A stretch of DNA of 31,736 nt, taken from IMG/VR virus record IMGVR_UViG_3300027487_000008, positions 1 through 31,736 of that record. One strand, given 5' to 3'. Both the position numbers and the translations under genes were made by a program. This document shows positions 1-31,736 of this stretch, piece by piece. Source of the DNA: a virus. Under the pieces are notes generated by a model. That model was given only the letters and a program-made list of their open reading frames with translations. It made no database searches and had not been told where the DNA came from. The number at the start of each line of letters is the position of its first letter. The stretch's first letter is position 1.

Positions 1-1178
1 GCGGAAAGATACACCTCCTGTTTGCACTTCGGGCAGACTTTTGACGGTGCCTCAGAACCGTCGGAATTGCGTGGCTTGCTGATGCCGTAATCGTCCGCAT
101 CGAGTGCCCCGTGCCGTTGCAGGTTGCCGCCAAAGTCCAGAATCAGACAGTCTGTTTTTCCGTCTGCAATCCGAAGGCCACGGCCCACAATTTGAGCGAA
201 CAAACCGGGTGACATTGTGGCCCTCAGGACGGCCACCGCATCAATCCCGGGCGCGTCAAATCCTGTTGTCAGCACGTCCACGTTGACACACCACCGCAGA
301 CTGCCGTTGCGGAAGTCGCTCAACACACGCTGACGTTCGATCGCGTGAGTCTCGCCTGTCACCAATCCAACCTCCTGCCCCGTCAGATCCCGCAGGGCAA
401 GTGCCACTTGCTCGGCATGACTCACACCGGCACAAAATACCAGAATGCTTTTGCGGTGCTCGCAGGCGATTGTCAACTCACAAACCGCTGCGTGAATGAT
501 TGCGTCCGTCGTAAATGCGGCTTCCATTTCCGCTGCCACGAACTCACCGCCACGGATCTTGACGCCCTGCAAATTCGCCTGGCTGTCTGCCGGATTGTTG
601 GTCAGTTTGGACAGGAAACCGGCCTCAATCAACGCTCCAGTTTTGGCCTCATAGCAAACGCCGCTGAACAACTTGCCGTCATCTGCCAACGATCCCTCAC
701 CCGTGCGGTATGGTGTGGCGGTCAGTCCCACGCAAAACAACCTGCGGTTGTGTCGCTGAAGTCCGTCGAGGAACTGCCGATACATGCTCCCGCCGTCGTC
801 GCTAATTAGGTGCGCTTCGTCGATCACCACCAGACCACGCTGCCCGAATTCCGCTGCGTCCCGATACACGCTCTGAATGCCGGCACATATCACTGTGCTG
901 TCGATGTCCCGCTCATTCAGTCCTGCAGAATTGATCCCGACCTTTAGCCCGGTCAGTCGCTGAATCTTGTCCGCGTTCTGCTGCAACAGTTCTTTGCGAT
1001 GTGCCACCACCAGTACCCGTTGCCCCCACTCAACTGCCTGCCGGATCAGCAACGCAATCACGATCGACTTGCCTGCTCCCGTCGGCAACACGATCAGCGG
1101 ATTCCCTCGTCCGTCGCTGATGTACTGCCATGCTGCCGCATTCGCTTCCGATTGATACCATCTCGCTTCCACCGTCAC
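1..1178 (-). CDS. SF2 DEAD/DEAH-type helicase, 3' end outside window
   Basis: This frame is open from a GTG at 1178 to the left edge, about 392 codons, so the C-terminus is missing. My translation shows the superfamily 2 motifs in order: Walker A PTGAGKS (residues 32-38), DEAH in VVIDEAHL, the SAT-type motif LTATPYRT, TTGFDAPG, and QIVGRGLR (motif VI). A CPKC pair near the edge suggests the start of a zinc ribbon. The layout is that of phage UvsW/RecG-like DNA helicases that remodel replication and recombination intermediates. The GTG start is chosen because GGGGAGGGGAA lies directly upstream and no earlier start fits. It follows the Sak4-like ATPase and DUF669 genes, which supports a replication and recombination role. 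A hairpin separates it from the DUF669 gene. Confidence 0.93.
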   Translation of the reverse strand, partial: MTVEARWYQSEANAAAWQYISDGRGNPLIVLPTGAGKSIVIALLIRQAVEWGQRVLVVAHRKELLQQNADKIQRLTGLKVGINSAGLNERDIDSTVICAGIQSVYRDAAEFGQRGLVVIDEAHLISDDGGSMYRQFLDGLQRHNRRLFCVGLTATPYRTGEGSLADDGKLFSGVCYEAKTGALIEAGFLSKLTNNPADSQANLQGVKIRGGEFVAAEMEAAFTTDAIIHAAVCELTIACEHRKSILVFCAGVSHAEQVALALRDLTGQEVGLVTGETHAIERQRVLSDFRNGSLRWCVNVDVLTTGFDAPGIDAVAVLRATMSPGLFAQIVGRGLRIADGKTDCLILDFGGNLQRHGALDADDYGISKPRNSDGSEAPSKVCPKCKQEVYLS

Positions 1179-1190
1179 TTCCCCTCCCCG

Positions 1191-1222
1191 CAAAACACCC
1201 GGCAGCGTTGACCGCTGCCGGG
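1191..1222 (-). terminator. hairpin between DUF669 gene and helicase, terminator or attenuator
   Basis: A perfect 10 bp stem (CCCGGCAGCG/CGCTGCCGGG, 1198-1207 with 1213-1222) has a 5-nt loop. On the minus strand it is followed by TGTTTTG. It sits just after the DUF669 stop and just before the helicase ribosome binding site. The short T tract suggests partial termination or mRNA processing rather than a full stop. Confidence 0.6.
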
Positions 1223-1247
1223 TCTCGAACACCTCAACACACAGCCA

Positions 1248-1712
1248 TCAGCCCCACGGATTTGCGGGATTGCTTGCGGTTGGTGCCGCGTAGGATGTCT
1301 GCGTCATCGGCTGATCGCTCAACCTCTTCGGGCTGTATCCTTTGACCTTGTTCGTCGGCTCGCCGTTGTACTCGCCGTGGGCGACTGTCACGGTCAACAG
1401 CCGATTGTGCAACTGCTGACTATCGGAGATGCTAGCCAACCCGACGGCGTCCATGATCGCCTTCAATCGCTGTTTAGCAATCTGCCCAGCCGTCCCTGCA
1501 TGACGGATGCAAAGATTGTCCCACAACTTCGCGCCGCTGAACTGTGGATGTCCCTGCACCTGCAGGACCAATTCCAGCATCGCGGCCCCGCCGGACTTCG
1601 GGATCTTCATTCCGCTCTCGACAATCACCGCTTGATAATCACCCTCAGGCAACAGCCGCCGTACAGGCTGCGCCTGCACGTTGTTCATGTCCAGATCACT
1701 GAGATTCGCCAT
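1248..1712 (-). CDS. DUF669 family protein, probable ssDNA-binding partner of the Sak4-like ATPase
   Basis: This protein of about 154 residues matches the DUF669 pattern: an N-terminal LPEGDYQAVIVESG strand region, a GAKLWDNLCI segment, a QRLKAIMDAVG helix, LHNRLLTVTV, and a C-terminal NKVKGYSP motif followed by a polar tail. DUF669 proteins are found beside Sak4-type recombinases and are thought to bind single-stranded DNA. The ATG at 1712 (MANLSDL) is preferred because AAAGGG precedes it. A GTG at 1721 in the same frame overlaps the ATPase stop as GTGA and is the alternative start. The polar tail ending in NPWG recalls the acidic or aromatic tips of SSB proteins, which is only suggestive. 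Confidence 0.85.
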   Translation of the reverse strand: MANLSDLDMNNVQAQPVRRLLPEGDYQAVIVESGMKIPKSGGAAMLELVLQVQGHPQFSGAKLWDNLCIRHAGTAGQIAKQRLKAIMDAVGLASISDSQQLHNRLLTVTVAHGEYNGEPTNKVKGYSPKRLSDQPMTQTSYAAPTASNPANPWG

Positions 1713-1717
1713 TGTTA

Positions 1718-2470
1718 TCACCCTTTCACTTCTGAAGAAACACCACTGATACAGTTCACATAATCAACCCACCTAAACCCAATCTCACCGCCTTCGATGT
1801 TCAGCCGATTTTTCGCCAACGCTGTTGGCGTTTCGGTACAGCGGATGTATCGCTCGCCGGCACCACTGGCAATCGTCCGCTCCTTGTTGAATCCCTGATC
1901 CTCCTTGCGGGTGTAGATTCGATAGCTTGCGAAAAACACCTCGTCACACCACTCCTGCAGCAGTGCTGATGCCGTCTCGTGTAGTGCAGGCTGAAACCTG
2001 TCGTATGAATCCGCGCCCGGATCTTGATGTCGCCGAATCGCACAATGTGCCAGCAGGATGATTCCCATCCCTTGCGTGCGCCGCAGCACGTCCAAATCAT
2101 CAATGACTTGATCCCACAACGCCATTGCTGACTTGTACCCCGCCCCATAGGGAATATCGCTGATGTGTTTTTTCGATGCTCGATCTGCCACATCCTGATG
2201 AATCAACGCCTCCAGCCAATCGACGGTGTCGATCGCCAATGACTTGAACCCGTGGTCAGGATTCGCGAACAGCCAACTCAGCGCACCCTTCACGTCTGCG
2301 TATGTCCGCAGATGCTGAGTCTTTGCCGTGTCGATGTCGTTCAACCCGTCCTCAAGATTCAGGAACAACACGTCCGGTGCCTGTGCCGCCCATGACGATT
2401 TGCCGATGCCGTGTGTGCCGTACAGCATCACACGTCTCGGCACCACCGTTTTACCCCTCGTAATCTTCAT
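1718..2470 (-). CDS. Sak4-like RecA-fold ATPase (phage single-strand annealing/recombination)
   Basis: The 250-residue protein has a RecA-core nucleotide-binding fold: Walker A GTHGIGKSS (residues 18-26), a FLNLEDGL segment, a Walker B-like LAIDTVD (D81), and a LLAHC strand. Length and motif order match the short ATPases annotated as phage nucleotide-binding proteins or Sak4. These promote annealing or recombination together with a single-strand binding protein. The next gene is DUF669, their usual partner. The start overlaps the previous stop as ATGA, so the two are translationally coupled. A RusA-like resolvase three genes upstream completes a recombination cluster. I did not see the features of a DnaB-type replicative helicase. 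Confidence 0.87.
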   Translation of the reverse strand: MKITRGKTVVPRRVMLYGTHGIGKSSWAAQAPDVLFLNLEDGLNDIDTAKTQHLRTYADVKGALSWLFANPDHGFKSLAIDTVDWLEALIHQDVADRASKKHISDIPYGAGYKSAMALWDQVIDDLDVLRRTQGMGIILLAHCAIRRHQDPGADSYDRFQPALHETASALLQEWCDEVFFASYRIYTRKEDQGFNKERTIASGAGERYIRCTETPTALAKNRLNIEGGEIGFRWVDYVNCISGVSSEVKG

Positions 2471-2706
2471 TCGTCGTTACTCCTCCCATCACCCATCAAA
2501 CCTGATTCGCCGACCGTCGGCCAATCTAATGGATCACTACTCAATCGCTCGCGATAGTCCGGATGAATCCGCCGCGGGATCGTCCACGGCATTTCACCAG
2601 GATCCCAACGGCCATGTGGTCCGTCGCGTCCGTATTCCCGCAGTTCGCGTTCCCTCGCTCCGTCCTGAACAGCCCCAAAAAACGGGGCAAAAATGTTCTC
2701 GCTCAT
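2467..2706 (-). CDS. small hypothetical phage protein
   Basis: This 79-residue polar protein is rich in Arg, Asp, Gly and Pro, with segments such as EREYGRDGPHGRWD... and WTIPRRIHPDYRERL. I do not recognise a family. It overlaps its upstream neighbour by ATGA and the ATPase downstream in the same way, so it is an operon member despite its short length. No membrane segment or cysteine cluster is visible. The link to recombination genes is by position only. Confidence 0.6.
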   Translation of the reverse strand: MSENIFAPFFGAVQDGARERELREYGRDGPHGRWDPGEMPWTIPRRIHPDYRERLSSDPLDWPTVGESGLMGDGRSNDE

Positions 2707-2897
2707 GCGTCCCTCGTAACCGTGAATCGCGTCGTGTTTGTCTGCGGTGTGATGATCTCAATCACCGTCCACCGATATCCTGTGAGTGCCAGCATATTGC
2801 GGACTGTGACCTCCACTCTGTAGCGGGCAGGCAGCCGATGGGATTCGCCGACAGCCAACGTTTTCAGCGTTGCCGCCATTCTCTCATCGCCGACCAT
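2703..2897 (-). CDS. small hypothetical beta-rich protein
   Basis: The protein is about 64 residues from the ATG at 2897 (MVGDERMAATL). That start is favoured because GGGAGGGCGCAT lies directly upstream; an internal ATG at 2879 is also possible. The chain alternates hydrophobic and polar residues (RVEVTVRN, YRWTVIEII, TRFTVTRD), consistent with a small beta barrel. Function is not recognised. It overlaps the end of the CsrA-like gene by 14 nt and the next gene by ATGA, so its expression should follow both. Confidence 0.6.
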   Translation of the reverse strand: MVGDERMAATLKTLAVGESHRLPARYRVEVTVRNMLALTGYRWTVIEIITPQTNTTRFTVTRDA

Positions 2898-3165
2898 ATG
2901 CGCCCTCCCGCAACTCTGACCGCAGAATGTGTGCGTCACGTGGTGCCACGATTGCCAGTCGTGCCTTGTCGTTGCGGATCTCCACCAGCGTAATCTGCAC
3001 CTGCACTCCGTTGCAGTCGATCACGACCGATTCGCCTGCCGCGCGTCCAATCACTAGGCGTGAATACCCCTCCGGCTTTTCTGGCAACAGGTTTTCGGGT
3101 GTTGCCTCCATGATGTCGGGTGCATCGTGCGGAAGTGCTGCGACCTGTGGTAGTTTGCGTTTCAT
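2884..3165 (-). CDS. CsrA/RsmA-like RNA-binding regulator with N-terminal extension
   Basis: Residues 36-87 align along the whole CsrA fold: LVIGRAAGESVVID corresponds to the LILTRKxGExixI strand, ITLVEIRNDKARLAI to the central strands, and APRDAHILRSEL to the APKEVxVHREEI end. R82 matches the RNA-contacting Arg44 of E. coli CsrA, and GES (44-46) is kept. CsrA dimers bind AnGGA motifs in mRNA leaders and block or alter translation. The first 35 residues are not part of the family and are Pro-rich. The start used is ATG 3165; an in-frame GTG at 3210 would overlap the resolvase gene. It lies among recombination and early genes, so it may act on phage or host mRNAs. Confidence 0.87.
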   Translation of the reverse strand: MKRKLPQVAALPHDAPDIMEATPENLLPEKPEGYSRLVIGRAAGESVVIDCNGVQVQITLVEIRNDKARLAIVAPRDAHILRSELREGAYGRR

Positions 3166-3191
3166 GTGTCCATATTCTTTCACTCTGAGGG

Positions 3192-3629
3192 TTATGTGCC
3201 TGAGGCACACTCGCGAATCCAGATGTCAGTTTGCGGCGTCACTGACCATCGTTTGCATACGAATGCCGATGCCACCTGTTTGTCATCGGCCCACACGCCG
3301 CAATCCGTCAATGCGTCGCAGACGGCTTTGCCAACGTTGTCCCAATCCGGTTTGCTATCATGTATTGCGCCCTGCAATTCAGCACGTTTTTTCTTGCTCC
3401 ACGATGCGGGCATTGCAAATCTACAATACACGTTTAGCTGCACAGGCCCCGTGATTGTTTTCCACCGTGGCGCCGCCTCAATAAACGCCGCTCTGATCGC
3501 GACCTTATATGCGTGCACTGGATGCGACTTTGGCAAATACAATCTGCCACGTCCTCCAATCGTGCTCACTCTGTGCCGCGGTTGTGCCACTGGCTCACCG
3601 GGCACAATGAAAAATAGATCAGTGCTCAA
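3192..3629 (-). CDS. rusA: RusA-like Holliday junction resolvase
   Basis: The 145-residue length is normal for RusA. The N-terminus FIVPGEPVAQPRHR and the KPDWDNVGKAVCDAL segment are the two signature blocks. D95 and D97, with D116 in VWADDKQV, sit at the spacing of the catalytic aspartates D70, D72 and D91 of E. coli RusA. The enzyme cuts four-way DNA junctions made during phage recombination or replication and clears branched DNA before packaging. It overlaps its upstream neighbour by 11 nt and is followed by the CsrA-like gene. Confidence 0.93.
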   Translation of the reverse strand: MSTDLFFIVPGEPVAQPRHRVSTIGGRGRLYLPKSHPVHAYKVAIRAAFIEAAPRWKTITGPVQLNVYCRFAMPASWSKKKRAELQGAIHDSKPDWDNVGKAVCDALTDCGVWADDKQVASAFVCKRWSVTPQTDIWIRECASGT

Positions 3630-4101
3630 AATCCGTCCTCCCGCTCTGTGTGTCTCTCAGGTAATGCGACCGTGGAACGCTCCACGCTGTCGGCTGTGCT
3701 CGCATGTCCCGTTGTTGCCGGACCTCGTCCGGCCATTCCCGTTGAATCTCCAGACACCGCTGCCGGATCTGCTCCGGTGTCGGGTCTGCTCCGCGTGGTC
3801 TCTGCGGGTCGGGATTGACGGCGTCTGCCGGTGCCCAGACCTGCCTGCCGTTCCGCAGCGTGACCACGTACGCCACTCCGCCGTTTTTCAACTCGATGAT
3901 CGTGGCAATCTTGCCAGCTTGCCACATGCCATCACCTTCAGCCACCAGCACACGCTCACCCAGTCTCCGGATTCGGTTTGATTTCTTTGGCACGTCCGTT
4001 GCCTTTCTGTTGGAATGGAAAACCACCGGCGAATCATTCGCCACGGGGATCAGCCGCCAGCGGACCTGATGCAGTGCTGCGGTGGTTGTTGTTGTGTTCA
4101 C
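3619..4101 (-). CDS. hypothetical protein with small beta-barrel (SH3/Tudor-like) centre
   Basis: The 160-residue protein starts at a GTG overlapping the previous stop as GTGA. Residues 45-95 (ERVLVAEGDGMWQAGKIATI then VVTLRNGRQVWAPADAV) alternate as a small SH3- or Tudor-like barrel. The C-terminal part (TPEQIRQRCLEIQREWPDEVRQQR) is a predicted helix that recurs in small phage proteins. No catalytic motif is visible. It sits between a winged-helix protein and RusA, so a DNA-related accessory role is possible, but I do not recognise it as a named family. Confidence 0.7.
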   Translation of the reverse strand: MNTTTTTAALHQVRWRLIPVANDSPVVFHSNRKATDVPKKSNRIRRLGERVLVAEGDGMWQAGKIATIIELKNGGVAYVVTLRNGRQVWAPADAVNPDPQRPRGADPTPEQIRQRCLEIQREWPDEVRQQRDMRAQPTAWSVPRSHYLRDTQSGRTDFEH

Positions 4102-4340
4102 TCATGCCGAAAAATCGCCCGCGCTCGCGGGCAGTAATACGATGTCGTTTTGCCCGGATCGCCCTGCCGCACGATCTCGCTGCCGAGTGCCTGCAGATCT
4201 TGCAGATCCCGCAGCAGCATCCGTGCTCCGGTGTACTGCAGACGCTCGACGCACTCGGTTTTCGTGCGTCGTCCAGAGCACAGGAACAACTCCAGATCGC
4301 GGAGTCTGATCAGGATTTGTAGGCGGTGTGGGTGTGTCAC
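4098..4340 (-). CDS. small winged-helix-like DNA-binding protein
   Basis: This 80-residue protein resembles the N-terminal helix-turn-helix of DeoR/WYL-type regulators: RLQILIRLRDLELFLCSGRRTKTE, then a recognition-helix-like segment, then LLRDLQDLQALG and a wing-like GDPGKTTSYYC. It is short enough to be only the DNA-binding domain. It overlaps both neighbours by ATGA or GTGA. A role as an early transcription regulator is inference. It could also be a structural wHTH of unknown target. Confidence 0.68.
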   Translation of the reverse strand: MTHPHRLQILIRLRDLELFLCSGRRTKTECVERLQYTGARMLLRDLQDLQALGSEIVRQGDPGKTTSYYCPRARAIFRHE

Positions 4341-4909
4341 TGTCGCGCCTCCAGAATCATGCTGATCGCAATCCGAAATCCCTCACGCTCGCCACGCTGT
4401 TCCGCCTGCAGGTTCGCCGTCACCTTGTTGTGTGACTCCTGCAGCGTCCGCAGTTGTCGGTGTGACTCAGCAGCGTAGCCCCGCAATTCGGCCTGCAGCC
4501 GCTCGACCTCGGCCTGCAGCCGCTCGTTCTCGGACCGCAATTGCTGCGCCGCAGTGAACTCGCTTTGCCATTCAGCCTGCAGTCGTGCAATCTCAGCTGA
4601 CTGGTTGCTGATTGTGGCGTTCGCCGTTTTCAGTTTCTCTCCCAACTCGTAAATAATCCGCCCCGGATCGTCACTGACGCCACCTGCAACCGCCGTTGTG
4701 CTTTCCGTTTCTGCTGGCCGGCTGACTGGCAGCAGCCCGACGAACGCCACCAGATCCAAATTGCTTTCTTTAGCGCTGAATCTGCCGTCGTCGCCGACGT
4801 GGTACATGCCATCTGTCCACCGCTGCCCGGCCACTGGCTCGCATTGTGTAATAACAAGCCGCTGCCCCAGCCGATTCCGCCAGATTCCCTCACAAATTTG
4901 CACACTCAC
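4337..4909 (-). CDS. coiled-coil protein with small N-terminal domain
   Basis: The 190-residue protein starts at GTG 4909. An N-terminal part of about 70 residues (ICEGIWRNRLGQRLVITQ, YHVGDDGRFSAKE, LDLVAFVGLLP) looks like a compact beta domain. From about residue 90 to 170 it is a coiled coil with clear heptads (SAEIARLQAEW, RSENERLQAEVERLQAELRG). I do not recognise the family. It follows two tiny membrane proteins with GTGA overlap. No transmembrane helix is seen in this gene itself. Confidence 0.75.
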   Translation of the reverse strand: MSVQICEGIWRNRLGQRLVITQCEPVAGQRWTDGMYHVGDDGRFSAKESNLDLVAFVGLLPVSRPAETESTTAVAGGVSDDPGRIIYELGEKLKTANATISNQSAEIARLQAEWQSEFTAAQQLRSENERLQAEVERLQAELRGYAAESHRQLRTLQESHNKVTANLQAEQRGEREGFRIAISMILEARQ

Positions 4910-5103
4910 AGCCCACGCCCTCCGTTATCCCCTCGCACCCGTCGCACCTGCTGCTTTGGTCGACCACCGACCACCAGCCGCGCGAACAAATCCAGCCCAA
5001 ACATAATCAGAATCAGCCCCGCCACGCCCGCGAAACAACCGCACACGAACCCAAATTGCACGTCATGATTCCACAGGGCTGACCATTTCTCAACGTTGCT
5101 CAC
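4906..5103 (-). CDS. small single-pass membrane protein, holin-like candidate
   Basis: The 65-residue protein has a polar N-terminus of about 16 residues, one long hydrophobic segment (about 17-45, GFVCGCFAGVAGLILIMFGL and beyond), and a basic C-terminus (RPKQQVRRVRG). That layout is seen in small holins and other phage membrane effectors, but it is not diagnostic, and no endolysin is adjacent. The start is GTG 5103 overlapping the stop of the preceding 25-residue membrane peptide as GTGA. The two are therefore translated together. Confidence 0.7.
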   Translation of the reverse strand: MSNVEKWSALWNHDVQFGFVCGCFAGVAGLILIMFGLDLFARLVVGGRPKQQVRRVRGDNGGRGL

Positions 5104-5177
5104 AGTCCGTCCTCCATCTGAATTGCCACGAGCATAGCCACGATTGCCGCCACGACTGCTGCGATGATGTCCTGCAT
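5100..5177 (-). CDS. tiny 25-residue transmembrane peptide
   Basis: A 25-codon ORF (MQDIIAAVVAAIVAMLVA then a short polar end) is read from ATG 5177 with GAGGG seven bases upstream. It begins one base after the previous stop and ends in a GTGA overlap with the next membrane protein. The peptide is almost wholly one Ala/Val/Ile-rich membrane helix with acidic residues at both ends. The tight coupling and good ribosome site argue that it is translated. It may partner with the following membrane protein. Function is unknown. Confidence 0.62.
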   Translation of the reverse strand: MQDIIAAVVAAIVAMLVAIQMEDGL

Positions 5178-5178
5178 G

Positions 5179-5538
5179 TCACTTGCCCTCCCGCAATCGC
5201 ACGCACTTCAGCGCGTCGTCAGCCTGCGTGTATCGCTCGTCGTCTGCCTGTGCCAGATCGCCGGTCAGAATGCCCAGCATCCCCACAATCGGATACCAGC
5301 CCTCGCACGGTGGACATGCTGCCGCCAACTCCGGCGTCATGTGCTCTCCCCGATGCTCGTCCGCCCACACCTGCAGGACGTCGCGGTCCGTCCACTCCTC
5401 GCTGATCACCTGCACCATCGGCTGCGTCTCGTGCTGCTTGCACTCCACCGCCCATCGCTCTGCCTGCGCCCAAACTGGCGTCCACGGACTGATGATCTCA
5501 CGACTGCCGATATTTCGCACCGCGTACACTGTCAACAT
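5179..5538 (-). CDS. hypothetical early protein
   Basis: The 119-residue protein starts at ATG 5538 (MLTVYAVRNIG) behind the leader GAGGGAACGAACG. It starts with a short beta segment and contains WTPVWAQAERWAVECKQ and a CPPCEGWYP motif, with an acidic Asp-rich C-terminus. The pattern VYAVR...REIISPWTP..A..W resembles the small phage proteins that follow repeated leaders here, but I do not recognise a family. It is preceded by a G/C-rich hairpin and is one of at least four genes sharing that leader type. Confidence 0.68.
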   Translation of the reverse strand: MLTVYAVRNIGSREIISPWTPVWAQAERWAVECKQHETQPMVQVISEEWTDRDVLQVWADEHRGEHMTPELAAACPPCEGWYPIVGMLGILTGDLAQADDERYTQADDALKCVRLREGK

Positions 5539-5569
5539 CGTTCGTTCCCTCACTCAATCGCCTCAGAAT

Positions 5570-5594
5570 CCCCCGCCGCACTGTGCAGCGGGGG
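5570..5594 (-). terminator. intergenic hairpin, copy of a repeated leader element
   Basis: A 7 bp CCCCCGC/GCGGGGG stem closes an inner GCA/TGC pairing. It lies between the stop at 5609 and the start at 5538. The flanks ACACCTTCCCCC and CGGGGGATT are shared with the hairpin at 5896-5920. There is no T tract on the minus strand, so it is more likely an mRNA-stability or processing structure than a full terminator. Confidence 0.6.
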
Positions 5595-5608
5595 AAGGTG
5601 TCACCCGA

Positions 5609-5857
5609 TCAGCCAGCATCCGGTGTGCGGTCCAGCCAGTAGCCGCTGATGGTCCGGCCGGTCTGATCCCACGCAATCACTCGGTAGCCGCCACCGCTGC
5701 CGCCGTATGGCTTCATGCCGGACTGGTAGGATGCAGTCAGGCTCTTGGCGACCTTGCGGGCAGCCTGCAGGCTCCGGCAGATTCGTGCGACTCGCACGTT
5801 GTCGCCGCTACCGTATGTGCCATGCGTTGGTACCACTGCGTATGTTGCTGTGCTCAT
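5609..5857 (-). CDS. small hypothetical early protein, Gly/Tyr-rich
   Basis: The 82-residue protein begins at ATG 5857 behind GAGGGAACGAGATC. It has a beta-rich start (TYAVVPTHGTYGSGD), an Arg/Ala helix (RICRSLQAARKVAKSL) and a GGSGGGYRVIAW strand. It is soluble, with no cysteine cluster. I do not recognise a family. Each side carries the repeated hairpin element, so this gene is a cassette with its own leader. Confidence 0.68.
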   Translation of the reverse strand: MSTATYAVVPTHGTYGSGDNVRVARICRSLQAARKVAKSLTASYQSGMKPYGGSGGGYRVIAWDQTGRTISGYWLDRTPDAG

Positions 5858-5895
5858 GATCTCGTTCCCTCAATCTCGCGTGTCTCGGAAGAAAT

Positions 5896-5920
5896 CCCCC
5901 GTCAGCCAGTCTGACGGGGG
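5896..5920 (-). terminator. intergenic hairpin, copy of a repeated leader element
   Basis: A perfect 10 bp stem (CCCCCGTCAG/CTGACGGGGG) with a 5-nt CCAGT loop sits between the stop at 5934 and the start at 5857. It is followed by the leader GAGATTGAGGGAACGAG. It shares flanks with the copy at 5570-5594 and the CAGCCAGT loop region with the copy at 11254-11276. It lacks a T tract on the minus strand. Confidence 0.62.
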
Positions 5921-5933
5921 AAGGTGTTATGAA

Positions 5934-6170
5934 TCAGCAACGCTCGACACTGCACAGCGCTTTCGCTCCGGCGTCGTTTGTTGCGTCCGCCTCATTCTCC
6001 CAGATCAGCAGTCGGCCATGCTCCCACTCACCTGTCACCAGCTCGTTCGCGTCGTATCCATAGGCAGCCAGCAGCACCTCAGCGTGGATGGCAGCCTCGG
6101 TGTCGTTTTTCATTGTGCCCAGCAGTTCGGTTTCGTTGCCGGAAGTAAATCGGATGGTGTATTCGCTCAT
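5934..6170 (-). CDS. small hypothetical early protein
   Basis: This 78-residue acidic protein is read from ATG 6170 (MSEYTIRFTSGNE). The start is chosen because GAGGGAACGAACA lies just upstream; a TTG 15 bases earlier is in frame but would consume that site. The protein has a beta start, an Ala-rich helix (TEAAIHAEVLLAAYGY) and a WEHGRLLIWE strand. It is the first gene after the sigma70-like promoter at 6236-6264. Family not recognised. Confidence 0.7.
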   Translation of the reverse strand: MSEYTIRFTSGNETELLGTMKNDTEAAIHAEVLLAAYGYDANELVTGEWEHGRLLIWENEADATNDAGAKALCSVERC

Positions 6171-6208
6171 TGTTCGTTCCCTCAATCTCGTTTGTCGTTG
6201 TCCCGCGT

Positions 6209-6223
6209 GTCACACTGCGTGAC
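6209..6223. promoter_or_regulatory. inverted repeat near transcription start, possible operator
   Basis: GTCAC-ACTGC-GTGAC is a 5 bp inverted repeat with a 5-nt spacer. It lies just downstream of the expected start site of the promoter at 6236-6264. Further TGTGAC/GTCACA half-sites lie between the -10 and -35. This arrangement suits a repressor, but no binding protein is known. Confidence 0.35.
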
Positions 6224-6235
6224 TCGCATGGTGGG

Positions 6236-6264
6236 ATAGTACGTCTATCGTCACATTGTGTCAA
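6236..6264 (-). promoter_or_regulatory. sigma70-like promoter
   Basis: On the minus strand TTGACA (6264-6259) is followed after exactly 17 bases by TACTAT (6241-6236). This is close to the sigma70 consensus. It lies in a 131-base gap between the methyltransferase stop and the gene starting at 6170, so it should drive the small early genes to its left. A weak CAGAA/TTCTG inverted repeat lies upstream at 6284-6298. Confidence 0.8.
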
Positions 6265-6301
6265 TACCTTGAACAAAGATTTTCAGAAAATAATTCTGGA
6301 T

Positions 6302-7213
6302 TCAGAACAGCACCCCCTGTTGCCCGTCGTTGTGGTGCTGTCTTGCGGTGTCGAGATTCCGCAGTGCCTGCTGATAATACTCTGATTTCAGCTCGCATCC
6401 GTAGAACCGCCTAGCGTCTGCAATTTGCTTTCCAGTCTTTGCGGACTTGCCGCCCATCGCAACAAATCCCTCTGACCCGATGCCGGCGAATGGCGAAAAC
6501 ACGATCTCCCCCGGATTGCTGAACAGCAACACGCAACGTCGAATGACCTCCAACTGCAGAGGGCAAATATGCCGCGTGTCATCGTCTGATTTCGCTGCCG
6601 CTGTGTTGAGTGTGTCGGTCTCCTGAATGTCAGCCCAGCAGCCCTCAGCCCACGCAATCCAATCGTTGCGGCTCACCTGCCCCTTCGCGGAAATCGGAAC
6701 GGCATTGTCTCCGGGTTTGCGAAACTTGATCAGGTAGTCCTGCAGCGTTCCACGCTGCTTGCATCGGTCTGATTCCAGCCCGGCAAACTGCAGCTCGCGG
6801 CTGCGTGTCCGGATTGCCTGTGCCTGAGGATTCTTTCGCACGCTCCAGTCGTATTCATACACCAGCCCGGCACGCTCGCCGATCCGGATGTTGGTTCCGC
6901 GGAAGTCGTGCAAACCAACGCCGCCCGTCCGCTTCATTCGCGGGATCTGACACACGTGGACAATCGCCACCCGCCCCGGCTTCAGAACCCTCGCCAGCCC
7001 GGAAAACATGAATCCCAAATGAACCGCAGCTTCGTTGCCCATCGTGTCAACATTGCCCACGTCCGCTTCGCTTGCAGTGTATGCGTACAAACTCGGAAAC
7101 GGTGGCGAGAACACTGCCATGTCTACGCTGTTCTCCGGCATGTCCTCCAGCATGTGGGGAATGCAGTCGCCGTGATGAATGTGTGCGTCGTTGTCGTTAT
7201 CGAATACGTTCAT
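6302..7213 (-). CDS. DNA methyltransferase, beta class (N4-cytosine or N6-adenine)
   Basis: The 303-residue protein has the catalytic motif SPPF (36-39) near the N-terminus, after the conserved HGDCIPHM segment, and the AdoMet-binding motif FAGIG (242-246) near the C-terminus. That circularly permuted order defines beta-class amino-methyltransferases. SPPF rather than DPPY is more usual in N4-cytosine enzymes but also occurs in adenine enzymes. It overlaps the helicase gene by ATGA. No restriction endonuclease is next to it, so it is probably a phage orphan methylase that protects phage DNA or marks it. Confidence 0.92.
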   Translation of the reverse strand: MNVFDNDNDAHIHHGDCIPHMLEDMPENSVDMAVFSPPFPSLYAYTASEADVGNVDTMGNEAAVHLGFMFSGLARVLKPGRVAIVHVCQIPRMKRTGGVGLHDFRGTNIRIGERAGLVYEYDWSVRKNPQAQAIRTRSRELQFAGLESDRCKQRGTLQDYLIKFRKPGDNAVPISAKGQVSRNDWIAWAEGCWADIQETDTLNTAAAKSDDDTRHICPLQLEVIRRCVLLFSNPGEIVFSPFAGIGSEGFVAMGGKSAKTGKQIADARRFYGCELKSEYYQQALRNLDTARQHHNDGQQGVLF

Positions 7214-8673
7214 TGTTCAACCCCTCGAAAAAGATTTTCCTGTTCCTGTGTGTCTGCCTCAACTCGACTGGCCTTCCTCAACACGTTGTCTACAAACGGC
7301 ACCTCCAATTCGGTGACTGGGATATGGACGTGTAGCGGTCGCGTTGAACCAATCCGATTCGACCGCTTGACGGCCTGATAATATTCCTCGTAACTGTCTT
7401 TCAATCCGCTGAATACCTGCCGCGTGCAAATCTGCAGGTTCAACCCGAACCCAAGAATTTTAGGCTTGCTGATTAGCACCTTTGCCCGACCTGCCTTGAA
7501 GTCGTCGATCATCTCTTGCCGCTTGTTCTCCGGTGTGCTGCCTGAAATACTGACGGCCTCCGGAAACACTCGCTCCATGCCCTCCTGTTCGTCGTTGTAA
7601 TGACACCAGATGATCGTTGATTCGTCCGGCCAGCTATCGACCAAATCACGAATGAATTGCGGCTTCAGGGTTTCGATATTGCCTTTGCCTTTGGCTATCT
7701 GCGACAGCTTGCCACGCTGGCCGATGCCGCCCACCGAATTGACCATCAGGCTGCCGGTCAACTTCTGCGACGCCGTTCGCTGTGCTGCCGTCAGTTCAAC
7801 GTGCTCGATGTGGACGTGAATCGGTGGCATTGTGCCCACGTTGTCACGCCATCCGTACGTTGCTGGATTGCTCAGGAATATCGACCAATTCGCCAGTGAC
7901 CGATAGAACGGCTTCAACGCGTGCGGTTTCAACTCCCAGCGGTTTTGAGTTTCCCCGCGGTTGATGAAATACGTGGCGAGGAATTCATTCACGGTCCTTG
8001 CCCGATCGAGAAAGACGGCATGATTTGCAAATTCGATTCGGTCGTTCGGTGCTGGCGTTCCGGTTGCGCACAATTTCCACTGCAGGCCACGGCCCAGCTC
8101 GATCAGTCGTGTGCCGTATTCGCCGTAGTGGCTTTTCAGCATGGATGATTCGTCGAGAATCAACGCCGTCAAATTGTCCGCCTGCAAGCCCTCACGAATC
8201 GCTTCGTAGTTCGTGCATCCGATTGCCTGCCCCTCTGTGCTCAGCCACGATTGCAGCTTAGCGGCTTTGATCGCGTCGACTGGCAATCTGTCACCGTACC
8301 ATCGCTGTGCTTCGCTGATTGTCTGCCGTACAACCATCAACGGGGACACAATCAAAACACGGCCACCTGTCACCGCGGCTGCATGTCGCGCAAACTCCAG
8401 CAGCATCAGAGTCTTGCCCAGACCACAATCGGCAAAGATCGCATAGCGGCGTTTCTGAATTGCCGTCCGCGTGATTGCCTCTTGATAGTCAAAAAGATTC
8501 ACCGCTGGGCTGTATCCCTGCGACTCACTGCACTGAATGACAGCCCCAAACGCCGCTGCGTATTCGTCCGGCACGACTGCTGCCGAACCCTCAAAGCGGT
8601 ACATTGGCAATCGCCGCACCGCCAGAAATTTGCGGTAGTCGTTTGCAGACCGCAAATCAAACCAGATCTTCAT
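7210..8673 (-). CDS. SNF2-like SF2 helicase/ATPase
   Basis: The 487-residue protein has helicase motifs in order: FDYQ near residue 61, Walker A ADCGLGKT (81-88), LILDESS (motif II), CATGTPAPN (motif III), then SKPKILGFGLNLQ and YYQAVKRSNRIGS (motifs V and VI). The DExx box is DESS, and the arginine-finger region reads RSNRIG, as in SNF2-type phage helicases. ATG 8673 is preferred over GTG 8688 because GAGGGG lies in between. Such helicases are often encoded beside DNA methylases in phages and probably act in replication or DNA protection. Confidence 0.9.
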   Translation of the reverse strand: MKIWFDLRSANDYRKFLAVRRLPMYRFEGSAAVVPDEYAAAFGAVIQCSESQGYSPAVNLFDYQEAITRTAIQKRRYAIFADCGLGKTLMLLEFARHAAAVTGGRVLIVSPLMVVRQTISEAQRWYGDRLPVDAIKAAKLQSWLSTEGQAIGCTNYEAIREGLQADNLTALILDESSMLKSHYGEYGTRLIELGRGLQWKLCATGTPAPNDRIEFANHAVFLDRARTVNEFLATYFINRGETQNRWELKPHALKPFYRSLANWSIFLSNPATYGWRDNVGTMPPIHVHIEHVELTAAQRTASQKLTGSLMVNSVGGIGQRGKLSQIAKGKGNIETLKPQFIRDLVDSWPDESTIIWCHYNDEQEGMERVFPEAVSISGSTPENKRQEMIDDFKAGRAKVLISKPKILGFGLNLQICTRQVFSGLKDSYEEYYQAVKRSNRIGSTRPLHVHIPVTELEVPFVDNVLRKASRVEADTQEQENLFRGVEQ

Positions 8674-8721
8674 TGTCACCCCTCGCACAAGAAACTATCT
8701 GCCACCATCACCAACACACGT

Positions 8722-9306
8722 TCACCGTGTCCTCCGAATCTGAAACGTATTGTCCGAAATCTGCTTCGCCCTGAACCTGAGTGAGTGCTTAAAATTCCTC
8801 TGCACCCTCCGCACGTCCCGCAGTTCCACGTTGTCCACGTTGCCCACGCAATCGACGCTGAGCCGGCGAATCATTCCGACAATTCGCAGGTACTGTTCCT
8901 GACGGTGGATAACACACCTGCAACGGCACAGCGTTTTCAAAACGAAGGACTTGCCGCCCTCGACGATTACACGGAACCGATACCCTCGCTGCAGTTGTTT
9001 CGCGGCTTCGTTCGCCCTCGCGACTGCGTGTTCCAAACTCAGCCGATCCGTACACGGGAACGGCTTCAGCTTGCCGACTTTCCAGTCTGGACTGTCGGCA
9101 ATCCGTACAATCTCCCGACGGCTGACCGTGATGCCGTCCGGCTGAATTTTTGTCCGCAGCGCGGTGCCGTCGTCGGTGCACTCATTAAAATACAGGATCA
9201 CGCGTCGCAATGGCGTGAACTGCTCACGCGGGATTCGCAGCAGGACGGATTGCCCGACGGCCAACTGGTGCAAGCGGTGTTGTTCAATGACGGGATGAAG
9301 TCTCAC
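8722..9306 (-). CDS. hypothetical protein, Arg-rich
   Basis: The 194-residue basic protein starts in an ATGA overlap at 9306. Visible elements are LAVGQSVLLRIPREQF near the N-terminus, an IQPDGITVSRREIVRI segment, an Ala-rich helix (HAVARANEAAKQLQRG) and YRFRVIVEGGKSF. The LAVGxS opening resembles that of the small protein ending at 2703, which may hint at a shared beta fold. No catalytic motif is recognised. A long open frame on the opposite strand covers it, but the overlaps and context favour this strand. Confidence 0.65.
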   Translation of the reverse strand: MRLHPVIEQHRLHQLAVGQSVLLRIPREQFTPLRRVILYFNECTDDGTALRTKIQPDGITVSRREIVRIADSPDWKVGKLKPFPCTDRLSLEHAVARANEAAKQLQRGYRFRVIVEGGKSFVLKTLCRCRCVIHRQEQYLRIVGMIRRLSVDCVGNVDNVELRDVRRVQRNFKHSLRFRAKQISDNTFQIRRTR

Positions 9307-9536
9307 TTTGTCACCTCCACGTATTCACCGTTCTCCAGATTAACTTCGCATCGAACGTCCAGCAGGCAAATGCCAGTCAGTTTTGCGCGTCCTTTTTGGA
9401 ATGGCCCCGTCAGGGTTTTCTCACTAACTATCGCATTGCACGAAACGGTCCGCACAACGCCATCCACCAACGTTGTCACCTCAACGCGAATCACCTGCCC
9501 GATATCAATCGGCGTGATGTGTTTGTCCAGACTCAT
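9303..9536 (-). CDS. small hypothetical beta-rich protein
   Basis: This 77-residue protein overlaps both neighbours by ATGA. Alternating strands are visible (GQVIRVEVTTLVDG, RTVSCNAIVSE, KLTGICLLDVRCEVNLENGEYVEV), consistent with a small barrel. It has no membrane segment and no metal-binding cluster. Function not recognised. It sits directly after the HD phosphohydrolase gene. Confidence 0.65.
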   Translation of the reverse strand: MSLDKHITPIDIGQVIRVEVTTLVDGVVRTVSCNAIVSEKTLTGPFQKGRAKLTGICLLDVRCEVNLENGEYVEVTK

Positions 9537-10000
9537 TTTGCGACCTCCTGCAGCAAAACACGCACGCTGTCAACCCAGTCAGACACTGGCGTCAAATGCT
9601 GATAGACTGGCCGGCCCGCATGGACCTCCTGAAACTCACATCCGCCTCGCCACACGTCCGCCCGCGTTACTGCCATTGCGTCGTCGTCAGATAGCGTCAA
9701 TCGCAGTTCATTGCGCACTCGCTGGTCAATATCGACTTGCTGCTGAATTAGCCATGAGTCAACATACGGCCTCACCACGTCCCCCGTCAGGATCTCGTGG
9801 CAGTCATGCAGCAGCCCCCACAACCGCACATTCGCGGGCCACCCGGCCAGCCTGTCATACACCGCCAGCGAATGCTGCAGCACACTACAGCCAATCGCCT
9901 GACCGCCAAATCGGTTGATGCGATGCAGGCATTCCGCAACTCGCTGCGGATCGTTGCGGATTGCGTCCGCCAGTTGTTCGGGTGTTTGTATTAGGCTCAT
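9533..10000 (-). CDS. HD-domain phosphohydrolase (YfbR-like nucleotidase candidate)
   Basis: The 155-residue protein carries HD-superfamily metal ligands: H43 in LQHSLAVYDR, H65-D66 in LLHDCHE, E69, and a downstream TRAD aspartate near residue 113. GDVVRPYV follows the HD motif as in YfbR-type deoxyribonucleoside 5'-monophosphatases. In phages these enzymes adjust nucleotide pools, or in some cases act on modified nucleotides. The start overlaps the previous stop (9997) by 4 bases. The substrate cannot be read from the sequence. Confidence 0.82.
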   Translation of the reverse strand: MSLIQTPEQLADAIRNDPQRVAECLHRINRFGGQAIGCSVLQHSLAVYDRLAGWPANVRLWGLLHDCHEILTGDVVRPYVDSWLIQQQVDIDQRVRNELRLTLSDDDAMAVTRADVWRGGCEFQEVHAGRPVYQHLTPVSDWVDSVRVLLQEVAK

Positions 10001-10287
10001 TCCGTTTCCCCCAGTATCTGCCGTGCCAATTCAATCGCCGTTGTTTTCGGGTGAACGAACTGCGTTGCCATCCACTCAATAGCCCGCCTGTAAATCTGCA
10101 GTTCCTCGTTCTCCCGTCTAAGATCGCGAACCAACTCCCGCCAAATTTGAGCAGACGACTCGATTGTGGCGACTGCGTCCACTGCCACCTGCTCCGCGTT
10201 GTTTTGCTGTGCCGCCAGCCGCTTCAGCAACTCCGCGTTCTCGGCCTCCAGACGCTCGAATCTACGTTCCAAAATTTCGCTGTTCAC
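9997..10287 (-). CDS. coiled-coil hypothetical protein
   Basis: The 96-residue protein is almost fully helical, with heptads in ERRFERLEAENAELLKRLAAQ and LVRDLRRENEELQIYRR. The start is GTG 10287, preceded by AAGGTGAGGC. It overlaps the HD phosphohydrolase gene by 4 bases. No family recognised; it could be a dimeric accessory protein. Confidence 0.65.
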   Translation of the reverse strand: MNSEILERRFERLEAENAELLKRLAAQQNNAEQVAVDAVATIESSAQIWRELVRDLRRENEELQIYRRAIEWMATQFVHPKTTAIELARQILGETE

Positions 10288-10290
10288 GCC

Positions 10291-10536
10291 TCACCTTACC
10301 TTCGTTGAACCCCTCAGAAAATCACCATCAGACCACCCCGAAAAATGCGGATTCGTTCTGCCTGCCGAATCCATCGCGTCCCCACACTCCGGATGCAGCA
10401 CCACCGTCCCTGCGTCGCGGCCATCAGCCCACCGATAGGACTGGTACGGCTGCCCGATCTCAACCGGATCGCCGCACCATGTGCACGTCCGCGGCTTGCG
10501 TGCCCACCTGACGACTCGGGAATGGAACGTCCTCAT
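10291..10536 (-). CDS. small zinc-finger protein (PARP-type-like CxxC...HxxC)
   Basis: The 81-residue protein has C18-x2-C21 and H48-x2-C51 around an EIGQPYQSYRW segment. This spacing resembles small zinc-binding domains found in phage and PARP-type zinc fingers. The N-terminus is basic (RVVRWARKPR), which suits nucleic-acid contact. The start overlaps the upstream stop by ATGA. The role is unknown. Confidence 0.7.
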   Translation of the reverse strand: MRTFHSRVVRWARKPRTCTWCGDPVEIGQPYQSYRWADGRDAGTVVLHPECGDAMDSAGRTNPHFSGWSDGDFLRGSTKVR

Positions 10537-10736
10537 GGTACCTGCCCCTCCGCGTCGTCCTCAATCAGTCGCAGCCTCAGCCCCCGCACGTCACTTTCGA
10601 TCTTCGCGATGCGTCGCATTACGTCGGACAGTGTCCGGTTGATTCTGTCAATCTCCGCCTGCAGATCCGGTGTCGGCTCTGCCTGCGGTGTCGGCTGCTC
10701 CGTGTCTCCGTCGATGTAGATTCGGATTTGTGCCAT
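10533..10736 (-). CDS. small coiled-coil protein
   Basis: The protein is about 67 residues from ATG 10736, with an alternative GTG at 10739. It has a short beta start (AQIRIYIDGD), a Pro/Gln linker, and a helical heptad region (LQAEIDRINRTLSDVMRRIAKIESDVRGL). The start overlaps the stop of the ribbon-helix-helix gene as TGATG. Function not recognised. Confidence 0.63.
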   Translation of the reverse strand: MAQIRIYIDGDTEQPTPQAEPTPDLQAEIDRINRTLSDVMRRIAKIESDVRGLRLRLIEDDAEGQVP

Positions 10737-10921
10737 CACTGCACCCCCGCCGCATTTGCCACGATTGCCGACAGCCCCTCCTGCCGCGTCGTGTATCGTG
10801 CATCAATCCACGCCACCACCTCCGGCGGGAGTTTGACCACGCACGTTATTGCGTTGCGTGCGTGTTTTCTCGGTCTGCCCATCACGGGCTTCGTCTCGGT
10901 CACTGTCTTTGCCTTCTTCAT
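10736..10921 (-). CDS. ribbon-helix-helix (CopG/Arc-like) DNA-binding protein
   Basis: The protein is about 61 residues. A basic arm (GRPRKHARN) leads into the strand AITCVVKLPPEVVAWID, then a turn and second helix (RQEGLSAIVANAAGV). This is the ribbon-helix-helix pattern of small phage and plasmid repressors. ATG 10921 is preferred over 10927 because AAAGGG is spaced six bases from it. It is one of two plausible DNA-binding regulators in the early region and could bind one of the two promoters. Confidence 0.77.
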   Translation of the reverse strand: MKKAKTVTETKPVMGRPRKHARNAITCVVKLPPEVVAWIDARYTTRQEGLSAIVANAAGVQ

Positions 10922-11012
10922 GTCCATCCCTTTCGTTGAGTAAACACACCTCGCACCGCTGCACCTCCCACGGGCACAGCGGCTGCCTGCACTTGTCGCA
11001 CAGTTCGTTCAT
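10803..11012 (-). CDS. short cysteine-rich zinc-finger-like protein overlapping the RHH gene
   Basis: The frame opens with C5-x2-C8, C13, C20-x2-C23, a treble-clef-like zinc-binding cluster, followed by a very polar tail. The start overlaps the upstream stop by ATGA and has GAGG close by. The last 40 codons run inside the next gene in another frame, which is a large overlap for this phage. The cysteine part looks real. The tail may be an accident of the overlap. Confidence 0.5.
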   Translation of the reverse strand: MNELCDKCRQPLCPWEVQRCEVCLLNERDGHEEGKDSDRDEARDGQTEKTRTQRNNVRGQTPAGGGGVD

Positions 11013-11215
11013 GGTGCCTCAATCTCCGCTCCGTCGTTCGCACACTTGCGAGCATACGCCAGTGCGTCCGCAAACGCGGTAAACGTGTCGTCTGTCCAGT
11101 CGTCGTAAATCCGCCAGCCGTCCTCGACCTGCTCAACGACGTAGCCGCATGGATTGCGGGCGGTGGCCAGTGCCTTCCCCAACGCTGCCTCAATCTGCTC
11201 AATCTGTGTTGCCAT
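11009..11215 (-). CDS. small hypothetical acidic protein
   Basis: The 68-residue protein starts behind GAGGGGAAGAGGCG. It has an N-terminal helix (TQIEQIEAALGKALATA), a beta pair (GYVVEQVEDGWRIYDDW) and an Ala-rich helix (TFTAFADALAYARKC). The hairpin at 11254-11276 and the repeated leader type precede it. Family not recognised. Confidence 0.68.
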   Translation of the reverse strand: MATQIEQIEAALGKALATARNPCGYVVEQVEDGWRIYDDWTDDTFTAFADALAYARKCANDGAEIEAP

Positions 11216-11248
11216 CGCCTCTTCCCCTCACTCAAAACCATTGCCGCC

Positions 11249-11276
11249 AAAAACCCCGCCAGCCAGTCCGGCGGGG
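11249..11276 (-). terminator. rho-independent terminator-like hairpin, third copy of repeated leader
   Basis: A CCCCGCC/GGCGGGG stem (11254-11260 with 11270-11276) is followed on the minus strand by TTTTT. It lies between the 50-residue ORF and the gene starting at 11215. The loop region CAGCCAGT is shared with the hairpin at 5896-5920. The T tract makes partial termination plausible here. Confidence 0.65.
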
Positions 11277-11295
11277 ATGTCGTTTTCTTTGTTTG

Positions 11296-11448
11296 TCAGC
11301 CCTGCGCCTTGGTTTCTGCCACCACCTGACGCCACTGTGCGATGCTCAGCCCCACACCACGGAACATTCTCCGCAGCATCTGTGCGTCCTTTTCGTCGTT
11401 ACCGGTCAACCACGGCTGGATCATGTTTCGCACTGCGTCGGTCGTCAT
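11296..11448 (-). CDS. 50-residue hypothetical protein, first gene of early operon
   Basis: My translation from ATG 11448 to TGA 11296 gives 50 residues (MTTDAVRNMIQPWLTGNDEK... WRQVVAETKAQG). The leader ACAAACGAGGGGATGAACG precedes the ATG. It is the first ORF after the promoter at 11495-11522. It is helical, and LSIAQWRQVV could be a helix-turn-helix half, but no family is recognised. Confidence 0.62.
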   Translation of the reverse strand: MTTDAVRNMIQPWLTGNDEKDAQMLRRMFRGVGLSIAQWRQVVAETKAQG

Positions 11449-11494
11449 CGTTCATCCCCTCGTTTGTCGTTTGTCGTTCACTTGCCACATCAGG

Positions 11495-11522
11495 ATCATA
11501 CAATCATTTTCGGAAAGTGCAA
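11495..11522 (-). promoter_or_regulatory. sigma70-like promoter for the early region
   Basis: On the minus strand TTGCAC (11522-11517) and TATGAT (11500-11495) are separated by 16 bases. It lies in the A/T-rich gap just after the late terminator, so it restarts transcription toward the early genes. The leader repeats AACGACAAACGAC before the first gene. Confidence 0.75.
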
Positions 11523-11545
11523 CCCCATTCCTCCAATATTTTTGG

Positions 11546-11577
11546 AAAATAAAAAACCCCGCTTTTCCGCGGGGTTT
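11546..11577 (-). terminator. strong rho-independent terminator of the late operon
   Basis: AAACCCCGC (11554-11562) pairs with GCGGGGTTT (11569-11577) around a 6-nt loop. On the minus strand the stem ends in TTTTTTATTTT. It lies 25 bases after the stop at 11602, the last gene of the head-tail module, and marks the boundary with the early region. Confidence 0.88.
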
Positions 11578-11601
11578 CTGGGGGTCATTTCGTCCGCCAG
11601 G

Positions 11602-13824
11602 CTATTCCGGATCAACCAAGACGCCAGGCACAATCACCAGCCCAGCCTGCAACCACGGTTTGAACAGTGCTCCCGGCCCGGTGTAGGAGGTCGCTCCTTT
11701 GCTGCCCCATGTCCGCGTCCACCTGACTGTGCCTGTTGTCCGGCTGTGGCTCGCAATGCCCGCCGCGCAGTATTGGCTGAAATTCTGAAATTCAATTGTG
11801 ACGGAATTCGTCAGCAAATAGTTCGGATTGATGTACCCCTCGGCATTGCCTGCAGCGTTTGCAAATCCTGCAAAGCGAATCACCAACCCCACGTCAAACA
11901 ATCCGTAATCCGTGTTGCCGATGATTGATGCAGGACCGCCAAGCGGATACATGACCACGTTGTCTGTTACGCCTCCGGTGTTGGCGGTGAATATGTTGTC
12001 CAGTGCTGTTTTGATCTCGGCTGATGTCGCGTCCCAATCTAGCCACGCTGTTGTTTTTGTGGCCAACCCAGTGCGTGCAAATCGAAACCTGAATTGCGTC
12101 GTCAGTGCCGGCTTCGCCCAGTCCACCGTGTACCATCGCCACACATACGCGCGGGCATTGGTGCCGCTGATGATCGGCGGTGTGACTGACGGCCCGGTGA
12201 ATCTCACGCCTGCCCCTTGCGTGTTGATAATTGAGTAATACCCGTCGCCATCCGTCAGCAGTGGATATTGATAATCGACAACGCCATGCAATTGCGTCGT
12301 GCCGTCATAGACTCGGCTGCCGTCCAGGTTATATTGGAATGAACCGCCGAATCCTGTTGTGGTTGCCGGATAGTTTGCCACGCTCCAGTTCGCGCTGCTG
12401 CCCTCGTGGTAATACACGCGCGGTGTTTTGCCCGTGCTCACCACGGAAGAGTCTGACGCCGTCGCTGTGCCGTCCGCAATTGTCACCTGCGCAATGCAAC
12501 GGCTGCCCGCTGTGAATGTCGCTCGCGTGAACTCGATTAGCTGCTTGTCGCCTTCGACATTGGAAAGGCTGATATTCTGGACGTTAACCCATTTCTGCCA
12601 AACCGCTGACCACGGCCCTGTCGTTTCCCATCCCTCCACGTACAGCCCGTTCGTTGTCAGGACAGCCACGCGGTTGTTGGCACCTGCTCGGATGTCGTCG
12701 ATTCCTGCAGTTGCTGCAAAATTGCTCGTGGGAACAGTGCCGCTGTTGTCCACCAGTTTGGGCGGTGCCGATCCGTTGCGCAATCCGAATTGATAGCCGA
12801 CGCTGCTCGTGATCAGTCCCGTTCCGGTGTCGTATCGTGCCGCAATCCCGTAGGTTGGACGCTGTATCGTGTAGCCGGCTGAACCACCAACGCATGTTCC
12901 GGGAATGCCAACGTCTCCCGGACTGCCCGGTGTCGCTGGTGCTGTTGCTACAGCTCCGCCTGTGCAGGCGTCGGTGTTGAGGCCCCAGTAGTCTCCGGTT
13001 GGTGGCGGACTCAACACCCAGTCCCACGTTGACGTGCCACCACCGCCGCCAACCGTGACCGCGTATTGATGATCCACCTTGACGCCGTCAATATCGCCAG
13101 TCGCTGCGGACCACGTCACACTGATTTCAATTTTGCGGTGTGGCCACGGCCCCCCGGTTGCTGTCGCTGCTGTGCAGTCCGCCGTCGCCTCAAACGCTGC
13201 CTCAACGTCCGCAGCTGTGGCGTTGTACTGCAATTCAATAACCTCCAGACTCGTTTTCGTCCGGATGTAAACCTTGCCGGCCTGCTGAATGTGCGCGTGT
13301 AGAATATACTCTTTGTCGGCTGTGTCAGTCGTGTAGTCAACCCATTCAATCGCCACCGCGCGATTGCCGAGAATCACGTAATCGCCACCGGACAGAGCCG
13401 CAGCATTCCGGATGCTCATGGAATAGTAATCCGGCCCGGTGATCAGCGTGAAACTGTTGTCTGTTCCGTCCTGCTGAAACAGCCCGTCAATTGTTGCCGT
13501 CTCGATGACAGTGCCGTCCGTTGCGTCCAGTTTCACAAGTGCAATCGACTCCCGGCAGTTTGCCATCAGTGCTCCGGCTGTTCTGGCAGGTCTGGTGACA
13601 TACGGATTCGCTGCGCCGATGTTCTGCAGTGCCACTAATACGAACCGGTTTTTCGTCACGCTCAAAGCGGCTTCGATGCCGGTGATTTCGTCGGTGCCAT
13701 AGTGCTCACGCCAGAACGAACCATGCCCGTATTCCCAGACGGTCGTTCCGTCGCTGGTGTCCAGCCCTTTGATTGTCGTTGGTCTGCGCTCGCCGATGCA
13801 ATTGCAACACCTGCCAATCAGCAT
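11602..13824 (-). CDS. large distal tail protein with propeller-like N-terminus
   Basis: The 740-residue protein opens with MLIGRCCNC, then segments such as GLDTSDGTTVWEYG and VKLDATDGTVIETATIDG that look like PQQ/WD-type propeller blades. Two internal modules share the pattern of a strand, then NATAADVEAAFEA or DATSAEIKTALDN, then a second strand. This beta-alpha unit recurs in large surface proteins. The C-terminal part is Gly/Thr-rich. It is the last gene before the terminator and follows the other distal tail genes, so a tail tip or receptor-binding role fits. No enzymatic motif was found. Confidence 0.8.
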   Translation of the reverse strand: MLIGRCCNCIGERRPTTIKGLDTSDGTTVWEYGHGSFWREHYGTDEITGIEAALSVTKNRFVLVALQNIGAANPYVTRPARTAGALMANCRESIALVKLDATDGTVIETATIDGLFQQDGTDNSFTLITGPDYYSMSIRNAAALSGGDYVILGNRAVAIEWVDYTTDTADKEYILHAHIQQAGKVYIRTKTSLEVIELQYNATAADVEAAFEATADCTAATATGGPWPHRKIEISVTWSAATGDIDGVKVDHQYAVTVGGGGGTSTWDWVLSPPPTGDYWGLNTDACTGGAVATAPATPGSPGDVGIPGTCVGGSAGYTIQRPTYGIAARYDTGTGLITSSVGYQFGLRNGSAPPKLVDNSGTVPTSNFAATAGIDDIRAGANNRVAVLTTNGLYVEGWETTGPWSAVWQKWVNVQNISLSNVEGDKQLIEFTRATFTAGSRCIAQVTIADGTATASDSSVVSTGKTPRVYYHEGSSANWSVANYPATTTGFGGSFQYNLDGSRVYDGTTQLHGVVDYQYPLLTDGDGYYSIINTQGAGVRFTGPSVTPPIISGTNARAYVWRWYTVDWAKPALTTQFRFRFARTGLATKTTAWLDWDATSAEIKTALDNIFTANTGGVTDNVVMYPLGGPASIIGNTDYGLFDVGLVIRFAGFANAAGNAEGYINPNYLLTNSVTIEFQNFSQYCAAGIASHSRTTGTVRWTRTWGSKGATSYTGPGALFKPWLQAGLVIVPGVLVDPE

Positions 13825-13827
13825 AAC

Positions 13828-14199
13828 TCAGCCCCCGCAATCCAGACTCACCAGCCTCCATTCGCCATCCATCCACCGGCAATACACGATGTCACCTGTG
13901 AATCCCTCGATGTGCTCCATTCTATTAACCACGGTTTCTGTTCGCCCCGTGTCAATCATGTTGCCGTTTGTGTCCTTGCCCCAGATGTTGACGGTTGCAG
14001 TCCCTGGTGTTGTGCTGAAACTTGTGGCCTTCGCCAGATTGCCAGCCAGTTTTCCGGACAAGTCCAGCGGCTGAATAACCTGCGTTCCGTGTATCCGGTC
14101 GATAATCCTCGCGACAGACTGCGCCAACGAATTCAACGCCGCTGCTGTCAGGCGTTGCCCGGACTCAAACACTGGCGGTGTGCGGTCTGCCTGCGTCAT
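13828..14199 (-). CDS. small tail-region protein
   Basis: The protein is about 123 residues. ATG 14199 (MTQADRTPP) overlaps the previous stop by ATGA and is preferred over the in-frame ATG at 14214. It has a helical N-terminal half (RLTAAALNSLAQSVARIIDRIHG) and a beta C-terminal half (ATVNIWGKDTNGN..., YCRWMDGEWRLVSLDCGG). Its position between two distal tail genes suggests a baseplate or tail-tip accessory role. Family not recognised. Confidence 0.7.
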   Translation of the reverse strand: MTQADRTPPVFESGQRLTAAALNSLAQSVARIIDRIHGTQVIQPLDLSGKLAGNLAKATSFSTTPGTATVNIWGKDTNGNMIDTGRTETVVNRMEHIEGFTGDIVYCRWMDGEWRLVSLDCGG

Positions 14200-15092
14200 A
14201 CCTGCGAAGTCCACAGCGTGTTGAAATCGAACGTCTGAAACATGGTTTCCGAGCTGTCAGCGGACAGCACTTTGTCATAGTCTGCCGTGTCGGGGCGATA
14301 CTGGTGGTTCCACCCGTAAATGATCGCACCTGCCGGACTCGCTCCGGTGCGTGCGGTGCTGCTGAATGCCTTCTGTGCCTTTTCGATGAAGGACAGCGTC
14401 AGTTTTCGCGTGCTCCATTGTCCATCTGTTGATAACGTCACCTCGTCCTTCAGCCCATCAAACAGCAGCGTTTCAGGCTGAAATACTTGCGGGCTTCCGG
14501 GGAGCCTGAACGCCGCCGAATTAACGCATCCTTTCATGTTGCCTAACGTCACCCATGGCACCACCTGGACTTGGTTCCATGTGACGGTGTGCATTGTCAC
14601 GCTGTCTGGCACTTGTTGGTTGATGTCTGCCGGCAGCAGTGCGCTGTCAGATTCCCATTTGCAACCGCGGCCTGGTATCGTTCGAAATTCTGTGTTGCTG
14701 TCTTGGTTGTACGTGCACCACGTCCCCGCCGGTAACGGTGTCGGGTCGTTTGGGTCTCCGGCCTGCAGTTGGTCCGCCTGAAGTGGTGTATAAACGAACG
14801 TGATGACGGCTAGTGTTCCATCATGCGTAATGATGTCTGTGTTCGGATCTGATACCGAACCCGCTGGCAGGTTGCTCACGCGCGAAATTTCGAAAGAGTC
14901 CGCCAGCACCCCAGGCCAAAGGGTACTATACGACGCAGGCAAACCGAAAGGACCACTGCGCATGTGTTCTGCCACAAAGTCCCAGCGGTCATTCCATGCC
15001 GTCAGGAAAATACGAGTCAGATTGAACTGCCCGGATCTGTTGCCGGACTCTTTCGGGCTGTCCTCATGCTCTTGAAACGCTGGATACGGCAT
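14196..15092 (-). CDS. distal tail-region protein, unknown family
   Basis: The 298-residue protein directly follows the tape measure (4-nt gap), the position of distal tail (Dit-like) or tail-tip genes in siphoviruses. It is beta-rich with aromatic clusters (NLTRIFLTAWNDRWDFVAEH, TWCTYNQDSNTEF, NHQYRPDTADYDK). I cannot see a clear Dit, lambda gpM or gpL motif. A structural tail role is inferred from position. Confidence 0.75.
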   Translation of the reverse strand: MPYPAFQEHEDSPKESGNRSGQFNLTRIFLTAWNDRWDFVAEHMRSGPFGLPASYSTLWPGVLADSFEISRVSNLPAGSVSDPNTDIITHDGTLAVITFVYTPLQADQLQAGDPNDPTPLPAGTWCTYNQDSNTEFRTIPGRGCKWESDSALLPADINQQVPDSVTMHTVTWNQVQVVPWVTLGNMKGCVNSAAFRLPGSPQVFQPETLLFDGLKDEVTLSTDGQWSTRKLTLSFIEKAQKAFSSTARTGASPAGAIIYGWNHQYRPDTADYDKVLSADSSETMFQTFDFNTLWTSQV

Positions 15093-15096
15093 TCTG

Positions 15097-16599
15097 TCAC
15101 CCTAAGATCGCAACGCCGGACAATCCGCCCGACACCGCGCCCAGAATCTGTTTGTTCACTTCCACCGCTGCCTTTTGAACCGCCAACTGCTCACGCGCTA
15201 TTTTGTCGGTTTCGCCCTGTTTGGCCAGTCTGTCCTGCAGGCTGCGGAACATTTCCACAGCCCCGCCTCGCTGAACCTGTGCCTGTGCCACGGCCTGCAC
15301 TGCCGCTGTTGCTGCAACGTCTGCCACAAACTCAGTTGGCGGTGCCTGTCCGCGGTCCTGCTGCATGGCTTCCAGTTTCGCCCGCTTTTCCAGATCCTTT
15401 CGCCCCGCTTCCTGTCGCGATTCAATTCTCATTCGACGGGCAAGCTCCAACTCACCAAACACGGCGTCGATCGCACTGCCCCGACTCTGGCTTGCCGCAA
15501 ATTCCAGTGTGGGCATTGGGACGGCTTCGGCATTGCCCATCAATACCGACGGGCTGAGACGGCTCGCAATGGATACTCCGGCAGATGCCGCGTATTCGAT
15601 CAATTGGCCGATCCACGTTTTCACGTCATGGAACATCAGCTGCAATGTGTTCGGCACTTGCTGCAATGCCACGGTGGCCACGATTGCAAAGTCTGCCAGA
15701 TTGTCCTGCAATGATTGAAACATTGCCTTTGCGTTCGCCACAAACAACGATGCCCCAGCCCCAACGCCGTTGAAACTTTCAGAAGTTCCGTTGATTGAAT
15801 CCAGCATCGCATTCAGTTCTGGTAATAATGCCGAACCGATTGCTATCGCCGTCATCTCCACGTTTGTTTTGAATTTTGCGTACGCGCCGGCTGTCGTCGC
15901 GGCCAGTCGGTCATTCATGCCGGCCAGCCGTCCGCTGCCTGTCGTCAATGCCTCCAGTGCCTTCGCGACCATATCGAACGAAATCAATCCGGCTTCCATG
16001 TCCTTCTTCAAGTCGGCCATGCTGCGGCCAGTCATCTTGCTGATTTCAAACAGCGGACCGAATCCGCTGTTGATGAGCTGGTTGGCCTCTTGGCCCATCA
16101 GACGGCCAGCCGCTTTGACCTGCGCCATGCCACGCGCCAACAGCATCAACTGCTCACTGTTGCCCTGTGCCACTTCGGTCAATTGCGTCAGCGTCGTGAA
16201 GGCTTCGTCGGACCCCATGCCGAAATTCAACATCAACTTTTGTGCTGCGGCCAAATCCGGCAAACCGAACACGGTTTTCTTATCGAGTGCTCGCAAATCC
16301 TCCAGCGTCTTTTTCGCCTTGCTCACAGATCCCAGCAACACCTCAAACGAAATCGCTGTGGTCTCCGCGTCTGCGGACAGCTGCAGCATCTTCACCGCGC
16401 CAGTCGTCGCCCCGATTGTGGCCAGTATTCCACCCAACCCGCTGAACGCACCCCGAAGTCCACTTAGCGCATTGCCAGCCGCACCTGCCTTGCTGGCAAT
16501 TGACTGCATGGCTGTTGCTGCCTTGCCGGCTTCCGTCTGTACGGCCTTCATGCCGTCCGCGGAAAACAGAACCTGTGCTTCCTGAATCGTGATTGCCAT
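15097..16599 (-). CDS. tail tape measure protein
   Basis: The 500-residue protein is Ala/Leu-rich and helical. It starts with a strand and helix (ITIQEAQVLFSADGMKAVQTEAGKA) typical of lambda gpH-like tape measures. Residues about 85-240 (ETTAISFEVLLGSVSKAKKTLEDLRAL..., GNSEQLMLLARGMAQVKAAG, LINSGFGPLFEISKMTG) match the conserved N-terminal tape-measure domain. Using about 0.15 nm per residue, the tail would be near 75 nm, a short siphovirus tail. The start overlaps the stop of the frameshifted chaperone as TGATG. Confidence 0.92.
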   Translation of the reverse strand: MAITIQEAQVLFSADGMKAVQTEAGKAATAMQSIASKAGAAGNALSGLRGAFSGLGGILATIGATTGAVKMLQLSADAETTAISFEVLLGSVSKAKKTLEDLRALDKKTVFGLPDLAAAQKLMLNFGMGSDEAFTTLTQLTEVAQGNSEQLMLLARGMAQVKAAGRLMGQEANQLINSGFGPLFEISKMTGRSMADLKKDMEAGLISFDMVAKALEALTTGSGRLAGMNDRLAATTAGAYAKFKTNVEMTAIAIGSALLPELNAMLDSINGTSESFNGVGAGASLFVANAKAMFQSLQDNLADFAIVATVALQQVPNTLQLMFHDVKTWIGQLIEYAASAGVSIASRLSPSVLMGNAEAVPMPTLEFAASQSRGSAIDAVFGELELARRMRIESRQEAGRKDLEKRAKLEAMQQDRGQAPPTEFVADVAATAAVQAVAQAQVQRGGAVEMFRSLQDRLAKQGETDKIAREQLAVQKAAVEVNKQILGAVSGGLSGVAILG

Positions 16600-16793
16600 C
16601 AGACTGTTTTCTTTTGAAAGATGTCCTCAGGTGCCCAGTAGCCCAGATAAATCAACGCCTGATACATGGTCAGGCTTGCGACGGTGTCCGGTGTCCAATG
16701 GTACTTTTCGCACAGCCCACGGAACACCGTAGCCCACGGGACGGTGCGCCGCGTCTGCATCGGTGCGCCTGGTTGTCCAGGCGGTTTCAGTTT
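16599..16793 (-). CDS. frameshift extension of tail assembly chaperone (gpT-like half)
   Basis: This 64-residue extension is read in the -1 frame after GGGAAAC: KLKPPGQPGAPMQTRR, then TVPWATVFRGLCEKYHWTPD and VASLTMYQALIYLGYWAPED. The YHWTPDTVASLT segment is typical of the second half of tail chaperones just upstream of the tape measure. It has no convincing start codon of its own and ends in a TGATG overlap with the tape measure start. It should therefore exist only as a fusion to the preceding gene. Confidence 0.85.
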   Translation of the reverse strand, partial: KLKPPGQPGAPMQTRRTVPWATVFRGLCEKYHWTPDTVASLTMYQALIYLGYWAPEDIFQKKTV

Positions 16794-17236
16794 CCCAGTG
16801 CGTCTTTCTGTTCAACTTTGTGAACGGCTTCGACAATTCGCCGCACGTCACCAAACCATGCGATGAAGTCGCACCCCAGCTGAATGCCCTGCGTGTTGCT
16901 GACATTCGGCGGGAATTCATCCGGATGATTGACACACAAGGCCCGCCAAACTGACCACGCCAGACCGCGAAACGAACGGTCAAACCGTTCCTCGTCCTCC
17001 ATTGTGGCAATCAATGGACGTGCCGCAATGTCCGCCGCAATTTTGAATGCCTCAGATCGCACACGACCGTCTGTAATCGACTCCAGCCCGTCGTACGGGC
17101 TGCCGGTCGTCTGGACAATCGCAGCCTCTTTGAGTGCGTAATCGGCCAGCGTGCGAAATGCCAGCCGATACGTTCTGTCGTCCTTCGTCAGCTCCACAGT
17201 CCGCCGACTGCAGAGGTTGAATAAACCGTCCGCCAC
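16787..17236 (-). CDS. tail assembly chaperone (gpG-like), frameshift donor
   Basis: The 149-residue protein starts at GTG 17236 with AAGGAG eight bases upstream and ends in GGA AAC TGA. It is acidic and helical (FRTLADYALKEAAIVQ, EAFKIAADIAARPLIAT, RRIVEAVHKVEQ). It lies between the tail tube and the tape measure, as lambda G does. Its last two sense codons form the slippery heptamer. Most ribosomes should stop here; a minority should slip to make the longer G-T fusion. Both products bind the tape measure and tube during tail assembly in known phages. Confidence 0.88.
   Translation of the reverse strand: MADGLFNLCSRRTVELTKDDRTYRLAFRTLADYALKEAAIVQTTGSPYDGLESITDGRVRSEAFKIAADIAARPLIATMEDEERFDRSFRGLAWSVWRALCVNHPDEFPPNVSNTQGIQLGCDFIAWFGDVRRIVEAVHKVEQKDALGN
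16790..16796 (-). promoter_or_regulatory. -1 programmed ribosomal frameshift site GGGAAAC
   Basis: The heptamer G GGA AAC fits the X XXY YYZ rule, and a TGA stop follows immediately. It differs from the lambda G/T site (GGGAAAG) only in the last base. Slippage joins the chaperone to the -1 frame that runs to 16599. Confidence 0.9.
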
Positions 17237-17254
17237 GGTTGCAACTCCTTAAAA

Positions 17255-17665
17255 TCAAACAACGTCAAACGCGGTGCCGCTTGCTGCTGGCGCACCCTGT
17301 CCGGAAAACTTGTAATCAATCGCCACCGGATCGCCGCTATCAGCGTCCAGCGTGATCGGCCCGACTTCGGTGATTAGAATTGTGCCGCTGATGTAATCAT
17401 CGGAATCAGCGTGAAACTGTGCTGCCACTTCGTCATTCAGAATGAACGGCATGGACTCGCCATCGTGAAGCATGATGCGAACCGTTCCGCTCCATTCCTT
17501 CGTTCCCTTGACCGACTTCCGCCAGCCGCTGGTGCTGTTGCTGGCATACTTTCCACTGTTCGATGTCAGCGTGATTTCCCACCGCCCGGTGTGCACCTCT
17601 TCTGCTACCGGGCTGCCCGTCTTGAACGTCATATCCTTGCCACTGAACACTGTGCCTGCTGCCAT
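17255..17665 (-). CDS. major tail (tube) protein
   Basis: The 136-residue protein has AAGGA eight bases before ATG 17665. It shows the alternating strand pattern of tube proteins: HTGRWEITLTSNSG, a central loop (KEWSGTVRIML), ITEVGPITLDADSGDPVAIDYKFSGQG. The IDYKFSGQG end resembles the closing strand of lambda gpV and TP901-type tube proteins. Its location just before the frameshifting chaperone and tape measure supports the call. Confidence 0.85.
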   Translation of the reverse strand: MAAGTVFSGKDMTFKTGSPVAEEVHTGRWEITLTSNSGKYASNSTSGWRKSVKGTKEWSGTVRIMLHDGESMPFILNDEVAAQFHADSDDYISGTILITEVGPITLDADSGDPVAIDYKFSGQGAPAASGTAFDVV

Positions 17666-17678
17666 TGCTGTTTATCCT

Positions 17679-18089
17679 TCAAGGCTTGGCGATTGCGGAA
17701 TAAAGAATACCAATTTTCAGATTTGTGGCAGTAGTTGCCACGCCCAGAATCGTGACGAAGTCACCGGATGCCAAATCGCTGTACGGTGCAATGCCGCCTG
17801 CGGTCGTGCTCGCTACGTACACCTGCCCCACGGTGAAGGCAGAGTTAAACGTCAGGTTGCCGCCGGTCGCATACTGCAGTGGCTGGCCATCGCTCGCACC
17901 ATGCAATGCAATTCCCGCCACCTTGCTTGACGCCAACACGTCAGCATCTGCCGCCTTCAATTTATTGCTCGCGGCTGTGTCTTGATAAACGGGCTGCCCA
18001 GCAGTCACAGTGCCACCGGCCACACCGATTGCAAATACGGTCGTGGTGGTCTTGACGACACTGGCTGCTGTGACTGAAACGTCTGCCAT
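17679..18089 (-). CDS. small beta-rich structural protein (decoration-like)
   Basis: The 136-residue protein follows GGAG and starts at 18089. It is poor in charged residues and contains the VYQDTAASNKLKAADADVLA, AGIALHGASDGQPLQY and YVASTTAGGIAPYSDLASGDFVTILGVA blocks. These resemble capsid cement or DUF2190-like proteins more than tail enzymes, although it lies in the tail module. It may decorate the tail tube or the capsid. The assignment rests on pattern only. Confidence 0.7.
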   Translation of the reverse strand: MADVSVTAASVVKTTTTVFAIGVAGGTVTAGQPVYQDTAASNKLKAADADVLASSKVAGIALHGASDGQPLQYATGGNLTFNSAFTVGQVYVASTTAGGIAPYSDLASGDFVTILGVATTATNLKIGILYSAIAKP

Positions 18090-18092
18090 CTG

Positions 18093-18527
18093 TCAAACTC
18101 CGGTGTGCATTATCTCGAACTGAATCTGTGTGTCCCAGACGCCCGTTTGCGTGTCCTGTTCTGTCGTCATTTGTCCCGTCGGCCTTGCCTGAATGGCCTT
18201 TGCGGCAGTGCCGGTGAATCCCTTGTCTGCCCATTGGTTGACGATCTCCTGCGCGATGGATTTTCCCGCGTCGTAATTGATCGACAAACAGGACAGAGTC
18301 AGCGTCGAGCGATACCCGCGTTGGCTGTTGGTTCTCCATGCCGGTTCTGTCGCAATCGTGAACACCACCGCATCGTCGAAATAGTCGTCCGCGTCCGCGT
18401 CCTGCTGTTCCGTCTCGCTGAATTCATCGACACTGGCCACAACTCGATTGACTGGCACCAACGCGGACAACGTCGGTGTCTGCGCCCACCATTCGCCAAC
18501 CAGTCTGTCGATGCCTGTGTCCGCCAT
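18093..18527 (-). CDS. tail terminator-like protein
   Basis: The 144-residue protein starts at the last base of the previous stop (TAATG). It has an N-terminal helix (DRLVGEWWAQTPTLSALVP), an acidic loop (DADADDYFDD), a central YRSTLTLSCLSINYDAGKSIAQEIVNQWADKGF strand-helix unit, and a closing strand IQFEIMHTGV. Size, order and position between the gp10-like gene and the tail tube match tail terminator (lambda gpU/DUF3168-like) proteins. Confidence 0.72.
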   Translation of the reverse strand: MADTGIDRLVGEWWAQTPTLSALVPVNRVVASVDEFSETEQQDADADDYFDDAVVFTIATEPAWRTNSQRGYRSTLTLSCLSINYDAGKSIAQEIVNQWADKGFTGTAAKAIQARPTGQMTTEQDTQTGVWDTQIQFEIMHTGV

Positions 18528-18778
18528 TATCGCACTCGTGCCTTCTGCTTCGGTCCCGTTGCTGTTTTCTTCACTTCCTGAACTACCGTCTCCCCGTATT
18601 CACTCAGGTGATTCATCACTGACGGCTTCAAAAATGGTCTTTGTTTGCCGTCCTGCCGAAACTCCCACATTGCCATATAGGGCGCGACCTTTTTGTCGAC
18701 GTACACCCGGCCCTCCGGCTTTGGCCCCTTCATTCTGATTTCGATCGTAATTGACTGCCGGCCCTTGCCTGATCTCAT
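18527..18778 (-). CDS. C-terminal half of an HK97 gp10-like protein
   Basis: The 83 residues from ATG 18778 (MRSGKGRQSITIEIRM) carry the gp10 pattern: the RSGKGRQSI helix start, GRVYVDKKVAPYMAMWEF, then QRPFLKPSVMN and a helix to the end. Upstream of the ATG the same frame continues in a family-like way as GPGEPPR before a TGA. So the usual gp10 linker is present but the frame is cut off from an N-terminal half. HK97 gp10-like proteins join head and tail or act as minor tail components. The N-terminal half lies at 19166-19363 in the same frame. Confidence 0.75.
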   Translation of the reverse strand: MRSGKGRQSITIEIRMKGPKPEGRVYVDKKVAPYMAMWEFRQDGKQRPFLKPSVMNHLSEYGETVVQEVKKTATGPKQKARVR

Positions 18779-19188
18779 TCGGGGCGGTTCACCGGGACCT
18801 CCGGCAGTTGACTGCCAACCAAAACCAGACGGCCAAACTCACGCTTCTGAATTCTCGCGGCTGATCTCCGCTTTCTTTCGATTTCCCTTCGCCGTGCCTT
18901 CCGTTGCCGATTCCACTTCCTCAATTGCCTGCCGGATGCCTTCGCGGTCCGTGTCAGGCTCTTCCGTGTTCTGCTTGCCTGCTTGACGGCTTTGGCGGTT
19001 GCCCGCCTCAGTCGTCTGGATGTCGTTGCCGCCTTGCGTTTTGCTCGGCTCGTCAATCGTCGTTGTGTTCTCTGTGCCGTTCGTTGCAGCCGTTTGCCGC
19101 TTCTTGCCGCTTGTCTACGGGCTTTCGCAAATCGCTTTACCAGCGTCTTGCGAAACCTCGTGAAACTACTCTGTCGTCGCCTCGGCAT
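18775..19188 (-). CDS. Arg/Lys/Ala-rich, histone- or protamine-like ORF
   Basis: From ATG 19188 the frame gives about 137 residues (MPRRRQSSFTRFRKTLVKRF... repeated R/K/A/T helices ... NRPE). There is almost no acidic residue until the last 30. The pattern resembles histone H1 tails or phage/bacterial DNA-condensing proteins. It lies between two halves of a gp10-like gene, in a different frame, and overlaps them by 23 nt and by ATGA. Its third-position base use is less GC-rich than in neighbouring genes, so it could be either real or a stop-free shadow of a damaged gp10 gene. Confidence 0.5.
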   Translation of the reverse strand: MPRRRQSSFTRFRKTLVKRFAKARRQAARSGKRLQRTAQRTQRRLTSRAKRKAATTSRRLRRATAKAVKQASRTRKSLTRTAKASGRQLRKWNRQRKARRREIERKRRSAARIQKREFGRLVLVGSQLPEVPVNRPE

Positions 19189-19363
19189 TCTGCTGCCTTT
19201 CCCGCCGTCTCTGCTCCCGTCGTCTCGTGTACCGCTTGCTGACCAACTGCCTCGCGATTGCGTGACAACGTTTGCTGCACGCCTCCACGACTCGCCCCGC
19301 CGCGGTCTGCAAAAACCGCTGCAGTTCTGGCCTTCGGTCAATCAGTTTCACCCGTGCACTCAT
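19166..19363 (-). CDS. N-terminal half of an HK97 gp10-like protein
   Basis: The 65 residues (MSARVKLIDRRPELQRFLQ... VVEACSKRCHAIARQLV) look like the first helices of gp10-type proteins. The start overlaps the upstream stop by ATGA. After an Arg/Gln-rich stretch the frame ends at 19166. The gp10 C-terminal part lies 390 bases further on in the same frame, separated by stops. Either the gene has been interrupted, or translation passes through the intervening ORF by two frame changes. Confidence 0.62.
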   Translation of the reverse strand: MSARVKLIDRRPELQRFLQTAAGRVVEACSKRCHAIARQLVSKRYTRRREQRRRERQQNAEATTE

Positions 19364-19977
19364 GCGTCCGATCTCCGACAGATCAGATAGGGCAAATCCA
19401 CGCGGTTGAATTGCTGTTCCACTCGATCCACACGATAGGCCAGCCCATCGGAATCGGTGATTGTGTCACCCACTCCAACGTCCAGCAGTTCCTGCAGAAT
19501 CAAATAGAACTCACCAACGATCCCACGCCGCCGGCCTGCCTGACTGGTCTCGATTTCCGCCGATGACGTGAACCATTGGCAGCGGATGCCGCTGGTTTGC
19601 GTATCCACCACCTGACGCTCTGCCATGCTCTGCGTTTGTGCCGTCTTGCGTTTGCGTAGCGTGACGGTGTCGGTCAATTGCAGGTGGCAATAGGATCTCT
19701 GGATTGCAGTCTCTGCCGGGTCTGTGTACATGACTCGCCAGACCGTCGTAACGGCCCCACGCCTCACGGTAAACAGATCCCCGACAGATACCCGCGTTGT
19801 CGCTATCGGCGTCCACACGTGCGCCCTGCGAATCGTCTGCCGGTCTGGCTGCTCGATCAACCTCACGCACCGTGTCAGGCTTCCGCCGCTTGCCGTTGTC
19901 CAGGTCGCGGCTTCGCCGAGTTCATCGGTGTTCAAGATTGCTGCACAGTCCAGCGCAAACTGCTCGCGTAGGCTCAT
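19360..19977 (-). CDS. neck / head-tail joining protein candidate
   Basis: The 205-residue protein overlaps its upstream neighbour by ATGA. A helical start (SLREQFALDCAAILNTDELGEAATW) leads into a beta domain with TTRVSVGDLFTVRRGAVTTVWRVMYTDP, where a small barrel resembling head-closure or stopper proteins is plausible. The C-terminal domain ends with a second barrel-like part (VGDTITDSDGLAYRVDRVEQQFN). It lies directly after the head genes and before gp10- and terminator-like genes, which fits head completion. Family not certain. Confidence 0.7.
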   Translation of the reverse strand: MSLREQFALDCAAILNTDELGEAATWTTASGGSLTRCVRLIEQPDRQTIRRAHVWTPIATTRVSVGDLFTVRRGAVTTVWRVMYTDPAETAIQRSYCHLQLTDTVTLRKRKTAQTQSMAERQVVDTQTSGIRCQWFTSSAEIETSQAGRRRGIVGEFYLILQELLDVGVGDTITDSDGLAYRVDRVEQQFNRVDLPYLICRRSDA

Positions 19978-20237
19978 TTGCTGGCCCTCTGTGTCTGCTC
20001 TGGCATATCCTCAGCGGATACCTTTGTCAGATACTTTCTGACCACCAATTCCTGCACCTGATTTTCAAGACCGACACGCAACGCCTGTGGAGTCTGCAGG
20101 TCAATTTTGACAGGCTCATCGCCCACCTCAATTTTGCCTGCAGACGGATTTCCAGGACGCTTCGGTCCAACCCGAAAACCGAAGGACTTGCCGCTTGCGG
20201 CTGGTCCCTTGGTGACTGTGATATTCTTGAGTGCCAT
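19974..20237 (-). CDS. small protein following the major capsid gene
   Basis: The 87-residue protein starts at ATG 20237 with GGAG eight bases upstream. It has a short beta or loop region (ITVTKGPAASGKSFGFRVGPKRPG), a central VKIDLQTPQALRVGLENQVQELVV helix, and a polar tail. An upstream in-frame ATG at 20378 would run through the hairpin leader and overlap the capsid gene, so it is unlikely. Family not recognised. A head or neck role is inferred from position. Confidence 0.68.
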   Translation of the reverse strand: MALKNITVTKGPAASGKSFGFRVGPKRPGNPSAGKIEVGDEPVKIDLQTPQALRVGLENQVQELVVRKYLTKVSAEDMPEQTQRASK

Positions 20238-20263
20238 GTGATCAACTCCGCAAATCCGCCGCC

Positions 20264-20325
20264 AAAAAATGCCTGCCCACTGTGGCGGACAGCGAACAGG
20301 CCACCGCATCCCGTCGGATGCGGTG
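20264..20325 (-). terminator. double hairpin after the capsid gene, attenuator candidate
   Basis: The first hairpin is a perfect 10 bp stem, CACCGCATCC/GGATGCGGTG (20302-20311 with 20316-20325). Next on the minus strand is an imperfect stem closed by GCCTG/CAGGC (20271-20301), then ATTTTTT. Placed just after the major capsid stop, it would lower read-through or protect the capsid mRNA. Confidence 0.65.
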
Positions 20326-20344
20326 TTGCTCGATTTCACCGCCA

Positions 20345-21274
20345 TCAGGTGAACGTGGTCAAAACCGCGTTCCACCATGCGCCGTACCCGATGTTGTATC
20401 GTGCGTAGGTGCCCATCTGCAGCTGCTTCATGTTCATGTCCTCGGCTCCCTGCACGTTAGCGGTCAGGGATTCGCGGGGCTGAAAAATAAATGGTCGCAA
20501 TGGCACGTCAACACGCAGAAGATACCACTTCGCCGCATTGCTCAGATGCGTGCTCATGGCGACGGCTGGCGTGTCCAGCACAATGTTGGTGCCGCCGCTG
20601 TTGTTGAGGATCTGATTGAATGCCTTCTTGGCAATCGTTTCCAGTGCTCGCGGGACAAGCGCGACAAACTGCATCCCGGAATTCAGCCCGGTAATCACGT
20701 CCTCGTGCAACGGTTCGCCGTTGTCGTCCTTGAATCCCATCATCGCGCTTCGGGCTGCTTCGTAACTGCCCAGAAACTCGTCAATGGTTGGAGTGGTGCC
20801 GGTTGCCGCAGCGTAGGTCAAATCGTTGTCCTGGCTGCCGCTGTTGCCCCAACTGTGGTCAGTGTCGAAAAAGAACTGCCCATCGAAACACTGCGTGCTT
20901 TCGCCGTTCACGATCGCACTCATCAGCAGTTTGTCGGGATGTCGTGCGGCTCGCTGTGCCAGTGTGGTCAACGCGCCGTCATACAGCCCCAAACGGTCGT
21001 CCGCAACGTCCTTCTTCTCGATCTCCAGCGAACCTTCCCACTCTTTGTTTGCGAGTGTGTAGGTCGCCCCGCGCAGCTTGTTGTAAACGCGGTCGCCGAG
21101 GTACTCGCGAATGGACGGCATGGCACCGAGGATGCCATACTGCTCATCTGCACCATCGGACGGAGTCACGGTACAAATTGACGGATAGAAGGTCTGCACA
21201 GCAGACGCTTCACGGTTGAACTTCGCGGTGAGTGCTCGGCTTGCCGCGATTGCCTTGGCAGTATCAAGTGCCAT
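20345..21274 (-). CDS. major capsid protein, Mu gpT-like
   Basis: The 309-residue protein has GAGGAG eight bases before ATG 21274, the strongest ribosome site in the window, as expected for the most abundant virion protein. Conserved gpT features are the REYLGDRVYNKLRGA segment near residue 55, EIEKKDVADDRLGLYDGAL, AARHPDKLLMSAIVNG, CFDGQFFFDTDHSWG, and the tail YARYNIGYGAWWNAVL. It should have the HK97 fold. The gene sits after protease/scaffold and decoration genes and before a double hairpin. Confidence 0.9.
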   Translation of the reverse strand: MALDTAKAIAASRALTAKFNREASAVQTFYPSICTVTPSDGADEQYGILGAMPSIREYLGDRVYNKLRGATYTLANKEWEGSLEIEKKDVADDRLGLYDGALTTLAQRAARHPDKLLMSAIVNGESTQCFDGQFFFDTDHSWGNSGSQDNDLTYAAATGTTPTIDEFLGSYEAARSAMMGFKDDNGEPLHEDVITGLNSGMQFVALVPRALETIAKKAFNQILNNSGGTNIVLDTPAVAMSTHLSNAAKWYLLRVDVPLRPFIFQPRESLTANVQGAEDMNMKQLQMGTYARYNIGYGAWWNAVLTTFT

Positions 21275-21320
21275 TGTGAAAACTCCTCAAACAGAAATGA
21301 AATGCGGTCAAACCAAACGA

Positions 21321-21914
21321 TCAGGAACCACGAGACTCCAGATCCAGCACGCGGACCTGCAAATTCTTGATCACAGACAGCACGGTGTTCGCTTCGTCCT
21401 GCGTGCTGAATCCGTAGGGGCTGCTGTTCGTCGTGTTGGCGATTGCGTAGTCCGGTGTGCCAGGTGCGGTGTGTGTGATCGTGGTCAGTGCTGCCACTGG
21501 CAACGCGCCGGTCCCAACTGCGTCAATATCCACACGAATCTTCGTGCTGCTGATGTACTCCGTAACCATGCCAATCGGCACGGATGCGGTGCTGATGCTG
21601 ACGCCGACCGTGTAATTGTCCTCAGCGTAGACTTTGCTGCCCACGTCTGCCTGCGCAAATCCGGTGCCGGTCAGCACAAACTCGCCCTCTGGCCAGACCT
21701 CAACAGTCAGATCACCGGCACTGCCGCTGCTGTTGTCGGCCTCACCAACAGCAACACCAACAAACCCATTCACCCCGGTTGCTGTCACGTCTGTGGCGTA
21801 GCCTGCAGCCGTGAGAAATACCAGCGTGCCCTCGTAAAGGTGCACTGACGCTGCCACTGGGTAACTGCGTCGCCCCATCCGCTTTTCGATCACCTGATTT
21901 GCCGTGACGGCCAT
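21321..21914 (-). CDS. capsid decoration / DUF2190-like protein with C-terminal helix
   Basis: The 197-residue protein has AAAGGG before ATG 21914. Residues 1-125 are beta-rich (VAASVHLYEGTLVFLTAAG, FVGVAVGEADNSSG, VEVWPEGEFVLTG, GSKVYAEDN) and match small cement or decoration proteins. After a Pro/Thr-rich linker comes a helical end (EANTVLSVIKNLQVRVLDLES) that could trimerise. It lies between scaffold and major capsid genes, the standard place for decoration proteins. Confidence 0.82.
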   Translation of the reverse strand: MAVTANQVIEKRMGRRSYPVAASVHLYEGTLVFLTAAGYATDVTATGVNGFVGVAVGEADNSSGSAGDLTVEVWPEGEFVLTGTGFAQADVGSKVYAEDNYTVGVSISTASVPIGMVTEYISSTKIRVDIDAVGTGALPVAALTTITHTAPGTPDYAIANTTNSSPYGFSTQDEANTVLSVIKNLQVRVLDLESRGS

Positions 21915-21960
21915 TGCTTAGCCCTTTCAAATCGAAACCAAATCAAACCACGCCTGACCG

Positions 21961-22374
21961 TCAGGCTTTGTTTGCGTGCTTCACGTACTCATCTTCGCTC
22001 ATGCCGAACGTCATGCCGCGTTTCTGCAGGTCCGCAAACTCGGCCTTCAGCCCGGAATGCGGGTCGCTTTCCTGCGGTGTGACGGATGCCGCCAACACGG
22101 GATTTCGCGCAACCACCAACGCACTCAATGCGGCTTGTGTCTGCTCCACGCTGAATCCAGCATCCACGAACGCATTGAATTTGTCGCCGGCTCCAGCCAG
22201 ATCGCACAACGCTCGGATCTGTTTGCACCGCAGCCGCTCGACCTGTGCCAGGTCTGCGGTTGCCGCCTGAACCACTTCCGGCTGCACGTCGACTGCTGAC
22301 AGATCCGCAGCAGGCTGAACCGGTGCCGGTGTCTCTGATTCTACCACGTCCGGTGTCTGCGTCTCCGTAGCCAT
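21961..22374 (-). CDS. nested scaffolding protein from internal in-frame start
   Basis: Inside the protease gene an in-frame ATG at 22374 (MATETQTPD) is preceded by AAAGGAACCCCG, a good ribosome site six bases away. The product would be 137 residues: a Pro/Glu/Val-rich start and a helical end (VERLRCKQIRALCDLAG, GFSVEQTQAALSALV). This repeats the Mu I/Z and lambda C/Nu3 design, in which the scaffold is translated separately from the protease-scaffold fusion. Confidence 0.75.
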   Translation of the reverse strand: MATETQTPDVVESETPAPVQPAADLSAVDVQPEVVQAATADLAQVERLRCKQIRALCDLAGAGDKFNAFVDAGFSVEQTQAALSALVVARNPVLAASVTPQESDPHSGLKAEFADLQKRGMTFGMSEDEYVKHANKA

Positions 22375-23106
22375 CGGGGTTCCTTTCGCACTAAAATAGC
22401 GGTCCAAAAATCCTGCAATGCGTGCCCGGACCACGTCAGGCGTTGCATCAGTAAAATAGGTGTCCAGCAGTGCGGTTGCCTGTGCTGGCAGGTTCCGCAG
22501 GTCCGCATCTGCCAGACTGAACAGCCCGGTTCGCGTTGCGGCTGGCGTGTCAACCACGTCCGCCGCTCTTAGTCTCGCGAATCGCATCGGCCACCGCGCT
22601 GCCTTGCGGTCTGCCGGTGCCATGTCTGGCAATGCGTCCTGCCACTGCTGTAGATTTGATTCGTCCAGTGCCGTCGCGATGCTCACGCCGAAGGCTTCGG
22701 GATCTTGTTCGGCCATGTCCAGAACATACGTTCCCAGATCGCCCTGCGGACTCGTGAATGCCGCATCTGCAATGTGCAGATCCGCTCGAACGGTGTCGCC
22801 GTCCAATCGGAAATTCGCCCACCTGCCCAGATACGAACCCATGCCGTCATTGGACATATTCGGATGCGTGAATCGGGCTTTGATGCCGCCACGGGACGAT
22901 TGCCCGAAGTCCACCACCTGCTGCAGTGTCTGCATGTCGGCTGTCCACGGTCGCGCATCGCCTTCATTCAGGATTCCGGCCTGCATGATGGACGCGCCGT
23001 AAATGACATTGCCCTGACGGTCTACGCGCTGTGGTGCGGTGCGTGATGCGTCCGTCCGGAACATGCCTGCAGCGGGTGCTGTGTCAATTTGTGGCATTGG
23101 CTTCAT
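21961..23106 (-). CDS. prohead protease with C-terminal scaffold region
   Basis: The protein is 381 residues from ATG 23106 (MKPMPQIDT); an upstream in-frame start at 23256 would lie deep in the portal gene. Residues 30-150 form the protease part: NVIYGASIMQAG, KARFTHPN (H81 as probable catalytic His), YLGRWANFRLDGDTVRADLHI, and EAFGVSIA (S142 as probable nucleophile). After about residue 245 comes a Pro/Val/Glu-rich linker and helical scaffold-like repeats. Fusion of protease and scaffold with an internal start is known from Mu I/Z and lambda C/Nu3. It overlaps the portal gene by 23 nt. Confidence 0.83.
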   Translation of the reverse strand: MKPMPQIDTAPAAGMFRTDASRTAPQRVDRQGNVIYGASIMQAGILNEGDARPWTADMQTLQQVVDFGQSSRGGIKARFTHPNMSNDGMGSYLGRWANFRLDGDTVRADLHIADAAFTSPQGDLGTYVLDMAEQDPEAFGVSIATALDESNLQQWQDALPDMAPADRKAARWPMRFARLRAADVVDTPAATRTGLFSLADADLRNLPAQATALLDTYFTDATPDVVRARIAGFLDRYFSAKGTPMATETQTPDVVESETPAPVQPAADLSAVDVQPEVVQAATADLAQVERLRCKQIRALCDLAGAGDKFNAFVDAGFSVEQTQAALSALVVARNPVLAASVTPQESDPHSGLKAEFADLQKRGMTFGMSEDEYVKHANKA

Positions 23107-25072
23107 CCCTCGCTCGCATTTGTTTCTGAACCTTGCCGGCCCATGCCTGCCCAGGATCTCCGCCCCACAGTGCCCACGCAATCCGACCGTTTGACGGATA
23201 GCCCGGTTCACCCTGGCTGAATCCCTCGCCCTGTTTGTCAACCTCGTGACGTGCAAAGAACGAGACCATGCGGTTGATGGTGCTTGGGCTGACAGCTTTC
23301 CCGTTGCTCAAGTCCCGTGCTCTGGCAACGCCAACAGCAGTGCCACCACGCTTGTACTCGCGTCGCCATTCCAGGCCTTGGCGTGCTTCATCCCTGACGC
23401 CTTGGGGCGGTCTGAATTCGATGCCGGCATATTTCTTCGGGGTCGCCAGCATCGCAATGCGGGCATTCTGGCCCATGTCTGTCGCGTCGTCTGTGTTGTC
23501 CGTGTCGTCCTCTGTGTCCTGCGTGCCGTCCAGCCCTAACGATGCCCGATAGGCTGCCACGCGGGCTTCCATGTCGGCCTTCACCAACTGCTCACGCTCG
23601 ATCTGCTGCAAAGTCTCGTCAAAGTCCCGACCACGCGCCGCCAGTGATTCCGTCTGCGTCGTCAGACCTGCAGAGATTGCTGCAACGTCTGCCTTGACCT
23701 CTTTTTCCGGGTCAACCCACGGCCAGCCGGGTGGAATCCATTGATGCTGCAGGAAATGGTCTCTGTTTTCTTCGTAGGTGATTGCATCAACTGGCAACAA
23801 ACCTTGCATGACAGCCCTGTCAATGAATCGGCCCCAGACCTTGCGCAACACCTGTTCAATCAGACAATACTGCCAATTTTTGAACGTGATCCGGCCATCA
23901 ATCAACGCCAACCGTCCGCCGCTGAAATTGTTCGTGAACTGCTTCGCCAGCAGTTCATACGGATACCGCAAGGCAGCCGCAACGCCGTGCAAGGCCCATT
24001 CGACATACGGCCCCAGCGTCGTTCCTGGTCGTGCCGGGTCGCTGAACTGGACGCCTTCACCATCGGCCAGATATTGAATGGTGCCGGGTGCCAAATCCTC
24101 AAGACTGCTGCGCCCAGCCAATCGGCCAGACTGTGCCATCGTTGTAGGATCTGTGACACCCGTAATAAACGCCCCGTAACATGCTGCCACCTGCTCGGCC
24201 ACAAGGTGCGCGTGAACGAAGTCCTTCAGATCCTTTAGCTTGCCCATTGCAGGGGACAGCCACGGGACGCCTCGCAATTGCCCAGGCGTCAGTTCTTCGT
24301 AGCAGTGCAGCAGGTCCACCAAACTTACTTCGTCCTCTTTCACGTCCACCTGCCATGAATCGTACGGCAGGCTGCGTCGAACGAACGCCGCAATCGGCTT
24401 GTTATTATTGTCCAGTCTCAAACCCAGTCGCCGGCGTTCGTTTGCCTGCATCCGGCTGTACGTGATGACCGGAATTCTGGACGGGCTGATGACTTGCACC
24501 GTCAACGTAACGGGCTTTTCCGGATTCGCATCGTCGGCCATGTGTAGCCACGATTCGCCGTAAATCGCGTTGCACCGTTCCAGCATTCGCTGCTTCGCGA
24601 AAAACTGCTCGGATTCTGCCCACTTGGCAAAGTACCACTCCGACATTACGCGGAATTCCTCCGCCTGTCGCGGTGTCAGAATTCCACGCTCAGCCTGCAC
24701 TCGGCACTGCGGACGAATGCCGGTCCCAATGACGTTGTCCACACGTCCGTTAATTGCTGACGCCGCAAACACGTCGTTCCGATACAGATCGTTGGCGCGG
24801 TCGATCAACCGCTCCAGTTCGTCCTGCAGCTGGTCGTTGCTGGTGTTCTTCGGGGTGATCCAGTTTTCCCCGCGTAGACGATCGTTGCCCGCCGCTTCGT
24901 AGGCTGCGAAATTGTCAGCAGCCCGTGCCGCCAGCATCATCCGCAATTCATGGTCAACACGCGCCTTCACCCGGCCTGCAGCCCAGCGCGGGGAGACTCG
25001 CTGAATGACGGAATCCAGCCGCGTGTACTGTGCAGCGGACTTCACGCGGTCGGCATAGTTTGGCTGGCTCAT
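23084..25072 (-). CDS. portal protein, lambda GpB family, with extra C-terminal domain
   Basis: The 662-residue protein shows the lambda-portal pattern: NDRLRGENW, NDVFAASAINGRVDNVIGTGIRP near residue 110, LTVQVISPSRIP, LHCYEELTPGQLRGVPWLSPA, and a PGTTLGPYVEWALHGVAAALRYPYELLAKQF region. The core ends near 545 after coiled-coil heptads and an Asp/Thr linker. Residues 548-662 form a separate domain (VGVARARDLSNG, RMVSFFARHEVDKQGEG, GRIAWALWGGDPG) that ordinary portals lack. The start overlaps the gpW-like stop by ATGA. Confidence 0.93.
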   Translation of the reverse strand: MSQPNYADRVKSAAQYTRLDSVIQRVSPRWAAGRVKARVDHELRMMLAARAADNFAAYEAAGNDRLRGENWITPKNTSNDQLQDELERLIDRANDLYRNDVFAASAINGRVDNVIGTGIRPQCRVQAERGILTPRQAEEFRVMSEWYFAKWAESEQFFAKQRMLERCNAIYGESWLHMADDANPEKPVTLTVQVISPSRIPVITYSRMQANERRRLGLRLDNNNKPIAAFVRRSLPYDSWQVDVKEDEVSLVDLLHCYEELTPGQLRGVPWLSPAMGKLKDLKDFVHAHLVAEQVAACYGAFITGVTDPTTMAQSGRLAGRSSLEDLAPGTIQYLADGEGVQFSDPARPGTTLGPYVEWALHGVAAALRYPYELLAKQFTNNFSGGRLALIDGRITFKNWQYCLIEQVLRKVWGRFIDRAVMQGLLPVDAITYEENRDHFLQHQWIPPGWPWVDPEKEVKADVAAISAGLTTQTESLAARGRDFDETLQQIEREQLVKADMEARVAAYRASLGLDGTQDTEDDTDNTDDATDMGQNARIAMLATPKKYAGIEFRPPQGVRDEARQGLEWRREYKRGGTAVGVARARDLSNGKAVSPSTINRMVSFFARHEVDKQGEGFSQGEPGYPSNGRIAWALWGGDPGQAWAGKVQKQMRARDEANATN

Positions 25073-25302
25073 TGGCTGAACCTCACCAGATTACGAGCGC
25101 CATGAATGCCGCCGCTCGCCTGTCGCCGCAGATCGGCTATGCGTGCGTCCAATTCCGCCAGCCATTCCGAAGTCGGCTCCTTCTGGACCATTTGCCCGTC
25201 CAGCGTGTACGCAACCACCGGCGCACCACCCAACAAAGCCGATTCGACTTTGTCGCGGATGCCTTCGTAGAGTGCCAATCGTTCGGTTGCGGATCGTGCC
25301 AT
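25069..25302 (-). CDS. gpW-like head-tail joining protein
   Basis: The 77-residue protein matches gpW in size and pattern: an N-terminal helix (RLALYEGIRDKVESALLGG), a beta hairpin (VVAYTLDGQMVQKEP), and a second helix (EWLAELDARIADLRRQAS). In lambda, W lies between terminase and portal, as here, and the protein stabilises the filled head and makes the tail-binding site. It overlaps the portal start by ATGA. The 59-base gap upstream of it holds no gene. Confidence 0.83.
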   Translation of the reverse strand: MARSATERLALYEGIRDKVESALLGGAPVVAYTLDGQMVQKEPTSEWLAELDARIADLRRQASGGIHGARNLVRFSQ

Positions 25303-25361
25303 GCTCGCACAATCGCAGACGCTTGCGCTGTTGTCGCCTGTGGTCTACCAAAACACTGGTA

Positions 25362-25559
25362 TCAACTGCCCGAAATCACCGTCTTAAACCTATTGCCACA
25401 CGAACAGGCCCGGTGCTGAATTCGCACGCCGTCTGTCTCGTGGCTGCAGTAGGCCGTCGCGAATTTGCCGCATGACGGACACATGCCGAACCCCGGAACA
25501 GCGTGCCGCGGTGTGTATTCTCGCCGTTCTGTGTATGCGGGGCTTTTTGGCGGTTTCAT
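25362..25559 (-). CDS. small Ogr/Delta- or Com-like zinc-finger protein
   Basis: The 65-residue protein has C27-x2-C30, C38, and C52-x1-C54 around HETDGVRIQHRA. The spacing is close to Ogr/Delta late-gene activators and Mu Com-type zinc fingers. In P2, Ogr activates late promoters; in Mu, Com activates translation of mom. Its place inside the packaging module, with an ATGA overlap to the large terminase, is unusual for either. A regulatory or packaging-accessory role is possible. Confidence 0.68.
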   Translation of the reverse strand: MKPPKSPAYTERREYTPRHAVPGFGMCPSCGKFATAYCSHETDGVRIQHRACSCGNRFKTVISGS

Positions 25560-27583
25560 CGCAGATTCCTCACGAATTTCTGTGCTTTTTTACCCGAAAT
25601 CACGCCTTTTGCAGCCTGAATTTCCGCCTGCCGCTGCCTCTGAGATTCTACCGTGTCGCTGTCGTAACGCAAAATCGACAGCCCGACAAACGACAGATAC
25701 GCCGCGTCCAGCAGGTGGTTGCGCGTGAATGTCTGCTGCCACTTCGTCACAGATCCTTTGCCGACCTCAAACGCTGTGACCTCGCGTTCTGCGGTCAACT
25801 GTTTGGCCAATTCAATGCGGTGCTCTGGCTGATCAGTCGCCGGCAGCAACAATGCCTGCGGAGATTCAACGGGAACGCTCAACGCCTGATGTACTCTACG
25901 CTTCCACAGGTCCGCGTTGTTCTGGTATTCGCGATAACGTCCGGCAGATCCGGTGCACAGCACGTCATGCCAGCCCTCACCTAGTTTCACCGTGATTTTT
26001 GAGCGGTCCCGCGGTGCGTTGTAAACCTGCCCGAGGTGCTGCTTGAATCCAAAACCCTTGCTGGTGTTCCACAGGCTGTGTTGAGCGGCTTCCTCGCGGA
26101 TGATGTCGGTCTCCCAACCGGCGTCAATCAGAACAATGTCTGCCGACCGATTGCCGCTATCGGATTGCCACCCCGAATCGAACTTTTCCTGCAGCAGTCG
26201 GATAGCCTGCCGAAGTGCGGTTTTCAGGTCCGCCAGATCTCGCTGCACTGGCTCGAAACCGTAATCAATACAGATCGGCTGTCCGTCCCGCTGCTCCGCC
26301 GTGACGAACCAATCCAGTTGTGCCGCTCGCACGTCCACGCCTGCAGCAATGCGAACAGTCTCCGGCGGGATCTGTCCACGCCGGTAATCGCTCTGGCGGT
26401 GCATGATCGTCCGGAAGTCCAGCGGTTCGACGGCCTGCTCCTTCGGCTGTGCCGGAAGTGCCCACGTCCACTGCAGCAACTCCCGCTCACTGTTGTCCGC
26501 GTCGATTTCTCGCTTTCCTCGCCATTCATCGGCCCCGACAATTGCCGCAGTCACAAACGTATTTGTGGCTGCCGAGTATCTGAACCCCATTGTTTTTGTT
26601 GCCGGTATGTCGCCGGTGACAATGCCGGCGGAATCAATGTGCTGCCCGCGGTGTCGGAGTTTTGCACGCTGAAGCATCTCCCGCCGCTTCGCATCATCGA
26701 ACAGCCACCCGCATAACGGACAGGCCCATCGGCTGTTGGCTTCCGCTTCTGCCTCTGACTGTGCCTCTTGCCAGCCGTGAAGGTGCTCACGACTCGGACA
26801 CACGTAATCTCCGCAGGAGTCGCACGGGAAAACCACCTCGCCCGCGGTCCCGTTCTGGTACTCCTGCCAGATCCGGCCATCCTCGACGGTCACAGTTGAT
26901 TCCAGGTAAATCCTCGCCTGCCCGCTCGCTCGGTATGCTCGAACGCGACCCTCCATCTGCTTCAGCTTAGTGGCTTCGTCAGACTTGCCACCGACTTCAT
27001 CGAGATGTGACACCTCAGTCACCACCAGCACAGGCCCGGTAAAGCCGGCGCGCTTTTCGTCACCACCGCCCGCTGTAATGAATTTCAGGTTGGCCCCGTT
27101 TGTAAACTGGATCAGCTCCGGAGTGCTGCCACGGCTGCCGGCTCCTCTCCGCGGCAGAAATCGCGCGTATTGGCTGGCCTCGATTGCCGGTTTGATGTCC
27201 AGCTGCCATTTGTCGTTTGCCATCTCCATTGACGGCAAGCCGAACAGCACTGTTTGCTGTCGCTCAAACAAGTGATAGAGAATCGGAACCACAACGAACG
27301 CCAACGTCTTGCCTGACTGCTGCGGACCCGTGCACGCAAACCGGAAGAAATTGCCAGCGTCCACGGCGTCGAAAAACAGCCCATGCGCCGGCTGTCTGTT
27401 GCACCGAAATCGCTGTCCCTGAAACGGCCCATCAGGCAGGATGATTTCGGATTCAGCGAACTGGCGAAGGCTCCGAAATGGTCGGATGATCACATGCCGC
27501 CGGAAAATGTCAGCCAACGCTCGCCGGCTCGTTTTCGCGTATTCCGTCCACGGTATCGTATTCGGCGGTGTCTGCATGTGCAT
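25556..27583 (-). CDS. terminase large subunit, lambda GpA family
   Basis: The 675-residue protein follows the GpA plan. The ATPase part has Walker A TGPQQSGKT (85-93) and a Walker B-like VLVVTEVSHLDE, in which T189 replaces the usual Asp before E190. A zinc-ribbon-like insert (C254, C257, C262, C288, C291) separates it from the nuclease part, which has AAGVDVRAAQLDWFV, VLIDAGWETDIIREE and HLLDAAYLS. The enzyme cuts concatemers and pumps DNA into proheads through the portal. It overlaps the small subunit by 74 nt. The start is ATG 27583, with a second ATG two codons on. Confidence 0.95.
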   Translation of the reverse strand: MHMQTPPNTIPWTEYAKTSRRALADIFRRHVIIRPFRSLRQFAESEIILPDGPFQGQRFRCNRQPAHGLFFDAVDAGNFFRFACTGPQQSGKTLAFVVVPILYHLFERQQTVLFGLPSMEMANDKWQLDIKPAIEASQYARFLPRRGAGSRGSTPELIQFTNGANLKFITAGGGDEKRAGFTGPVLVVTEVSHLDEVGGKSDEATKLKQMEGRVRAYRASGQARIYLESTVTVEDGRIWQEYQNGTAGEVVFPCDSCGDYVCPSREHLHGWQEAQSEAEAEANSRWACPLCGWLFDDAKRREMLQRAKLRHRGQHIDSAGIVTGDIPATKTMGFRYSAATNTFVTAAIVGADEWRGKREIDADNSERELLQWTWALPAQPKEQAVEPLDFRTIMHRQSDYRRGQIPPETVRIAAGVDVRAAQLDWFVTAEQRDGQPICIDYGFEPVQRDLADLKTALRQAIRLLQEKFDSGWQSDSGNRSADIVLIDAGWETDIIREEAAQHSLWNTSKGFGFKQHLGQVYNAPRDRSKITVKLGEGWHDVLCTGSAGRYREYQNNADLWKRRVHQALSVPVESPQALLLPATDQPEHRIELAKQLTAEREVTAFEVGKGSVTKWQQTFTRNHLLDAAYLSFVGLSILRYDSDTVESQRQRQAEIQAAKGVISGKKAQKFVRNLR

Positions 27584-28028
27584 ATGCGTTGTCCAATCCC
27601 CGCAGGACTTCGGCGTTCGCCTCCTCCAGCATTTCCCACACGTCGTTGTTGCCCATTCGCTTCACGTGCTCGGCCAGTCGCCTGTACGGTCCCAGAATGG
27701 CCTGAACAGCCTCCTCAAAATCATTCAGCCTGACAATCTGCTGCCGCTGCTCCGCCAGTTTGATTTCTTCGATCTGTGCCTTGGCCATCCGGTACCGCTC
27801 AAGACCTTCCGACTCTGACCCCACCAGCATTTCGTCGCCGTTTGCCGGACTTGGTGCCGTGCCCTCGGTCCTGTTGTTCCACCACAGCACACCAGCATAA
27901 ATCTCGACCGTGTTGTCCTTATCGAATGGCGGGAAGGTTGGATCGTGTTTGCATTTGGTCAAGGCCGGGGAGCTGCAGCCGAGAATTCTGGCCAACTCAG
28001 ACTGGTTGCAGCGTTTTCGGTATCCCAT
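27510..28028 (-). CDS. terminase small subunit (Nu1-like)
   Basis: The 172-residue protein has an N-terminal winged-helix-like DNA-binding segment (NQSELARILGCSSPALTKCK, residues 8-27), a linker, then a helical region (RYRMAKAQIEEIKLAEQRQQIVRLNDFEEAV), typical of lambda Nu1 and related small terminases. It binds the packaging site and brings in the large subunit. The candidate site with tandem hairpin repeats lies 90-161 bases upstream of the start. ATG 28028 has no strong ribosome site. Confidence 0.85.
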   Translation of the reverse strand: MGYRKRCNQSELARILGCSSPALTKCKHDPTFPPFDKDNTVEIYAGVLWWNNRTEGTAPSPANGDEMLVGSESEGLERYRMAKAQIEEIKLAEQRQQIVRLNDFEEAVQAILGPYRRLAEHVKRMGNNDVWEMLEEANAEVLRGLDNAYAHADTAEYDTVDGIRENEPASVG

Positions 28029-28100
28029 GCGTTGTAATAACCCAGTTCAAAACCCAAAAACACAAAAATTCAGGGATGGTGAAACACCGCACGGCCCAAA

Positions 28101-28113
28101 CCCCCTAGGGAGG
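28101..28113. other. CCCTAGGG palindrome near terminase, candidate cut-site element
   Basis: CCCCCTAGGGAGG contains a perfect 8 bp palindrome. It is flanked by the small terminase start on one side and tandem hairpin repeats on the other. In cos phages the cut site and binding repeats have this kind of arrangement. No cleavage data are available from sequence alone. Confidence 0.3.
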
Positions 28114-28117
28114 ACCC

Positions 28118-28189
28118 GTTTCTCATTTTTGAGAAACCTGCCAAAATGGCAGGTTTTCTCATTTGTGAGAAAACCTGCCATTGTGGCAG
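28118..28189. repeat. tandem 35-37 bp repeats with overlapping hairpins (cos/pac candidate)
   Basis: Two tandem units (28118-28152 and 28153-28189) each read GTTTtCTCATTTnTGAGAAAaCCTGCCAnnnTGGCAG. Four inverted repeats result: 8 bp stem 28118-28137, 10 bp stem 28134-28156, 17 bp stem with TTTG loop 28145-28182, and 6 bp stem 28175-28189. Neighbours overlap, so they compete in RNA or cruciform form. The site lies in the 164-base gap just before the small terminase gene, where packaging sites are usual. The 17 bp stem followed by TTTT on the minus strand could also end transcription. Confidence 0.75.
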
Positions 28190-28192
28190 CCA

Positions 28193-28555
28193 TTACACTG
28201 TTGCCACTTTGATCTTGACCCGCGCCTGCTCAGTGCCTGCCACCGTCGTGAATGTGATCCTCAATGTGGTCGTTTGTTCGTCATCATCGCTCCCCGCTGT
28301 CCCTCCGGACAACGTGAAACTGATCCCGGTGTTCGCCTCGATCGTCACGGGGTTTCCGTATTGGTCATAGTCGCTAGTGTCAGCTGATAACACGGTCGCT
28401 CCGCTGATTGTCAGGGATGCGTCAGGGCTGGTCACGCTGGTAACGCCTGTGATCGTCCGGCCCTTGATTGCTTCCCCCAAATCCACGTAATATGTTTTGG
28501 ATTCGCCGGTGTAATGCAGCAGCACTTGCCCATCAATGCAACACGTCATCTCCAC
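28193..28555 (-). CDS. small beta-sandwich tail/fibre-associated protein
   Basis: The 120-residue protein is rich in Thr, Ser and Val. Its pattern (ESKTYYVDLGEAIKGRTITGV, SLTISGATVL, TGISFTLSGGTAG, TTTLRITFTTVAGTEQ) resembles small Ig-like phage proteins that connect fibres to tails or decorate capsids. The start ATG 28555 overlaps the previous gene by 10 bases. It is the last gene before the hairpin repeat region. Assignment is by pattern and position. Confidence 0.7.
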   Translation of the reverse strand: MEMTCCIDGQVLLHYTGESKTYYVDLGEAIKGRTITGVTSVTSPDASLTISGATVLSADTSDYDQYGNPVTIEANTGISFTLSGGTAGSDDDEQTTTLRITFTTVAGTEQARVKIKVATV

Positions 28556-28764
28556 GGCCCTCCATTCACGATTCTGCCTCTGTGCTCAATGGTCGCTGTC
28601 CTGCTCCGCGTCCCCAGTGTTGCCACCCTCGTTCTGTATTCGACTGCCACACCGTCACGGGCTGGCTGTGGTGACGGCGTAACGCCAGAATCAGCAAGCG
28701 CCCTTCCAGCCGCCCTCCAACCCTGCTGTGCAAACCCCCTGAATATGAATCGTCCTGTGCTCAT
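28546..28764 (-). CDS. small hypothetical protein
   Basis: The 72-residue basic protein starts in an ATGA overlap with the repeat-rich tail gene and overlaps the next gene by 10 bases. It has an Arg/Gly-rich N-terminus (STGRFIFRGFAQQGWRAAGRAL) and short strands (VAVEYRTRVATLG). No family recognised. The coupling supports it as a real gene. Confidence 0.57.
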   Translation of the reverse strand: MSTGRFIFRGFAQQGWRAAGRALADSGVTPSPQPARDGVAVEYRTRVATLGTRSRTATIEHRGRIVNGGPWR

Positions 28765-29915
28765 GCCTTACTCAATGTCGTTGTGCTGCGGTTCCCGCTG
28801 CTGTCCAGTCCCGTGTAATCCACGGTAAACGTATTGCCGCCGATCGTCAGCGTATACGTCTCTGCTGCCGTCTGCGCGTCGCTGCAGGCTCCCACAAGCA
28901 CAGCCAACGAATAGCTCACCCGGTCACTCACGATTAGCAGATTCGCGGCTGTCGCCAGCCCTGCCTGCAGCTCCGTCACCGCACTGGCTGCGATAGCGTC
29001 TGCATCAATCACGTCCATCTGCATCTCGTGCACGTCTGCTGCAACGTGGTTGCTGCCTGTCACCTGCACCGTCCGCTGATTGCTATTCTGTGCCAGCAAC
29101 ACGCTGTCGAGATACCCCGCTCGTGTCGCCGTCCACGCGCTCGCCAGTGCCGCGTTGTCTGTCCCTCGCATGTCTGTATTTACGGTCGTCGTATCGACCA
29201 GCGTAACGCGTGACACATGCCCGCTGCTGTTGATGCCGAGTGCTGCGAAATTGGCTGGCACTGTAAACGTCGCCATGCGACTACTGATCGCTGCGTCGAT
29301 CCGGCCCAACTCTGTGGCCAACTCCGTCCGCACTCCGCCCGCTGTCAACGTGCTACGACTGCTGACACTCACATCAATACGACCGAGCTCCGTCGCCAGT
29401 TCCGTCCGGACTGCGGTCGCGTTCGTCGCTGCTGAGGGTGGTGTCGTATATGATGCCGTGGCCAGCCTGCTGCCGACTGTGGTGTCAATCCGTCCCAACT
29501 CTGTCGCCAGTTCTGTCCGCACTCCGCCCGCTGTCAACGTGCTGATCGCTCCAGCCATCGCAGTGACTGCTGCGGTTGCTGTGACCAGTCCGCCGGTTGC
29601 GTTGGTGGCGTTGGTCTGCAATGCGTCGAACACCGAGGCCAGTAACACCGTCCAGTTATGCACCGCTGTTGCCTGTGCTGTGTTGCCGGAATATATCTCC
29701 AGCCGTCCGACCGTGTCCGTGTTGCTGGTGGTGAGTGCAATGGTGTAATAGCCGTTCGCGTCATGCGTCACGGTCGCTCCGCTCAGCGTTGCTGGCGTGC
29801 CGTTTTTGCTGATGCGGAAATCTCCGACAACAGCCGTTGTCACGGCTGCTCCGTTGGCGTCCAGCACTGGTCCGACGGTGACTGTTGCGGTTGCCGATTG
29901 TCTCAGGATCTTCAT
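28761..29915 (-). CDS. repeat-rich tail/fibre protein
   Basis: The protein is 384 residues from ATG 29915 (MKILRQSATATVTVG), which has GGAG eight bases upstream and lies two bases after the LamG-frame stop. The N-terminal 100 residues are Ig-like (VTVGPVLDANGAAV, GDFRISKNGTPATLSG, YYTIALTTSNTDTVGRLEIY). Three copies of VRTELATELGRIDxxxxSR then follow, with Ala/Thr-rich linkers. A C-terminal beta part closes with TYTLTIGGNTFTVDYTG. The helical repeats suggest a stalk or trimer. The frame happens to stay open upstream, which would suggest a 623-residue fusion, but that reads through the LamG domain in the wrong frame. Confidence 0.75.
   Translation of the reverse strand: MKILRQSATATVTVGPVLDANGAAVTTAVVGDFRISKNGTPATLSGATVTHDANGYYTIALTTSNTDTVGRLEIYSGNTAQATAVHNWTVLLASVFDALQTNATNATGGLVTATAAVTAMAGAISTLTAGGVRTELATELGRIDTTVGSRLATASYTTPPSAATNATAVRTELATELGRIDVSVSSRSTLTAGGVRTELATELGRIDAAISSRMATFTVPANFAALGINSSGHVSRVTLVDTTTVNTDMRGTDNAALASAWTATRAGYLDSVLLAQNSNQRTVQVTGSNHVAADVHEMQMDVIDADAIAASAVTELQAGLATAANLLIVSDRVSYSLAVLVGACSDAQTAAETYTLTIGGNTFTVDYTGLDSSGNRSTTTLSKA
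29298..29542. repeat. three DNA repeats encoding VRTELATELGRID modules
   Basis: Copies at about 29298-29353, 29374-29419 and 29485-29542 share CGnCCnAnCTCnGTnGCCAnTTCnGTCCG. The first and third also share the following ACTCCGCCCGCTGTCAACGT, with near-perfect identity. The high identity points to recent internal duplication, so the repeat number may vary between relatives. Confidence 0.8.
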
Positions 29916-29917
29916 GC

Positions 29918-30632
29918 TCAACACTCCGCTCCGCAAATGATTCGCCGCCGTCTGTTGCCTGCCGTCGGAACCCGAAACGCATAACTCCGTCGCTGTGGTG
30001 TCAGCAGTCGCCCAAGACCGCCACGGCCTGCCTGGTACAGTTGCCGCACCTCCGGTGCCGTCAGCCCACGCCGCCAAACGCCGATGCTGTCGTGCTGTCC
30101 CGTTGTAAAAAATCCACCGGTGCTGAGACTGCCAATCCGGAACGTCGAGATACTCGGCACCGTTGGCTTCGCGACCATCAACGTAAATCCGGCCAGTTGA
30201 TCCGGTGCGTGATCCCACAATTTGCATGTAACTACCTGTGAGCGATGCTGCCGCACTAACATTATCCAATCCGCCATTACGGATGGAAAAATAAACATTT
30301 CCGTCTGAGTAATACTGCAGCCACGCGCCAGCCGTTGCGCTGGTTCGTGAACCTACAACGGAATCCACCAAAGCAGATGTTTTTCTGACCCAGTAACTGA
30401 TCGTTAAATCAGTCGCACCGCTGAGTATTCCGCTGTTAATGACCACCTCGTCGTTGACGCCATCGAAATCGAGTGCCCACCCGCCCGGAGTACCAACCCA
30501 GTCGCTGCCAGCGTCCATATTTGTGAGGGTGCCGTGCTGGCCCCGTCCGCTGCGGTCCAGCAGCGTGTAACCGCTCGGCCCCAGCGTCGGACACCACGCA
30601 CCAACCAAACCTTGTAGGATATTTCGGCTCAT
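29918..30632 (-). pseudogene. LamG/concanavalin-like tail protein interrupted by a frameshift
   Basis: From ATG 30632 the frame encodes MSRNILQGLVGAWCP, SGRGQHGTLTNMD, WALDFDGVNDEVVI, SYWVRKTSA and GRIYVDGREANG, the first two thirds of a LamG jelly-roll of about 235 residues. The remaining conserved end (FRIGSLSTGGFF, GQHDSIGVWRRGLTAPEVRQLY) is in the +1 frame and ends at TGA 29918. So the frame must change at about 30140-30185. No slippery motif is visible there, so a true mutation or a sequencing error is more likely than programmed shifting. LamG proteins in phage tails bind surface sugars. Confidence 0.72.
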
Positions 30633-31132
30633 TGGATTTGCGGGTACTCGCCGTAATATGACAGTTCGTGATTGGCTGCGGTTGCGTTGAGTGCCGCCAC
30701 TGTGTCATGCGTAACAAACAGCACAATCTTAGACGGCAATGCCCCGCCGAATGCACCGCGAAGGCTGATATTGGAAAAATGATATGTTCGATCTGCGGTG
30801 TTATTTGTGGACATGTTGGCAACCGGCTTACAGATCAATGCCTTAATGTCTGCGCTGGTAATCGTCTCGCCTGACACCGTGCCGTCGAACACGTCCGGCC
30901 AATTCGCTCCGTCCCAACCAATCGCCCAAACCTGTATTTCCCTTTTGTCTGTGGGGCTGGTGCCGGTCGTGATTTTGCCAGAAGCGTAGATGTCCGTGAA
31001 CCCGTCCGTGGTATTGTCGATTACGCTGGTTTCAATGCCCGTGAGTTTGTTTGTGTCACTGGCCAAACCCGGAACACCTGTGATCGTCAGCGTCGTCTTG
31101 CTGCCGTATTTAATCAGCACATTGTTGGGCAT
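30629..31132 (-). CDS. beta-rich virion protein, unknown family
   Basis: The protein is 167 residues from ATG 31132 (MPNNVLIKYGSKT), which overlaps the previous stop as TAATG. Earlier in-frame starts would run into the preceding gene. It shows alternating strands (TLTITGVPGLASD, REIQVWAIGWDGANW, RTYHFSNISLRG, KIVLFVTHDT) with an Asn/Thr-rich surface. It overlaps the LamG gene by 4 bases. A tail or fibre role is inferred from its neighbours. Confidence 0.68.
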   Translation of the reverse strand: MPNNVLIKYGSKTTLTITGVPGLASDTNKLTGIETSVIDNTTDGFTDIYASGKITTGTSPTDKREIQVWAIGWDGANWPDVFDGTVSGETITSADIKALICKPVANMSTNNTADRTYHFSNISLRGAFGGALPSKIVLFVTHDTVAALNATAANHELSYYGEYPQIQ

Positions 31133-31581
31133 TATGCACCCCCTGCGATTACTTTGCGGGCATTGATCACATAGCCGATTCCAACCTCGCCAATGTCGAC
31201 GGTGTCGACCCACGGAACGGTCCTGACGCCCAGTGCAGCAATCGCTGTCGCATCCTCCTGCGTCAGCAGATTGTGCTGGATCAGAATTGCGGATGCTGTA
31301 GAGACAGCAGCGTTCTGCAGGTCGATTGTGTCGCCAGCCTCTAGGAGTGCCATCAGCGTCGCACAGGCGTCATAAGGTGGCTCCGGCGCTGCTGTGTTGT
31401 CACCGATACGCTTAATCGCGGCCAGCTTGCCACGACTCGCCAGCGTCAGCCGGATCTGCTGTGCCGGAACGGGTGCGGCCTGCTGCACCGTCTTTGCGTT
31501 CACCGCGTTCGCTGCCTCCTGATCGCTCATGGTGGCATATTGCGGCTGTTTCAGTTCTTCGATCAATGCCTGTTCATTCAT
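31132..31581 (-). CDS. hypothetical protein upstream of tail/fibre genes
   Basis: The protein is 149 residues from ATG 31581 (MNEQALIEELKQPQY), which overlaps the preceding stop. It is helical and Ala-rich (DQEAANAVNAKTVQ, ACATLMALLEAGDTIDLQ, SAILIQHNLLTQEDATAIAALG), ending with GEVGIGYVINARKVI. No enzymatic motif is seen. An in-frame upstream start at 31623 is possible but sits inside the previous gene. Family not recognised. Confidence 0.68.
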   Translation of the reverse strand: MNEQALIEELKQPQYATMSDQEAANAVNAKTVQQAAPVPAQQIRLTLASRGKLAAIKRIGDNTAAPEPPYDACATLMALLEAGDTIDLQNAAVSTASAILIQHNLLTQEDATAIAALGVRTVPWVDTVDIGEVGIGYVINARKVIAGGA

Positions 31582-31736
31582 TGGCTGCTGCCTGTTGCTG
31601 TGGTGGCGTGCTGACAATCTCAATTTCGCCGATCACTTGATTCACTCGATTGCCTGCCGTCCGCAGGATCAATTTCGCACCGTTGATGCTCTGTTGTGTC
31701 ATGTTTGCTCTGTTCGCATCAATACCACCGAACGCC
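31574..31736 (-). CDS. small protein at right edge, possibly 5'-truncated
   Basis: From ATG 31702 (MTQQSINGAKLILR) the frame gives 42 residues ending at TGA 31574. The frame is also open to the window edge, so the gene may be longer. A run of Gln/Ala (PQQQAAANE) ends it, and the stop overlaps the next ATG. Nothing further can be said about function. Confidence 0.55.
   Translation of the reverse strand, partial: AFGGIDANRANMTQQSINGAKLILRTAGNRVNQVIGEIEIVSTPPQQQAAANE

Follow-up and report, generated by a model that had tools for sequence, protein, structure and literature searches.

A lambda-type cos region with a tandem array of candidate protein-binding palindromes beside cosQ in an uncultured tailed phage

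Introduction

What purpose is served by a stack of overlapping inverted repeats in the gene-free gap in front of the terminase genes of an uncultured phage? The window, the whole stretch of 31,736 nucleotides analysed here (IMG/VR record IMGVR_UViG_3300027487_000008, positions 1 to 31,736), carries such a stack around positions 28101-28189. A sequence-only reading had proposed this interval as a candidate packaging site, with the hairpins as the element recognised by the small terminase and a transcription terminator as the alternative. In lambda, packaging starts at the terS-side end of the genome and finishes at the cosQ-side end (PMC4669245). The 7-bp cosQ is required for stopping packaging and for nicking the second strand (PMC4669245; PMC4856287), and how it halts the packaging motor is still unsettled (PMC4856287).

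Results

Genes and sites of the gap

The intergenic gap extends over 28029-28192, with terS on one side and a gene for a 120-aa protein on the other, and all genes lie on the minus strand. Read on this strand, the order is late and fibre genes, array, cosQ, a 23-nt interval, cosN, a T-tract segment, terS and terL. The features are as follows.

25556..27583, minus strand: terL, large terminase of the lambda gpA type (Pfam GpA_ATPase 3.6e-18, GpA_nuclease 8.3e-13; phrog_15)
27510..28028, minus strand: terS, small terminase (phrog_57 terminase small subunit, 2e-09)
28029..28075, minus strand: segment from cosN to terS, CCCTGAATTTTTGTGTTTTTGGGTTTTGAA, with repeated T-tracts; strongly conserved in relatives
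28076..28087, minus strand: cosN with 12-nt cohesive end GTGTTTCACCAT; contig starts at 28087, stop of L039 at 28076
28088..28110, minus strand: cosQ-cosN interval of 23 nt, containing the palindrome CCCTAGGG; spacing as in lambda
28111..28117, minus strand: cosQ, GGGTCCT; same word and spacing as in lambda-group phages
28120..28135, minus strand: dyad A, TTCTCAAAAATGAGAA, 2 bp from cosQ
28138..28152, minus strand: dyad B, CTGCCATTTTGGCAG
28156..28171, minus strand: dyad A, TTCTCACAAATGAGAA
28175..28189, minus strand: dyad B, CTGCCACAATGGCAG
28193..28555, minus strand: 120-aa gene that closes the late/fibre group and lies upstream of the array; conserved at this place next to cos in relatives
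28761..30632, minus strand: fibre-like gene with a concanavalin-type lectin domain (Laminin_G_3, 3.1e-09)

Both gpA-type families, PF05876 and PF20454, scored above the Pfam cut-off in the large terminase. The match to phrog_57 places a Nu1-type small terminase directly right of cos; a Pfam search with the same protein gave no match. The 120-aa protein matched no family in PHROG and Pfam searches. In the region, no Rfam family reached the gathering threshold and no tRNA was found. A search of bacterial genomes with TerL for prophage relatives found none.

Genome end

Searches with the two terminase subunits, with the 120-aa protein and with a block of conserved DNA yielded many relatives. At least 22 contigs of uncultured phages with related terminases start at one and the same base, the equivalent of window position 28087. 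The exact start 12 nt ahead of a conserved CCCTG block was observed for L072, L077, L082, L084, L088, L089, L051, L094 and L097, and the same base is the start of L101, L102, L120, L123, L124, L128, L129, L021 and L023; four of the 22 (L085, L121, L020 and L024) were counted by eye. Thirty-one contig starts could be placed in this short stretch, thus 22 of 31 fall on the identical base. The sequences at the contig ends diverge (GGGCTTGCCCAT, GTGTTCCACCAT, GGGTTTTCCTAT, GTGTTTTTTCAG and others), which makes a shared assembly artefact unlikely. The opposite-end contig L039 stops exactly 12 nt beyond the shared start base, at the equivalent of 28076, and L033, L035, L146 and L148 end near the start base. 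The starts at one base and the stop of L039 12 nt further on therefore show cohesive genome ends and place cosN at 28076-28087. The contig ends show the pattern expected of filled-in 12-nt 5' cohesive ends, where the 5' polarity would follow from the fill-in at a single right end (L039). A unique genome end with a 12-nt overhang is a property of lambda-type cos sites. A headful pac site was rejected: it would give variable, permuted ends, yet the ends gather on one base.

Between cosN and terS, the segment 28029-28075 may by its position be the equivalent of lambda I2; its T-tracts are conserved in the sequence comparison and lie at the distance from cosN expected for I2. Lambda I2, the bent segment that separates cosN from cosB, covers bp 18-50 and contains poly-dA/poly-dT (PMC4856287). 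Repeats resembling the TerS-binding R sites of cosB were not noticed to the right of cosN.

One record of 41,008 bases (L003/L192-L194), listed as linear, is nearly identical to the window and spans cos. It shares about 127 bp (window 3045-3171) between its two ends and thus apparently represents a complete circle of some 41 kb.

cosQ and its spacing

GGGTCCT lies 23 nt left of cosN in lambda, N15, phi80, 21, HK225 and mEp237, and at matching spacing in Gifsy-1 as well. The record of phi80 labels the element 'cosQ; aka R4 region', and that of phage 21 annotates CGGGTCCTTTCC as R4 site 'for terminal cos cleavage'. Among the relatives of the window, the cosQ-cosN interval measures 23-27 nt with cosQ conserved or nearly so; the window itself has the 7-bp cosQ at the lambda distance from cosN, 23 nt. 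The palindrome CCCTAGGG, described before as a neighbour of the hairpins, is indeed there at 28103-28110; it recurs in L035 and is absent from more distant relatives.

The earlier proposal that the gap upstream of terS is the packaging site was borne out by the pile of contig ends at one base and by the lambda cosQ with its spacing, and these comparisons confirm a cos region of the lambda type in the gap; the tailed phage would have a genome of about 41 kb. The interval 28101-28189 has to be divided: 28118-28189 is the repeat array, while 28101-28117 belongs to the cosQ-cosN segment of cos. The hairpins themselves are not the cut site, and the sequence-only reading of them as the packaging site itself is not supported. 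The ends map at least 30 nt away, with the cut roughly 30-40 nt outside the hairpins, and relatives with the same terminase and the same cos lack them.

Structure of the array

The array at 28118-28189 lies after the stop codon of the 120-aa gene and abuts cosQ. Two dyad motifs make it up in tandem: motif A is TTCYCA-N4-TGRGAA and motif B is TGCCA-N3-TGGCA. Dyads are mostly spaced 13.5-18.5 bp centre to centre. The repeats are real: there are two pairs of direct repeats with a distance of 36-37 bp (28119-28136 / 28155-28172 and 28134-28152 / 28171-28189), and the inverted arms 28138-28161 / 28166-28189 are 96% complementary around a 4-nt loop. The perfect 17-bp stem that had been noticed by inspection, together with its 4-nt loop, is part of the minimum-energy fold; the shorter stems overlap it, and the neighbouring stems are therefore mutually exclusive, as claimed. 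Compared with dinucleotide shuffles, the fold had z values of -8.2 (RNA) and -10.2 (DNA), and none of 200 shuffles was equally stable. Elsewhere in the window no A dyad was present at two or fewer mismatches. A dispersed repeat was considered and rejected: exact A dyads form one cluster per record, with the unrelated contig G004 as the exception.

Array and cos in relatives

Arrays adjoin cos in 12 loci that differ in their neighbour genes, with close relatives counted separately. Nine of the loci were found without the motif; L146, L148 and L152 came from a motif search, and the contig of L152 had already been found by TerL. The 12 cos loci hold 27 A dyads versus 0.055 expected from shuffles. 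With both motifs scored at one mismatch or less, the dyads are arranged as BABA in the window, as BAABA in L035 and as BBAA in L095, L098, L112, L146, L152 and L159. Wherever cosQ is recognisable, the nearest A dyad is 0-12 nt from it (for L159 read from the sequence), with L104 as the exception at 32 nt. The array stays at cos in L152 and L159, where the downstream gene is ParB-like and not terS, and it keeps its place beside cosQ in L146 and L148, where an HNH gene or a different gene lies upstream. Four further matches were set aside as other contexts and not counted as cos arrays, L153 and L154 (genome matches to the tandem pattern) as well as L145 and L149; neither of the last two yielded a TerL relative.

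The comparison with related phages that had been suggested as a check gave a divided answer. Twelve loci have the repeats at cos, but they are missing from one clade that shares the terminase and the cos. cosQ and cosN are present and the array is absent in L122/L070, L125, L133/L069 and L039, so the array is not essential to cos across the group as a whole. In the TerL tree, the three array-less contigs with a TerL form one clade, and the array phages are spread over several deep branches.

Several gene replacements were seen beside cos. HNH endonuclease-like genes take the place of the array in L070/L122 and lie upstream of it in L146. In L118, L143, L152 and L159, ParB-like and DNA methyltransferase-like genes stand between cosN and terS, and the TerS of these phages carries another DNA-binding domain, closer to that of Nu1; in L118/L143 the terS gene is at greater distance from cos.

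Discussion

Candidate binding sites ahead of the terminal cut

We read the locus as a lambda-type cos extended by an array of A and B dyads that are candidate binding sites, with a best-guess role in packaging termination, and give this reading a probability of about 0.55. The dyads look like sites in double-stranded DNA for a protein rather than hairpins, since their halves vary independently, the RNA fold is not conserved and T-tracts are missing. Selection for a stem should make the two halves of A change in concert. For these halves, left T/C versus right A/G gave the table [[9,2],[7,2]] with a Fisher p of 1.0 over 20 distinct sites, a weak test of independence as the sites are related. 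Most likely, a dimeric sequence-specific protein would occupy the dyads, and the 24-bp hairpin of the window phage would be a by-product of stacked palindromes. With lambda polarity, the packaging motor would reach the array just ahead of cosQ and cosN. As it would meet the array at this point, a bound protein probably helps to arrest or to orient the terminase for the final cut; this best guess is drawn from position and analogy.

The reader of the array

The small terminase is one candidate for such a protein. The dyads would then be its binding sites and form a cosB on the left rather than the right side of cosN. Lambda TerS, a winged-helix protein that forms dimers, binds to R sites repeated within cos, SPP1 carries TerS sites on both sides of the cut (PMC4669245), and the A half-sites are 10 bp apart, i.e., one helical turn. 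In lambda and phage 21, however, a changed recognition helix is accompanied by changed R sites (PMC4669245). Here, the recognition regions vary widely among array phages (SSPALTKCK, GPACVTRYL, TPPVLTKYQ and TSPTLTKFK, with AVQTVKNWR in L118/L143), yet the A motif is constant, and L142 with an array and L125 without one have almost identical recognition regions. Because the motif stays constant with unlike helices and like helices occur with and without the array, TerS is not the favoured reader, and its sites are an unlikely identity for the dyads, although the best surviving of the alternatives. The earlier suggestion that the small terminase recognises the hairpins is not supported either: the folding is not conserved along with the motif, and the TerS helix does not track it.

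A protein other than TerS, perhaps of the host, is the likelier reader from these comparisons. Among the proteins of the window, no clear candidate tracked the array across six records, which may be incomplete. A small protein, perhaps of the ribbon-helix-helix type (10736-10927), also occurs in G005 and G013 but was not found in the array phage G008. As a separate observation, in TerS of the window (27510-28028) and its relatives the N-terminal DNA-binding segment varies between phages with nearly identical C-terminal parts, as if this segment had been swapped as a module.

RNA structure or operator

The array might instead act in the late transcript, as a terminator, a processing site or a translational switch before terS. 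An RNA element would agree with the high stability of the fold in the window and in L035 and L036, with the genes on the same strand at both sides and with two terminator-like stems listed here by a scan at chance level. The stability of the fold is not a property of the group: z values of the sense RNA are -10.4 in L035 and -8.9 in the window versus -0.16 in L037, where the fold is lost, and it is weak in several others, in which A dyads have a C-A mismatch in the sense RNA; this mismatch is stably present in many copies of A. With 47 dyads examined, a T-tract was found after none on the sense strand and after two on the opposite strand, which rejects an intrinsic terminator and disfavours the alternative raised with the first description. 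In addition, the array of L152 and L159 remains at cos in front of the ParB-like gene, and Rfam offers no family. An RNA role is thus improbable, and more so than TerS sites. Less probable again is a function outside packaging, as an operator or roadblock that stops late transcription from crossing cos or as a site for a regulator of terS. Tandem dyads typically mark operators, and the array sits between a late gene and cos, but its association with cosQ survives changes of the neighbour genes and it lies left of cosN, about 90 nt and more from the terS start.

Comparison with known sites

The candidate binding sites beside cosQ belong to a region that resembles the cos of lambda, N15, 21, phi80, HK225 and mEp237 in the GGGTCCT cosQ, the 23-nt interval, the 12-nt cohesive end, the gpA-type TerL and the terS-terL order, as well as in a T-tract segment right of cosN that may correspond to I2. 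The differences lie in the sequence of the cohesive end, in the array directly next to cosQ, with its two to five dyads of two other sequences, in a terS start 47 nt after cosN versus about 178, and in the R sites, none of which were identified here. Repeated motifs adjoining the cut and terS are shared with headful pac sites of the SPP1 type, whereas here the genome ends fall on a single exact base and the TerL belongs to the gpA family, which cuts cos. Intrinsic terminators share the GC-containing inverted repeats between genes, but the array has no T-tract and no conserved fold.

Several coliphages have a single dyad like TGATAA-N3-TTATCA 5-6 bp left of cosQ. A dyad of this kind is present a few bases left of cosQ in lambda, N15, phi80, 21, HK225, mEp237 and PhiR12_1 (L155, the lambda right end, L168, L170, L175, L176, L177 and L179). 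This dyad resembles a Fur box. Beside cosQ of phage 4A7, an Enterobacter phage and Gifsy-1 it is missing. The distribution suggests that an optional dyad beside cosQ may be a wider feature of lambda-type cos. IHF is a host protein acting at lambda cosB. By analogy, cosQ might amount to more than its seven bases: phages with a lambda-type cos might commonly carry dyads for a host DNA-binding protein immediately left of cosQ (TGATAA-N3-TTATCA in coliphages, the A/B arrays here), and the bound protein would aid the motor stop as a counterpart of IHF on the left side; we consider this generalisation doubtful, if less so than any of the alternatives weighed above. A description of dyads abutting cosQ was not found in a search of a few open papers on cosQ, a small part of the lambda packaging literature.

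A lambda-type cos with ends at base level is hereby located in a large group of phages that have not been cultured and are represented by contigs alone, and the cosQ word and spacing of lambda extend far outside the coliphages. For the question of how the motor stops, the cosQ-side dyads here and in lambda are a concrete target for deletion. Apart from the cos region, the window contains two similar GC-rich hairpins (AATCCCCCG...CGGGGGAAGGTGT) at 5567-5601 and 5893-5927 in a gene-poor stretch, and at 3192-3629 a gene judged by eye to encode a RusA-like Holliday junction resolvase.
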